DNA from: Actinomycetospora straminea
GTDB taxonomy: Bacteria > Actinomycetota > Actinomycetes > Mycobacteriales > Pseudonocardiaceae
Assembly (NCBI RefSeq): GCF_028737255.1
Contig: NZ_JAQZAN010000004.1
Coordinates: forward strand, 248,001 to 312,000
Length of the DNA: 64,000 nucleotides
Direction of reading: 5' to 3'
Shown: positions 1 through 64,000 of the stretch, piece by piece
Numbering within the stretch: the first letter of the stretch is position 1
Layout of the letters: every line of letters begins with the position of its first letter
Translations under genes and position numbers: made by a program
The notes under the pieces: generated by a model
Databases searched by the model: none
What the model saw: the letters and a program-made list of their open reading frames with translations, nothing else
What the model was told of the DNA's origin: nothing

Positions 1-1018
<1,018 letters not shown>

Positions 1019-1022
<4 letters not shown>

Positions 1023-1900
1023 CCACCACCGGCAACACCACCACCGGCAACACCGCCGCCGGGAACACCACCGCGGGCAACACCACCGCGGGCAGCACCG
1101 CCACCGGCATCGACCGTCTCGGCGAGGTCTTCACCCGCGCGAAGGCCGAGGACCGCGCGGCCCTCATCGGCTACCTGCCCGCCGGCTACCCGACGGTCAA
1201 GGGCTCGCTGGGCCTGCTCACGCAGGTGCTCGACGCCGGCGCGGACCTCGTCGAGGTCGGCCTGCCCTACTCCGACCCGGTGCTCGACGGCCCCGTGGTC
1301 CAGCACGCCGTGGAGACCGCGCTGCGGGCCGGGGTGCGGGTGCGCGACACCCTCGAGGTCGTCGAGCAGCTCGCGGCCCGCGGCGGCCGCGCAGTGGTCA
1401 TGACGTACTGGAACCCGGTCCTGCGCTACGGGGTCGACGCCTTCGCCCGCGACCTCGCGAACGCCGGCGGGCTCGGCGTGATCACTCCGGACCTCGTGCC
1501 CGACGAGGCCGCCGGGTGGCTCGCCGCCGCCGACCGCGAGGGCCTCGCGCCGATCTTCCTCGTCGCCCCGTCGTCCACCGACGAGCGCATCGCCGCCACC
1601 ACCGCGGCCACCCGCGGCTTCCTCTACGCCGCCTCGACGATGGGCGTCACCGGCGCCCGGGACGCGGTCTCGGACACGGCGTCCGTCCTCGTCACGCGCG
1701 CCCGCGCCCACACCGACCTCCCGATCGGCGTCGGCCTCGGCGTGCGCAACGGCGCCCAGGCGGGCGAGGTGGCGGGCTTCGCCGACGGCGTCATCGTCGG
1801 CTCGGCCCTCGTCAGCGCCGCCGAGCACGGGCGGGCGGCCGTCGCCCGGCTGACCACCGAGCTCGCCGCCGGGGTGCGGGGCCAGCACACGGGACGCTGA
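1019..1900 (+). CDS. trpA: tryptophan synthase alpha chain with a repeat-built N-terminal extension
   Basis: TrpA cleaves indole-3-glycerol phosphate to indole and glyceraldehyde-3-phosphate and channels the indole to TrpB. The predicted protein has 293 residues. The catalytic pair is visible as Glu79 in [11 protein letters not shown] and Asp90 in VLDGP; these match Glu49 and Asp60 of the E. coli enzyme with an offset of exactly 30. The offset is explained by residues 2–30, a run of TTTGN-type pentapeptides ahead of the conserved IDRLGEVF. The GTG start overlaps the trpB stop (GTGA). No start codon is visible closer to the conserved region, so the extension is probably translated. Confidence 0.97.
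1022..1108 (+). repeat. 15-base tandem repeat coding the TrpA N-terminal extension
   Basis: About six imperfect copies of a 15-base unit encode pentapeptides of the type [29 protein letters not shown]. Copies differ by single substitutions, mostly Thr/Ala changes, and the frame is kept. Such units can expand or contract by replication slippage without breaking the frame. Confidence 0.9.
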
Positions 1901-1911
1901 CCGGCGGGCGA

Positions 1912-1917
1912 TAGCGT
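1912..1917 (+). promoter_or_regulatory. -10 box of a leaderless promoter for lgt
   Basis: TAGCGT fits the actinobacterial TAnnnT -10 pattern. It ends seven bases before GTG 1925, so a transcript would begin at that codon. This supports GTG 1925 rather than the in-frame GTG at 1916 as the lgt start. No -35 box is obvious. Confidence 0.45.
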
Positions 1918-1924
1918 GGCGGCC

Positions 1925-3160
1925 GTGCTCCCAGCGGTGCAGACAGCGGTCACGGCTCTGCCCACCTACCTGCCCACCTACCTGCCCAGCCCGCCGCAGG
2001 GCGTCTGGCAGCTCGGGCCGGTCCCGCTGCGGGCGTACGCGCTGTGCATCATCGCCGGGATCGTCGTGGCGATCCTCTGGACCGAGCGCCGCTTCGTCGC
2101 CCGCGGGGGCGAGCCGGGCACCGTCACCGACATCGCCGTGTTCGCGGTGCCGTTCGGCCTGGTCGGCGGGCGGCTCTACCACGTCGCCACCGACTGGCCG
2201 ACCTACTTCGGGCCGGGCGGCAACCCGATCGCCGCGCTCTACATCTGGCAGGGCGGGCTGGGCATCTGGGGCGCGATCGCGCTGGGCGGTGTGGGCGCGT
2301 GGATCGGCTGCCGGCGCCGCGGGGTGCCGCTGACGGCGTTCGCCGACGCCGCGGCGCCCGGCATCGTCACCGCGCAGGCCATCGGGCGGCTGGGCAACTG
2401 GTTCAACCAGGAGCTCTACGGCGCCCCGACGACGCTGCCGTGGGGCCTCGAGCTCTACCGGCGCGTGGACCCGTCGTCGGGCCTGCCCGACAACCTCACG
2501 GGGGTCGCGCTGGACCCGACCCCCGTGGCGGTCGTGCACCCGACGTTCCTCTACGAGCTGCTCTGGAACCTCGCCGTCGCCGCCCTCGTGGTGTGGGCCG
2601 ACCGGCGCTTCCGGCTCTCCCACGGCCGCGCGTTCGCGCTCTACGTCGCGGGCTACACCGCGGGCCGCTTCGTCATCGAGCTGATGCGCACCGACCCGGC
2701 CACCCGCGTGTTCGGCGACGTCCGGATCAACGTCGTCGTCGCCGCCGTGGTGTTCGCCGGGGCGGTGGCCTACCTCGTGTGGATGCGGGGCCGTCCGCGG
2801 GAGGTCTTCGGGCGCGCGGCCGAGGAGTCGGGTCGGGACGGCGACCCCGTCGACGGGACCGACGACGGGACCGACGACGGGCCCGCCACCGAGTCCTCGC
2901 CGGACACCGGTTCGGGCCACGACGACCCGGGTACGTCGAATCCCGTGACACGCAACGGAAGCACCGGGGACCCGGACGAGGACCAGCGGTCCGAGAACGA
3001 GGCGCAGGTGCGCTCCTCCGAGCGCTCGCCGGCCTCCGCGCCGGGCGGCAAGGGCGGTGCGGCCAACCCCAGCAGCGTCGACGCCGAGCCCGACACCCCC
3101 GACACCCCCGCGGGGCACGAGGACGCGCCGGCGGAGCCCCCGTCGGCCGCCAAGAGCTAG
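1925..3160 (+). CDS. lgt: prolipoprotein diacylglyceryl transferase
   Basis: Lgt moves a diacylglyceryl group from phosphatidylglycerol to the lipobox cysteine of prelipoproteins in the cytoplasmic membrane. The protein (about 411 residues) has several membrane segments and the family signature [13 protein letters not shown]; the conserved histidine lies in [11 protein letters not shown]. Roughly the last 120 residues form a hydrophilic, low-complexity tail rich in Asp, Gly, Ser and Glu, as in other actinobacterial Lgt proteins. The N-terminus has a short TYLP-TYLP duplication. It follows trpA by 24 bases, the order seen in M. tuberculosis (trpB-trpA-lgt). GTG 1916 is an alternative start. 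Confidence 0.96.
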
Positions 3161-3173
3161 CCGCATCACAGGG

Positions 3174-3194
3174 GCGCCGGGCGTTCACCGGCGC
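3174..3194 (+). terminator. hairpin after lgt
   Basis: GCGCCGG and CCGGCGC form a perfect 7-bp stem around a 7-base loop, 13 bases after the lgt stop. There is no U-tract, as is common in actinobacteria. It would separate lgt from gltB transcription. Confidence 0.45.
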
Positions 3195-3215
3195 GCCACA
3201 CCGTCGTCGACGGAC

Positions 3216-3221
3216 TACCAT
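3216..3221 (+). promoter_or_regulatory. possible -10 box upstream of gltB
   Basis: TACCAT matches TAnnnT. Transcription from about position 3229 would give a leader of roughly 165 bases before gltB. The leader holds a short in-frame reading frame starting at a GTG near 3268 and ending at TGA 3375-3377, but no riboswitch family was recognised. No clear -35 element is visible. Confidence 0.3.
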
Positions 3222-3393
3222 CGAGCGCGCACTGCGCAGGACGTCGGGGTCCCGCGCCGCCGGTCCGTGGCCGTCCCCTGCTCGACCACCGTCGAATTCT
3301 CCGGGACCTCCACGGACCCGCTGCGCACCCGTCCTGGGCCACCGTCGTCCCCGGGTCACCCACCACCCGTCCCGTGACGACGAGGAGGCACCG

Positions 3394-7999
<4,606 letters not shown>

Positions 8000-8007
<8 letters not shown>

Positions 8008-9523
8008 CCCGCGCGGGTTCCTCAAGTACGAGCGGCAGGACAACCCCAAGCGACCGGTCGGGCAGCGCCGCACCGACTGGCACGAGCTCTACGCCTCGCT
8101 GACCGACCCGGAGGTCAAGGAGGGCACGCAGACCCAGGCCGCGCGCTGCATGGACTGCGGCATCCCGTTCTGCCACTCCGGCGGCGCGGGCTGCCCGCTC
8201 GGCAACCTCATCCCGGAGTGGAACGACCACGTCCGGCGCGGGGAGTGGGCGCGCGCCACCGAGCGGCTGCACGCGACCAACAACTTCCCGGAGTTCACCG
8301 GCGCCCTGTGCCCGGCGCCGTGCGAGGCGGCGTGCGTGCTGTCGATCACGAGCCAGCCGGGCGCCGTGGCGATCAAGCGGGTCGAGTGGTCGATCGCCGA
8401 GAACGGTTGGGTCGACGGGCACGTCACGCCGCAGCCGCCCGCGATCAGCACCGGCAAGCGGGTCGCCGTCGTGGGCTCGGGACCGGCCGGGCTCGCCGCC
8501 GCCCAGCAGCTCACGCGCGCCGGGCACGACGTCACCGTCTACGAGCGCGACGACCGCCTCGGCGGGCTCATGCGCTACGGCATCCCCGAGTTCAAGTTCG
8601 AGAAGTGGGAGGTCGACCGACGCCTCGACCAGATGCGCGCCGAGGGCACCCGGTTCGTGACGAACTGCGAGGTCGGGGGCGAGGGCCCGGCCGCCCTGCC
8701 CGTCGAGCGGCTGCGCGCCGAGCACGACGCCGTGGTGCTCGCCGTCGGGGCGCTGGCCGGGCGCGACGACCGGACGATCGAGGGCCGCGACCTCGAGGGC
8801 ATCCACCTCGCGATGGAGTACCTGGTGCCCGCCAACCGCGAGCGCGAGGGCGACGGCCCCTCGCCGATCAACGCGCGCGGCCAGAACGTCGTGATCATCG
8901 GTGGCGGCGACACCGGCGCCGACTGCTACGGCACCGCCACCCGGCAGGGCGCGATCGCCGTGCACCAGCTCGACCAGTACCCGCCGCCGCCGCGCACGCG
9001 CCAGGACTCCACCTCGCCGTGGCCGACCTGGCCCTACGTGTTCCGCACCCCGCCGGCCCTCGAGGAGGGCGGCGAGCGCCTGTTCGCGACGGCCGTGCGC
9101 CGCTTCGTGGGCGACGACCGCGGGCACGTGCGGGCGGTCGAGCTGTCGTCGGTGGAGGTCCGCCGGGACGCCGAGGGGCGCCGCGAGGTCGTGCCGACCA
9201 GCGAGGAGGTGCACGAGATGCCGTGCGACCTCGTGCTGTTCTCCATCGGCTTCACCGGCCCCGACGACATGGCGCTCATCCCGGGCCTCGGGATCGAGCG
9301 GACGCCGAAGGGCTCGATCGGCTGCGGTTCGGACTGGCAGACCGACGCGCCCGGCGTGTTCGTCTGCGGCGACGCCCACCGCGGCGCCTCGCTGATCGTC
9401 TGGGCCATCGCCGAGGGCCGGTCCGCCGCCGCCGCGGTCGACCGCTACCTCGACCCCGACGGCGCGACGGACCTCCCCGCCCCCCTGCACCCCAACGCGG
9501 TCCCGCTGAGCCCCGCCGGCTGA
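8000..9523 (+). CDS. gltD: glutamate synthase small subunit
   Basis: GltD takes electrons from NADPH through FAD and two 4Fe-4S clusters and passes them to GltB. The protein has 507 residues. An N-terminal cysteine-rich domain (CMDCGIPFC, then CPAPCEAAC) binds the clusters. [14 protein letters not shown] is the FAD Rossmann motif and [13 protein letters not shown] the NADPH motif; a [14 protein letters not shown] segment near the C-terminus completes the FAD site. The GTG start at 8000 overlaps the last eight bases of gltB. Paired hairpins follow the stop, so gltBD ends here. Confidence 0.97.
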
Positions 9524-9530
9524 GGTGATC

Positions 9531-9580
9531 GCAGCGAACGTGCTGTTCGCTGCCTCTACGCGCGCGAACTCCCCGTTCGC
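9531..9580. terminator. two tandem hairpins sharing the stem core GCGAAC/GTTCGC
   Basis: GCAGCGAAC (9531-9539) pairs perfectly with GTTCGCTGC (9545-9553) around a 5-base loop. Ten bases later GCGAAC (9564-9569) pairs with GTTCGC (9575-9580), again around a 5-base loop. They sit between the convergent genes gltD and the NTF2-like gene, so they probably terminate from both sides. The shared stem core suggests that one arose by duplication of the other. Confidence 0.6.
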
Positions 9581-9587
9581 TCGCGGC

Positions 9588-9974
9588 TCAGCCGTCCTGG
9601 ACCGGGGTGATGTGCGTCAGCACGCACCGCCAGCCGTCGGAGCGCCGCACGAACACGTCGGTCGTCCACTCGTCGGCGGGGATGTCCTGCCCGCCGTACT
9701 GCGCGGTGGACAGGACCCGCACGGTCAGCACCGCGGTGTCGCCGTGCACCCGCACCCGCCGCTCGCCGACGCCCTCCATGCGCGTGTGCCCGAGGACGCC
9801 GGAGCGGACGTACGAGAGGAAGTCCGCGCGGGTCGTCACCCCCGACCACGAGACGATGACCCAGTCGTCGTCCATGTACCCGGCGATGCGGTCGGCGTCG
9901 TCGGAGACGATCGCCTCGCTCCAGGCGTCGGCGAGGGCGATCAGCTCCTGCGCGGTCGTGTCCGTCGTCGTCAT
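9588..9974 (-). CDS. NTF2-like / SnoaL-type (DUF4440) protein
   Basis: A 128-residue single-domain protein of the NTF2-like cone fold. It starts MTTTDTTAQELIALADAWSE, the typical long N-terminal helix, followed by IAGYMDDDWVIVSWSG and a C-terminal sheet with DGWRCVLTHITPVQ, a hallmark of the DUF4440/SgcJ group. Members bind small ligands or act as enzymes on varied substrates, so no specific reaction can be assigned. It is convergent with gltD and about 70 bases downstream of the hydrolase gene on the same strand. Confidence 0.8.
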   Translation of the reverse strand: MTTTDTTAQELIALADAWSEAIVSDDADRIAGYMDDDWVIVSWSGVTTRADFLSYVRSGVLGHTRMEGVGERRVRVHGDTAVLTVRVLSTAQYGGQDIPADEWTTDVFVRRSDGWRCVLTHITPVQDG

Positions 9975-10047
9975 GGACCGACGGTAGGACCCGGGGGGAT
10001 CGGGCGTCTTGGACGAACCGGACCCACGCCCGGGCCTACGCCCGAAC

Positions 10048-10854
10048 CTATGCCCGGACCACCGCCACCTCGTCCACGAACGCCGCCACGGCCTCGTGCA
10101 CGGCGTCGCGGTCGTGCTCGTTGAGGACGTCGTGGAGGTCGCCGGGGAACGTCACCACCCGGGCGTCGGGCAGCTGGTCGGCGATCAGCCGGGCGTGCTC
10201 CACCGGCACGACCGGGTCCGCCTCGCCGTGCACCAGCAGCACCGGCACCCCGGGGCGCCGACCGGCCAGCCCGTCGGCGACCTCGGGCCAGGTGTCCGTG
10301 ACCGCCTGCAGCGTCTCCCGCCGGAACCCCCCGTGGTGGGTCAGCGGGTCGTGGAGCAGGGCGTCCACGTACTCGGGGTGCGTGCTCAGCATTTCCCGCG
10401 GGTCCTCGACGGGGAGCTCCGCCTCACCGAGCGCGAGCCACTCGGGGATCCACTCCTGGGCGATCGCCGGTGGCGCGGACATCACCACCGCGTCGGCGAC
10501 CTCGGGCGACCGGAGCGCGAGCAGCAGGGCCGCCAGGGCACCACCCGAGTGGCCGACCAGCGTCAGCGGCACCTGCGGGTGGTCGGCGCGGGCGATCCCC
10601 GCGAGGGTCCGGGCGTCGTCGACCAGCAGGTCCCACGACGCGATGAGCGCACGCTCGCCCTCGCTGCGCCCGTGGCCGACCGCGTCGAGGGCGTACACGG
10701 CCTGCCCCTGCGCCGTGAGCCGCCGCGCCAGGGCGTCGTAGAGACCGAGGTGCTCGCCGTAGCCGTGCAGCAGCACGACCGTGCCGCGGACCGGGGCCTG
10801 CGGTGACCAGCGGTCGTGGAAGACGGAGCCGGCGGAGCCGGGGAACGTGGGCAT
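10048..10854 (-). CDS. alpha/beta hydrolase of the monoacylglycerol-lipase type
   Basis: A 268-residue serine hydrolase. HGYGEH near residue 30 forms the oxyanion-hole strand, GHSGG places the nucleophile at Ser103, and the acid and base are probably Asp213 (GEADPVVP) and His241 (GDLHDVLNE). The HGxGEHxxxY start and cap region resemble bacterial monoglyceride lipases and lysophospholipases. No signal peptide is visible, so it acts in the cytoplasm. Its start lies only 11 bases from a large hairpin (10866-10909) that could affect its expression. The substrate is not shown by the sequence. Confidence 0.85.
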   Translation of the reverse strand: MPTFPGSAGSVFHDRWSPQAPVRGTVVLLHGYGEHLGLYDALARRLTAQGQAVYALDAVGHGRSEGERALIASWDLLVDDARTLAGIARADHPQVPLTLVGHSGGALAALLLALRSPEVADAVVMSAPPAIAQEWIPEWLALGEAELPVEDPREMLSTHPEYVDALLHDPLTHHGGFRRETLQAVTDTWPEVADGLAGRRPGVPVLLVHGEADPVVPVEHARLIADQLPDARVVTFPGDLHDVLNEHDRDAVHEAVAAFVDEVAVVRA

Positions 10855-10865
10855 GGCGGGTCCTC

Positions 10866-10909
10866 CCGTCGGGTCCCGCGCCGGGTGGTCCGGCGCGATG
10901 ACCCGACGG
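10866..10909 (-). terminator. long two-stem hairpin between the cyclophilin and hydrolase genes
   Basis: CCGTCGGGTC (10866-10875) pairs with GACCCGACGG (10900-10909), and inside it CGCGCCGG (10877-10884) pairs with CCGGCGCG (10890-10897) around a 5-base loop. Eighteen base pairs are interrupted only by one bulge. On the minus strand it follows the cyclophilin stop and ends just before the hydrolase ribosome-binding site (GGGAGGA), so it may be a terminator or an attenuator of read-through. Confidence 0.6.
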
Positions 10910-10951
10910 TGGCGCCCCGCACTGTCAGGACGCTGCCGGGACGCTGCCGGT

Positions 10952-11767
10952 CTACGGCGCGGGCGGGGCCGCCACGACGGCGCGCTGGATCTGCACCGGG
11001 ATGGTCGGGGCGCCGCCGCCCGCCTGGTTGGAGCCGTCGTCGCCGCCCGCGCCGACGCGGTCGAGGACGGCGAGCCCCTCGCTCGCGATCCGCCCGATGA
11101 CCGAGTACTCCGGCGGCAGCGCCGAGTCGCCGTAGACGAGGAAGAACTGGCTGCCGGTCGAGCCGGGCTGGGAGCTCTTGGCCATGGCGACGAGGCCGCG
11201 CGCGTACGTCGAGGCCTGGCCCTCGGCCCCCGGGTAGGGCGGCAGGCCCTGCGGGGGCTCCTCGGCGTACTGGTAGCCGGGACCGCCCGCGCCGGAGCCG
11301 GTCGGGTCGCCGCACTGGAGCACCTGCAGGCCCTGGCCGGTCACGAGCCGCGGACAGGGCGTGTCGTCGTAGAAGCCCTGGGACGCGAGGCTGACCACGG
11401 CGTTCACCGCGCAGGGGGCCGACGCGCGGTCGAGGGTCAGCGGGATCGCGCCCTGCGAGGTCTGCAGGGTCACGTCGACCGTCCCGGTGGCCGGCGGGTT
11501 CGGGTCCGGCGGGGTGTTGGGCTTCGCCGCGGGCTCCGACGGGTTGTACCGGCACGCCGGGGCGGCGACGGGCTCGGGCTCGCTCGGGCCCGAGACCAGG
11601 AAGTACACGCCCGCCGCGACGGCGACGACGGCCACCACCGCCACCACGGAGATCAGCGTCAGGCGCTGACGACGGCGCTTGGCCCGCTCGGCCCGCCGTT
11701 CGATCTGGCGTTCCAGCTTGCGCTTGGCGGCCTTCCGGCGCTGCTCGTTCGTCGGCACGGCGGACAT
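10952..11767 (-). CDS. ppiB: membrane-anchored cyclophilin-type peptidyl-prolyl isomerase
   Basis: Cyclophilins catalyse cis-trans isomerisation of prolyl bonds. The 271-residue protein has a basic N-terminus (KRKLERQIERRAERAKRRR), one membrane segment at about residues 36–58, a Pro-rich linker and a cyclophilin domain from about residue 95 carrying GLVAMAKSS and GSQFFLVYG. The domain should face the cell exterior. It matches M. tuberculosis Rv2582 (ppiB) in architecture and position: ppiB, glyoxalase-II-like gene and hisS are adjacent in both. It is divergent from the MBL gene with a short shared promoter region. Confidence 0.93.
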   Translation of the reverse strand: MSAVPTNEQRRKAAKRKLERQIERRAERAKRRRQRLTLISVVAVVAVVAVAAGVYFLVSGPSEPEPVAAPACRYNPSEPAAKPNTPPDPNPPATGTVDVTLQTSQGAIPLTLDRASAPCAVNAVVSLASQGFYDDTPCPRLVTGQGLQVLQCGDPTGSGAGGPGYQYAEEPPQGLPPYPGAEGQASTYARGLVAMAKSSQPGSTGSQFFLVYGDSALPPEYSVIGRIASEGLAVLDRVGAGGDDGSNQAGGGAPTIPVQIQRAVVAAPPAP

Positions 11768-11849
11768 CGTAGGAACCGCGCCGGGCGGTCCCCGTGAGGG
11801 TCTCGACTAGGCTGGTCGGGTCGAGGAATCCGTGGAGGAGGACGAGGAC

Positions 11850-12538
<689 letters not shown>

Positions 12539-12542
<4 letters not shown>

Positions 12543-13813
12543 GCGCGCAGGTCCCGCCCGGCGGCTTCGCCGCGCCCAAGGGCATCCCGGAGTACGTCGG
12601 TCCCGAGTTCACCGCCGTCCGCGACACGCTCGTCCGCGAGGCCGACCGCGCCGGCTACGCCCACATCGAGCTGCCCGTCTTCGAGGACACCGCGCTCTAC
12701 GCCCGCGGCGTGGGCGAGTCGACCGACGTCGTGTCGAAGGAGATGTACTCGTTCGACGACCGCGGCGGCCGCTCGGTGACCCTGCGCCCCGAGGGCACCG
12801 CCGGCGTCGTCCGGTCGGTGATCGAGCACGGCCTCGACAAGGGCGGGCTGCCGGTCAAGCTGCGCTACGCCGGGCCGTTCTTCCGCTACGAGCGCCCGCA
12901 GGCCGGGCGGTTCCGCCAGCTCCAGCAGGTGGGCGTCGAGGCCATCGGCGTCGACGACCCGGCCCTCGACGCCGAGGTCCTCGCCGTCGCCGACGCCGGA
13001 TTCCGCGCGCTGGGCCTGCGCGGCTACCGCCTCGAGATCACGAGCCTCGGCGACGCCACGACCCGCCCGCAGTACCGCGCCGAGCTGACCCGCTTCCTCG
13101 AGAAGCTCGACCTCGACGAGCCCACCCGCGAGCGCGCCCGCATCAACCCGCTGCGGGTGCTCGACGACAAGCGCCCCGAGGTCCGCGCCCAGCTCGAGGG
13201 TGCCCCGCTCATGGTCGACCACCTCTCCGACGAGGCGGCCGCGCACCACGCCGCGGTGAAGCGGTACCTCGACGACCTGGGCGTCGCGTACGTCGAGAAC
13301 CCGTGGATGGTGCGCGGGCTCGACTACTACACGAAGACGACCTTCGAGTTCGTCCACGACGGCCTGGGCTCGCAGTCGGGCATCGGCGGCGGCGGGCGCT
13401 ACGACGGGCTCATGGCCGAGCTCGGCGGGCCGGCCCTGTCGGGCGTCGGCTTCGGTCTCGGTGTCGACCGGGCCCTGCTCGCGTGCCGCGCCGAGGAGGC
13501 CGGCCACGAGGCCGCCGGCCGGGTCGAGGTGTTCGGGGTGCCGCTGGGGGAGTCGGCGAAGGAGCGCCTGATCGGCATCGTCGGGGCGCTCCGGCGCGCC
13601 GGCATCCGCGCGGACCTCGCCTACGGCAACCGCGGGCTCAAGGGCGCGATGAAGGCCGCCGACCGCTCCGGGGCCCGCTACGCGCTCGTGCTCGGGGACC
13701 GCGACCTCGAGGCCGGCGAGATCCAGCTCAAGGACCTCGCCGACGGCAGCCAGACCGCCATCGCGCTCGACGGCGCCGCGGCCGCGGTCGACCGGGCGCT
13801 GTCCGGCTCCTGA
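12539..13813 (+). CDS. hisS: histidine--tRNA ligase
   Basis: A class II aminoacyl-tRNA synthetase of 424 residues. Motif 2 is [17 protein letters not shown], the histidine-specific motif is [12 protein letters not shown], and motif 3 is [12 protein letters not shown]; the C-terminal anticodon-binding domain follows from about residue 330. The GTG start shares four bases with the upstream stop (GTGA). The N-terminal [18 protein letters not shown] corresponds to the family's PKGTxD segment. The next gene is convergent, 92 bases away. Confidence 0.97.
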
Positions 13814-13905
13814 TCAGCCCACGGTGACGGCCGCGCGCTGCGGGTCGGGCGTCAGCAGCGCCGTCGTGGGCGCGGGGTGGAACAGCGGGGCTCCCGGACG
13901 CCAGG

Positions 13906-14769
13906 TCAGGCCAGCCCCAGCACCCGGGCCGCGTTGTCCTTGAGGATCGCCGGGCGCACGTCGTCCCGGATGTCCAGCTCGGCGAAGTCCCGCAGCCAGC
14001 GGTCGGGCGTGATCACCGGGAAGTCGGAGCCGAACAGCACCTTGTCGCGCAGCTGCCGCGACGCCGCGCGGACCAGCTGCGGCGGGAAGTACTTCGGCGA
14101 CCAGCCCGAGAGGTCGATGTAGACGTTCGCCTTGTGCCCCGCGATCGAGATCGCCGCGTCCTGCCACGGCACCGAGGGGTGGGCGAAGATCATGGTCAGC
14201 GACGGGAAGTCCGCGGCGACGTCGTCGAGCAGCATCGGGTCCGAGTAGCGCAGCTTGAGCCCCGCGCCGCCGGGCAGGCCCGCGCCGATGCCCGTCTGGC
14301 CGGTGTGGAAGAGCGCGGGCACGCCGGCCTCGGCGATCGCCTCGTAGAGCGGGTAGAAGACACGGTCGTTGGGCTCGAAGCCCTGCAGCGTGGGGTGGAA
14401 CTTGAAGCCGCGCGCCCCCTGCTCGACCAGCCGCCGGACGCGCGCGACCGACGCCCGCCCGCCGTGCGGGTCGACGGAGCCGAACGGGATGAGCACGTCG
14501 GGGAACGCCGACGCCCGCTCGACGATCTCCTCGCTCGACAGCGGCGGGTGCCCGGTCTGCGCGGGGGCGTCGACGGTGAACACGACCGCGGCCATCGACC
14601 GCTCGCGGTAGTGCGCGGCGATCGCCTCGACGGTCGGCGTGCGGTCCTGGTCGCTGCGGAAGTAGGCCGCCGAGGCGTCGAGCAGCTCGTCGGTCAGGGC
14701 GAAGCAGCCGTGGGCGTCCTGCTCGACGTGGGTGTGGACGTCGATGGCGGTGAGGTCCTCGATGTTCAT
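13906..14769 (-). CDS. amidohydrolase-superfamily hydrolase, CouO-like
   Basis: A 287-residue metal-dependent amidohydrolase of the ACMSD/2-pyrone-dicarboxylate-lactonase type. Metal ligands are visible as VHTH (His12, His14), a histidine in FAHPS and an aspartate in FGSDFP. It is the last gene of a five-gene minus-strand operon; its ATG overlaps the preceding stop (ATGA) and GAGGGAGAG lies upstream. In rhodococcal hydroxycinnamate clusters a related enzyme (CouO) cleaves an aryl-beta-ketoacyl-CoA. The neighbours fit that role, but the substrate is inferred from context. Confidence 0.85.
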   Translation of the reverse strand: MNIEDLTAIDVHTHVEQDAHGCFALTDELLDASAAYFRSDQDRTPTVEAIAAHYRERSMAAVVFTVDAPAQTGHPPLSSEEIVERASAFPDVLIPFGSVDPHGGRASVARVRRLVEQGARGFKFHPTLQGFEPNDRVFYPLYEAIAEAGVPALFHTGQTGIGAGLPGGAGLKLRYSDPMLLDDVAADFPSLTMIFAHPSVPWQDAAISIAGHKANVYIDLSGWSPKYFPPQLVRAASRQLRDKVLFGSDFPVITPDRWLRDFAELDIRDDVRPAILKDNAARVLGLA

Positions 14770-15620
14770 CGGCTCTCCCTCGCGGTCAGGACGGCCCGGA
14801 TGACGGCGTCGCGCCGGGCGAGCAGGGTGTCGGGGTCGGTGCCCTCGACGGCCTCGGTGACCTGCGTGACGAGGCGGTCGGCGAGCTCCGGGGTCATGGT
14901 CGGGCTGCCGAGGTCGCCCCAGAGCGCCTCGGTGCCGGGGTGCAGGTGCTCGAGGACGTGCCCGAGGCCGCCGGGCCCACCGGAGAGGTGCTGGCCGGTG
15001 ATCGGCCCGACGGCGGCCCAGCGCAGCCCGGGACCCTCGGTGATGGCGGTGTCGACGTCGGCGACCGTCGCCACCCCGCGCTCGACCAGCGAGTACGCCT
15101 CGCGCCACAGGGCGGCCTGGAGCCGGTTGGCGAGGTGGCCGGGGAGCTCGGCGCGCAGGCGCAGCGGCGTGCGCCCCACGCCCGCGTAGAACGCCATCGC
15201 GGCGTCGACGGCGGCCTCGGACGTCGCCTCCCCGGGCACGACCTCGACGAGCGGCACGAGGTGCGGCGGGTTGAACGGGTGCCCGACGAGCACCCGCTCG
15301 GGGTGGCCGGGCACCCCGCGGGCGAGGTCGGTGGGCCGCAGCATCGACGAGCTGCTGGCGATGACGACCTCGGGGCGGGTCGCGGCGTCGAGCGTCGCGA
15401 GCAGGGTGTGCTTGAGCTCCAGGCGCTCGGGGCCGTTCTCCTGGACGAAGTCGGCGCCGTCGACGGCCTCGGCGGGGTCGGGGGTGAAGGCCACGCCGTC
15501 GGGGAGCCGTTCCGCGGCACCCGTCGCGGGGTCGGTGGCGACGACCTCGTGGCCGTGGGCGAGGAACAGGCGCGCCCAGCTCACGCCGATGACGCCGGTC
15601 CCGACGACCGCGACCCTCAT
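14766..15620 (-). CDS. 3-hydroxyacyl-CoA dehydrogenase family protein
   Basis: A 284-residue NAD-dependent dehydrogenase. VAVVGTGVIGVSWARLF is the N-terminal Rossmann motif, GHPFNPPHLVPLVEVVPG the family signature with the catalytic histidine, and the C-terminal helical domain carries LANRLQAALWREA. The single short C-terminal domain resembles the L-carnitine dehydrogenase / lambda-crystallin branch as well as 3-hydroxybutyryl-CoA dehydrogenases. Stop/start overlaps on both sides show co-translation in the operon. The likely job is oxidation of a 3-hydroxyacyl-CoA to the 3-keto form before thiolysis or hydrolysis. Confidence 0.88.
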   Translation of the reverse strand: MRVAVVGTGVIGVSWARLFLAHGHEVVATDPATGAAERLPDGVAFTPDPAEAVDGADFVQENGPERLELKHTLLATLDAATRPEVVIASSSSMLRPTDLARGVPGHPERVLVGHPFNPPHLVPLVEVVPGEATSEAAVDAAMAFYAGVGRTPLRLRAELPGHLANRLQAALWREAYSLVERGVATVADVDTAITEGPGLRWAAVGPITGQHLSGGPGGLGHVLEHLHPGTEALWGDLGSPTMTPELADRLVTQVTEAVEGTDPDTLLARRDAVIRAVLTARESR

Positions 15621-17548
15621 GACCGCGCCAGCGGGACGAACGCGTCCAGCGCGGAGGCGTCGGCCAGCGAGTCGCGGGAGGCGACGGCGTCGGGGTCGGC
15701 GCCGAGCAGGATCCGCTTGGCGGGCACCTCGAGCTTCTTGCCGGTGCGGGTGCGCGGCACGGCGGGGATCGCGTGGACGTGGTCGGGGACGTGGCGGGGC
15801 GAGAGCGCGGAGCGCAGCTCGGCGCGGACCCGGGCGACGAGCGCGTCGTCGACCTGCTGCCCGGGCGCCGGCACCACGAACAGCAGCAGCTCGCCCGGGC
15901 CGCCGGCCGGGTCCTCGAGGTGCACGACGAGGCTGTCGGCGACCTCGGGCATCTCCTCGACGACGGCGTAGAACTCCGCGGTCCCGAGCCGCACGCCGCC
16001 GCGGTTGAGCGTCGCGTCGGAGCGCCCGGAGACGACGACCGAGCCCGACGGGGCGAACCGCACCCAGTCGCCGTGGCGCCAGACGCCGGGGTAGGTGTCG
16101 AAGTAGGCCGCGCGCAGCCGCGAGCCGTCGGGGTCGTTCCAGAAGCAGAGCGGCATCGACGGCATCGGCGCGCGGATGACGAGCTCGCCGCGCTCGCCGA
16201 CGACCTCGTGGCCGTCCGGGTCGAAGGCGGCCGCGTCGACCCCGAGCTCCGGGCCGGAGATCTCGCCCTCGACCACCTCCTGCCACGGCCCGCCCTGGAC
16301 GATGCCGGTGCAGACGTCGGTGCCGCCGCTGCCGACGAGCAGCAGGACGTCGGGGCCGAACTCCTCGGCGACCCAGCGGTAGCCCTCGGGCGGCAGCGGG
16401 CTGCCGGCCACGCAGACCTGGCGCAGGGGCCCGAGATCGTTCTCGCGCGCGGGGTGGACGCCCTGGGCTCGGCACGCCATGAGGAAGCCGGGGGAGGCGC
16501 CGAAGTGCGTCGCCCCGGCCCGCGCGGCCAGCCGCCACTGCCAGGACACGTCGGGGTGCAGCGGATTGCCGTCGACGAGGATCAGCGTCGCGCGGTGCAG
16601 CAGGCCGCTGACCAGCGCGTTCCACATCATCCAGGCGGTCGTCGTGAACCAGAGCATCCGATCGCCGGGCTGCACGTCCCACGCGAGGCCGTGGTTCTTG
16701 AGGTGCTCGACGGTGATGCCGCCGTGCCCGTGGACGATCGCCTTCGGCGGGCCGGTGGTGCCCGAGGAGAAGAGCACCACGAGCGGGTGGTCGAACGGGA
16801 CCGCGTCGTAGGCGGGCTCGGCGGGGGTGCCGACGAGCTCGTCCCACGGCGTCGCGTCCGGCACCGAGCCGGGGCCGTAGGGGATCGCGACGACGTGGCG
16901 CACGGTCGGCAGCGCGGCGCGGACGGTCGCGACCTCGTCGGTGCGGTCGATGGGCTTGTCGCCGTAGACGTAGCCGCCGACCGCGAGCAGGACCGCCGGC
17001 TCGATCTGCGCGAACCGGTCGACCACGCTGCGCGCCCCGAACTCGGGCGCGCACGAGGCCCACACCGCGCCCAGGCTCGCCGCGGCGAGGTGGGCGACGA
17101 CGGTCTCGGGGATGTTCGGGGCGTAGGCGACGACCCGGTCGCCGCGGCGGACCCCGAGGCGCTGGAGGCCCGCGCGGGCCCGGGCCACGCCGTCGCGCAG
17201 CTCGGCCCACGTCCAGGTCCGGTCGTCGCGAGTCTGGGAGTGGGCGAGGAGGGCCGGGCCGTCGGGGTCGACGCCGTCGTGCGCCAGGGCCTGCTCGGCG
17301 TAGTTCAGCGTGGCGCCCGGGAACCACTGCGCGCCCGGCATCTCCCGCTGCGCAAGCACGGCGGCCGGGGCGTCGTGGAAGCGCACGCCGAAGAAGTCGG
17401 CGACCGCGGACCAGAAGCCGTCGAGGTCGGTGACCGACCAGTGGTGCAGGGCGGCGTAGTCGTCGAACCGCAGCCCCCGCTCGCTCGCGAGGTACGCGAC
17501 GAAGCGGGCGGTGACGGTGCCCTCGGGCGGCGGAGTCGGGGGCGCCAT
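15617..17548 (-). CDS. acetoacetyl-CoA synthetase-like CoA ligase
   Basis: A 643-residue adenylate-forming enzyme that activates a short-chain acid with ATP and CoA. The N-terminal acetyl-CoA-synthetase-type extension (GAQWFPGATLNYAEQAL) and overall length match acetoacetate–CoA ligases. VVLFSSGTTGPPKAIVHGHGG is the P-loop, GSGGTDVCTG the adenine-binding motif, and RTRTGKKLEVPAKRIL near the C-terminus holds the catalytic lysine. Its ATG shares one base with the crotonase stop (TGATG). It probably channels a keto acid formed in the pathway into CoA metabolism; that is inferred. Confidence 0.88.
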   Translation of the reverse strand: MAPPTPPPEGTVTARFVAYLASERGLRFDDYAALHHWSVTDLDGFWSAVADFFGVRFHDAPAAVLAQREMPGAQWFPGATLNYAEQALAHDGVDPDGPALLAHSQTRDDRTWTWAELRDGVARARAGLQRLGVRRGDRVVAYAPNIPETVVAHLAAASLGAVWASCAPEFGARSVVDRFAQIEPAVLLAVGGYVYGDKPIDRTDEVATVRAALPTVRHVVAIPYGPGSVPDATPWDELVGTPAEPAYDAVPFDHPLVVLFSSGTTGPPKAIVHGHGGITVEHLKNHGLAWDVQPGDRMLWFTTTAWMMWNALVSGLLHRATLILVDGNPLHPDVSWQWRLAARAGATHFGASPGFLMACRAQGVHPARENDLGPLRQVCVAGSPLPPEGYRWVAEEFGPDVLLLVGSGGTDVCTGIVQGGPWQEVVEGEISGPELGVDAAAFDPDGHEVVGERGELVIRAPMPSMPLCFWNDPDGSRLRAAYFDTYPGVWRHGDWVRFAPSGSVVVSGRSDATLNRGGVRLGTAEFYAVVEEMPEVADSLVVHLEDPAGGPGELLLFVVPAPGQQVDDALVARVRAELRSALSPRHVPDHVHAIPAVPRTRTGKKLEVPAKRILLGADPDAVASRDSLADASALDAFVPLARS

Positions 17549-18339
17549 CAGCGGACCTTCCCGGCGCGGCCGGCGAGGAAGGCCGTCATGCGGTCCTGGG
17601 CCTCGCTGCTGCTCGAGGAGATCGCGGCCATGAGCGCCTCCATGAGGTAGCCCTCCTCGTCGCGGGCGGCGGCGATGCGGGGCAGGGCCTGCAGGACGGC
17701 GAACGTGCTGACCGGCGGGTTCTCGGCGACGCGGTGGGCCAGCTCGAGGGCCTTCGCGAAGCCGCCGCCCGGCTCGGTCCGGTAGGTGGCGACGCCGAGG
17801 GCGAGCGCCTCCTCGGCGTCGAGGACGCGGCCGGTGAGCATCATGTCGGTCATCCGCGGCACCCCGATGAGCTTGGGGATGCGCACCGACCCGCCGCCGC
17901 CGACGAACAGGCCGTGCCGGCCCTCGGGCAGCGCGAAGAACGCGCTGGGCTCGGCGACGCGGATGTGGGTGGCCGCCGCGAGCTCCAGCCCGCCACCGAC
18001 GACGGCGCCCTTGAGCACGGTGACGACCGGCAGGCGGCCGTGCTCGATGCGGTCGAAGACGCGGTGCCAGAACCGGGAGTGCTCGACCCCGGTGACGGCG
18101 TCGGTGGCGCCGAGCTCGGCGAGGTCGAGGCCCGCGCAGAAGTGGTCGCCCTCGGCGTCGAGGACCACGGCGCGCACGTCGGCCGGCGGCGCGGTGAAGA
18201 ACGTCTCGAGGCCGCGCACGGTGGTGTCGTCGAGCGCGTTGCGCTTGGCGGGCCGGGCGAGCCGCAGGACGGCGACCGGCCCGTCGCGGTGGAGGCTCAG
18301 GGACCGGGGCAGCAGGGACGCGACCTGGGAATCGTTCAT
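17548..18339 (-). CDS. enoyl-CoA hydratase/isomerase family protein
   Basis: A 263-residue crotonase-fold enzyme. The oxyanion-hole segments are DHFCAGLDLAEL and GAVVGGGLELAAATHIRVAE; the second lies where crotonases carry a catalytic glutamate, and LPEGRHGLFVGGGGSVRIP follows. Members hydrate, isomerise or cleave enoyl- and ketoacyl-CoA thioesters. In this operon hydration of the enoyl-CoA made by the upstream ligase, before the dehydrogenase, is the simplest reading. The ATG overlaps the ligase stop and GGAGGAGT precedes it. Confidence 0.88.
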   Translation of the reverse strand: MNDSQVASLLPRSLSLHRDGPVAVLRLARPAKRNALDDTTVRGLETFFTAPPADVRAVVLDAEGDHFCAGLDLAELGATDAVTGVEHSRFWHRVFDRIEHGRLPVVTVLKGAVVGGGLELAAATHIRVAEPSAFFALPEGRHGLFVGGGGSVRIPKLIGVPRMTDMMLTGRVLDAEEALALGVATYRTEPGGGFAKALELAHRVAENPPVSTFAVLQALPRIAAARDEEGYLMEALMAAISSSSSEAQDRMTAFLAGRAGKVR

Positions 18340-19868
18340 CGGACTCCTCCCGCGGCGGGGACCGCACGCCCCCGCAGCTCCACACGACGGATCTTGCCGG
18401 TCGCGTTGCGGGGCAGCGCGTCGACGGCGACCAGGTACTTCGGGATCTTGTAGCGCGCCAGGTGCGCCTCGAGGTGGGCGCGCAGCGCCTCCTCGTCGAG
18501 CTCCCGGCCCGGGCGCAGCTGCACGTAGGCGGCGCCGACCTCGCCCCAGCGCTCGTCGGGCACCCCCACGACGGCGGCGTCGGCGACCTCGTCGCGCCGG
18601 ACGAGGACGGCCTCGACCTCCGCGGGGTAGACGTTCTCGCCGCCGGAGATGATGACGTCCTTGACCCGGTCGACCACGTCGGCCCAGCCGTCGTCGTCGA
18701 CGCGCAGGACGTCGCCGGTGCGGAACCAGTCGCCGTCGACGAACGCGGCCGCGGACTCGGCGGGGCGCTCCCAGTAGCCGCCGAAGACGTGCGGGCCGCG
18801 GACGAGCAGCTCGGCGGGCTCGCCGGCCAGGTCGTCGCGGACGCCGTCGCGCAGCATCGCGGTGTCGGTGAAGAAGTGCGGGACGCCGACCGAGACGGGG
18901 CGGCCGGGGTCGCCCTCGCGGGGCACCATGCACACGCCCGGCGACGCCTCGGTCATCCCGTAGCCCTGCTGCAGGCGCACGCCGCGCTCGAGCCAGGCGC
19001 GGGCGACGCGCTCCTGCACGGGCGAGCCGCCGTAGAGCACCGTGTGCAGCGTGCCGAGCTCCGCGGCCTCCCAGCCCGGGTCCTCGACCATCATCTGCAG
19101 CATCGTCGGCACCGCGGAGAAGCTCGTGATGCCCGCGGCGCCGATGCGGGCGAGCACGGCGCCCGGGTCGAAGCGGGGGAGCGGTTCGACCGACCCGCCC
19201 TTGAGCAGGGTCGGCAGGGTGATCTGGCCGAGGCCCACGCAGTGGAACAGCGGCGCGATGCACAGGGCGCGGTCGGTGCTCGTGACGTCGGTGTCCGCGA
19301 GCTGGTTGATCGTGTTCCAGGTGAGGTTGCCGTGGCTGAGGACCGCGGCCTTCGGGCGCCCGGTGGTGCCCGAGGTGTAGAGGAGGATCGCGGGGCTCTC
19401 GGGGCCGACGTCGGGCGCGTCGTCGAGCGCGGGGCCGCGGCTCGCGACATCCTCGAAGCCGGTGTCGGTCCAGGTCACCGGGCAGGACGGGGCGGCCGCC
19501 GCCACGAGCGCCGCGGCGTCCTCGCCGGCGACGAGGAGCGCGGCGCCGGAGTCGGCGAGCATGTAGGCGATCTCGGCGGGGGCGAGACGGTGGTTGAGGG
19601 GAACGACGATCGCGCCGAGGCGCCAGACCGCGAAGAAGGTCTCGAGCACGCTCACGGCGTTGACGCCGACCTGGGCGACCCGGTCGCCGGGCCCGACGCC
19701 CCGGGCGCGCAGGTCCGCGGCGAGGCGGTCGACGCGCGCGGCGAGCTCGCCGTAGGTCAGCGTCCGGTCGGGGCCGACGAGCGCCGGGCGGTGCGCGGCG
19801 GCCCGCGCCCGGCGGGCCGGCCACGTCCCCAATCCGGGGACGAGGGCAGCGCGCGGCGTCGCGCTCAT
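18336..19868 (-). CDS. AMP-forming acyl-CoA / aryl-CoA ligase
   Basis: A 510-residue member of the adenylate-forming ligases. LLYTSGTTGRPKAAVLSHGN is the P-loop, QQGYGMTEASPG the adenine motif, WFRTGDVLRVDDDGW the hinge region, and LPRNATGKIRRVELR carries the catalytic lysine. It is the first gene of the five-gene operon and should activate the substrate acid. The ATG at 19868 follows a GAGGAG site. A near-palindromic operator (19883-19903) overlaps the probable -10 box TAGTAT, so the divergent MarR protein probably represses it. Fatty or phenylpropanoid acids are both possible substrates. Confidence 0.9.
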   Translation of the reverse strand: MSATPRAALVPGLGTWPARRARAAAHRPALVGPDRTLTYGELAARVDRLAADLRARGVGPGDRVAQVGVNAVSVLETFFAVWRLGAIVVPLNHRLAPAEIAYMLADSGAALLVAGEDAAALVAAAAPSCPVTWTDTGFEDVASRGPALDDAPDVGPESPAILLYTSGTTGRPKAAVLSHGNLTWNTINQLADTDVTSTDRALCIAPLFHCVGLGQITLPTLLKGGSVEPLPRFDPGAVLARIGAAGITSFSAVPTMLQMMVEDPGWEAAELGTLHTVLYGGSPVQERVARAWLERGVRLQQGYGMTEASPGVCMVPREGDPGRPVSVGVPHFFTDTAMLRDGVRDDLAGEPAELLVRGPHVFGGYWERPAESAAAFVDGDWFRTGDVLRVDDDGWADVVDRVKDVIISGGENVYPAEVEAVLVRRDEVADAAVVGVPDERWGEVGAAYVQLRPGRELDEEALRAHLEAHLARYKIPKYLVAVDALPRNATGKIRRVELRGRAVPAAGGVR

Positions 19869-19882
19869 GGCAGACTCCTCGA

Positions 19883-19903
19883 AGTATCAGGAATCTTGAT
19901 ACT
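19883..19903. promoter_or_regulatory. MarR-type operator, 21-base near-palindrome
   Basis: AGTATCA (19883-19889) and TGATACT (19897-19903) are a perfect inverted repeat, and the seven bases between them are nearly symmetric, with a single mismatch. It lies 15 bases upstream of the ligase ATG, within the intergenic region shared with marR, and overlaps TAGTAT, a plausible minus-strand -10 box. Size and symmetry fit a MarR dimer site. Confidence 0.75.
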
Positions 19904-19944
19904 AGAACGCGTCCCGCGCGAGCGGAAGTGGATGGGGGGCGACG

Positions 19945-20391
19945 GTGGCGGCACCGGGCGAGCGGGGGGAGTCGGCCTCGGGACCGTCGCTGCTCTACGC
20001 GGTCAAGCAGGTCGAGCTCGCGGTGCGGGCGCGTCTCGACGACCTGCTGCGCGGCACCGGCGTGACGGTGCCGCAGTGGACCGCCCTGACCGTCCTCGCC
20101 CGCCGTGAGGGGCAGACCGGCGCGGAGCTCGCCCGCAACGCGTTCGTGAGCCCGCAGGCGATGGGCGACCTGCTCGCCGCCCTCGAGCGCGGGCACTGGA
20201 TCACCCGCACCCCCGACCCCACCCACGGGCGCCGCGTGCTCATCGGGCTCTCCGACGAGGGCCGCGCGCTGCTCGCCCGCGTCGAACCCGGCGCCGCGGA
20301 CGTCGAGGAGCGCATGGTCACCGGCCTCGCCCCCGACGACCGCGCCGCCCTGCGCACCCTGCTCAACCGCTGCCGCACCAACCTCATGTGA
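19945..20391 (+). CDS. MarR family transcriptional regulator
   Basis: A 148-residue winged-helix regulator. The recognition region is AELARNAFVSPQAMGDLLAALE, followed by the wing TRTPDPTHGRRVLIGLSDEG. N- and C-terminal helices form the dimer interface. It is divergent from the five-gene CoA-ester operon and should bind the near-palindrome between them, releasing it when a ligand (often a CoA thioester in catabolic clusters) accumulates. The GTG at 19945 is preceded by a G-rich site. The last codons lie within a long inverted repeat shared with the paaX end. Confidence 0.92.
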   Translation: MAAPGERGESASGPSLLYAVKQVELAVRARLDDLLRGTGVTVPQWTALTVLARREGQTGAELARNAFVSPQAMGDLLAALERGHWITRTPDPTHGRRVLIGLSDEGRALLARVEPGAADVEERMVTGLAPDDRAALRTLLNRCRTNLM

Positions 20392-20430
20392 GTGCTTTTC
20401 ACGGCTGTAGCCGTGAAAAGTACTCACATG
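20385..20430. terminator. 46-base symmetric terminator covering both convergent stop codons
   Basis: Two 22-base arms around a GT loop pair with one mismatch (20385-20406 with 20409-20430). The arms include ATGTGA on each strand, so the final Met codon and TGA stop of marR (plus) and of paaX (minus) are both part of the stem. The structure is symmetric and should act in both directions; each strand has a CTTTTC stretch in the stem rather than a downstream U-tract. Confidence 0.85.
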
Positions 20431-21308
20431 GGCCGGTCGGTCGCCTCCTCGTCGGGGATGACGTCGAGGGCGGCGGCGCCGGCGCGGGCGCCGGGCTCGA
20501 AGGTCGTGTACAGGTCGCGGAAGAGGGCGTGGGCGGGCTCGGCGGGCCAGTCGAGCGGCAGGTGGCGCCGGGGCAGCCGGGGGTCGCGGCGGATCGCCTG
20601 GAGCCAGTCGGTCTGCAGCACGAGCTGCGCCGCGAGCGGGTCGGGCAGGTGCGGGCGCGTCGCCGGGTCGCCCCAGCGGGCCCGGAACGCTTGGTAGCGC
20701 GCGGCGAGCGCCGGCAGGTCCCAGGCGTCGCGGACCAGCGCGTCGACGTCGGTCCCGTCCAGCGCCCGCGCCCCGAACGCGCGCAGCCGCCCGTCCAGGC
20801 CGAGGCCCTCGGCGAGCGCCCGCACGTCGACGTCCCCCGGCGCGATCCACAGCCCGCCCTGCAACGGCCCGAACCCGGCCCAGGACAGGCGCGCACGCAG
20901 CAGGTGCCGCTCGCGGGCCCAGGCCTCGGGCAGCGAGAACGACAGCAGCGTCCACGACCCGTCCCAGTGGGTGTTGACGACGTCGGTGCGCCAGATCCGG
21001 GCGTCGCCGTCGCGCAGGACCTCGCGGGTGACGGGCGTCGGGCCGACGTAGACCTGCCGGCCGCGGCGCACGCGGTGGATCTGGTCGCGGCGCGCCATGC
21101 GGCTGACCGTCGAGCGGGTCGCGTGCTCGGAGACCCCGGCGCGGCCGAGGACGTCGACGAGGCTGCTCGTGGCCACGTGCACGCCGCGGCCGAGCAGGTA
21201 GCCGCCGAGGAAGGTCAGCAGGATCGCCTGGGGGCGGGGCGCGTCGAGGTCCGGCTCGGCGTCGGGCACCCCGGCTTCGACGTCGACCTCGTGCTGCGCC
21301 TCGGACAC
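20424..21308 (-). CDS. PaaX family transcriptional regulator
   Basis: A 294-residue regulator of the PaaX group, whose best-known member represses phenylacetate catabolism in response to phenylacetyl-CoA. The N-terminal winged helix begins about LDAPRPQAILLTFLGGYLLG and contains VSEHATRSTVSRMARRDQI; RRGRQVYVGPTP follows. The middle domain has WTLLSFSLPEAWARERHLLRARL and LQGGLWIAP, and a PaaX C-terminal domain completes it. The GTG start at 21308 gives the family's usual length, though no strong ribosome site is seen. It is divergent from the MFS transporter gene and is a good candidate to control it. Confidence 0.88.
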   Translation of the reverse strand: MSEAQHEVDVEAGVPDAEPDLDAPRPQAILLTFLGGYLLGRGVHVATSSLVDVLGRAGVSEHATRSTVSRMARRDQIHRVRRGRQVYVGPTPVTREVLRDGDARIWRTDVVNTHWDGSWTLLSFSLPEAWARERHLLRARLSWAGFGPLQGGLWIAPGDVDVRALAEGLGLDGRLRAFGARALDGTDVDALVRDAWDLPALAARYQAFRARWGDPATRPHLPDPLAAQLVLQTDWLQAIRRDPRLPRRHLPLDWPAEPAHALFRDLYTTFEPGARAGAAALDVIPDEEATDRPM

Positions 21309-21344
21309 GCGCCGGAGCGTAGCGTCATGATGTTGGGCAGATCG

Positions 21345-21373
21345 TTGACGGTCGTTGGTCAGCTGCCTACATT
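21345..21373 (+). promoter_or_regulatory. sigma-A type promoter of the MFS gene
   Basis: TTGACG (21345-21350) and TACATT (21368-21373) are separated by 17 bases, close to the -35/-10 consensus. The leader would be about 40 bases. GGCAG (21336-21340) and CTGCC (21363-21367) are a spaced inverted repeat flanking the promoter spacer, where a regulator such as the adjacent PaaX could bind. Confidence 0.65.
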
Positions 21374-21419
21374 GGCTCGGACATCCCGTGACCCCGACCA
21401 CACGACGAGGAGGTCCGGC

Positions 21420-22757
21420 GTGGCCGAGGCCGACGCCCGCTCGCGGACCCAGCTCCGGCGGGCGGTGCTGTCCAGCTACCTGGGCAGCGTCATCGAGTAC
21501 TACGACTTCCTGCTCTACGCGACGGCGTCGGCGGTCGTGTTCGCGAAGGTCTTCTTCTCGACGCTCGACCCGCTGGTCGGCACCGTCGCGAGCTTCGGGA
21601 CGCTCGCCACCGGCTACCTCGCGCGGCCCCTCGGAGGCGTGCTCTTCGGGCACTTCGGCGACCGCGTCGGGCGCAAGAAGATGCTGGTCGTGACGATGAC
21701 GCTCATGGGCGTCGTCAGCGTCCTCATCGGCGTGCTGCCCACCTACGCCCAGATCGGCGTGTGGGCACCGATCCTGCTGGTGCTGCTCCGCGTGCTGCAG
21801 GGTGTCGCGGTCGGCGGCGAGTGGGGCGGCGCGGTGCTGATGTCCGCGGAGCACGCGACCTCGCGGCGGGGCCTGTGGGCGAGCTTCACCAACGCCGGCG
21901 CTCCCAGCGGCATGGTGCTCTCCACCGCCGCGCTCGCCGGGGCCGCGGCGGTCGCGGGGGAACAGGGCTTCCTGGCCTGGGGCTGGCGCGTCCCGTTCCT
22001 GCTCAGCGCGGTGCTGCTCGCGGTGGGCCTGTTCGTCCGTGCCCGCGTCGAGGAGACGCCGGTGTTCACCCGCGCGCAGTCCGGGGCGCCCTCGAGGCCC
22101 CCGCTGGTCGAGGTGCTGCGCCGCCCGCGCAACCTCGTCCTCTCGATCGGCATCGGCTTCGGCGCGTTCGTCGCGCAGGGCGTGCTCACGACCTTCGTCA
22201 TCGCCTACGCCGTGCAGGCCGGGTTCGCCCGGCAGACCGTGCTCAACGCGCTCACGATCTCCTCGATCACCGCGGTGTTCGGGATCATCGGCTTCGCGGC
22301 GCTGTCGGACCGCGTCGGGCGCCGGCCCGTCGTGCTCGTCGGGGCGCTGGCGATGACGGTGTGGGCCTTCCTGCTGTTCCCGTTGGTCGACTCCGGGTCC
22401 GCCGCCCTGCTCGTGCTCGGCGTCGTCGTCGGTCAGGGCGTGGTGCACGCGGCGATGTACGGCCCGCTGGCCGCGCTCTACACCGAGCTGTTCTCCACGC
22501 GCGCCCGCTACACCGGCGCCTCGCTGGGCTACCAGATCGCCGGGATCGGCGCGGGCCTCGGCCCGGTCATCTTCGCCGGCGTCCTGCAGGGCACCGGCAG
22601 CCCGGTGCTGGTGTCGGTCGTCATCGCCGCGTGCTGCCTGCTCACCGTGGGATGCGTGCTGGCCGCCGGCGAGACCAGCCACCGCGGGCTCGACGACGCT
22701 GGTGCGGACGACCGGCACGCCGCCGCCCGTCCCCGGGCCGACTCGACGAACGTGTGA
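21420..22757 (+). CDS. MFS transporter, metabolite:H+ symporter (MHS) type
   Basis: A 445-residue inner-membrane carrier with about 12 membrane segments. GHFGDRVGRKKMLVVTMTLMG is the conserved loop between segments 2 and 3, and the early VIEYYDFLLYATASAVVF and VAVGGEWGGAVLM are typical of the MHS subfamily (ShiA, ProP and aromatic-acid carriers). GTG 21420 is preceded by GAGGAGG. Position next to paaX and a CoA-ligase operon suggests uptake of an aromatic or other organic acid; the true substrate cannot be read from the sequence. Confidence 0.9.
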   Translation: MAEADARSRTQLRRAVLSSYLGSVIEYYDFLLYATASAVVFAKVFFSTLDPLVGTVASFGTLATGYLARPLGGVLFGHFGDRVGRKKMLVVTMTLMGVVSVLIGVLPTYAQIGVWAPILLVLLRVLQGVAVGGEWGGAVLMSAEHATSRRGLWASFTNAGAPSGMVLSTAALAGAAAVAGEQGFLAWGWRVPFLLSAVLLAVGLFVRARVEETPVFTRAQSGAPSRPPLVEVLRRPRNLVLSIGIGFGAFVAQGVLTTFVIAYAVQAGFARQTVLNALTISSITAVFGIIGFAALSDRVGRRPVVLVGALAMTVWAFLLFPLVDSGSAALLVLGVVVGQGVVHAAMYGPLAALYTELFSTRARYTGASLGYQIAGIGAGLGPVIFAGVLQGTGSPVLVSVVIAACCLLTVGCVLAAGETSHRGLDDAGADDRHAAARPRADSTNV

Positions 22758-22760
22758 GGG

Positions 22761-23093
22761 TCAGCCGGGTCCGTCGGCGAGCTCGACGTACACCCGGCGC
22801 CAGGGCTGGTCGTCGATCAGCTCCCAGCGGTGGCCGCCGCCGGCGGTGTCGTCGGCCAGGAGGACGTCGCCCGGCCCGAGCACGAAGCTGCTGCCGTCCC
22901 GGGTGGTGAACCGCAGGGTGCCGGTCAGCGTGATGACGTACTGCCGGCACGGGGCGTCGTGCCAGTCCAGGGCGCTGCCCGCCGGCGACTCCTGGGCGTG
23001 GACGCGCCGGGCGCCGCTCGTCTCCGGGAGCCCCGTGTCCACCCGGAACCGGGACTGCCCGTCCTCGGTCCACAGGTGGACGAGGCGGCTCAC
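22761..23093 (-). CDS. small cupin-domain protein
   Basis: A 110-residue single-cupin protein. LDWHDAPCRQYVITLTGTL and GPGDVLLADDTAGGGHRWELI are the two cupin motifs, with metal-type histidines partly kept. The GTG start at 23093 forms a GTGA overlap with the stop of the upstream binding-protein-like gene, which decides it over an in-frame ATG 45 bases earlier. It lies convergent with the MFS gene, three bases apart. Its function, enzymatic or ligand-sensing, is unknown. Confidence 0.75.
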   Translation of the reverse strand: MSRLVHLWTEDGQSRFRVDTGLPETSGARRVHAQESPAGSALDWHDAPCRQYVITLTGTLRFTTRDGSSFVLGPGDVLLADDTAGGGHRWELIDDQPWRRVYVELADGPG

Positions 23094-23839
23094 GACAGCA
23101 CCGCGGTGGTGGTGCCGGGGGCGTCGGTCCCGAGCCACTGCCGGCCGAGGCGGGCGAGGGTGCCGTCACCGCGCAGCTCGTCGAGGACGCCGTCGATCCG
23201 GTCGGCCAGCGCGCCGTCGTCGCGGCGCACGGCCACGCCGATCTCCTCCTGCGTGATGCCGGTCTGGACGACGGCGAGGTCCGGGCGGTCGCGGGTGAGC
23301 CAGCGCATGACCGGCTCGAGCTTCATGAAGCCGTCGATCCGCCCGGCGGCGACGTCGTCCAGCGCGGTGAGGATGTCGTGGTAGGCGTAGTGCCGCACGG
23401 CCGCGATCCGGCCCGTGCGCGCGAGCTCCTCGGCCACCGGCTCGGAGGTGTTGCCGCGCTGCACCCCGACCGTGCCGCCCGCGAGGTCGTCGACGCCGTG
23501 GGCGTCGGGGTGGTGACGCCGGTCGACGACGAGGCTCTGGCCGGAGCGCACGTGCGGGCGGCAGAACCGGGCCAGCGTCCGGCGGTGCGGGGTGATCGTC
23601 GCCCCGGAGGCCACGACGTCGTACTCGTCGCGCTCGAGGCCGGCGAAGATGCCGTCGAAGTCGTCGGCCTCGTAGCGCACGAGCACGTACTCCCGCCCCA
23701 GGCGCCGTGCCACCTCCTGCATGACGGCCGGATCGAAGCCGACGGCGCCGTCCGTGCCGGCCGTGTCCACCGTGCCGTCCAGCTCGAACGGTGGGTCGGG
23801 CAGCGCCGACCCGACCCGCAGCGGGGCGCTCTCGTCCAC
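23090..23839 (-). CDS. family 3 solute-binding-protein-like, without signal peptide
   Basis: A 249-residue protein with the two-lobed fold of polar amino-acid ABC binding proteins: VGFDPAVMQEVARRLG, YDVVASGATITPHRRTLARF, DDLAGGTVGVQRGNTSEPVAEEL and ALADRIDGVLDELRGDGTLARLGRQWLG are the standard blocks. The N-terminus MDESAPLRVGSALPDPPFEL has no signal peptide or lipobox, and no in-frame start upstream would add one. No ABC permease or ATPase lies nearby. It may be a cytoplasmic sensor or enzyme, such as a cyclohexadienyl-dehydratase relative. It is divergent from the ethanolamine permease and coupled to the cupin gene. Confidence 0.75.
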   Translation of the reverse strand: MDESAPLRVGSALPDPPFELDGTVDTAGTDGAVGFDPAVMQEVARRLGREYVLVRYEADDFDGIFAGLERDEYDVVASGATITPHRRTLARFCRPHVRSGQSLVVDRRHHPDAHGVDDLAGGTVGVQRGNTSEPVAEELARTGRIAAVRHYAYHDILTALDDVAAGRIDGFMKLEPVMRWLTRDRPDLAVVQTGITQEEIGVAVRRDDGALADRIDGVLDELRGDGTLARLGRQWLGTDAPGTTTAVLS

Positions 23840-23873
23840 GGGCGACAGCGTGCCGTACGGGACCGCTGGTCGG

Positions 23874-23895
23874 CGATCGTCACCCGATCGTCACC
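23874..23895. promoter_or_regulatory. tandem 11-base repeat upstream of the ethanolamine genes
   Basis: CGATCGTCACC occurs twice back to back (23874-23884 and 23885-23895) between the divergent binding-protein-like gene and the permease. Perfect 11-base spacing puts both on the same helical face, as expected for a regulator site. No regulator gene is adjacent. Confidence 0.5.
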
Positions 23896-23954
23896 CACGG
23901 ACTTCACACCTGCCTCACGCTGTGCGCTCCGGGGGCGAGGGGAAGGGGACGCGG

Positions 23955-25394
23955 ATGGCGGAACAGGTCGGTTCGACCCCGGCGACGGGCACCGGGAGCA
24001 GCGACTACCTCGCCGCCCGCCAGCTGCGGGCGGGCTCGGCGAGCTGGGTGCTGCTGGCCGGGCTCGGCGTCGCATACGTGATCTCCGGCGACTACGCCGG
24101 CTGGCACTTCGGGCTCGCCCAGGGCGGGTGGGGCGGCCTCGCGGTCGCCGCGGTGCTCATGGCCCTGATGTACACGTGCATGGTGCTGGGCCTCGCCGAG
24201 ATGTCCTCGGCGCTCCCGGCGGCCGGCGGCGGCTACACCTTCGCCCGCGTCGCCATGGGGCCCTGGGGCGGCTTCGCCACGGGCGCGGCGATCCTCCTCG
24301 AGTACGCCGTCGCCCCCGCGGCGATCGCGACCTTCATCGGCGGCTACGTCGAGTCGCTCGGCCTGTTCGGGATCACCGACGGCTGGTGGGTCTACCTCGC
24401 CTGCTACGTGATCTTCGTCGGCGTGCACCTGCTCGGCGTCGGCGAGGCGCTCAAGGCCTGCTTCGTCATCGCCGCGATCGCGCTGGTCGGTCTGGTGCTC
24501 TTCGCGGTCGGCGGCGTCCTGTCGTTCGACGCCGCCAACCTGTTCGACATCCCGGTCACCGACGCGGCCGGCGCGTCGCCGTTCCTGCCGTTCGGCCTGG
24601 TCGGGGTGTGGGCGAGCTTCCCGTTCGCGATCTGGTTCTTCCTCGCCGTCGAGGGCGTCCCGCTCGCGGCGGAGGAGGCCCGCGACCCCGTGCGGGCGGT
24701 GCCGCGCGGGATCATCGTCGCGATGGCCGTGCTCGTGGTCGCGGCGGCCGCGGTGCTGCTGCTCGCACCCGGCGCCCAGGGGTCGCAGGCGCTGTCCGAG
24801 AGCGAGAACCCGCTGGTCAGCGCCCTGGAGACCGGCCTCGGCGGGCCGTCGTGGCTCTCGACCACCGTCAACTACATCGGCCTGCTCGGGCTCGTCGCGA
24901 GCTTCTTCTCGATCATCTACGCGTACTCGCGGCAGACGTTCGCGCTCTCCCGCGCCGGCTACCTGCCCCGCGTGCTGTCCAAGACGAACGCCCGCAAGGC
25001 CCCGACGCTGGCGCTGGTCATCCCGGCGCTCATCGGCTTCGTCCTCGCCGCCACCGGCAACGGCGACATCCTCATCAACCTCGCGGTGTTCGGGGCGACG
25101 CTGTCGTACGTGCTGGTGATGGTCGCCCACCAGGTCCTGCGCGCCCGCCACCCCGACCTGCCCCGGCCCTACCGGACCCCGGGCGGGCGGGTCACCACCG
25201 GCATCGCGCTCGTGCTCGCCCTCGCCGCGGTGGTGGCGACGTTCCTCGTCGACGTCGTCGCCGCCCTCTGCGCGCTGGGCGCGTTCGCCGTCCTCATGGC
25301 CTACTTCGGGCTGTACTCGCGTCACCACCTGGTCGCGGCCGCGCCCGACGAGGAGTTCGCGGCGCTGGCGAAGGCGGAGGAGGAGCTGGAATGA
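23955..25394 (+). CDS. ethanolamine permease, APC superfamily
   Basis: A 479-residue amino-acid/amine transporter with about 12 membrane segments. It has GVAYVISGDYAGWHFGLAQGG near the N-terminus, AEMSSALPAAGGGYTFARVAMGPW in helix 3, and FFLAVEGVPLAAEEARDPVRAVPRG, all characteristic of ethanolamine permeases. ATG 23955 is preceded by a purine-rich AGGGGAAGGGGA site. The stop overlaps the eutB start (ATGA), so uptake and breakdown of ethanolamine are one operon. Confidence 0.9.
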   Translation: MAEQVGSTPATGTGSSDYLAARQLRAGSASWVLLAGLGVAYVISGDYAGWHFGLAQGGWGGLAVAAVLMALMYTCMVLGLAEMSSALPAAGGGYTFARVAMGPWGGFATGAAILLEYAVAPAAIATFIGGYVESLGLFGITDGWWVYLACYVIFVGVHLLGVGEALKACFVIAAIALVGLVLFAVGGVLSFDAANLFDIPVTDAAGASPFLPFGLVGVWASFPFAIWFFLAVEGVPLAAEEARDPVRAVPRGIIVAMAVLVVAAAAVLLLAPGAQGSQALSESENPLVSALETGLGGPSWLSTTVNYIGLLGLVASFFSIIYAYSRQTFALSRAGYLPRVLSKTNARKAPTLALVIPALIGFVLAATGNGDILINLAVFGATLSYVLVMVAHQVLRARHPDLPRPYRTPGGRVTTGIALVLALAAVVATFLVDVVAALCALGAFAVLMAYFGLYSRHHLVAAAPDEEFAALAKAEEELE

Positions 25395-26764
25395 GCTGGT
25401 CCACCACCCTCGGCGGGCACTCCTACTCCTTCGCCGACCTGCGCGACCTCCTCGCCAAGGCCACCCCGCTGCGCTCGGGCGACGTGCTCGCCGGGGTGGC
25501 CGCGGAGTCCGCCGCCGAGCGCGTCGCGGCCCAGACCGTGCTCGCCGACGTGCCGCTCGCGCACTTCCTCGACGAGGCCGTCGTGCCCTACGAGGACGAC
25601 GACGTCACCCGGTTGATCATCGACTCGCACGACGCCGAGGCCTTCGCCCCGGTGCGCTCGCTGACCGTCGGCGGGTTCCGGGACTGGCTGCTCTCGTGGG
25701 AGGCCGACACCGCGGCGCTCACCGCGCTGGCCCCCGGTCTCACGCCGGAGATGGTGGCGGCGACGAGCAAGCTCATGCGGGTCGGCGACCTCGTCGCCGT
25801 CGCCCGCAAGACCCGCGTGGTCACGGGCCTGCGGACCACGATCGGGCTGGAGGGGCGGCTCGCGACGCGGCTGCAGCCCAACCACCCGACCGACGACGCC
25901 GTCGGCATCACCGCCTCGCTCGTCGACGGGCTGCTGCACGGCGCCGGGGACGCGGTCGTCGGCATCAACCCGGCCACCGACCGCCCGTCGACCGTGCTCG
26001 CGCTGCTCGAGCTCGTCGACGACGCCCGCCGGCGCCTCGACGCCCCCATCCAGTCGTGCGTGCTCACCCACGTCACGACGACGCTCGAGCTGCTCGAGCA
26101 GGGGGCGCCGGTGGACCTGGTGTTCCAGTCGGTGGCCGGCACGCAGGCCGCCAACCGGGGCTTCGGGGTCACGCTCGACCAGCTGCGCGAGGCGCGGGAG
26201 GGCGCGCTCGCGCTGGGCCGGGGCACCGTGGGCTCGAACGTGACCTACTTCGAGACGGGCCAGGGTTCAGCGCTCTCGGCGGACGCGCACCACGGGGTCG
26301 ACGAGCAGACCCTCGAGGCCCGCGCCTACGCGGTGTGCCGAGCGTTCGACCCGTTGCTGGTCAACACGGTCGTCGGGTTCATCGGGCCGGAGTACCTCTA
26401 CGACGGCAAGCAGATCCTGCGCGCCGGCCTGGAGGACCACCTCTGCGGCAAGCTGCTCGGCGTCCCGATGGGCGTCGACGTCTGCTACACCAACCACGCC
26501 GAGGCCGACGCCGACGACACCGACACGCTGCTGCTGACGCTCGGGGCGGCGGGGTGCGGGTTCGTCATCACCGTGCCGGGTGGCGACGACATCATGCTCA
26601 ACTACCAGTCGCTGTCGTTCCAGGACGTGCTGCAGGTCCGGCAGACGCTCGGCCTGCGCCCGGCGCCGGAGTTCGAGGCGTGGCTGGCGTCGGTGGGGCT
26701 GCTCGACGACCGTGGCCGCGTGCCGCAGCTCGTGCCCGAGCCGATCCGGGCGTTGATGGCGTGA
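25391..26764 (+). CDS. eutB: ethanolamine ammonia-lyase large subunit
   Basis: EutB forms the TIM-barrel active site of the adenosylcobalamin-dependent enzyme that splits ethanolamine into acetaldehyde and ammonia. The protein has 457 residues, the family length, with GLEGRLATRLQPNHPTDD, FQSVAGTQAANRGFGV, NVTYFETGQGSALSA, CYTNHAEADADD and VPGGDDIMLNYQSLSFQD conserved. It overlaps its neighbours by four bases on each side (permease ATGA, eutC GTGA). Confidence 0.96.
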   Translation: MSWSTTLGGHSYSFADLRDLLAKATPLRSGDVLAGVAAESAAERVAAQTVLADVPLAHFLDEAVVPYEDDDVTRLIIDSHDAEAFAPVRSLTVGGFRDWLLSWEADTAALTALAPGLTPEMVAATSKLMRVGDLVAVARKTRVVTGLRTTIGLEGRLATRLQPNHPTDDAVGITASLVDGLLHGAGDAVVGINPATDRPSTVLALLELVDDARRRLDAPIQSCVLTHVTTTLELLEQGAPVDLVFQSVAGTQAANRGFGVTLDQLREAREGALALGRGTVGSNVTYFETGQGSALSADAHHGVDEQTLEARAYAVCRAFDPLLVNTVVGFIGPEYLYDGKQILRAGLEDHLCGKLLGVPMGVDVCYTNHAEADADDTDTLLLTLGAAGCGFVITVPGGDDIMLNYQSLSFQDVLQVRQTLGLRPAPEFEAWLASVGLLDDRGRVPQLVPEPIRALMA

Positions 26765-27489
26765 GCGGTCCCGATCCGTGGGAGACGTTGCGCGCCGCGA
26801 CCCGGGCGCGCGTCGGGCTCGGCCGCGCGGGCGACGGGCTGTCGACCGCCGAGAACCTCCGCCTCGCCGCCGCCCACGCCCAGGCCCGCGACGCCGTGCA
26901 CACGGCGCTCGACGTCGACGCGGTCGTGGCGGCGCTGGGGGAGCGGGCCGGGCCGGTGGTGCGCTCGCAGGTGGCCGACCGCACCGAGTACCTGCAGCGT
27001 CCCGACCTGGGGCGGCGGTTGGCGCCTGATCACGGGCTGCAGGCCGATTCGTTCGACCTGGCCGTGGTGGTCGCCGACGGGCTCTCGGCGCGCGCGGTCG
27101 CCGACCACGCCGTCGCCGTCGTCGACGCCCTGCTGCCGCGCCTCGAGGGGTGGTCGGTGGCGCCGGTCGTCGTGGCGCTGCAGTCGCGCGTGGCGCTCGG
27201 GGACGAGATCGCCGCGGCGCTCGGGGCGCGGATGGTGCTCGTGCTCATCGGCGAGCGGCCCGGCATGTCGTCGCCCGACTCGCTGGGCGCGTACCTGACG
27301 TGGGAGCCCCGCGTCGGGCGCGTCGACTCCGAGCGCAACTGCGTGTCCAACATCCGCCCGCCCGACGGCCTGGGCTACGACGCGGCGGCCGAGGTGCTCG
27401 CGGCGCTCATGCACGAGGCCTTCCGCCGGCAGCTCACGGGCGTGGAGCTCAAGGACACCGGCGCGGCCCTGCCGCCGGCGGCGGGCTGA
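26761..27489 (+). CDS. eutC: ethanolamine ammonia-lyase small subunit
   Basis: EutC is the small subunit that completes the cobalamin-binding interface with EutB. The protein has 242 residues; TRARVGLGRAGDGLSTAENL, SQVADRTEYLQRPDLGRRL, VVVADGLSARAVADHA and the C-terminal IGERPGMSSPDSLGAYLTW plus SERNCVSNIRPPDGL are conserved blocks. GTG 26761 overlaps the eutB stop. No reactivase (EutA), aldehyde dehydrogenase or microcompartment shell gene follows; a palindromic repeat does. Confidence 0.95.
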   Translation: MSGPDPWETLRAATRARVGLGRAGDGLSTAENLRLAAAHAQARDAVHTALDVDAVVAALGERAGPVVRSQVADRTEYLQRPDLGRRLAPDHGLQADSFDLAVVVADGLSARAVADHAVAVVDALLPRLEGWSVAPVVVALQSRVALGDEIAAALGARMVLVLIGERPGMSSPDSLGAYLTWEPRVGRVDSERNCVSNIRPPDGLGYDAAAEVLAALMHEAFRRQLTGVELKDTGAALPPAAG

Positions 27490-27527
27490 GCGGGCTCGCT
27501 CGAGGTCGGGTGATCAGCAGGTCGAGT

Positions 27528-27588
27528 GATCAGCAGGCCGATAGGCACGTCGGCGGGCGTCGTCCGCGTGCCTTTCGGCCTGCTGATC
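27528..27588. repeat. palindromic repeat, copy 1 (hairpin)
   Basis: A 22-base left arm (27528-27549) beginning GATCAGCAGGCCG pairs with a right arm (27567-27588) ending CGGCCTGCTGATC with one mismatch, around a 17-base loop. A further half-site GATCAGCAG lies at 27512-27520. The arm ends match two copies 1.4 kb downstream. It may also terminate the eut operon. Confidence 0.8.
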
Positions 27589-27763
27589 TCGCGCGTGCGT
27601 GGGCCCGGCTCGGAGTTCCGGCCGCTGCGCGAGGTGCCTTCGGCTGATCTTGATACGCCATGCGGATGAATGAATTCGTCACTCCTCCGTGTCCGCTTCG
27701 TTACTCGGTGCGTGGTGGCCGACGGCGACCACGTCATCCACGGGGCGGAAGGACACCACACGC

Positions 27764-28801
27764 ATGGGTCTTCACAGGGCGAAACTCGGACGTCGGGGGA
27801 TGGTCGCACTCGCGGCCACCGGGGCCCTGATCGTCGGCGGCGGGGCCGCGGCGATGGTCGGCGCGGGCAATGCGGCACCGCTGCCGGAACTGCCCGGGGC
27901 GCCCTCCGTCCCGGGTGTCGGAACGACGTACGTGCTGCCGGACCTGGCGCCGTTCACGCGGACCGCCACGACCGGCACCTCGGAGGTGTCGGAGGAGTTC
28001 GGCGCCCCGATGGGCGGTGGTGAGGCCGCGCTCCGCCTGATCACGCCCGGCGGCAGCGACAAGGCCGCGATCCGGACGACCGAGGACGGGGGCACGCCCC
28101 TCTCGGCGTGGACGGGAGCGGCATACAGCGCTTTCCAGGGCGAGGCGGACGTCGACATCCAGTTCCCGAGCATGCAGCTCGTGGTCGACTTCGCTCCGGA
28201 CGACCCCGCCGTCGGCTTCTCGACGCTCACCTACGAGCCGGCGAACAACCCCGGCGATCCGACGACCGCCGGCGAGTGGCACCGCTACGCGGCCGGAGCA
28301 GGCCTGTGGTGCTCGACGCGGGCGATCCCGGAGGTCATCAGCGAGGAGCAGCGCAACTGCTCCTTCGGCGGAGCGAAGCCCCTGGCCGCGTACTTCACCG
28401 CGCACCCGACCATCCGCGTCGATGCGCTCGTGATCAACCAGGGCAGCGGCAACCCCGGGCTCGACGCCGCGGTCGACCTCGTGACGACGCCGACCACGAC
28501 CTACGACTTCGAGCTCACGGAGCCCGAGCTGCCCGAGGTCCCGGGCACCGACCCGTGCGAGGAGCCGACCGTCCCGGGCCTGCCGGGTGAGGGCGGCGAG
28601 AACGGGGGCAACGAGGGCCACGAGAACGGTGGCCAGGACGAGCCCAAGGGTCACGAGAACGGTCACAACGGCGGCCACGAGAACGGCGGCAACGAGCGCC
28701 ACGAGAACGGTGGCAAGGACGAGCCCGAGGGTCACGAGAACGGCGGCCACGACAACGGCGGCAACGAGGGCCACGAGCCGCCGCAGTGCTCGGGGTCGTG
28801 A
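27764..28801 (+). CDS. secreted protein with GHENGG repeat tail, function unknown
   Basis: I do not recognise this family. The 345-residue protein starts with a basic region (MGLHRAKLGRRG) and a hydrophobic segment ending AGNAAPLP, a plausible Sec signal peptide cleaved near residue 38. The central 230 residues contain three cysteines and no recognised domain. The last roughly 70 residues are low-complexity repeats of the GHENGGNE/GHENGGQDEP type, rich in His, Glu, Asn and Gly, possibly metal-binding or surface-exposed. It stands alone between palindromic repeats and has its own terminator. The upstream region (27640-27720) is AT-richer than usual here. Confidence 0.8.
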   Translation: MGLHRAKLGRRGMVALAATGALIVGGGAAAMVGAGNAAPLPELPGAPSVPGVGTTYVLPDLAPFTRTATTGTSEVSEEFGAPMGGGEAALRLITPGGSDKAAIRTTEDGGTPLSAWTGAAYSAFQGEADVDIQFPSMQLVVDFAPDDPAVGFSTLTYEPANNPGDPTTAGEWHRYAAGAGLWCSTRAIPEVISEEQRNCSFGGAKPLAAYFTAHPTIRVDALVINQGSGNPGLDAAVDLVTTPTTTYDFELTEPELPEVPGTDPCEEPTVPGLPGEGGENGGNEGHENGGQDEPKGHENGHNGGHENGGNERHENGGKDEPEGHENGGHDNGGNEGHEPPQCSGS

Positions 28802-28851
28802 TCAGGGAGTCTGATCCCGACTCGCCGTCGCGACCGCGTCAGTGACGCGGA

Positions 28852-28888
28852 GGACGCCCTCGCTGCTCCCGGAGCAGCGAGGGCGTCC
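28852..28888 (+). terminator. strong terminator hairpin after the secreted-protein gene
   Basis: GGACGCCCTCGCTGCT (28852-28867) and its exact complement (28873-28888) form a 16-bp stem with a 5-base loop, followed by TTCGTTC. It lies 51 bases after the stop codon. Confidence 0.85.
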
Positions 28889-28916
28889 TTCGTTCGCCGG
28901 CCGCCCGGGACGTGTG

Positions 28917-28980
28917 GAGATCAGCAGGACGCCAGGCACCTCGAGACGCCGCGCCGGGTGCGTCACGTCCTCGTGATCTC
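28917..28980. repeat. palindromic repeat, copy 2
   Basis: A 30-base left segment (28917-28946, containing GATCAGCAGGACG) is identical to that of copy 3. The right arm (28957-28980) is a degraded complement ending in GTGATCTC. It lies in the roughly 300-base gap before the repeat-protein gene, which holds no gene. Confidence 0.8.
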
Positions 28981-29019
28981 TACGGCTCAGCTCCTGATCC
29001 GAGCCGCGCGGTCCGCCTG

Positions 29020-29083
29020 GAGATCAGCAGGACGCCAGGCACCTCGAGAGGCTGCCCCCGGTGCCTCACGTCCTGCTGATCAC
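29020..29083. repeat. palindromic repeat, copy 3
   Basis: The left segment 29020-29049 repeats copy 2 exactly for 30 bases. The right arm (29060-29083) ends CGTCCTGCTGATC and pairs with the left arm over 22 bases with two mismatches. The copy-2 to copy-3 spacing is 103 bases. Confidence 0.8.
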
Positions 29084-29101
29084 CCGGCCGGGCGCGCGGT
29101 G

Positions 29102-30715
29102 CTACTCGCTCGACCGCTTGCGGCCCGGCAGCCGGTCGACGACCCGCCCGAGGCGCTCGGTCGTGCCCTGCAGCGGCGCGAGGGCGTCGGCGAGGACCCC
29201 GATCTGCTGGTCGAGGTTGTCGATGCGCCCGGCGAGGGTGCGCAGGTCCGGGCTGACCTTCTGCAGCTCGCCGGCGGCGGTGGTCAGCGAGGTGTCGAGG
29301 TGCTCGAGGCGCGGCGGCACGTCGGGGAACGTGGTGTCGGCGTGCCGGGCGAGGGTCTCGACGTGCCCGATCGCCCCGGTCAGCTTGCGGATCTCGTCCA
29401 CCGCGCCCGCCATCTGCCCCAGGGCGGGCGCGGCCTCGGCGAGGGCGTGGAGGTCGTCGACGGCCGCGGTGAGCGCGTGGAGGTCGTCGACCGCGCCGGC
29501 CAGCGACGACAGCGTCGGGACCGCCTCGGCCAGGCGCGCGATCGTCGGGACGGCGTCCGCGAGTGCGGCCACGGTGGGGACGGCGTCGGCGAGCCGCCCG
29601 ACCGACGGCACCCCGTGCGCGATCTGCGCGACCGAGCCGGTGGCGCCGGCGAGCGTGCGCAGGTCGCCCGTGGCGCCGGCCAGCGTGCCGAGGTCGTCGA
29701 CCGCCCCGGCGATCTGCTGCAGGGTCGGGACGGCGCCCGCGAGGTCGGCGAGGTGGGGCACGGCGGCGCCGAGCTCCTGGAGGGCCGGCGCCACCTCCGC
29801 GAGGCGGTCGAGCACCGGCGCGGCCTCGCCCAGCTGCTGCAGCGCCGGCACGGCCGAGGCCAGCGCCGCGATGTCCCCGCGCGCCTCGCCGATCTGCTGC
29901 AGAGCTGGCACGGCGAACGCGAGCGCGGCGATGTCCCCGCGGGCGTCGCCGATCTGCTGCAGCGCCGGCACGGCGGAGGCGAGGGTCGCGATGTCCCCGC
30001 GCGCGTCCCCGATCTGCTGCAGCGCCGGCACCGCGGAGGCGAGGGTCGCGATGTCCCCGCGCGCCTCGCCGATCTCCTGCAGCGCCGGCACCGCGGAGGC
30101 CAGGGCGGCGATGTCCCCGCGCGCCTCGCCGATCTGCTGGAGCGCCGGCACGGCCTCGGTCAGCGCGTGGATGTCGGGCGCGGCACCGGCGATCGCCTGC
30201 AGCGCCGGGGCGGCCTCGGCGAGGGCGTGCAGATCGTCGGTGGCCTGGCCCAGGCGGGTGAGCGCTGGCGCGGCGTCGGCGAGCCGGTCCAGCGACGGGA
30301 CCGCGCTCGCGATCCGCTCGAGGGTCGGCACGGCGCGGGCGATCGCGTGCAGGTCGTCGACGGCGCCGGCGAGCCGGTCGAGGGCGTCGGTGGCGTAGGA
30401 CAGCCGGGTGAGGTCGGGGGCGAGCTCGTCGAGGGTGCTGCGCAGGCCCGACGCGACGGGCAGGAGCTGCTCGAGCATCGACACCAGCCGCGGCACGGCG
30501 CGCAGGGCGTCGGCGACGAGCGGGCTGAGGTCGGCGGTGGTCCGGGCGCCGGAGGTGGCGATGTCGGCGATGCCGCGCACGATCGCCGGCCCGTGCAGCG
30601 TCAGCTCGACGGCCGTGCGGGTGGAGGCCACGACGAGGGCGCGGGCCGTGTCGAGGATGCCGCTGGGGGCGGACTCGACGGCGCGCGGCAGTGCCCGGGG
30701 CGCGGGACGGGTCAT
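29102..30715 (-). CDS. repeat protein of about twenty 17–20-residue helical repeats, function unknown
   Basis: I do not recognise the family. The 537-residue protein is almost wholly repetitive from about residue 100 to 480. The central six units are near-identical 20-mers of the form AVPALQQIGEARGDIAALAS; flanking units are shorter and degenerate (AVPTLERIA, AVDDLHALA, AAPALGQMA). Every unit carries Ala/Leu/Ile at helical spacing, so a long helical rod or coiled coil is likely. There is no signal peptide or membrane segment; the C-terminus is basic (GRKRSSE). Its ATG overlaps the stop of the YibE/F membrane protein (ATGA), so the two are co-expressed. Confidence 0.75.
   Translation of the reverse strand: MTRPAPRALPRAVESAPSGILDTARALVVASTRTAVELTLHGPAIVRGIADIATSGARTTADLSPLVADALRAVPRLVSMLEQLLPVASGLRSTLDELAPDLTRLSYATDALDRLAGAVDDLHAIARAVPTLERIASAVPSLDRLADAAPALTRLGQATDDLHALAEAAPALQAIAGAAPDIHALTEAVPALQQIGEARGDIAALASAVPALQEIGEARGDIATLASAVPALQQIGDARGDIATLASAVPALQQIGDARGDIAALAFAVPALQQIGEARGDIAALASAVPALQQLGEAAPVLDRLAEVAPALQELGAAVPHLADLAGAVPTLQQIAGAVDDLGTLAGATGDLRTLAGATGSVAQIAHGVPSVGRLADAVPTVAALADAVPTIARLAEAVPTLSSLAGAVDDLHALTAAVDDLHALAEAAPALGQMAGAVDEIRKLTGAIGHVETLARHADTTFPDVPPRLEHLDTSLTTAAGELQKVSPDLRTLAGRIDNLDQQIGVLADALAPLQGTTERLGRVVDRLPGRKRSSE
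29830..30160 (-). repeat. 60-base tandem repeat inside the repeat-protein gene
   Basis: Five to six copies follow each other with an exact 60-base period. Most neighbours differ at only a few positions, for example in the blocks starting near 29941 and 30001. The DNA is conserved beyond what the protein needs, which indicates recent duplication or gene conversion. Confidence 0.9.
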
Positions 30716-32256
30716 GCGGGCTCACTCCGGGGGCTGGTGCCGGCGCTCGTGCCGGAGCTGACGGCGCGGACGACGACGGCGGCGAGGACCGTGGTGACCG
30801 GGACCGACGCCACCAGCCCGATGCTGCCGACCAGGGTGCGCACGACCTCCTGCGCGACGTCCTCCGCCGTCAGCAGGTCACCCGGACCCCGCCCCGCCAG
30901 CGCGAACAGCAGCAGCAGGGGCAGCGCCGCCCCGGCGTAGGCGAGCACCAGCGTGTTCACCGCGGAGGCGACGTGGTCCCGACCGACACGCATGGCGGAA
31001 CCATAGAGGTCATTCAGCCGAGCGGCCGGGTCTGCGCGGTGCAGCTCCCAGACGGCGCTGGTCTGGGTGACGGTCACGTCGTCGAGCACCCCCAGCGCGC
31101 CGATGATCACACCGGCGAGCAGGAGGCCGCGCAGGTCGAGGCCGGGTCCGAGCACGCCGGCGAGCTCCGAGGCCTCCTCGCCGAGACCGGTCAGGCGGGA
31201 CAGGGCGGCGAAGAGCACCGCGAGGACGCCGATCAGCCCGAGGCTCGCCAGCGTCCCCAGCGCGGCCGTCGCGGTGCGCGCCGAGACGCCGTGGGTCAGC
31301 GGCAGCACGACGCCGACGATGAGCCCCGACGCCGTGAGCGCGACCGGGACCGGCGACGACCCCGTGGCCAGCGCCGGGAGCACGAAGAGCCCGATCACCC
31401 CGAGCGTCACCCCGAGCGCCACGAGCGCCGCGAGCCCCTGCCAGCGCCCCAGGAGGAGGACCGCCAGCGCGAAGGCGGCGCCGAGCACGAGCAGCGGCGA
31501 GCCGCGCTGGAAGTCGACGATCGTGTAGGTCAGCGGGTCGGTCGGGTCGCCGCCGGCCCAGCCGAGGACGACCGGGTCGCCGACCGCGAACCGCGGCGAG
31601 CCCGGCGTCGCCGGGACGAGGGTGAGGATCGTGGTGCCGGGCGCGGGGCCGTCGGCCAGGCGCACCGTGACGGCGACACAGCCCTCGCCGGGCGCGGGGG
31701 AGGGCAGGTTGGGGTCGGTGCAGTCGGACTCGCCGGACGCGCGCAGGACCTCGCCGTCGACGGGGGTCTGGGAGCCGAGGCCCGGCGCACCCTGCCCGCT
31801 CGCCGCGCGCTGGGCGACCGCGGCGTACTCACCCGGCGAGGGCGCGAGCGTCACCAGCCCGACGAGGACCGCCAGCGCGCAGGGGACGAGCAGCGCGGCG
31901 AGCAGGACGCGGACCCGCCGCGCCGAGGCCCCCTCGAGCCCCCCGCCCTCGTGCCCGTGCCCGTGGCATTGCCCCGCGCTCTCGACCGGACGCCGCCGCC
32001 CCGACCGCCCCGACTGCCCCGACTGCCCCGACCGGGACGTCGCCCGGGGTGTGCCAGCCTGGCGTCCACGCTGGCGCTGGATGCCAGGATCTCCCCCATC
32101 TCGCGCCCCGTCGGCCCGTCGTCCGCGGGGTGCCGCGTCGACTGTGCCCACCGTTTCCTCGTCCTGGATGCGGATCGGGCCGGTGGGGGCGTCGTCCCCG
32201 TCGACCGTCGCCGAAGCCGCGCGCGAGCGGCGCGCCGGTGGCCGGGGGGAGGTCAC
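30712..32256 (-). CDS. YibE/F family membrane protein
   Basis: A 514-residue membrane protein. The first 100 residues are basic, Gly/Ser/Arg-rich and probably cytoplasmic, followed by a membrane segment (LLAALLVPCALAVLVGLVTL), an extracytoplasmic domain of about 110 residues with two cysteines, and then seven or eight membrane segments. ALGVLDDVTVTQTSAVWEL and GRDHVASAVNTLVLAYAGAALPLLLLF are the conserved YibE/F motifs. The role of the family is unknown. The GTG start at 32256 gives the full N-terminal region. It is translationally coupled to the repeat-protein gene downstream. Confidence 0.88.
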   Translation of the reverse strand: MTSPRPPARRSRAASATVDGDDAPTGPIRIQDEETVGTVDAAPRGRRADGARDGGDPGIQRQRGRQAGTPRATSRSGQSGQSGRSGRRRPVESAGQCHGHGHEGGGLEGASARRVRVLLAALLVPCALAVLVGLVTLAPSPGEYAAVAQRAASGQGAPGLGSQTPVDGEVLRASGESDCTDPNLPSPAPGEGCVAVTVRLADGPAPGTTILTLVPATPGSPRFAVGDPVVLGWAGGDPTDPLTYTIVDFQRGSPLLVLGAAFALAVLLLGRWQGLAALVALGVTLGVIGLFVLPALATGSSPVPVALTASGLIVGVVLPLTHGVSARTATAALGTLASLGLIGVLAVLFAALSRLTGLGEEASELAGVLGPGLDLRGLLLAGVIIGALGVLDDVTVTQTSAVWELHRADPAARLNDLYGSAMRVGRDHVASAVNTLVLAYAGAALPLLLLFALAGRGPGDLLTAEDVAQEVVRTLVGSIGLVASVPVTTVLAAVVVRAVSSGTSAGTSPRSEPA

Positions 32257-32342
32257 TGCGCCATCATCGCCGGGCCCGCGGCGCTGTCCGAGATGGGGGC
32301 TTTCCTGACGATGAGTGCCGGCGTGGACGCCAGGCCGGCACC

Positions 32343-33713
32343 TCAGGCCCCGGGTGAGGCGAGCTTGCCCCCGAGGCGCAGGACGGGCTCGGGTGCCTTG
32401 GTGGCGAGCTTCATGAACACCTCGCCGGCGCGGGCGCGCACCAACGAGCCGTGGCCGAACTTCCGCGACAGGCCGCGCTTGTCCCCGGGCAGGCGGTGGT
32501 GCACGGGCTCGGCGGTCGAGTCGAGGTCGGACAGCGTCCGCCCGATGACCATGCGCTGGATCTCGCTCGTGCCCTCGAAGATCGTGTAGAGCTTGGCGTC
32601 GCGGTACCACTTCTCGACCGGCAGGTCGTCGACGTAGCCCCAGCCGCCGCAGGTCTGCACGGCCTGCTCGGCGGCGCGCACGGCGACCTCGGAGGCCTTG
32701 AGCTTCGACATCGAGCCCTCGCCGACCTGGAACGGCACGCCGTTCGCGGCCATCCACGACGCCCGCCACGTGAGCAGGCGCGCGGCGTCGATGTCGGCGG
32801 CGAGGTCGGCCAGCGGGAACGACACGCCCTGGTTGGCGATGATCGGCCCGCCGAACGCCTCCCGGTCGCGGGCGTAGGCGCAGGCGTACTCGAACGCCGC
32901 GCGGGCCACGCCCAGCGCCATCGCCGCGACCATCGGACGGGTCTGCTCGAACGTCCCCAGGGCCGCCGGCTTGCCCTCGCCGCGGCGCGCCTTCTCCAGC
33001 TTGTGCTCGAGCTTGTCCTCGCCGCCGAGGAGCTGGTCGGCGGGGATGCGGCAGTTCTCGAACTTCAGCTCGGCGGTGTGGGAGGCCCGGTGCCCGAGCT
33101 TGCGCAGCCGCCGCACGTGCTCCATGCCCGGCGTGTCCTTGGGGACGACGAACATCGCCTGACCCTTGGTGCCCAGCTCCGGGTCGACGACGGCGTTGAC
33201 GATGGTGACGTCGGCGATCCCGCCGTTGCCGATCCAGATCTTCTCGCCGTCGAGTACCCAGGAGTCGCCGTCCTTGCGGGCCCGGGTCTGGAGGTTCGCG
33301 ACGTCGCTGCCGCCCTGGGGCTCGGAGACGGCGAGCGCGGCGAGCTTGATGTCGCCGGGCTCGCCGAACATCTCCGGGGCCCAGCGGGCGAGCTGCTCGG
33401 GCGTGCCGGCCTGGTTGAGCGCCGAGAGGGCGAGGGCGGGCAGGACGACGGTCAGCCCGATGCCCGCGCAGCCCCAGAAGATCTCCTCGAGGAACAGCGG
33501 CAGGGACAGGCCGGTCGGGTCGGCGATGAGGTCGGCGTAGAAGAGCGGGCTGTAGAAGCCCTCCTGCGCGGCCTTGTCGACGATCTCCCAGGGGCACTCC
33601 TCGGCGGCGTCGTACTTCGGGGCCGCCGGACGGATGACGTCCTCGGCGAAGGCGTGGGCGCGGCGCACCAGCTCGTGGTGGGCCGGCGTGAGCTCGAGGG
33701 TGAAGGCACTCAT
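32343..33713 (-). CDS. acyl-CoA dehydrogenase family protein
   Basis: A 456-residue FAD-dependent acyl-CoA dehydrogenase. AVSEPQGGSDVANLQTRA is the first flavin motif, GEKIWIGNGGIADVTIV the middle beta domain, and GGWGYVDDLPVEKWYRDAKLYTIFEGTSEIQR the C-terminal signature containing the usual catalytic glutamate position. About 60 residues follow the normal end of the family (after IGRTLSDLDS), a Lys/Arg-rich tail. It introduces an alpha,beta double bond into an acyl-CoA and needs an electron-transfer flavoprotein not found here. It is monocistronic. Confidence 0.9.
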   Translation of the reverse strand: MSAFTLELTPAHHELVRRAHAFAEDVIRPAAPKYDAAEECPWEIVDKAAQEGFYSPLFYADLIADPTGLSLPLFLEEIFWGCAGIGLTVVLPALALSALNQAGTPEQLARWAPEMFGEPGDIKLAALAVSEPQGGSDVANLQTRARKDGDSWVLDGEKIWIGNGGIADVTIVNAVVDPELGTKGQAMFVVPKDTPGMEHVRRLRKLGHRASHTAELKFENCRIPADQLLGGEDKLEHKLEKARRGEGKPAALGTFEQTRPMVAAMALGVARAAFEYACAYARDREAFGGPIIANQGVSFPLADLAADIDAARLLTWRASWMAANGVPFQVGEGSMSKLKASEVAVRAAEQAVQTCGGWGYVDDLPVEKWYRDAKLYTIFEGTSEIQRMVIGRTLSDLDSTAEPVHHRLPGDKRGLSRKFGHGSLVRARAGEVFMKLATKAPEPVLRLGGKLASPGA

Positions 33714-33842
33714 CGCCGGGCCTCCTGCTGCTTGGTCTCCGCCGTCTCCACCACCGGACGCCACCTCCTGGTCCCGGAGCAGCTGCTCCACCTGCTGTTA
33801 CCACCCAGTACCGCGTACCGACGGTACCGAAACGTGGTGACG

Positions 33843-34703
33843 TCAGGGCAGGACGAGGCCGACGGGGTTGCCGGGCGGGAAGGCATGGCCCGCGACGACG
33901 GCGTCGACCAGCGGCGCGAGGAGCCCGGCGAGCCGGTCGGTGCCCTCCCGTCCGAGAGCGGCCCAGGGCCGGGCGGCCAGGCGGTCGGTGGCCGCCTCGA
34001 TCTCCGCGTGGCCGGCTCGTCCGGCGTCGGTGAGCCGGCCCGTGTCGTCCAGCCAACCGCGCTCGCGGAGCTCTGCCGCACCTGCGGCCCAGGCGTCCTC
34101 GTCGAAGCGCCGGGCCTGCCGGGTGGTCGAGCCGTTGAGCTCCCCGGCGGCCTCCTTGAGCCGGTGCGCCGCAACCGGCCCGAGCCCCGACGCGACGAGC
34201 ACCGAGACGTGTCCGTCGCCCCGGTGCTCGCGCAGGGTCGTCGCCGCCTGCCACAGCGCGCGGACCGGCTCGTCCGGGCGGGGCAGTCCCTGGTTCGCCG
34301 CGCCCAGCACGCGGCCCTCGACGTCGGCGGCGTCCGCGGCGGCGCCGGCCAGCTCGGCGGCCTCGGCGATCACGGGCCGGTGCGCCACCTCCTCGCCGAG
34401 CAGCCGGTGCAGCGCGGCACCCGCGCCGACCGAGCGGGCGGTCAGGCAGCGCTCCGGGTCGGCGAGCTCCCAGGCGTCGGGCAGTGCCCGCTCGAGGCGC
34501 AGACGGTGGAAGCCGTGGAAGGCGGCGTACGCGACCTCCGGGCCGACCGCGCCCAGCGGCGCCGAGCGCTGGGCCACGTAGGCCATCCAGAACCCGCGCA
34601 GGCCCGCCGCGTCGGCCGCCGTCCGGGCCTCCACGGTGAAGTAGGTGACCGCGTGCAGCGGCTCGAGCAAGGTCCACAGGCGTCGGGCGTCGTCCACGCG
34701 CAT
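33843..34703 (-). CDS. SCO6745 family protein, under a LexA-type box
   Basis: A 286-residue protein of the actinobacterial SCO6745 family: ARRLWTLLEPLHAVTYFTVEA and AAGLRGFWMAYVAQRSAPLG are its N-terminal signature, and LRERGWLDDTGRLTDAGRAG near residue 220 looks like a winged-helix segment. Its function is not established. It is divergent from the radical SAM gene; a perfect 16-base LexA-type palindrome lies 34 bases upstream of its ATG, so DNA-damage control is likely. The family often sits in varied contexts, so the shared promoter is the most informative clue. Confidence 0.82.
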   Translation of the reverse strand: MRVDDARRLWTLLEPLHAVTYFTVEARTAADAAGLRGFWMAYVAQRSAPLGAVGPEVAYAAFHGFHRLRLERALPDAWELADPERCLTARSVGAGAALHRLLGEEVAHRPVIAEAAELAGAAADAADVEGRVLGAANQGLPRPDEPVRALWQAATTLREHRGDGHVSVLVASGLGPVAAHRLKEAAGELNGSTTRQARRFDEDAWAAGAAELRERGWLDDTGRLTDAGRAGHAEIEAATDRLAARPWAALGREGTDRLAGLLAPLVDAVVAGHAFPPGNPVGLVLP

Positions 34704-34736
34704 GATGGTCCTCGCCGACGGTGGCTTGCCGCACCA

Positions 34737-34752
34737 TCGAACACGTGTTCGA
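34737..34752. promoter_or_regulatory. LexA (SOS) box in the divergent promoter
   Basis: TCGAACACGTGTTCGA is a perfect 16-base palindrome matching the mycobacterial SOS box TCGAAC-N4-GTTCGA. It lies between the SCO6745-family gene and the Rv2578c-type gene. The M. tuberculosis Rv2578c region is reported as LexA-regulated. The same 16 bases recur at 36496. Confidence 0.9.
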
Positions 34753-34760
34753 ATGGTTCT

Positions 34761-36350
34761 GTGCGGTGGGACGAGCAGAAGGTCGCGGGCGGGCCCGAGG
34801 AGCTCCCGGGCATGCCCGCGCTCAAAGGGCTGGTGCGCAGCGTCCGGACGCCGGAGTTCGCCGGCATCACCTTCCACGAGGTGCGGGCGCGCTCGGTGCT
34901 CAACCGCGTGCCCGGGACGTCGCCGATGCCCTTCTCCTGGACGGTGAACCCCTATCGGGGCTGCAGTCACGCCTGCACCTACTGCCTCGCACCGGACACG
35001 CCGGTGCTCATGGTCGACGGCACCAGCGTGCGGCTGGCCGACGTCCGCGTCGGCGACCTCGTGGTCGGCACCGCGATGCGCGGCGGGGTCCGCAGCCTCG
35101 TGCCGACGCCGGTCCACGACGCGTGGACGACGACGAAGCCGGCGTGGCGCGTGCGCCTCGTCGACGGCACCACCATCGTGGCCAGTGCGGACCACCGGTT
35201 CCTCACCCCGCGCGGCTGGGTGCACGTGCGCCCGGAGGGATGCGAGGGCACGGATCGGCCGCACCTGCGGGTCGGCGACGTCCTCGTCGGCGCCGAGACC
35301 CTCGCCGACGAGGCGTTCCGCCGGCCCGGGTCGCCGCCGGTCGCCCCGCCCCCGCCGAACGAGGCGCCGGGCGGGCGGGCGGTGGTCGCCGTGGAGGACC
35401 TCGGCGGCGAGCGTCCGCTGGCCGACCTCACCACCGGCACCGGCGACTTCGTCGCCGACGGCGTCATCAGCCACAACTGCTTCGCCCGCAACACCCACAC
35501 CTACCTCGACCTCGACGCGGGCGACGACTTCGACCGTCAGGTGGTCGTCAAGCTCAACGCGCCGGAGGTGCTCGCCCGCGAGATGCGCGCGCCGCGCTGG
35601 GCCCGCGAGCACGTCGCGATGGGCACCAACACCGACCCCTACCAGCGCGCCGAGGGTCGCTACGCCCTCATGCCCGGGATCATCCGCGCGCTCGGGGGCA
35701 CGGGGACACCGTTCTCGATCCTCACCAAGGGCACGCTGCTGGCCCGCGACCTGCCCGAGCTCACCGCGGCCGCCCGCGACGTGCCCGTCGGCGTCGGCGT
35801 CTCGCTGGCCCTGCTCGACCCCGAGCTGCACCGCCGCGTCGAGCCGGGCACGCCGACGCCGCGCGCCCGGCTCGACCTCGTGCGCCGCATCCGCGACGCC
35901 GGCCTCCCGTGCGGGGTGTTCGTCGCGCCGGTACTGCCCGGGCTCACCGACACCGACGAGCACCTCGACGCGCTGCTCGGCGAGATCGCCGACGCGGGCG
36001 CGAACGGGGCCAGCGTGATCGCGCTGCACCTGCGCCCGGGCACGCGCGAGTGGTTCCACACCTGGCTCGCCCGCGAGCACCCCGAGCTCATCGAGCGCTA
36101 CGCCGCGCTCTACCGTCGCGGCGCCTACGTCGACGCCGCCTACCGGCAGGACCTCGCCGCCCGCGTCCGCCCGCTGCTCGAGCGCCACGGGCTCACCGGC
36201 GGCGGGCACGCCATGGGCGGGCGCCAGGGGTACGGCGAAGGCATCGACGGGCGCGAGGGCAAGGGCGGCTGGCCCGACGGGTCGATGCCGCCGCCCACGG
36301 TGCCGGAGGCGGTGGTGACGGCGCCGGCCGAGCAGCTCTCGCTGCTCTGA
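34761..36350 (+). CDS. Rv2578c family radical SAM protein containing a mini-intein
   Basis: The precursor has 529 residues; after splicing the product would have 364. The exteins match M. tuberculosis Rv2578c: PALKGLVRSVRTPEFAGITFHEV, SWTVNPYRGCSHACTY, then FARNTHTYLDLD, MGTNTDPYQRAEGRYALMPG and ILTKGTLLARDLPEL. Joining them restores CSHACTYC, the radical SAM cluster motif. The reaction is unknown, although the family is related to spore photoproduct lyase. GTG 34761 gives the Rv2578c-like start MRWDEQKVAGG. It follows a LexA box, suggesting an SOS-induced repair role. Confidence 0.95.
   Translation: MRWDEQKVAGGPEELPGMPALKGLVRSVRTPEFAGITFHEVRARSVLNRVPGTSPMPFSWTVNPYRGCSHACTYCLAPDTPVLMVDGTSVRLADVRVGDLVVGTAMRGGVRSLVPTPVHDAWTTTKPAWRVRLVDGTTIVASADHRFLTPRGWVHVRPEGCEGTDRPHLRVGDVLVGAETLADEAFRRPGSPPVAPPPPNEAPGGRAVVAVEDLGGERPLADLTTGTGDFVADGVISHNCFARNTHTYLDLDAGDDFDRQVVVKLNAPEVLAREMRAPRWAREHVAMGTNTDPYQRAEGRYALMPGIIRALGGTGTPFSILTKGTLLARDLPELTAAARDVPVGVGVSLALLDPELHRRVEPGTPTPRARLDLVRRIRDAGLPCGVFVAPVLPGLTDTDEHLDALLGEIADAGANGASVIALHLRPGTREWFHTWLAREHPELIERYAALYRRGAYVDAAYRQDLAARVRPLLERHGLTGGGHAMGGRQGYGEGIDGREGKGGWPDGSMPPPTVPEAVVTAPAEQLSLL
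34983..35477 (+). other. mini-intein, 165 residues, no homing endonuclease
   Basis: Block A begins with Cys in CLAPDTPVLMVDG; block B is VASADHRFLTPRGWVHV (Ser replaces the usual Thr before the conserved His); block F is RPLADLTTGTGDFVADG; block G ends VISHN, followed by extein Cys (CFARN). All residues for class 1 splicing are present: Cys1, the block B His, the His-Asn end and Cys+1. The length leaves no room for a homing domain. The insertion falls before the third cysteine of the 4Fe-4S motif. Confidence 0.95.
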
Positions 36351-36495
36351 CGGCTGGACGTCGGTGTCCTTGCCTGCGCGTCGGGGTCCTCGGCGGCGCG
36401 GAGCGATCTCTCGGTGATCGCCGGGACCGGTCGGGGACGGCGGCGTCTGCCTCTCGGATCGAACGCCGGACCGCTGTCGGGGGTCGGCGCTACCA

Positions 36496-36511
36496 TCGAA
36501 CACGTGTTCGA
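36496..36511. promoter_or_regulatory. LexA (SOS) box overlapping the DUF222 start codon
   Basis: The same perfect palindrome TCGAACACGTGTTCGA as at 34737. TACCAT (36491-36496), a TAnnnT -10 box, abuts it, and the GTG start at 36504 lies inside the palindrome seven bases after the -10 box. The transcript would be leaderless and LexA would cover the transcription start. Confidence 0.9.
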
Positions 36512-38117
36512 CGACGGCTACCAGGTGGTGCCGGCGGAGCTCGAGGAGACTCCCGCCGGCGCTGCGCTGAGCGCCGTCCTCGAGCGGATCGACCCGCAGC
36601 GGGTGTCCCCGTACGACACGGTGCGGCTGGTCGCCGCCCAGCGCCGCCAGCTCGCGCACCAGCAGGCCTGCTTCCACGCGTGCGCGCGGGAGGCCGCGCT
36701 GGCGGACCCCGACGCGGAGGGTGGACGGGCGGAGCGGGACGTCGCCGAGTCCGGGGACGAGCTGCGGGCGGTCCTGTCGGCGTCGCGCACGGCGGTGGCG
36801 CGGTTGCTCGACCTCGCGGATGCCGCGCAGCGCCACCCACGTCTGGGTGCGGCGTGGCGGACGGGCGAGGTCGATGAGCAGCGGGTGGCGATCCTGGTGC
36901 GCTGGACCGCGGCCCTGTCGGCCGAGCACGCCGCCGCGGTGATCGCGGAGCTGATCGACCAGGCCGGCGCGATGACGCCGTCGCGGTTGATCGAGCGGAT
37001 CCAGGCGCTGGCCAAGGCGCTCGACCCGGCATGGGCGGAGAAGCTCTACCGGCAGGCTCGCCGTCAGCGTCGGGTCCGGGCCCGGTGCACCGACGCGGGC
37101 ACGGTCAACCTCTCCGCGCTGGACCTCCCGATGCACGGTGGTGTGCGATCGGTGCGGCGGATCAACGCCCTCGCCGCCCGGGCGCAGGCGGCCGGACGTC
37201 CCGGGCTCATCGACACCATCCGCGCCGACGTCGTGCTCGCGCTGTTCCATCCCGACAACGCCGGCGCCGACGACGCCGAGATCGTGGCCGCGGTGCTCGC
37301 CATGGCGAACGACGACGACCCGCACCCGCATCGCTCGCCCGACCCGGCGCAGGCCCCACCCGACGACCCCACTCCGCCGGACGACCCGACCCCGCCGACG
37401 CACCCGACGCCGACCGGCGACCCGACCTCGACCTCGACCGGTGACTCGGCCCCGTTGTCAAATCCGACCCCGCCGTCGGACCCGATCCCGCCCGGCGACG
37501 CGGCCGATGACGGGGCCGACCCGTCCGGCAGCATTGGGGCCGGTGCCGCTGGCGGGCGCCGACCGACCCGGCAGTCGCGGTTCGAACTGCGGGTAGGGCT
37601 CGGCACGCTGCTCGAGCTCGACGATCGGCCGGCGCGGCTGCCCGGCTGGGGCGTGATCGCCGCGGGCGTGGCCCGCGAGCTCGCGCCCGCCCACGCCGAC
37701 GCGGAGTGGCGGGTGGCGGTCACCGACGACTCCGGCGCGCTCATCGCGGCACTGCTCGCCGGTCGCCGACCGGCACACACGACGACCACCCCGCAGGAGC
37801 CCCCGATCACCGGGGCACCGCGTCCGGTGGTCGAGCTGCACGTCACCGAGGCGGGACTGGCGCGCCTGCGACCACGCGAGCACGTCGGTTGGACGTCCTT
37901 CCTCGCCGATCTGCAGCAGCAGCTGAGCCGTTGGCGTGCGGCGCGCGACGAGGACCTCGCCGCCCAGGACGCCGAACGTCGGGCCGCCGAGCCCGACCGG
38001 CCGTGGGACGAGCCCCTCGACGCCGAGGCCTGGGCCCGCGTCGCCGCACGGCGACGAGTTCGGGTGCGCGAGGCCCTGGCGCGTTTCCGTCCGCGGCACT
38101 GCGTCGCTGGATCATGA
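36504..38117 (+). CDS. DUF222 / 13E12 repeat family protein, C-terminal HNH domain shifted out of frame
   Basis: A 537-residue product with the DUF222 domain typical of the 13E12 family: VSPYDTVRLVAAQRRQLAHQQ, HPRLGAAWRTGEVDEQRVAILV and LDPAWAEKLYRQARRQRRV. A Pro/Asp/Thr-rich linker (about residues 275–345) and a second half of the domain follow. Homologues continue with FRPSAALRR into an HNH nuclease; here the frame reaches FRP, then runs off to a TGA. The HNH part continues in the -1 frame as the next feature. The start lies within a LexA box, as for several mycobacterial 13E12 genes. It may be a damaged gene or one needing frameshifting or reinitiation. Confidence 0.82.
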   Translation: MFDDGYQVVPAELEETPAGAALSAVLERIDPQRVSPYDTVRLVAAQRRQLAHQQACFHACAREAALADPDAEGGRAERDVAESGDELRAVLSASRTAVARLLDLADAAQRHPRLGAAWRTGEVDEQRVAILVRWTAALSAEHAAAVIAELIDQAGAMTPSRLIERIQALAKALDPAWAEKLYRQARRQRRVRARCTDAGTVNLSALDLPMHGGVRSVRRINALAARAQAAGRPGLIDTIRADVVLALFHPDNAGADDAEIVAAVLAMANDDDPHPHRSPDPAQAPPDDPTPPDDPTPPTHPTPTGDPTSTSTGDSAPLSNPTPPSDPIPPGDAADDGADPSGSIGAGAAGGRRPTRQSRFELRVGLGTLLELDDRPARLPGWGVIAAGVARELAPAHADAEWRVAVTDDSGALIAALLAGRRPAHTTTTPQEPPITGAPRPVVELHVTEAGLARLRPREHVGWTSFLADLQQQLSRWRAARDEDLAAQDAERRAAEPDRPWDEPLDAEAWARVAARRRVRVREALARFRPRHCVAGS

Positions 38118-38524
38118 TGCGGGACCGCGCGTGCGTGTTCCCGCCCTGCGGGGCTACCGCTCTCGCCGCCGAGATCGACCACACGCGCGCCGTCACCGAC
38201 CACGGACTGACGCTGCCCGACAACCTCGGGCCGGCGTGCGGGCACGATCACGACCTCAAGGACCGGGGTTGGACCCTCGCCCAACCCCGGCCCGGCGTGT
38301 TCCGCTGGACCAGCCCCACGGGTCACACCTACGAGCGCGGACCCCGGCCCGTGGTCGACGACCTCCCCGCCCCGCGACCACCGGCCACGCCGTCGAGCAC
38401 CGAGCCACCCGTCCACGCCGACGACGGACCGGTCTGGGACGACCCGCCTCCGTCGGCGCCCGCCGAACCACCCCCACCTCCCGCCAGAGCCCCGGAGGAG
38501 GACCCGGACCCGCCGCCGTTCTGA
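38114..38524 (+). CDS. HNH endonuclease domain, detached C-terminal part of the DUF222 gene
   Basis: A 136-residue reading frame in the -1 frame relative to the DUF222 part. ACVFPPCGATALAAEIDH, LPDNLGPACGHDHDLKD and FRWTSPTGHTYERGP are the HNH core and tail normally fused to DUF222. ATG 38114 overlaps the upstream TGA 38115-38117 (ATGATG), so termination-reinitiation could produce it. The preceding in-frame segment FPSAALRRWI shows that the two were once one reading frame. The Pro-rich tail runs to the end. No ribosome site of its own is evident. Confidence 0.65.
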   Translation: MMRDRACVFPPCGATALAAEIDHTRAVTDHGLTLPDNLGPACGHDHDLKDRGWTLAQPRPGVFRWTSPTGHTYERGPRPVVDDLPAPRPPATPSSTEPPVHADDGPVWDDPPPSAPAEPPPPPARAPEEDPDPPPF

Positions 38525-38555
38525 CGGGTCGAGCTCGGCCGCGTCCCCCGGCTGG

Positions 38556-38658
38556 GGTCGGCCTGGCGCGCGGTCGGCCCGGCGGGGGGTCGGCCCGCGC
38601 CACGGTCGGCCCACGGTGTGGTCGGCCCTGTGGTGAGGTCGGCCCGCCGCGCTCGGCC
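38556..38658. repeat. 16-base iteration of GGTCGGCC
   Basis: GGTCGGCC starts at 38556, 38572, 38588, 38604, 38620 and 38637: five successive steps of 16, 16, 16, 16 and 17 bases, with variable GC-rich bases between and a degenerate seventh copy at about 38651. It fills part of the 270-base gap between the HNH gene and the PPOX gene; no gene was seen in the rest of the gap. Confidence 0.85.
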
Positions 38659-38791
38659 CGGCGCGCGGAGGGCGGGGAGATCGACCCGGTGGGGAGGTCC
38701 GCCAGTGTCAGGTCCGCCCGGTGAGTAGGCCGGTCCGCGCGCGGCCGTCGCCGGCCAGGTCGACGGGGAGCATCCGCACCCGCCGTCTCAC

Positions 38792-38797
38792 TAGCCT
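38792..38797 (+). promoter_or_regulatory. -10 box of a leaderless promoter for the PPOX gene
   Basis: TAGCCT matches TAnnnT and ends six bases before ATG 38804, so transcription would start at that codon. This favours ATG 38804 over the in-frame GTG 38798. Confidence 0.5.
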
Positions 38798-38803
38798 GTG
38801 GCC

Positions 38804-39214
38804 ATGGACCTGGACGAGGCGCGGCAGGTGCTCCGCGAGCAGCACCACGCGGTACTGGCCACCCGGCGCGGCGACGGGGCGCCGCAGATGTCGCCGGTGG
38901 CGGTGGGCGTCGACGACGAGGGCGCGGCGGTCGTCAGCACGCGGGAGACGGCGATGAAGACCAAGAACCTGCGCCGCGAGCCCCGCGCGTGGCTCTGCGT
39001 CCTGCCCGACGGGTTCTTCGGCAAGTGGATCCAGGTGGAGGGCACCGTCGAGATCGTCGAGCAGCCCGAGGCCCTCGAGGGCCTGCGCGCGTACTACCGG
39101 CAGGTCGCGGGCGAGCACCCCGACTGGGAGGAGTACGACGAGGCCATGCGCCGGGAGCGCCGGGTGCTGCTGCGCGTGCACCTCGACCGGGCGGGCCCGA
39201 CCGTGAGCGGTTGA
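38804..39214 (+). CDS. PPOX class (split beta-barrel) F420- or FMN-dependent protein
   Basis: A 136-residue protein of the pyridoxamine-5'-phosphate-oxidase-like fold. It begins with a short helix, then HHAVLATRRGDGAPQMSPVAVGVDD, STRETAMKTKNLRREPRAWLCVL and GKWIQVEGTVEIVEQPEALEGLRAYYRQVAGEHPDW, the order seen in PPOX class F420-dependent proteins. It probably binds a deazaflavin or flavin and reduces an unknown substrate. It stands alone ahead of aspS. Confidence 0.85.
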   Translation: MDLDEARQVLREQHHAVLATRRGDGAPQMSPVAVGVDDEGAAVVSTRETAMKTKNLRREPRAWLCVLPDGFFGKWIQVEGTVEIVEQPEALEGLRAYYRQVAGEHPDWEEYDEAMRRERRVLLRVHLDRAGPTVSG

Positions 39215-39305
39215 GATCGCGGTGGAGCCGGGTCGATAACCTCAACGGGTGGCGCGCGACGCGCGCGGCACCCGACGACGACCCGAACCAGGAGCACTCC
39301 GCAGC

Positions 39306-41111
39306 ATGATGCGCTCGCACCCCGCCGGCACGCTGCGCGCCGAGCACGTCGGCGCCACCGTCACCCTCGCCGGCTGGGTGGCCCGCCGACGTGACCACGG
39401 CGGTGTCGTGTTCATCGACCTGCGCGACGCCTCGGGCGTCGTGCAGGTGGTGTTCCGGCTCGGCGACGTGGCCCAGGAGTCCCACCGGCTGCGCGCCGAG
39501 TTCTGCGTGCAGATCACCGGCGTCGTCGAGCAGCGCCCGTCGGGCAGCGAGAACCGCGAGCTGGCCACCGGCGAGGTGGAGGTCAGCGCCACCGCCCTGA
39601 CGGTGCTCAGCGAGTCCGCCCCGCTGCCCTTCCAGCTCGACGAGCACGGGGAGGTCGGCGAGGACGCCCGCCTGCGCCACCGCTACCTCGACCTGCGCCG
39701 CGAGGGCCCCGCGTCCGCCCTGCGGCTGCGCAGCCGGGCCAACAAGATCGCCCGCGACGTGCTGTCCGACCGGGAGTTCGTCGAGGTCGAGACCCCGACG
39801 CTGACCCGGTCGACGCCCGAGGGCGCGCGCGACTTCCTCGTCCCGGCGCGCCTGCGGCCGGGCAACTGGTACGCGCTGCCGCAGTCGCCGCAGCTGTTCA
39901 AGCAGCTGCTCATGGTCGGCGGGCTCGAGCGCTACTTCCAGATCGCGCGCTGCTACCGCGACGAGGACTTCCGCGCCGACCGCCAGCCCGAGTTCACCCA
40001 GCTCGACATCGAGGCGAGCTTCGTCGACCAGGACGACGTCATCGCCCTCGGCGAGGCCGTGATCACCGCGCTGTGGTCGGAGCTCGCCGGGTACGAGATC
40101 CCCACGCCGATCCCGCGGATGCCCTACCTCGAGGCGATGGCGCGCTTCGGCTCGGACAAGCCCGACCTGCGCTTCGACATCGAGCTCGTCGAGCTCACCG
40201 ACTACTTCGCCGACACCCCGTTCCGGGTGTTCCAGAACCCGTACGTGGGCGCCGTCGTCATGCCCGGCGGGGCGTCGCAGCCGCGGCGCACCTTCGACGC
40301 CTGGCAGGAGTGGGCCAAGCAGCGCGGCGCCAAGGGCCTGGCCTACGTGGTCGTCGGCGACGACGGCCAGGTCGGCATGGGCGGTCCCGTCGCCAAGAAC
40401 CTCACCGAGGCGGAGCGCGAGGGCCTCGCGAAGGTCACCGGCGCGAACCCCGGCGACTGCGTGTTCTTCGCGGCCGGCGAGCGCGCCCCCTCGCGGGCGC
40501 TGCTCGGGGCCACCCGCGACGAGATCGCCCGGCGCCTCGATCTCATCCCCGAGGGCTCCTGGTCGTTCGTCTGGATCGTCGACGCACCCCTGTTCGAGGC
40601 GGCCGGCTCGACCGACGACGTCGCGGTCGGGGAGGGGCAGTGGACGGCCGTGCACCACGCGTTCACCTCGCCCACCCCGGAGTGGATCGACCGGTTCGAG
40701 GACGACCCCGAGCACGCGCTGGCCTACGCCTACGACCTCGTGTGCAACGGCAACGAGATCGGCGGGGGGTCCATCCGTATCCACCGGCGCGACGTGCAGG
40801 AACGGGTCTTCGCGCTCATGGGCCTGAGCCCCGAGCAGCAGCAGGAGAAGTTCGGCTTCCTGCTCGACGCCTTCGCCTACGGGCCGCCCCCGCACGGCGG
40901 CATCGCGTTCGGCTGGGACCGGATCTGCGCCCTGCTCGCCGGGGTCGACTCGATCCGCGAGGTCATCGCCTTCCCGAAGACCGGCGGCGGCTACGACCCG
41001 TTGACCGCCGCGCCCGCGCCCATCACCGCGCTGCAGCGCAAGGAGGCGGGGGTGGACGCCCCGGCCCGGCCGGCCGCACCGGTCAAGCCGCCGGAGCGGC
41101 CGGTCCAGTAG
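39306..41111 (+). CDS. aspS: aspartate--tRNA(Asp/Asn) ligase
   Basis: A class II synthetase of 601 residues. The N-terminal OB fold ([23 protein letters not shown]) binds the anticodon; motif 2 is [24 protein letters not shown]; the GAD insertion spans about residues 290–420; motif 3 is [16 protein letters not shown]. Actinobacteria with GatCAB often use a non-discriminating form, which the sequence alone does not settle. AGGAG lies 11 bases before ATG 39306; a second ATG follows at once. TAACCT at 39237-39242 is a possible -10 box. Confidence 0.97.
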
Positions 41112-41115
41112 ACCC

Positions 41116-42081
41116 GTGAACCGCCTGCGGGTCCTCTGCCCGGACACCGAGCCCGGGCTCGTCGACCGCGTGCTCGGCGTGCTGGACGCCGAGCCCGGCG
41201 CCGTGCACGTCGTGCGGCTGCGCGGCGCCGCGGTCGACCCGCCGGGCGACGTCGTCGAGGCGGACGTCGCCCGGGAGGCCGTCGACGACGTGCTCGACGC
41301 CCTGCGCGACCTGGGGTGCGCCGAGCGCGGCGGGATCGTCCTCGAGACCCTCGACACCGTCGTCTCCGACGCCGCCGACCGGGCCGAGGCGGCGGTGCCC
41401 GGCGAGGGCGTGGACGCCGTCGTCTGGGCCGAGCTGCTCGGCCGGACCGGGCAGTCGGCGCGGCTGTCGGTGACGTTCGTGGTCATGCTGACCATCGCCT
41501 GCCTGCTCGGCGCGATCGGCGTCGTCACCAACTCGCCGGTCACCGTCGTCGGGGCGATGGTCCTCGGTCCGGAGTTCGGGCCGCTGGCCGCCCTCGCGGT
41601 CGCCGCCGTGCGCCGCGACGGCCCGCTGGCCCGCAGCGCGGCCATCGCCCTCGCGGCGGGGTTCGCCATCGCCGTCCCCGTGACCGCGCTCGCCGCCGCC
41701 GGGGCGGAGGCCGTCGACCTCGTCCCCGAGGACGCGCTGACGAACCTCTCGGGCGTCGAGTTCGTCTACCAGGTCGGCCCGTTCTCGCTGGTCGTGGCGC
41801 TGCTCGCCGGGGTCGCGGGCATGGTCGCGCTCATCGCGGGGGAGGGCTCCGGCGTGCTCGTCGGGGTGTTCATCTCGGTGACGACGGTGCCCGCCGCGGG
41901 GTTCGCGGCGGTCGCGGTGACGCTGGCGGACTGGCCCCGGGCGGCGAGCTCGCTGCTCCAGCTCGTCGTCAACGTGGCCGGGATCGTCGTCGCCGGAGTG
42001 ATCGTCCTGGTGGTCGTGCGGGCGTCGCGACGACGCCGGGGAGTCCCCGAATCCCTCCCGACGCGCCCACGGTCGGGGTAG
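41116..42081 (+). CDS. DUF389 family membrane protein
   Basis: A 321-residue protein with a soluble N-terminal domain of about 110 residues (RLRVLCPDTEPGLVDRVLGVL, an ACT-like pattern) and about six membrane segments. SVTFVVMLTIACLLGAIGVVTNSPVTVVGAMVLGPEFGPLAALAVA is the DUF389 hallmark. Function unknown. It starts four bases after the aspS stop and is probably co-transcribed with it. Confidence 0.88.
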   Translation: MNRLRVLCPDTEPGLVDRVLGVLDAEPGAVHVVRLRGAAVDPPGDVVEADVAREAVDDVLDALRDLGCAERGGIVLETLDTVVSDAADRAEAAVPGEGVDAVVWAELLGRTGQSARLSVTFVVMLTIACLLGAIGVVTNSPVTVVGAMVLGPEFGPLAALAVAAVRRDGPLARSAAIALAAGFAIAVPVTALAAAGAEAVDLVPEDALTNLSGVEFVYQVGPFSLVVALLAGVAGMVALIAGEGSGVLVGVFISVTTVPAAGFAAVAVTLADWPRAASSLLQLVVNVAGIVVAGVIVLVVVRASRRRRGVPESLPTRPRSG

Positions 42082-42084
42082 AGT
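42079..42084 (+). promoter_or_regulatory. possible -10 box for the kinase-like gene
   Basis: TAGAGT matches TAnnnT and lies ten bases before ATG 42095, overlapping the stop of the preceding gene. It would give a very short leader. Confidence 0.35.
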
Positions 42085-42094
42085 CCCTCGGCTG

Positions 42095-43339
42095 ATGGCT
42101 CCCCTGACGACGGACGACGCGGACACCTCCGACGGTCACGCAGCCGGCGCTCCCGGCTCGGCCGACCGGACGGCGGAGGCCGTCGCACTCGCCGAGGAGC
42201 TGCTCACCCGGCGCCACGGCGCGACGGTGCGGCTCGCCGAGCCGGTCGACCTGGGCGGCAGCTCCCGCTCGCTGGTCGTCCGGGTGCGGGTGGCCGAGAA
42301 CCCGTTCTCGCTGCCGCGCACGCTCGTGCTCAAGCACTACCTCGACGGGGAGGGCGCGGGCGAGCAGAGCACCGTGCGGTTCCGCTACGAGGCCGCGTCC
42401 TGCCAGCTGCTCACGGCGATGCCCAGCGAGGAGCGGGCGAGCCCGATGCTCGTCGCGAACGACCCGGTGCACCGCCTGCTCGTGCTCGAGGACCTCGGGC
42501 GCTGCTCGACGCTGGCCGACAGGCTCGAGGAGCGCGACCCGAAGGCCGCCGAGCGCGCGCTGCTCGGCTGGGCGCGGGCGCTCGGGCGCATGCAGGCGGC
42601 GACGGCGGGCCGCGAGGACGACTTCGGGGCCCTGCTGCGCCGCTTCGGCGAGCGCACGTGGCGCGACCCGCTGGCCGACGACGCCCGGGCGGCGCTCGCC
42701 GAGGTGCCTGACCAGCTCGCCCAGCTCCTGCGCGTCGAGGCCGCCCCGGCCGCGGTGGCCGAGGCGCGCGCGGCGGCGAAGCTGCTCGGCGGGTCGGGCC
42801 ATCGCGCGTTCAGCCCGGCCGAGGTCCGCCCGGACAACTGCCTGCTCACCGGCAGCGGCTCGCGGTTCCTCGACTTCGAGTGGGCCTGCTTCCGCGACGT
42901 CGCCCTCACCGCGGCCTCGCTGCGCCTCCCGCTGCCCAGCGGCGGGCCGGCGCGGGCGCAGCCGCCGGGCATGGCCGAGGCGATGGTCGCGGCGTGGCAG
43001 GCGGAGATCAGCCCGGTCTGGCCCGACCTCGCCGACGCCGAGCTTCTGCGCGAGCGTCTGCTGCAGGCCGAGGTGCTGTGGGTCTGGCTCTCCACCCGCG
43101 TCCTGCTGCCCGCCGTCCTCGGCACCGCCGACACCGGGCGGGCGGCGCGCGTGGTCGTCGCCGACCCGGGGGAGGACACGCCCGCGGTGCTCAGCGCGCT
43201 GTGGCGCCGCGTCGGCACCGACGCCGAGCGCGCAGGCCGGGTGGCGACGGCCGAGCTCGCGGCCGCGGTCGTCGCGGCCCTCGGGCGGCACGGCGGCGAG
43301 GCGGGGCTGCCGCCCTACCCGGCGTTCGCGGGGCGCTGA
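42095..43339 (+). CDS. phosphotransferase (APH-like) family protein with degenerate active site
   Basis: A 414-residue protein of the aminoglycoside phosphotransferase/choline-kinase-like fold. The N-lobe has ATVRLAEPVDLGGSSRSLVVRV and RTLVLKHY (ATP-site lysine), with LLVLEDLG at the hinge. The catalytic loop, normally HGDxxxxN, reads FSPAEVRPDN, so the HxD dyad is missing while the metal loop LDFEWA remains. It may be a pseudokinase or use another base. It lies after the DUF389 gene and converges with the next gene. Confidence 0.75.
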   Translation: MAPLTTDDADTSDGHAAGAPGSADRTAEAVALAEELLTRRHGATVRLAEPVDLGGSSRSLVVRVRVAENPFSLPRTLVLKHYLDGEGAGEQSTVRFRYEAASCQLLTAMPSEERASPMLVANDPVHRLLVLEDLGRCSTLADRLEERDPKAAERALLGWARALGRMQAATAGREDDFGALLRRFGERTWRDPLADDARAALAEVPDQLAQLLRVEAAPAAVAEARAAAKLLGGSGHRAFSPAEVRPDNCLLTGSGSRFLDFEWACFRDVALTAASLRLPLPSGGPARAQPPGMAEAMVAAWQAEISPVWPDLADAELLRERLLQAEVLWVWLSTRVLLPAVLGTADTGRAARVVVADPGEDTPAVLSALWRRVGTDAERAGRVATAELAAAVVAALGRHGGEAGLPPYPAFAGR

Positions 43340-43347
43340 GCCGCCGG

Positions 43348-44028
43348 TCAGGCGGCCAGCGGGGCCCGGTGGACGAGCGCGTCCGCGGCGGCCCCCGACC
43401 AGGACGCCGCCCCGTCCGCGGCGAACGCCTCGGCGGGCCGGCGCCCGGCGAGCAGGAGCAGCAGCGCGTCGGCGTCGACGTCGACCACGTCCGGGGCCGT
43501 GTCGCGCGCGGGAGCGGGGTGGCCGTCGACGACGTGCACCGTCCGGTCGAGCACCGCGGCGTCCGCCCCGTCACGGCCCGGCGCGCGCACCACGAGGCGG
43601 ACCGACGCCGCCCGCGGGCCGACCGCGGCCACGAGGAGCCGGGGCGCGAGGTCGACCACCAGGCGCGCGGCCGCGAGGACCGCCGGCGCGTGCTCGGCGA
43701 GGTCGACGGGCAGGCCGAGGGCGGTCCGCAGGTCGTGGGCGTGCAGGCACAGGTCGAGGCAGGAGGCGCCGAGCACGGGGTCGTCGACGTCGAGACCCGC
43801 CATCCGCAGCGCCTCGCGGTGCCGCGCGTCGGCCAGCGAGGTCCGTAGCCGGGACGGGGCGGCGTAGTGCACGCCGCCGTGGTCGCCGGCGAGGTGCGCG
43901 ACGAGATCGCCGACCGTGGGCTCCGGGCCCGGGGCGTCGCGCGTCCAGTCGTCGGCGGCCATGCCGTCCACCGCGTCCTCGGCCGTCTCCCAGAGGCCGA
44001 GCACCGCCGCTGCTGCGTCCGTGGCCAT
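43348..44028 (-). CDS. maleylpyruvate isomerase / DinB-like family protein
   Basis: A 226-residue protein of the mycothiol-dependent maleylpyruvate isomerase-like group. ETAEDAVDGMAADDWTRDAPGPEPTVGDLVAHLAGDHGG is the N-terminal four-helix DinB-type bundle with its histidine, SCLDLCLHAHDLRTALG a second conserved block, and a C-terminal domain follows (VRLVVRAPG…). Such proteins bind metal and may use mycothiol; the exact reaction is unknown. It is convergent with the kinase-like gene (8 bases) and divergent from the ICL-family gene. Confidence 0.8.
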   Translation of the reverse strand: MATDAAAAVLGLWETAEDAVDGMAADDWTRDAPGPEPTVGDLVAHLAGDHGGVHYAAPSRLRTSLADARHREALRMAGLDVDDPVLGASCLDLCLHAHDLRTALGLPVDLAEHAPAVLAAARLVVDLAPRLLVAAVGPRAASVRLVVRAPGRDGADAAVLDRTVHVVDGHPAPARDTAPDVVDVDADALLLLLAGRRPAEAFAADGAASWSGAAADALVHRAPLAA

Positions 44029-44092
44029 CCGTCGACGGTATGTGACCCAGGACACAGGAACAAGGAGCGCCCGCGTCGCGGTTCGGACGACC

Positions 44093-44866
44093 ATGAGCAC
44101 CGTCGAGAAGGCCCAGGAACTCCGCCGCCTGCACAGCGACCCCGAGCTGCTCGTCGTGGTCAACGTGTGGGACGCGATCACGGCCACGACCGTCGCGAAC
44201 ACCCCGGGCACCACGGCCCTCGCCACCGCGAGCCACGGCATCGCGGCCGCGCGCGGCTACCCCGACGGCGAGGTCATCCCGCGCGACGAGATGATCGCGG
44301 AGGTCGGGCTCATCGCCCGGCAGACCGAGCTGCCCGTCACCGCCGACCTCGAGGGCGGCTACGGCGACCCCGGCGGCACCATCGCCCGCGCGATCGACGT
44401 CGGGATCGTCGGCGCGAACCTCGAGGACCAGCTCAAGCCGCTGTCCGAGTCGGTCAGGGCCGTCGAGGCGGCCGTCGCCGCGGCCGAGAAGGCCGGTGTG
44501 CCGTTCGCGCTCAACGCCCGCACCGACGCCTGGGTGCGCGGCGGCGACCGCGACCCGCAGGTCGTCCTCGACGACGCGATCGAGCGCGGGCGCGCCTACC
44601 TCGAGGCCGGCGCCACGAACGTCTTCGTGCCCGGCAAGCTCGACGAGGACACGATCCGGGCGCTGGTGGCCGCGCTCGGCGAGCGCACCGTCAACGTCAT
44701 CGGCGTGCCGGGGATGCCCTCCACCTCGCGGCTGGCCGAGCTGGGCGTGGCCCGCTGCTCGTTCGGCCCGTGGAGCCAGAACGTGGCCCTCACCGCCCTC
44801 GCGCGGCTCGCCGAGGACGCCTACGCCGGCGGCGGCCTGCCCGAGGGCACCCGCAAGCTCAACTGA
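44093..44866 (+). CDS. isocitrate lyase / PEP mutase family protein
   Basis: A 257-residue TIM barrel of the ICL/PEPM superfamily. VNVWDAITATTVANTPGTTALATAS is the first block, LPVTADLEGGYGDPGG the metal-binding loop with paired acidic residues, GANLEDQ and ALNARTDAW follow. The KKCGH loop of true isocitrate lyases is absent, so it is more like oxaloacetate decarboxylases, PEP hydrolases or 2-methylisocitrate-lyase-type enzymes. ATG 44093 has CAAGGAG about 20 bases upstream, and no nearer site is clear. The substrate is unknown. Confidence 0.85.
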   Translation: MSTVEKAQELRRLHSDPELLVVVNVWDAITATTVANTPGTTALATASHGIAAARGYPDGEVIPRDEMIAEVGLIARQTELPVTADLEGGYGDPGGTIARAIDVGIVGANLEDQLKPLSESVRAVEAAVAAAEKAGVPFALNARTDAWVRGGDRDPQVVLDDAIERGRAYLEAGATNVFVPGKLDEDTIRALVAALGERTVNVIGVPGMPSTSRLAELGVARCSFGPWSQNVALTALARLAEDAYAGGGLPEGTRKLN

Positions 44867-44873
44867 CGACCCC

Positions 44874-44917
44874 ACGTGCGTGATCTCCAGAGCTATGGCT
44901 CAGGAGACCACGCACGT
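44874..44917. terminator. hairpin between convergent genes
   Basis: A 15-base arm ACGTGCGTGATCTCC (44874-44888) pairs with 44903-44917 with one mismatch; inside it AGC-TATG-GCT extends the stem. It separates the ICL-family gene from the convergent aminotransferase gene and can act on both. Confidence 0.7.
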
Positions 44918-44922
44918 ACCCG

Positions 44923-46089
44923 TCAGCGGCGCGCCTCCAGGAACCGGCCCATGCGCTCGAGGGCCTGCTCGAGCAGGGGGAGCGCGGTGGCGTAGGAGCA
45001 GCGGACGTGACCCTCGCCCGACGGCCCGAACACGTCGCCGGGCACCACGGCCACCTTCTGCTCCTCGAGCAGCTGCTCGGCGAAGTCCTGCGAGCTCAGG
45101 CCGCTGCTGCGGATCGACGGGAACGCGTAGAACGCCCCGCCCGGCTCGGGGCAGGTCAGCCCGAGCTCGTCGAGGCCCTTGACGAACAGCCGCCGGCGCC
45201 GGTCGTAGTCGGCGACCATCTCGGTGACGTCGGGGTCCGCGCTCTTGAGCGCCTCGATCGCCGCGACCTGGCTGACGTGCGGCGCGCAGAGCATCGTGTA
45301 CTGGTGGATGCGGTGCATGAGCGCCGCCACCGGCTCCGGCGCGCACACGTAGCCGACCCGCCAGCCGGTCATCGCGTACGACTTCGAGAACCCGTTGAGC
45401 AGCACCGTCCGCTCCCAGGCGCCCTCGACCGCGGCGGTGCTGGTGTGGGTGCCGGTGTAGGTCAGGCGGTCGTAGATCTCGTCGCTGACCAGCCAGAAGT
45501 CCTCGCGGGCCGCCAGCGCGGCCAGGGCGGTGAGGTCCTCGGCGGACTGCGCGGCGCCCGTCGGGTTCGACGGCGAGCCGAACAGCACCGCCTTCGTCCG
45601 CGGGGTCACCGCCGCCGCGATCCGCTCGGCGTCCAGGCGGTAGCCCTGCGCGGGGTCGGCGGGCACGGGCACCGGCACGCCGCCCGCGAACGCCACGCAC
45701 GGCTGGTAGGCCACGTACGACGGCTCGGGGACGATCACCTCGTCGCCCGGGTTGAGCAGCGCGCGCAGCGCGAGGTCGAGGCCCTCGGAGACGCCCGAGG
45801 TCACCAGGCACTCGTCGGCCGGGCGGTAGGTCAGCCCGTGGCGGGCCTCGAGGTCCGCGCAGATCAGCTCGCGCAGCTCGAGCAGCCCGGAGTTGCCGGT
45901 GTACGTCGTGGCGCCGCGGGTCAGGGCGTGGATCGCCGACTCGCGCACGCCCCAGGGCGTCGGGAAGTCCGGCTCGCCGACGCCGAGGGTGATGACGCCG
46001 GTCATCGTCTGCGCGAGGTCGAAGAACTTCCGGATGCCCGACGGCGGCATCGCCTCGACGACCCGCGAGAGCGGCTTCTGCGGCGACAT
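44923..46089 (-). CDS. class I/II pyridoxal-phosphate aminotransferase
   Basis: A 388-residue fold-type I aminotransferase. ITLGVGEPDFPTPWGV is the N-terminal motif, FGSPSNPTGAAQ the substrate-contact region, SDEIYDRLTY follows, and NGFSKSYAMTGWRVGY holds the PLP lysine. The type resembles actinobacterial aspartate/aromatic aminotransferases. Its ATG shares one base with the stop of the Lrp-type regulator upstream (TGATG), so it is probably the target as well as the operon partner of that regulator. Confidence 0.9.
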   Translation of the reverse strand: MSPQKPLSRVVEAMPPSGIRKFFDLAQTMTGVITLGVGEPDFPTPWGVRESAIHALTRGATTYTGNSGLLELRELICADLEARHGLTYRPADECLVTSGVSEGLDLALRALLNPGDEVIVPEPSYVAYQPCVAFAGGVPVPVPADPAQGYRLDAERIAAAVTPRTKAVLFGSPSNPTGAAQSAEDLTALAALAAREDFWLVSDEIYDRLTYTGTHTSTAAVEGAWERTVLLNGFSKSYAMTGWRVGYVCAPEPVAALMHRIHQYTMLCAPHVSQVAAIEALKSADPDVTEMVADYDRRRRLFVKGLDELGLTCPEPGGAFYAFPSIRSSGLSSQDFAEQLLEEQKVAVVPGDVFGPSGEGHVRCSYATALPLLEQALERMGRFLEARR

Positions 46090-46568
46090 CAGGGCATCAC
46101 CGAGAGCCGCTGGTCCGGCTCGGGGTCGATGAGCAGCTGGCCGTCGTCCTTGTAGCGGCGCAGCAGGAAGTGGGTGCTCGTCGCCGTGACGCGGTCGACG
46201 CCCGAGAGCTTCTGGGCGACGAAGTCCGCGACCTCCTTCATCGAGGACCCCTCCACCTCGACCCGCAGGTCCTGCGCCCCGGACACGAGGTGCACGGCCC
46301 GGATCTCGCGGAAGCGGGCGATCCGCTCGGCGACGTCGTCGAACCCCCGGCCCCGCTCGGGCGCGACGGTGACGTCGACGAACGCGGTCACGCGGGTGTC
46401 GCCCAGCCGGTCGCGGTCGACGACGGTCTTGTACCGGCGGATCACGCCGTCGGCCTCCCAGCCGGCGATGGCCGCGCGCACCTCGTCCTCGGGGATGCCG
46501 GTGAGCGCCGCGATGCGCTCGGGGGTCGCGCGGGCGTCGGACTCGAGCACGGTGAGGATCTCGTGCAT
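46089..46568 (-). CDS. Lrp/AsnC family transcriptional regulator
   Basis: A 159-residue regulator. The N-terminal HTH (ATPERIAALTGIPEDEVRAAIAGWEADGVIRRYKTVVD) is followed by the RAM ligand domain (VTAFVDVTVAPERGRGFDDVAERIARFREIRAVHLVSGAQDLRVEV). Such proteins sense amino acids and often regulate their own operon. It is the first gene of a two-gene unit with the aminotransferase, and it is divergent from the asparaginase gene, 50 bases away, which it may also control. Confidence 0.9.
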   Translation of the reverse strand: MHEILTVLESDARATPERIAALTGIPEDEVRAAIAGWEADGVIRRYKTVVDRDRLGDTRVTAFVDVTVAPERGRGFDDVAERIARFREIRAVHLVSGAQDLRVEVEGSSMKEVADFVAQKLSGVDRVTATSTHFLLRRYKDDGQLLIDPEPDQRLSVMP

Positions 46569-46618
46569 GGGGAACGACCCTAGTCGTCCTCGCCGTCGCC
46601 GACCTGCGGAGCCGCCCC

Positions 46619-47599
46619 GTGCCCGTCCCGCCGCCCGACTCGCCGCCCGTCCACCTCATCGCCACCGGCGGCACCATCGCCAGCACGGGCTTCCCGGCCC
46701 CGCGCCGGGCCTCCCGCGACGGCCGCGCGCTGCTCGCGGACGCCGGCGTCACCGGCGACGTCTCCGCGAGCATCACCGTCACCGACGTCGAGACCGCCGG
46801 CAGCTACGCGATGGGGTGGGACGACCTGCGCCGCCTGCACGCGGCGGTGACCGCGGCCCTCGACGCGGGCGCGGCGGGGGTCGTCGTCACCCACGGCACC
46901 GACACGATGGAGGAGAGCGCCTACGGCCTGGACCTCCTGCTCGACGACCGCCGCCCCGTCGTGCTCACCGGCGCGCAGCGGGCCGCCGACGAGCCCGGCG
47001 CCGACGGGCCCGGCAACCTGCGCGCGGCGCTCGAGGTGGCCGCCGACCCGGAGGTCCGCGGCGACGGGGTGCTCCTGTGCTTCGACGGCGAGGTGTTCGC
47101 CGCCCGGGGCGTCGCCAAGCGCCACACCCTCGCGGCGGGCGCCTTCGACGGGTCCGTGGTGCACCGCGTCGTCGACGGGCGGGTCCGGCGGGTGTCCCAC
47201 CCCGTACGGCGACCGGCACTGCCCCTCGTGGCCGCCGACCCGCCGCGCGTCGACGTCGTCGCCGCCCACCACGGCGCCGACGGCACCCTGCTGCGCGCCG
47301 CCGTCGCCGCCGGGGCGCGGGGTGTCGTGCTCGCCGCCGTCGGGATCGGCAACGCGGCGCCGGACGTGGTCGCGGCGGTGGGCGAGGCCGTGGCGGGCGG
47401 CGTGACCGTGCTGCTCGCGAGCCGGGTGGCCGAGGGCCCGGTCTCCGCGCGCTACGCGACCGGCGGGACCGCGCTGGTCGAGGCCGGCGCGCGCCCGGTC
47501 GGGGAGATGAGCCCGTGGCAGGCACGGATGCTGCTCGGCCTCGCCCTCGCGGCTGAGCCGGGCGACCCGGGGGCACTCCTGGCGGAGCACCTGACCTGA
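46619..47599 (+). CDS. L-asparaginase family protein
   Basis: A 326-residue bacterial-type asparaginase. HLIATGGTIAST carries the first catalytic threonine and VVTHGTDTMEESAY the second Thr-Asp pair; LTGAQRAADEPGADGPGNLRAAL is the next conserved block. It hydrolyses asparagine to aspartate and ammonia; without a signal peptide it should be cytoplasmic (type I). The GTG start at 46619 lacks a strong ribosome site; the next gene begins 12 bases after its stop. Confidence 0.88.
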   Translation: MPVPPPDSPPVHLIATGGTIASTGFPAPRRASRDGRALLADAGVTGDVSASITVTDVETAGSYAMGWDDLRRLHAAVTAALDAGAAGVVVTHGTDTMEESAYGLDLLLDDRRPVVLTGAQRAADEPGADGPGNLRAALEVAADPEVRGDGVLLCFDGEVFAARGVAKRHTLAAGAFDGSVVHRVVDGRVRRVSHPVRRPALPLVAADPPRVDVVAAHHGADGTLLRAAVAAGARGVVLAAVGIGNAAPDVVAAVGEAVAGGVTVLLASRVAEGPVSARYATGGTALVEAGARPVGEMSPWQARMLLGLALAAEPGDPGALLAEHLT

Positions 47600-47611
47600 G
47601 GGAGGACCCCC

Positions 47612-48490
47612 GTGGCCAAAGAGATCCTCGTCGCCTTCGGCGTCGACGTGGACGCCGTCGCCGGCTGGCTCGGCTCGTACGGCGGGCAGGACTCGCCCGA
47701 CGACATCTCGCGCGGGCTGTTCGCCGGCGAGGTCGGCGTCCCCCGGCTGATCGAGCTGTTCCGCCGGCGCGGGATGACCCAGACGTTCTTCTGGCCCGGG
47801 CACTCCGTCGAGACCTTCCCCGGCGAGTTCGACGCCTGCGTCGCGGCGGGCCACGAGATCGGCGTGCACGGCTACAGCCACGAGAACCCGCTGGCCATGA
47901 GCCGCGAGCAGGAGGAGACGATCCTCGACTACTGCACCGAGCTCATCGAGCGCCGCAGCGGCCGCCGCCCGACCGGCTACGTCGCCCCGTGGTGGGAGTT
48001 CAGCCGCGTCACCAACGAGATCCTGCTCGACCGCGGCTTCCGCTACGACCACTCGCTGATGCACCGCGACGTCACCCCGTACTACGTGCGGGTCGGCGAC
48101 TCCTGGACGCCGATCGACTACGACCAGCCCGCCGAGTCGTGGATGAAGCCGCTCGAGCGCGGCGAGGAGACCGACCTCGTCGAGATCCCGGCCAACTGGT
48201 ACCTCGACGACCTGCCGCCGATGATGTTCATCAAGGGCAGCCCGAACAGCCACGGGTTCGTCAACCCGCGCGACATCGAGCAGCTGTGGCGCGACCAGTT
48301 CGACTGGACCCACCGCGAGTGCGACTACGCGGCCTTCACCATGACGATCCACCCCGACGTCTCCGGGCGCCCGCAGGTGCTGATGGCCCTGGAGCGGCTG
48401 ATCGACCACATCGACGGCCACGACGGGGTGCGCTGGGCGACGTTCGACGAGATCGCGCAGGACTTCGTCGCCCGGAACCCGCGCTCCTGA
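47612..48490 (+). CDS. polysaccharide deacetylase family protein
   Basis: A 292-residue NodB-fold enzyme. [11 protein letters not shown] supplies the catalytic aspartates, [14 protein letters not shown] the HxxxH-type metal motif, and [10 protein letters not shown] and [13 protein letters not shown] later motifs. The pattern matches the cytoplasmic group with Helicobacter PgdA and allantoinase-like PuuE, which act on C-N bonds of small molecules or peptidoglycan. With asparaginase as neighbour, a nitrogen-metabolism role is plausible but unproved. GGGAGGA precedes GTG 47612. Confidence 0.85.
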
Positions 48491-48492
48491 TC

Positions 48493-48930
48493 ATGTGTGG
48501 TGCCTGCGGGTCGGGGCGGGTGCGGGCGCCGTGGGAGGACACGGTCGGCCCGCCCGACCGCGCCGCGCCCCGCCGGTTCGCCGCCGCCCTGACCCGCGCG
48601 CTCGGGCCCTGGCGGTGGCGGGTGGCGCCGTGGGCCGGGGGCTACACGGTGTCCGGCCCGCAGGGCGCCCTCCCGCCGGCGCACTCCGTCGACGAGATCG
48701 TCGCCCGGGCCCGCGCCGCCCGGCCGGGGACGCCGCTCGTGGACACCGCGCCGGCCGACGGCCTCGCCCTCGCCGACGCGGTCGTGCGGGTGGCCGTCAC
48801 CGCCGCGCAGCGCGGCGGTCCGGTCCTGCTGTGTGGACCGGACCCCGGGCAATCGCGGCGGCTCACGACCCGCGACGGCGTCGCGATCGACGTCGTCCCG
48901 CGCGCCGGGACCGCCTGGGCCGTCGGCTGA
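48493..48930 (+). CDS. small protein with N-terminal CGACG motif, function unknown
   Basis: A 145-residue protein starting [19 protein letters not shown]. The CxxC pair at the very start could bind a metal. [31 protein letters not shown] follows, and the C-terminal half has alternating strands ([28 protein letters not shown]). Codon use is normal for this genome. It starts two bases after the deacetylase stop, so the two genes are probably one operon. I do not recognise the family. Confidence 0.7.
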
Positions 48931-48936
48931 CCTCGC

Positions 48937-48942
48937 TACCGT
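48937..48942 (+). promoter_or_regulatory. -10 box of a leaderless promoter for rarA
   Basis: TACCGT matches TAnnnT and ends seven bases before ATG 48950, so the transcript probably starts at the codon. It favours that ATG over the in-frame GTG at 48941. Confidence 0.5.
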
Positions 48943-48949
48943 GCGGGGC

Positions 48950-50362
48950 ATGAGCGAGGACGGGCTGTTCGAGGTCGAGGCGGCCGAGTCGGCGGCGCCG
49001 CCGGCCTCCGCGGGCCCGGACCCCGACCGGCCCGTCACGCGGGGCGTCGTGGAGGACCGGCCCGCGCCGACCAGCGGCGTGGCCGCCCCGCTGGCGGTGC
49101 GGATGCGCCCGGCGAGCCTCGACGAGGTCGTCGGCCAGCAGCACCTGCTCGCGCCCGGGGCGCCGCTGCGGCGGCTGGTCGAGGGGGCGGCGCCGGCGTC
49201 GGTGCTGCTCCACGGCCCGCCGGGCACGGGCAAGACGACGCTCGCACGCCTCATCTCCCAGGCCACGGGCCGGGCGTTCGAGGCGCTGAGCGCGCTCAAC
49301 GCGGGGGTGAAGGAGGTGCGCGGGGTCATCGAGGTCGCGCGGCGCCGCCTCGCCGCCGCCGAGCCGCGACGGACCGTGCTGTTCATCGACGAGATCCACC
49401 GCTTCTCGCGCACCCAGCAGGACGCGCTGCTCGCGGCCGTCGAGGACCGGGTCGTGCTGCTCGTCGGCGCCACCACCGAGAACCCGAGCTTCTCGGTCGT
49501 CGCGCCGCTGCTGTCGCGCTCGCTGGTCCTCGGTCTGCACGCCCTGGACGACGACGCGGTCGGCACCCTGCTCGACCGGGCCGTCGCCGACCCGCGCGGG
49601 CTCGGCGGCGCGGTCACGCTGGACCCCGAGGCCCGCGCGCACCTCGTCCGCCTCGCCGCGGGCGACGGGCGGCGGTCGCTGACCGCCCTCGAGGCCGCCG
49701 CCGACGCCGTCGGGGGGACGGGCGAGATCACGCTGGCCGACGTCGAGCGGGTCGTCGACGAGGTCGCCGTGCGCTACGACCGGGCGGGCGACCAGCACTA
49801 CGACGTCATCTCGGCGTTCATCAAGTCGATCCGCGGCTCCGACCCGGACGCCGCCCTGCACTACCTCGCCCGCATGATCGTGGCGGGGGAGGACCCGCGG
49901 TTCATCGCCCGGCGCCTCGTCGTGCACGCCAGCGAGGACATCGGGCTCGCCGACCCCACCGCCCTGCCCGCCGCGGTCGCCGCCGCGCAGGCCGTCGCGC
50001 TGATCGGGCTGCCCGAGGCGCGCATCAACCTCGCGCAGGTCACCATCCACCTCGCCACCGCGCCGAAGTCGAACGCCGTGATCACCGCGATCGACGAGGC
50101 GATGGCCGACGTGCGCCGGGGCGCGGCCGGGCCCGTGCCCCCGCACCTGCGCGACGGGCACTACGCGGGCGCCCAGGCGCAGGGCAACGCCGTCGGCTAC
50201 GTCTACCCCCACGACGACCGGGCCGGGGTGGTCGCGCAGCAGTACCCGCCGGACGAGCTGGTCGGGCGCGACTACTACCGGCCGGGCGGGCGCGGCGACG
50301 AGCGGGACCGGGCGACGCGGCTGGCGCGGCTGCGCGAGGTCGTGCGCGGCACCCAGGGCTGA
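48950..50362 (+). CDS. rarA: replication-associated recombination protein A (AAA+ ATPase)
   Basis: RarA/MgsA acts at stalled replication forks together with SSB and is related to clamp-loader ATPases. The protein has 470 residues: [17 protein letters not shown] opens the AAA+ domain, [14 protein letters not shown] is Walker [19 protein letters not shown] Walker [12 protein letters not shown] sensor 1, and [26 protein letters not shown] the tetramerisation region. About 50 residues at the N-terminus are variable. It corresponds to M. tuberculosis Rv2559c in position between aspS and alaS. A strong hairpin follows the stop. Confidence 0.95.
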
Positions 50363-50363
50363 G

Positions 50364-50400
50364 GGTGTCGCGGGCGCGCCCCCCGGCCGCCCGCGACACC
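50364..50400 (+). terminator. terminator hairpin after rarA
   Basis: GGTGTCGCGGGCG (50364-50376) and CGCCCGCGACACC (50388-50400) form a perfect 13-bp stem with an 11-base loop, starting two bases after the rarA stop. Confidence 0.85.
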
Positions 50401-50556
50401 ACCCAGTCTTCGTGGCCAACGGCGCGAGGGTTTCGGAGGACGCGTCCTGGACCGTCCGGCCGCGTCCCGGACAGCGTCCGGACGGCGGCTGTGCAGGGGA
50501 TGTGCCCGTGACGGATGATCTCGGCGGGTCCGGGGGGACACGGGGACCGGGGGGAC

Positions 50557-50701
50557 ATGACGGACGGGGAGACCGCGGGCGGGCCGACGGCGGGCCGCGG
50601 AGCGGGGGCCGGCACGGGCGGCAGCGCGGGGGGCACGGGCGGCAGCGGCGACTCGCCCACGCGGTTCTGCACGGACTTCCGCGACGTCCTGCGCGCGCGA
50701 C
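50557..50701 (+). other. N-terminal part of the next gene in another reading frame
   Basis: From ATG 50557 (after GGGGGAC) this frame encodes a Gly/Thr-rich stretch and then SPTRFCTDFRDVLRARR, the first helix of the HTH domain whose remainder (VSFRRAEELSGWGKSTI) lies in the +1 frame from 50702. The switch falls in a CG-dinucleotide run at about 50692-50699; one more CG would restore a single frame. Confidence 0.6.
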
Positions 50702-51415
50702 GTGTCCTTCCGGCGTGCCGAGGAGCTCTCGGGTTGGGGCAAGTCGACCATCGCGGCCGCGACGCGCGGGCCGGGGCTGCCGAACGCCGACCTCGTCACC
50801 GACGTGCTCGCGGCCGTCGGCCTCGACCCCGACGAGGTGGCGGCGTGGCGGGCGCGGCACGCCCGGCTGCGCGACCCCGAGCCGGCGCCCGACGCCCCCA
50901 TGCCGTCGGCGCCCGTCCCGACCCCGGCGACGCCGCCGGAGCCCGCCCGCCGGTCGACCCGGCGCCGGGTGGAGATCGCGGTCTTCGTCCTGCTCGTCGC
51001 GCTCGTGGCGGGCCTCGCGACGGCGCTCGTGCTCGTCCTCGCCGAGCCCGCCCCGCCGGAGCCGCGCACCGTCCTCGTCCAGAACCGGGTCGCGATCGGC
51101 CCGGGCGAGCTCGTCGAGGACCGCACGCCGTCGTACCTGTCGGCGCGGCCCGTCGCGTACTGCGCGCGCCAGCCCGGCTGCAAGATCCCCGGCACCGACG
51201 TGTGGAGCGGCGCCACCTTCGAGGCCGTCTGCCAGCTCACGGGCGAGGTCATCACCAACGCCGACCTCACCTCGACCAGCATCGGCCAGAACCCCAACGC
51301 CGCGGTCTCCGAGGTGTGGCTCGGCGCGCTGGCCCCGGACGGGCGCGTCGGCTACATCTCCGAGGTCTACCTCGCGCCGGCGTACCGCGGTGGACTGGGC
51401 CTGCCGCACTGTTGA
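50702..51415 (+). CDS. HTH-domain single-pass membrane protein, N-terminus frameshifted
   Basis: A 237-residue reading frame from GTG 50702. It starts within an HTH domain (SFRRAEELSGWGKSTIAAATRGPGLPNADLVTDVLAAVGLD), as in actinobacterial proteins with a cytoplasmic XRE-like head, then a Pro-rich linker, a membrane segment at about residues 95–117 (VEIAVFVLLVALVAGLATALVLVL) and an extracytoplasmic domain with four cysteines (YCARQPGCK, VCQL, final HC). The first HTH helix lies upstream in another frame. No ribosome site precedes GTG 50702, so expression as written is doubtful. Confidence 0.65.
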   Translation: MSFRRAEELSGWGKSTIAAATRGPGLPNADLVTDVLAAVGLDPDEVAAWRARHARLRDPEPAPDAPMPSAPVPTPATPPEPARRSTRRRVEIAVFVLLVALVAGLATALVLVLAEPAPPEPRTVLVQNRVAIGPGELVEDRTPSYLSARPVAYCARQPGCKIPGTDVWSGATFEAVCQLTGEVITNADLTSTSIGQNPNAAVSEVWLGALAPDGRVGYISEVYLAPAYRGGLGLPHC

Positions 51416-51567
51416 TCTGCGCGACCCGCCGGGTGGGCGAGGGCCCCGGGCCCGCACGGTAGCCTGCCGCCACCTGCGCCAGGTGGCGTCCGCGGTACCC
51501 CTCACGGGGGGTGTGGGCGGGCGCCGGACCGGGGACCTGCCACGCACCCAGCACCGAGGAGGAGACC

Positions 51568-51966
51568 GTGTCGGTCGGCCAGATCGCGGCGATCATCGCG
51601 GCGGTGGCGTTCGTGATCCTGGTGGTGCTGCTCGCCATCCCGCTGCTCAAGCTCGGGCGGACGCTGGACGAGGCGACGATCGCGATCCGCAAGGCCCACG
51701 AGGGCACCGAGCCGCTGCTCTCGGACGCGAACGTCACGCTCACCTCGGTGAACACCCAGCTCGAGCGCGTCGACGGCGTCACCGCCAGCGCCCAGGCCGT
51801 CGCGGCCAACACCAAGGCGCTCACGACGCTGTTCACGGCGACGCTGGGCGGCCCGCTGGTGAAGGTGGCGGCGCTGTCCTACGGGCTGCGCAAGGCCCAG
51901 CAGGCCCGCAAGCTCAAGAACGGGCCGCCGGCGAAGAGCAAGTCGAAGCGGAGCGTGCGCGCATGA
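51568..51966 (+). CDS. DUF948 domain protein, single-pass membrane
   Basis: A 132-residue protein with an N-terminal membrane segment ([22 protein letters not shown]) and a helical DUF948 region ([42 protein letters not shown]). The tail is Lys/Arg-rich. The family is widespread upstream of alaS in actinobacteria; function unknown. GTG 51568 follows GAGGAGGAG. Its stop overlaps the next start (ATGA). Confidence 0.88.
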
Positions 51967-52265
51967 AGCGTCTCTTCTGGGTCGGCGTCGGCGTCGCGGT
52001 CGGCGTCACGGCCACCCGCAAGGTCAACGAGATGACCCAGAAGGCCACGCCGGCGGGCATCGGCACGAGCCTCGGCGAGGGTCTGCGCGAGCTCGGCGCG
52101 GGGCTCGGCGCGTTCGGCGCGGAGGTGCGCGCCGGAATGAACGAGCGTGCCGAGGAGCTGTACGCGATGGTGGAGGACACGACCGAGATCCCCGTGCGGC
52201 CCGAACCGCCGACGTCGGCCCGTCATGCGCGAGCGCCCCGGCGGGGAGCCTCGCACGCCCGCTGA
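51963..52265 (+). CDS. DUF6167-type small protein
   Basis: A 100-residue protein. [21 protein letters not shown] is a short hydrophobic N-terminus that probably inserts in the membrane, followed by an amphipathic helix ([32 protein letters not shown]) and a basic tail. This small protein regularly accompanies the DUF948 gene before alaS in actinobacteria. ATG 51963 overlaps the DUF948 stop, so the two are co-translated. Its role is unknown. Confidence 0.8.
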
Positions 52266-52330
52266 GGGCCGAGGGGGACACGTCCCCGCGTTCTGCGTCC
52301 CACCCGTTTCCGCTCCAGAGCAGGACGACC

Positions 52331-55000
<2,670 letters not shown>

Positions 55001-55007
55001 CGGATCG

Positions 55008-55466
55008 GTGAGCGGTCGGCGTCTCGGGGTGGACGTCGGCAGCGTGCGCGTGGGCGTCGCGCTGTCCGATCCCGGCGGAGTCCTCGCGACACCGCTCGTT
55101 ACCCTCGATCACGACGGAGCCGGCACCGACCTGGACCGGCTCGTGGCGCTCGTCGACGAGCACGAGGTGGTCGAGGTGGTCGTGGGGCTTCCCCGGACGC
55201 TCGCCGGTCGCGACGGCCCGGCCGCGCAGACCGCGCGGGAGTACGCCGAGGCCCTCACGCGCCGTCTGGGCGACCGCGCGGTGCCCGTCGTGCTCTCCGA
55301 CGAGCGGCTGACCACCGTGAGCGCCACCCGCACGCTCTCGGACCGGGGCGTCAAGGGCCGCAAGCAGCGTCGCGTGATCGACCAGGCCGCCGCCGTCGGC
55401 ATCCTGCAGGGTCACCTCGACGCCCGTCGGGCGCACCGTGCGCCCGGCCGCCCGGAGGACTCGTGA
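55008..55466 (+). CDS. ruvX: Holliday junction resolvase-like protein YqgF/RuvX
   Basis: A 152-residue RNase-H-fold protein of the YqgF family, linked to rRNA 5' processing and junction resolution. LGVDVGSVRVGVALSDPGG holds the first catalytic Asp, VVVGLPRTLAGRDG and LSDERLTTVSATRTL the glutamate-containing block, and IDQAAAVGILQGHLD the last Asp. GTG 55008 lies seven bases after alaS; its stop overlaps the mltG start (GTGA). Confidence 0.95.
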   Translation: MSGRRLGVDVGSVRVGVALSDPGGVLATPLVTLDHDGAGTDLDRLVALVDEHEVVEVVVGLPRTLAGRDGPAAQTAREYAEALTRRLGDRAVPVVLSDERLTTVSATRTLSDRGVKGRKQRRVIDQAAAVGILQGHLDARRAHRAPGRPEDS

Positions 55467-57073
55467 CCGGACGTCACGGCGGGCCCGGCCGACCCGGCCG
55501 GCCCGACGGCCGCGCGACCCACCCCGAGCGCCGGCTGGTGCGGATGTCGCCCGCGCCCGCCCGGCCCCGGGTCCGCCGGGTGGCCGGCCATCAGCCGCAC
55601 CCGCAGCAGCATCCCCAGCAGCAGCACCAGCAGCACCCCTCGCCGCGGCCGGGCCTGCACCCCGACGCCGAGACCGACCGGTACGACGCGGCGGACTGGC
55701 GGCGGTCGTTCCCCGGCGACGACGCCGACACCGAGACCACGGCGACGGCGAGCGGCGCCGGCGGTATCGGCATCGGCGGCCCCGACCGTGCCGACCGTGC
55801 GGACCGAGCGGACCGTGCCGACCGGCGCGAGGGCGCCGAGGGCGACGCGGCCGACGCGGGATGGCTCCTGGGCGACGACGAGCCGGAGGACGACGTCGCG
55901 GAGGCGCAGCGCCGGGATCCCGAGACCGAGGCCGTGCCGGAGGACCGCCGCCCGCGGCGCCGGTGGCTGTGGCCGGCGGTGGCCGGGGTCCTCGTGCTCG
56001 CGCTGGTGGGCGGGGTGTTCTTCGCCCGCGACCTGCTGCCGCTGCTCTTCCCGCCCGACTACGAGGGGCCGGGGACGGGCCGGGTCGTCGTCGAGGTCGC
56101 CGACGGGTCGTCCACCCGCGCGATCGGTGAGGAGCTCGTCAGCGCGGGGGTGGTCGCGTCGTCGCGGGCGTTCGGCGACGCCGCCGAGGAGGACCCGAAC
56201 GGGCGCGGCATCCAGCCCGGCTTCTACGAGCTGCGCCGCCAGATGTCCGCGGCCGGCGCCGTCGACGCCCTGCTCGACCCCGCCAGCCGCGTCGGGCGCC
56301 TGGAGATCCGCAGCGGCACCCAGCTCGACGACACCGTGGGTGCAGGCACCTCGACCGTGCCCGGCGTGCTGTCGGCGATCTCGCGCGCCACGTGCACCGT
56401 CGACGACGCGGGCGCGGAGCGGTGCGCGAGCGTCGACGACCTGCGCGCGGCGATGGCCGAGACCGACCCCGCCGAGCTCGGGGTGCCGACCTGGGCGCTC
56501 GAGGGCGTGCGGCGCGCCGAGCCGACCCGGCGCCTCGAGGGCCTGCTCGCCCCGGGCACCTACGACATCGCGCCGGGCACCGGGGCGCGCGAGGCGCTCA
56601 CCGCCGTCGTGCAGGCATCCGCGCCGCGATTGGAGGCCGGCGGGCTGGTGGCGGACGCCGAGGCCGCGGGGGTGACCCCGTACGACGCGCTGATCGTCGC
56701 GTCGCTGGCCGAGCGCGAGGGTGTGCCCGCCGATTTCGCTAAGGTCACGCGGGTCATCGTCAACCGGCTCGCGGTGCCGATGCGCCTCCAGTTCGACTCG
56801 ACGGTGAACTACCCGCTCGACCGTCAGACCCTCCTGACCAGCCCGTACGACCGCGCCCGCCCCGGCCCGTACAACACGTACCTCAACCTCGGGTTGACCC
56901 CGACCCCCATCGGCGCGGTCAGCCCCGAGGCGCTGCGGGCGGCCCTGGCACCGACGCCGGGGCCGTGGGTGTACTTCGTGAAGTGCCAGACCGACGGCAT
57001 CTCGTGCTTCGCCGTCACGCCCGAGGAGCACGACGCCAACCGGCGCCTGGCCCAGGCACGCGGGGTCTACTAG
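55463..57073 (+). CDS. mltG: endolytic transglycosylase MltG
   Basis: MltG cuts nascent glycan strands at the outer face of the membrane. The 536-residue protein has a long cytoplasmic N-terminus (about 170 residues) with low-complexity HPQQ repeats and RADRADRAD tandem triplets, one membrane segment at about residues 172–192 (LWPAVAGVLVLALVGGVFFA), then the YceG domain: a LysM-like part, RRLEGLLAPGTYDI, YDALIVASLAEREGV with the catalytic Glu, and FDSTVNYPL with SPYDRARPGPYNTYLNLGLTPTPI. It overlaps ruvX by four bases, and aroE follows at once. Confidence 0.94.
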   Translation: MTGRHGGPGRPGRPDGRATHPERRLVRMSPAPARPRVRRVAGHQPHPQQHPQQQHQQHPSPRPGLHPDAETDRYDAADWRRSFPGDDADTETTATASGAGGIGIGGPDRADRADRADRADRREGAEGDAADAGWLLGDDEPEDDVAEAQRRDPETEAVPEDRRPRRRWLWPAVAGVLVLALVGGVFFARDLLPLLFPPDYEGPGTGRVVVEVADGSSTRAIGEELVSAGVVASSRAFGDAAEEDPNGRGIQPGFYELRRQMSAAGAVDALLDPASRVGRLEIRSGTQLDDTVGAGTSTVPGVLSAISRATCTVDDAGAERCASVDDLRAAMAETDPAELGVPTWALEGVRRAEPTRRLEGLLAPGTYDIAPGTGAREALTAVVQASAPRLEAGGLVADAEAAGVTPYDALIVASLAEREGVPADFAKVTRVIVNRLAVPMRLQFDSTVNYPLDRQTLLTSPYDRARPGPYNTYLNLGLTPTPIGAVSPEALRAALAPTPGPWVYFVKCQTDGISCFAVTPEEHDANRRLAQARGVY

Positions 57074-57940
57074 GTGCGCGCGGCGGTCCTCGGCTCGCCG
57101 GTGGCCCACTCGCGCTCGCCGGTGCTGCACCGCGCGGCGTACGCGGCGCTCGGGCTCGACGGCTGGACCTACGAGGCGATCGAGTGCACCGCCGAGGACC
57201 TGCCGGCCTTCGTGCGCGGGCTCGACGCGTCGTGGGCGGGGCTGTCGGTGACGATGCCGGGCAAGCGGGCGGCGCTGGAGACGGCGACCGTCGTCTCGGC
57301 GCGCGCGTCGCGCGTCGGGGTCGCGAACACGCTCGTGCGCCGCGAGGGCGGCTGGGCGGCGGACTGCACCGACGTCGACGGCGTCGCCGGCGCCCTGCGC
57401 GCCGCCGGGGTGCGCCCGGTCCCGTCGATCGCCGCGGGGACGGCCGACGTCGTGGTGCTGGGCAGCGGGGCGACGGCGTCGGCGGCGCTGGGCGGCGTCT
57501 ACGAGGTGGGCTCGGAGGCGGTCACGCTCGTCGTGCGCGACGAGGTCCGGGCCGCCGGGACGTTGGAGGTGGCCCGCGCGCACGGGTTCATGCGCCGCGC
57601 GGTGACGTGGCCCGACCTCGAGCCCGCCGACCTGTCGCGGGCCAAGGCGCTGGTCAACACCACGCCCGCCGGGAGCATCGACGCCGACCTCGCGACCTGG
57701 ATCGTGGCGGCGCTCCCGGAGTGGGCGGTGGTCCTCGACGCGGTCTACCACCCCTGGCCCACGCCCCTGGCCGCCGCGGCCGCCGTGCGCGGCCTGTCGG
57801 TGGCCACGGGCCTGGACATGCTGTTGCACCAGGCCTTCGGGCAGGTCGAGCAGTTCACCGGCCTCCCGGCGCCGCGGGAGGCGATGCACGAGGCCCTCGG
57901 CGCGACGGCGGACCTGGCGCTGCTGCCGCTACCGGCCTGA
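57074..57940 (+). CDS. aroE: shikimate dehydrogenase
   Basis: AroE reduces 3-dehydroshikimate to shikimate with NADPH. The protein has 288 residues. LGSPVAHSRSPVLHRAA contains the shikimate-binding SxS, SVTMPGKRAAL the catalytic Lys, VVVLGSGATASAALGG the nucleotide-binding loop and LVNTTPAG a conserved hinge; GLDMLLHQAFGQVEQFTG closes the site. The GTG start directly follows the mltG stop. The nucleotide loop is GSGATA rather than GAGGA, common in actinobacterial AroE. Three other shikimate-pathway genes lie 2 kb downstream. Confidence 0.93.
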   Translation: MRAAVLGSPVAHSRSPVLHRAAYAALGLDGWTYEAIECTAEDLPAFVRGLDASWAGLSVTMPGKRAALETATVVSARASRVGVANTLVRREGGWAADCTDVDGVAGALRAAGVRPVPSIAAGTADVVVLGSGATASAALGGVYEVGSEAVTLVVRDEVRAAGTLEVARAHGFMRRAVTWPDLEPADLSRAKALVNTTPAGSIDADLATWIVAALPEWAVVLDAVYHPWPTPLAAAAAVRGLSVATGLDMLLHQAFGQVEQFTGLPAPREAMHEALGATADLALLPLPA

Positions 57941-57980
57941 GGGGCGAGGTCGGGGAGCTGCCCCGGTGCGGGCTGCCGGC

Positions 57981-58320
57981 GACCTATGCCCGTGATCGCG
58001 TCGAGATCGACGCACGCGGACGTGCTGGGCCGATGCCTCGGGGCGGGTGCCGGTGTATTCGTCGGGGACCTATGCCCATGATCGCGTCGAGACGGACACG
58101 CCGCGACCCGCGTCGGCGTCTGCCCGTCGTCCATGACCTGAGCCGGTGATCGCGGCGAGATCGACGAGCGAGGACGGTGCCGGTGTCTCCGCTCCGCGCG
58201 GGACCTATACCCATGATCTCGTCGAGACCGACGAACGCGGACGACGCCGGACCGACGCTCGGCAGGCGGTGCCGGTGTCGCCGCGCGGGACCTCTGTCCA
58301 TGATCTCGTCGAGACCGACG
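57981..58320 (-). repeat. array A: five degenerate copies of a 31-base core
   Basis: Plus-strand copies read GACCTATGCCCATGATC then a C/T-variable CGTCGAGA and a CGACG end. They start at about 57981, 58067, 58136 (degenerate), 58202 and 58289, spaced about 67–87 bases, with GGTGCCGGTGT-type bases recurring before several copies. Read on the minus strand the core matches that of array B. Indels between copies are not multiples of three and no open frame is supported. Confidence 0.85.
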
Positions 58321-58340
58321 GCCGAGCGCGCAGCCGCGAG

Positions 58341-58670
58341 CCGGTGCCGGCTCGTGCTCGCCGCTGACGAGGTCCCTCTCGACCGCCGGCGTCGTCCGCG
58401 CCGGTCCCGCGTGACGCCCCGCGTGCCGGTCGCGAGCGCTGGACTTAAGGCACGAGCCGCTGCGGGTGCCGACCCCCTCCGACCGCTCGCCCCGCTGCGC
58501 AGCTCGCGATGCCAGTCGCTGGCGCCGACCTGCTCGTCGTCGTGGGGCGACCCTTCACCGGGGGCGTGGGGCTCGCCGCCGCCCCCGCGGTCGTCGTCGC
58601 TCCCGCCGCGATCACGCTCGTCGGTCGTTTGCGACGGCACGAGGAATTGCCTGGCACAGCGGATCACCTC
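58341..58670. other. non-repetitive centre between the two arrays, no supported gene
   Basis: This stretch separates the oppositely oriented arrays. A 38-codon segment from ATG 58509 has GC-rich third positions and a hydrophobic pattern (MPVAGADLLVVVGRPFTGG), but it runs into array B with no conserved domain. It may be a decayed gene or nothing; no tRNA or known RNA was recognised. Confidence 0.4.
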
Positions 58671-58674
58671 GACG

Positions 58675-59280
58675 TCGGTCTCGATGCGATCTTGGGTTGG
58701 CTCGTCCTGGTCGGGTTCCGGAGCACGCAGCGATCGGGAGGTCGAGAACCTCCGCCCGTCGGAGCGACCCGAGCCTGCGCTTGTTCAGTGCTGGCGGACG
58801 AGGCCGCTCACGGTCGGCCGTTCCGTCGGCGAGGCTCGACGTCGTTCTCGGTGCGATCTTGGGCGTAGCTCGTCCGGGGTCGGTCCCGGAGCCCATGCGG
58901 ATCGGGGAGGCCGAGAACGCCCGTCGGAGCGACTCGAGCTGGCGCCGGTCAGTGCTGGCGGACGAGGCCGCTCACGGTCGGCCGTCTCGTCGGCGACGCT
59001 CGGCGTCGTTCTCGATGCGATCTTGAGCATAGCTCGTCTGTGGTCGGTCCCGGACCCACGCGCGGGTAGGCAGGTCGAGAACCTCCGCCCGTCGGAGCGA
59101 CCCGAGCCGGCGCCGGTTCAGTGCTGACGGCGGACGAGGCCGCTCACGGTCGGCCGTTCCGTCGGCGACGCTCGGCGTCGTTCTCGATGCGATCTTGAGC
59201 ATAGCTCGTCCGAGGTCGGTCCGGGACCCACGCAGGGGTCGTGAGGTCGAGAACGCCCGCCGGCCGGCGCGACCCGCGAG
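58675..59280 (+). repeat. array B: four 164–172-base tandem units with the same core
   Basis: TCTCGATGCGATCTTG-type cores start at 58679, 58846 (Gly-coding variant TCTCGGTG), 59010 and 59182. Each is followed by GGTCGGTCCCGG, a GGTCGAGAAC-CTCCG-CCCGT-CGGAG-CGACC segment able to fold into a hairpin, CGCCGGTTCAGTGCTG and GACGAGGCCGCTCACGG. The last unit is cut short after the GGTCGAGAACGCCCG block. Period lengths of 167, 164 and 172 rule out a conserved protein. Confidence 0.88.
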
Positions 59281-59413
59281 GGATCGGGACGGCGGGCCAA
59301 GCGCGCCGGAGCACCGCACGGGTGCGAAGCGCAGTTCCCATCCACCGGATGCGTCCACAGGCGAACGGAGCAGCGCGTGACCGCGCGGACGGGTCGCGCG
59401 CAGGCTCGGATCC

Positions 59414-60037
59414 ATGACGACAGTGCTGGTGGCCGCGGTCGGCGGCGGTGGGGCGGGAGCCCTGGGCGGCGTCGGGGTCCGGGCGGCGCTGGCGGGGATG
59501 CGGCGTGGCGCGCTGGTCGCGTGGTGGCGGTGCAGCGGGGCGCTCGCGGCGCTGTGGGCGGTGGCGGCCGCCCTCGTCGGGGCCGGGGCCGTCCCCGCCG
59601 CGTGGCTCCCGTCCTGGCTGGTGCTCGGCGCGCTGGCGGTGGCCGGGAGCGCGGTCGACCTCGCCGCGCACCGCCTGCCCGACGTCCTCACTGGGCCCGC
59701 CGCCGGCGTCTCGCTCCTCGGCCTGCTCCCGCTCGGACCCGCGTCGACGGCGACGGGCGCGGCCGGCGCGCTCCTGCTCGGCGGGGCCTTCGCGGCCGTG
59801 CACCTCGCCGTCCCGGGCGCTCTCGGCGCCGGTGACGTCAAGCTCGCCCCGGCGCTCGGCGCGCCCCTCGCGGCGGCGTCGCCGACGGCCCCGGTGGTCG
59901 CGGTCGTGCTGGCCGCGGTGGGGGTCCTGGTCCTGGCGTCGGCACGCCGCGCGCACCGCGTCCCGTTCGGTCCTCCGCTGCTGCTCGCGGCCTGGGTCGT
60001 GCTCACCGTGAGCCTGACCGCCGGGTGGACACCGTGA
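59414..60037 (+). CDS. A24 family prepilin peptidase, minimal form
   Basis: A 207-residue membrane aspartyl protease with about six membrane segments. [12 protein letters not shown] carries the first catalytic aspartate and [12 protein letters not shown] the GxGDxKL motif with the second. The N-terminal methyltransferase domain of full PilD enzymes is absent, as in the Rv2551c homologue that holds the same place between aroE and aroC. Its partner pilins (Flp/Tad-type) are not in this window. ATG 59414 has no strong ribosome site. Confidence 0.88.
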
Positions 60038-60063
60038 TCGCGGCGTCGTGGAACGATGGGCCC

Positions 60064-61256
60064 GTGTTGCGGTGGTTGACGGCAGGCGAGTCGCACGGGG
60101 CGGCGCTCACGGCGGTGCTCGAGGGCATGGTCGCGGGCGTGTCGGTGAGCTCGAAGGAGGTGTCGGCGGAGCTCGCGCGGCGGCGCCTGGGCTACGGGCG
60201 CGGCGCGCGGATGGCGTTCGAGGCCGACGAGATCGAGATCTCCGGCGGCCTGCGCCACGGTGTGACGCTCGGCAGCCCGGTGGCGATCCGGATCGCGAAC
60301 TCCGAGTGGCCCAAGTGGGAGACGGTCATGTCGGCCGACCCCGTCGACCCCGGTCTGATCGAGGGGCGCGCCCGCAACGCGCCGCTGACCCGTCCTCGCC
60401 CGGGACACGCCGACCTCGCCGGCATGACCAAGTTCGCCTTCGACGAGGCCCGCCCGGTGCTCGAGCGCGCCAGCGCCCGCGAGACGGCGGCCAAGGTCGC
60501 GCTCGGTGCGGTCGCCAAGGCGTTCCTCGCCCAGGCGCTCGGGGTCGAGGTGCTCTCGCACGTGGTCAGCCTCGGCACCGCCGACGCGACGCCCGGCGCG
60601 ATCCCGCTGCCGGGCGACGGCGAGCGCATCGACGCCTCGCCGGTGCGCGCGGTCGACGAGGCCTCGACCGCGGCGATGGTGGCGGAGGTCGACGCCGCCA
60701 AGGAGGACGGCGACACCCTGGGCGGCGTGGTCGAGGTCGTCGCCCACGGCCTGCCTGTGGGGCTCGGCTCCTACGTCCAGGCCGACCGGCGCCTCGACGC
60801 CCGCCTGGCCGGCGCCCTCATGGGCATCCAGGCGATGAAGGGCGTCGAGATCGGCGACGGGTTCACCACCGCCCGCCGCCGGGGCTCGCAGGCCCACGAC
60901 GAGATGCACCTCGCCGCGCCCGGCATCAGCCGCGCCTCCAACCGCGCCGGCGGCATCGAGGGCGGCATGACCAACGGCGAGCCGCTGCGCGCCCGCGTGG
61001 CCATGAAGCCGATCTCGACCGTGCCCCGCGCGCTGGCCACGGTCGACACCGCCACCGGCGAGGCCGCCACCGCCCACCACCAGCGTTCCGACGTGTGCGC
61101 GGTGCCCGCGGCCGGGGTCGTCGCCGAGGCCCTGGTCGCGCTCGTGCTCGCCGACGCCGCCCTGGAGAAGTTCGGCGGCGACTCGCTGCGCGAGACCACC
61201 CGGAACCTCGAGGCCTACCGAGGCGCCATCGACCCGCACCTGCTGCGGAGCGAGCC

Positions 61257-61260
<4 letters not shown>
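60064..61260 (+). CDS. aroC: chorismate synthase
   Basis: AroC makes chorismate from EPSP with reduced FMN, the last common step to aromatic amino acids. The protein has 398 residues: [64 protein letters not shown] and [16 protein letters not shown] are the signatures. GTG 60064 gives the usual [12 protein letters not shown] start. The stop overlaps the aroK start (GTGA). It heads the operon aroC-aroK-aroB. Confidence 0.97.
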
Positions 61261-62859
<1,599 letters not shown>

Positions 62860-62896
62860 CGAGGCGGGACGCAGGCAGGACGCAGGCGCGGACGCC

Positions 62897-63982
62897 TCAG
62901 CTCTTCGGCCGCCGCAGCCCGAACTTGCGTCGCGGGCCCCGCTCCGTCTCGGCGGGCTCGGCCGGTTCGCCGCCGCCGCGATGGCCCCGGTCGTCCAGGT
63001 CCGAGGCGTCCACCGCGGGCTGGCTGCCGGTCGGGTCGAGCGGGCCGCCCGGGCGCGGGAACGCGGGCAGGACCGCCACCACCGGCGGCTCCATCGACTC
63101 GGGGACGTCGGCGGACCGACCCGCCGACCCCAACCCCGTCGAGCCGTGCCCCGCCGGATCCGGCCCGAACGGCGACGACACGTCGCCACCAGCCGGACGG
63201 ACCGTCGACACCCGCCGCTGGCCGGCCAGGCGCGGCGCCTCCGGCATCCGCTCCCGCTCGGCGATCTCGGGACCCGCGACCTCGGGGCCCGCGACCCCGG
63301 GACCTCCGACCCCGGGACCTCCGGCCCCCGAACCCGCCACCTCGACACCCGCCGGCACCCGCTCCGGCGAGCGCCGCCGCGGCGTGCGCACACCCGCCAC
63401 CGCCGGCTCGGCCGGGCGGGCGGTGGTCGGGACGACGCCCACGCGCGCCGCGGCGCGGGCGGCCGAGGGGGCGCGGGGGTCGGGCATGACGTCGGCGCGG
63501 TCGAGCGCCGCCTGGGCGGCGACGGCGTCGTCGTCGGCGTCGAGCATCGGGTCGTCGGCGCCCTCGCCGTGGCGGCGCATCGACAGCCAGCCCAGCCGGG
63601 ACCCGACGAACACCGCGGCGAGGATCAGCAGCGCGGTGAACGACGCCCGCCCGACGAGCGCCGACTGGAGGTCGGCCACGCCGGTGTCGTCGACGAACAG
63701 GGCGAGCAGGATCCAGCTCAGCAGTCCGGCACTCGGCGCCGTGGCCAGCGCGGCGAAGAACCAGGTCCACTCCGGCGGTCGCCGGTCGAGCACGATCTCC
63801 GCGCCCACCCAAGCGATCACGATCGCCGCGACGACCAGGAGCAACAGGACGCTCCAGAGCCGCAGCATGTCGGGTGACCAGGACCGCAGGGCCACGAACG
63901 CCGCCTGCGCGACGCCGAACACGGGGGTCAGCACGAGCGCGCGCAGAGCCCAGGGACGCAACCGGACCGAGGCGGGGAGCAC
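62897..63982 (-). CDS. B-4DMT family membrane protein
   Basis: A 361-residue protein with four membrane segments in the first 135 residues ([89 protein letters not shown]), the B-4DMT pattern, and a 225-residue cytoplasmic tail rich in Pro, Gly, Arg and Ala with V/A-G-P repeats. The mycobacterial relative Rv2536 also lies next to the aro genes. Transport function is inferred from the family name only. Confidence 0.85.
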   Translation of the reverse strand: MLPASVRLRPWALRALVLTPVFGVAQAAFVALRSWSPDMLRLWSVLLLLVVAAIVIAWVGAEIVLDRRPPEWTWFFAALATAPSAGLLSWILLALFVDDTGVADLQSALVGRASFTALLILAAVFVGSRLGWLSMRRHGEGADDPMLDADDDAVAAQAALDRADVMPDPRAPSAARAAARVGVVPTTARPAEPAVAGVRTPRRRSPERVPAGVEVAGSGAGGPGVGGPGVAGPEVAGPEIAERERMPEAPRLAGQRRVSTVRPAGGDVSSPFGPDPAGHGSTGLGSAGRSADVPESMEPPVVAVLPAFPRPGGPLDPTGSQPAVDASDLDDRGHRGGGEPAEPAETERGPRRKFGLRRPKS

Positions 63983-63988
63983 ACGGAC

Positions 63989-63994
63989 ACCGTA
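63989..63994 (-). promoter_or_regulatory. -10 box of a leaderless promoter
   Basis: On the minus strand TACGGT matches TAnnnT and ends six bases before the GTG start at 63982, so the B-4DMT transcript is probably leaderless. Confidence 0.5.
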
Positions 63995-64000
63995 CGACCC

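Follow-up and report, generated by a model that had tools for sequence, protein, structure and literature searches.

Among bacterial interspersed repeats, those whose hairpin-forming units are copied by a RAYT transposase are the best understood. Two further classes are MITEs, which have inverted terminal sequences around a short interior and carry no gene, and the MIRU-type repeats of mycobacteria, which are intergenic tandem units arranged head-to-tail. REPINs, also called REP doublets, are described in the available portions of two sources as short inverted paired units with diverse spacers that are intergenic, avoid divergent genes and are long kept (PMC3733652, PMC8049555). BIMEs, in the available portion of a third, are repeats in alternating orientation (PMC2817692). 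The consulted parts of PMC3733652 also describe REPs tagged with CGTC, whose units occur mostly in inverted dimers and have a stem of 8-9 bp, and report no known dedicated transposase for these or for untagged REP-like families such as those in M. tuberculosis. The words actinobacteria and actinomycet are absent from the main text of that article.

We analyzed a 64-kb stretch of DNA from Actinomycetospora straminea (referred to as the window), in which the aroE and prepilin peptidase genes are separated by a 1,473-bp spacer (57941-59413). A 31-bp core is present in the spacer ten times, five times in minus and five times in plus orientation, with every copy facing outward (Table 1). The core has the consensus GTCGNTCTCGACGCGATC(T/A)TGNGC(A/C)TA(G/C/T)GTC, with boundaries that are sharp at both ends across 87 copies. 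A preliminary description of this DNA had reported nine core copies in two opposite arrays around a 330-base centre. The two arrays are real and point away from the centre as described, with minus copies to the left and plus copies to the right. The five minus copies of array A (57981-58319, period 67-87 bp) were recovered, as were the four main plus copies of array B, given as units of 164–172 bases and found with start-to-start spacings of 167, 164 and 172. A tenth, degenerate copy (B0) had been overlooked; because it adds a fifth plus copy, the arrays number five and five and the centre shrinks to ~276 bp. The agreement of ~26 of 31 bases quoted between the cores of the two arrays was too high, as ungapped comparison gave 18-25 of 31 in a matrix from which the B0 values were left out. 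The stretch is gene-free, as claimed for its 1.47 kb, in that a GC3-based ORF caller called no gene in it; mechanical ORFs of up to 316 aa are present.

Table 1. Features of the aroE–prepilin peptidase spacer and its two neighbouring genes (positions in the window).
Feature	Position	Strand	Remarks
aroE (shikimate dehydrogenase), upstream neighbour	57074..57940	+	Pfam Shikimate_dh_N, SDH_C; stop at 57940
Array A arm A1 (31-bp core)	57981..58011	-	
Array A arm A2	58067..58097	-	
Array A arm A3, divergent copy	58135..58165	-	21.2 bits with model R1
Array A arm A4	58202..58232	-	
Array A arm A5	58289..58319	-	
Centre between arrays A and B, 276 bp	58320..58595	.	Interval from A5 to the tenth copy
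B0, tenth copy, degenerate	58596..58626	+	14.6 bits, E 0.0018 over 57 kb searched; matches the consensus at 22/31 positions or more; forms inverted pair I1 with the region of A3
Array B arm B1, degenerate in its 3´ part	58674..58704	+	26.4 bits
Array B arm B2	58841..58871	+	
Array B arm B3	59005..59035	+	
Array B arm B4	59177..59207	+	
Array B tandem repeat, period 172, 3.6 copies	58668..59276	+	Tandem Repeats Finder, 84% matches
CCGGATGCGTCCACAGG-like stretch before the prepilin peptidase gene, similar to the corresponding position in relatives; marks roughly where the extra DNA ends on the right	59333..59413	+	By eye
Prepilin peptidase (Peptidase_A24), downstream neighbour	59414..60037	+	Pfam PF01478

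When up to two mismatches were allowed, a 16-base pattern from the core matched the window eight times, always in the spacer, compared with a mean of 0.16 across 100 shuffles. Sites matching the consensus at 22 or more of 31 positions numbered 10 in the spacer and 0 in the remaining window, and lowering the threshold to 20 of 31 gave 10 and 4, respectively. The window also has a 60-bp tandem repeat (29818-30208, 6.5 copies) and an 81-bp tandem repeat (28594-28778, 2.3 copies), both probably coding because their periods are multiples of three.

Recurrence of the core elsewhere in the genome, which the preliminary description had proposed to check, was detected. With up to three mismatches allowed, a 26-base pattern from the core occurred at 40 places in the A. 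straminea genome (G000, whose contig C44 carries the window; other G-numbers denote the genomes compared with it, and L-numbers denote loci), while the reversed control gave 0. With a profile built on sequence only, we found 53 matches (E<=0.01) in ten loci of this genome, all intergenic. Among 18 genomes of the genus, strong matches (best E<1e-5) were present in six, namely G000, G004, G005, G007, G008 and G010, with 5 to 53 matches in each carrier; five of the remaining 12 had only matches with E of 1.2e-3 or worse and seven had none. No clear carrier was found outside the genus among 150 genomes of the family searched with model R1 (best E 1.4e-3 or worse, under stricter filters that lose weak matches). 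The same filters applied to 298 genomes of the order gave, besides the A. straminea genome, one single partial match in a member of another family (G185, E 3.6e-5), which we took to be chance. In the genome collection, an exact pattern occurred in one stretch (L038), which belongs to an uncultured Actinomycetospora, and one exact pattern occurred in 0 stretches of IMG/VR; the spacer had no match among 72,556 plasmid and 50,697 phage records. A search of both strands of window positions 56500-60500 against Rfam returned nothing above cutoff, the sole listed match being a CRISPR repeat model that scored 22.6 bits (cutoff 42). The 31-bp family was likewise not found in print among the titles of the matches listed for Actinomycetospora or Pseudonocardia repeats, for REPIN/RAYT or for palindromic intergenic repeats in Actinobacteria, and a literature search with the core letters themselves gave nothing. 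The best reading of these searches is a repeat family restricted to the genus Actinomycetospora and present in some of its species only.

The basic form of the repeat is a minus copy, a spacer and a plus copy. In the most compact version, seen in G010 and at two A. straminea loci, 26-bp arms surround a spacer of 11 bp, and such compact pairs are imperfect palindromes. We examined 50 clusters, of which 17 had copies in one orientation only and 33 had both. The minus copy came first and the plus copy last in 32 of these 33, the lone exception (L042) having a weak minus copy in front, and all of the two-arm clusters with both orientations were minus-plus (23/23). The spacers of adjacent pairs ranged from 11 to 531 bp. 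Grown forms in the A. straminea genome include 3+3 arms at the TauE locus and 4+7 arms at the arabinosyltransferase locus. At the his locus (L032 8990-10187), the arms are mostly in alternating minus-plus pairs, not in two blocks, an order suggesting that whole pairs were duplicated in tandem. The array units are poorly conserved between loci. We also considered by eye whether arms are paired in a nested fashion; such pairing seems to suit the 2+2 cluster L047 of G005, but neither L056 nor the window. The window speaks against strict nesting because A3 and B0 share letters, which nesting does not predict.

Several loci are occupied at orthologous positions in more than one genome. The TauE locus is orthologous in five genomes, the holB and phenylacetate/GNAT loci in three each (the latter split over two contig ends in G005), and the his, ADH and aroE-prepilin peptidase loci in two, with a few further orthologous pairs among G004, G005, G007 and G010. 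Same-side arms agreed at 20.95 of 26 positions between orthologous loci and at 20.11 of 26 between others (p=0.002; 34 and 358 comparisons, which are non-independent, drawn from 16 locus-genome entries in six locus sets). The same-side arms of orthologues are more alike, and we therefore conclude that they descended vertically. In six chosen comparisons of orthologous spacers, 299 of 356 arm positions (84%) were identical compared with 371 of 660 (56%) in the rest of the spacer, though the 84% is inflated since the arms were picked by similarity to the consensus. Arm identities for individual pairs of genomes, inflated by the same selection on similarity, were 79-87% for G000-G008, 81-82% for holB pairs with G005 and 92% for G004-G007. 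At fourfold sites of the neighbouring genes, G000 and G008 were 77-84% identical, and pairs of more distant genomes 62-67%. The case for selection on the arms thus rests on the more distant pairs, because the G000-G008 fourfold sites are already 77-84% identical.

The presence of the family in the genus is patchy. The nearest relative by prepilin peptidase identity (81%) is G008, which has strong matches at only three loci, all orthologous to A. straminea loci, so that most A. straminea loci seem to be empty in this genome; the one spacer inspected directly was that behind aroE. Conservation of the arrays in relatives, a point raised in the preliminary description, was found in part: the full array is absent from G008, where the aroE spacer is ~220 bp and has no arms, and a minus-plus pair with one weak arm is present at the same place in G007. 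In an AroC tree of 16 of the 18 genomes (G004 and G013, which had no prepilin peptidase match, were left out), the five placed carriers fall in one nine-genome clade beside four non-carriers. The carrier label changes 4 times on this tree and 220 of 500 shuffles were as low, giving no clustering beyond shuffles. Absence through loss, or through failure to gain, is common. In G010, up to ~240 bp of DNA is shared between some of the copies at unrelated loci, and at one of these loci the site in G011 is near-empty (see below), which fits dispersal or a deletion in G011.

We read the window as one locus of a genus-restricted, REPIN/BIME-like family of intergenic repeats, consisting of outward-facing inverted pairs of 31-bp arms that are putatively read by a protein as linear sequence, rarely copied and locally amplified by tandem duplication, and put the probability of this reading at roughly 60%. 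A putative protein would recognise each arm as linear DNA sequence and not as a hairpin. An enzyme other than a RAYT would infrequently have placed copies of the pairs between further genes, after which each side would have grown locally by tandem duplication, pushing the halves apart to give the 5+5 array. The family may also have a role in the host. Of the options in the preliminary description, a REP/MITE-like family is the one that holds up, given a dispersed, intergenic core in inverted pairs that is present in part of one genus; a protein-binding array, also suggested there, may apply as a function. A REP driven by a RAYT was not recovered, as PF01797 (Y1 transposase) was detected in none of the 18 genus genomes, three of which are <85% complete, while the control was positive in 5 of 14 named genomes.

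The main rival is a border function for the host, in which a sequence-specific DNA-binding protein would recognise the arms and so mark the edges of genes; the arms might be roadblocks to transcription, supercoil or gyrase sites, or sites bound by a nucleoid protein. With the outward orientation, polymerase arriving from either side would meet an arm in the same polarity, and extra copies would strengthen the border. Linear conservation without covariation, the outward order in 32 of 33 two-orientation clusters and the retention of arms at orthologous sites are all consistent with such a function. The gene context is as well. For clusters with both neighbours within 400 bp (31/50), 12 contexts were convergent, 17 codirectional and 2 divergent, compared with 42, 124 and 57, respectively, in the background (convergent versus divergent p=0.0016, with orthologous loci included and hence not fully independent). 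However, the distance of the outer arm from 3´ ends (median 54 bp, n=41) was only slightly different from its distance from 5´ ends (75 bp, n=21), and two loci do lie between divergent genes. The apparent emptiness of most A. straminea loci in G008 and the lack of strong matches in four members of the nine-genome AroC clade also count against a border, and no candidate enzyme or binding protein for the arms was found in this analysis. We hold the border function as a tentative alternative; it overlaps with the copied-pair reading that we prefer, and both could hold together. A more specific proposal is that of a RAYT-free, REPIN-like system, in which a genus-specific, putative DNA-binding or mobilising protein would read the linear 31-bp arm in outward pairs at gene borders and copy or maintain these pairs, which in A. 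straminea would have been opened into arrays (for example 5+5) by repeated duplication on both sides. We regard this proposal as doubtful.

The arms could instead be the terminal inverted repeats of a cut-and-paste transposon, making the pair a MITE whose autonomous copy is lost or unseen. The sharp 31-bp boundaries of the 87 copies and the inverted pair with its variable interior are in line with this, as is a near-empty site at which, judged by eye, convergent stop codons overlap in G011 (a genome without strong matches) while G010 has ~300 bp with a compact pair. This site fits dispersal, or equally deletion in G011, and no clear target-site duplication was seen there, only ~6 bp of imperfect shared sequence. 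The interiors of the A. straminea loci show weak mutual similarity, with pieces of up to 163 bp at ~70%, and all 53 matches of this genome lie within the ten loci. No transposase was present among 24 flanking or nearby genes scanned for families (4/24 without a family), which are mostly ordinary metabolic, replication or envelope genes. Given these observations, a MITE appears unlikely.

It is also improbable, to a somewhat greater degree, that the minus-plus pair acts as an RNA hairpin, either as a bidirectional terminator or as a stabiliser of mRNA 3´ ends. The imperfect palindromes of the compact pairs and the excess of convergent over divergent contexts would suit a hairpin, and parts of the arrays are more stably folded than their shuffled versions; z-scores for nine stretches at the locus ran from -2.35 to +0.72, with two at -2.35 and -2.25. 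In addition, a 10-pair structure drawn within the arm was paired in 83.1% of cells, and slid versions of it in 24-41%, though a structure taken from the consensus is favoured in such a comparison. The best stem drawn in the arm is 5 bp. Between array B units B2 and B4, one two-sided change preserves a possible short within-unit stem. However, the covariation that the preliminary description had proposed to look for did not exceed shuffles. For adjacent minus-plus pairs (<=7 mismatches, <700 bp apart), the two arms matched at 20.32 positions compared with 20.32 for shuffled partners (40 pairs, p=0.51), and the 12 compact pairs matched less than their shuffled partners (20.17 versus 20.99). No covariation was detected inside the arm either, with 83.1% of cells paired compared with 83.3% in shuffles, and RNAalifold found no common structure in the arm; the arm alignment (A1) comprises 84 copies out of 87, the three L042 copies being left out. 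The wide range of adjacent-pair spacers (11 to 531 bp) is a further point against a hairpin. No T-tailed terminator was found in a scan of the locus (0.2 expected), and a promoter scan gave none where none was expected either; these scans say little because almost nothing was expected. The hairpin is not supported by covariation, and there is no clear sign that the arms are kept as one.

Two other suggestions of the preliminary description fare worse. Tandem small-RNA genes are very improbable. The array B units (164-172 bp) are long enough and one of them folds at z -2.35, but Rfam gave no match above cutoff, one stretch of array A was folded no more stably than its shuffled versions whichever strand was taken, the units are poorly conserved between loci, and fold z-scores of -2.35 to +0.72 came with no covariation. 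A parS- or origin-like site for chromosome organisation, which would be in keeping with a long site repeated several times between genes, is hardly credible given the patchy presence in the genus and the positions of the orthologues of eight loci, which in the one-contig genome G003 are spread over 1.05-2.75 and 4.69-4.94 Mb, not one cluster (relative to the coordinates of G003, not its origin).

Some of the arrays have other palindromic repeats within them or next to them, with no fixed mosaic order established. The 23-bp palindrome GCAGCGAANGCGNCNTTCGCTGC, allowing up to three mismatches, had 283 matches on both strands of the A. straminea genome (sites possibly double-counted; control 3); across the 18 genomes of the genus, 11 had 23-283 matches and the remaining seven had 1-3. 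Examples are found at L031 ~9500-9980 and in the centre of L056, and a similar sequence was seen by eye in the centre of two arm arrays. In other species, the aroE-prepilin peptidase spacers (L080-L083, L085 and L086) carry, by eye, different palindromic repeats of the type CTGACGTCNGACGTCAG or CTGGCGTCTGACGCCAGGATCGCCAC, as if this spacer were a repeat hot spot. The compact elements of G010 are several times followed by a second, GACGGAAACGCTTCGGGAACCGAAGCATCC-like repeat (right flanks of L040, L041, L043, L062 and L063).

The strict pair geometry, the orthologous retention and the local amplification, combined with neither a detected RAYT nor a covarying hairpin, would suggest that sequence populations of this sort can be maintained by another protein. 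The 31-bp arm provides a defined bait for finding such a protein, with related genomes with and without the family on hand. As far as the available portions of the REPIN accounts go, the Actinomycetospora units resemble REPINs in being paired and inverted with diverse spacers, in lying between genes with few divergent contexts, and in being retained at orthologous loci. They differ from REPINs in that no RAYT was detected in the 18 Actinomycetospora genomes, in their numbers (5 to 53 matches per carrier genome versus >100), in an arm without a covarying stem-loop, and in the opening of some pairs into arrays, for example 5+5 or 4+7. The CGTC-tagged REPs and the untagged REP-like families are comparable in having no known dedicated transposase, and the arm has a C before GTC in 48 of 87 copies; unlike the CGTC-tagged REPs, by the portion of their description at hand, its best drawn stem falls short of 8-9 bp and does not covary. 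The alternating orientation of the arms near other repeat families recalls BIMEs, a likeness of description, in the part of the source available, and not of sequence. As in a MITE, the pair has inverted ends, a short interior and no gene, but it differs from one in having no clear target duplication at the one near-empty site and no parent element among the 24 genes scanned. Finally, the arrays share with MIRU-type repeats the form of intergenic tandem units in an actinomycete, and are distinguished from them by being two arrays that face outward.
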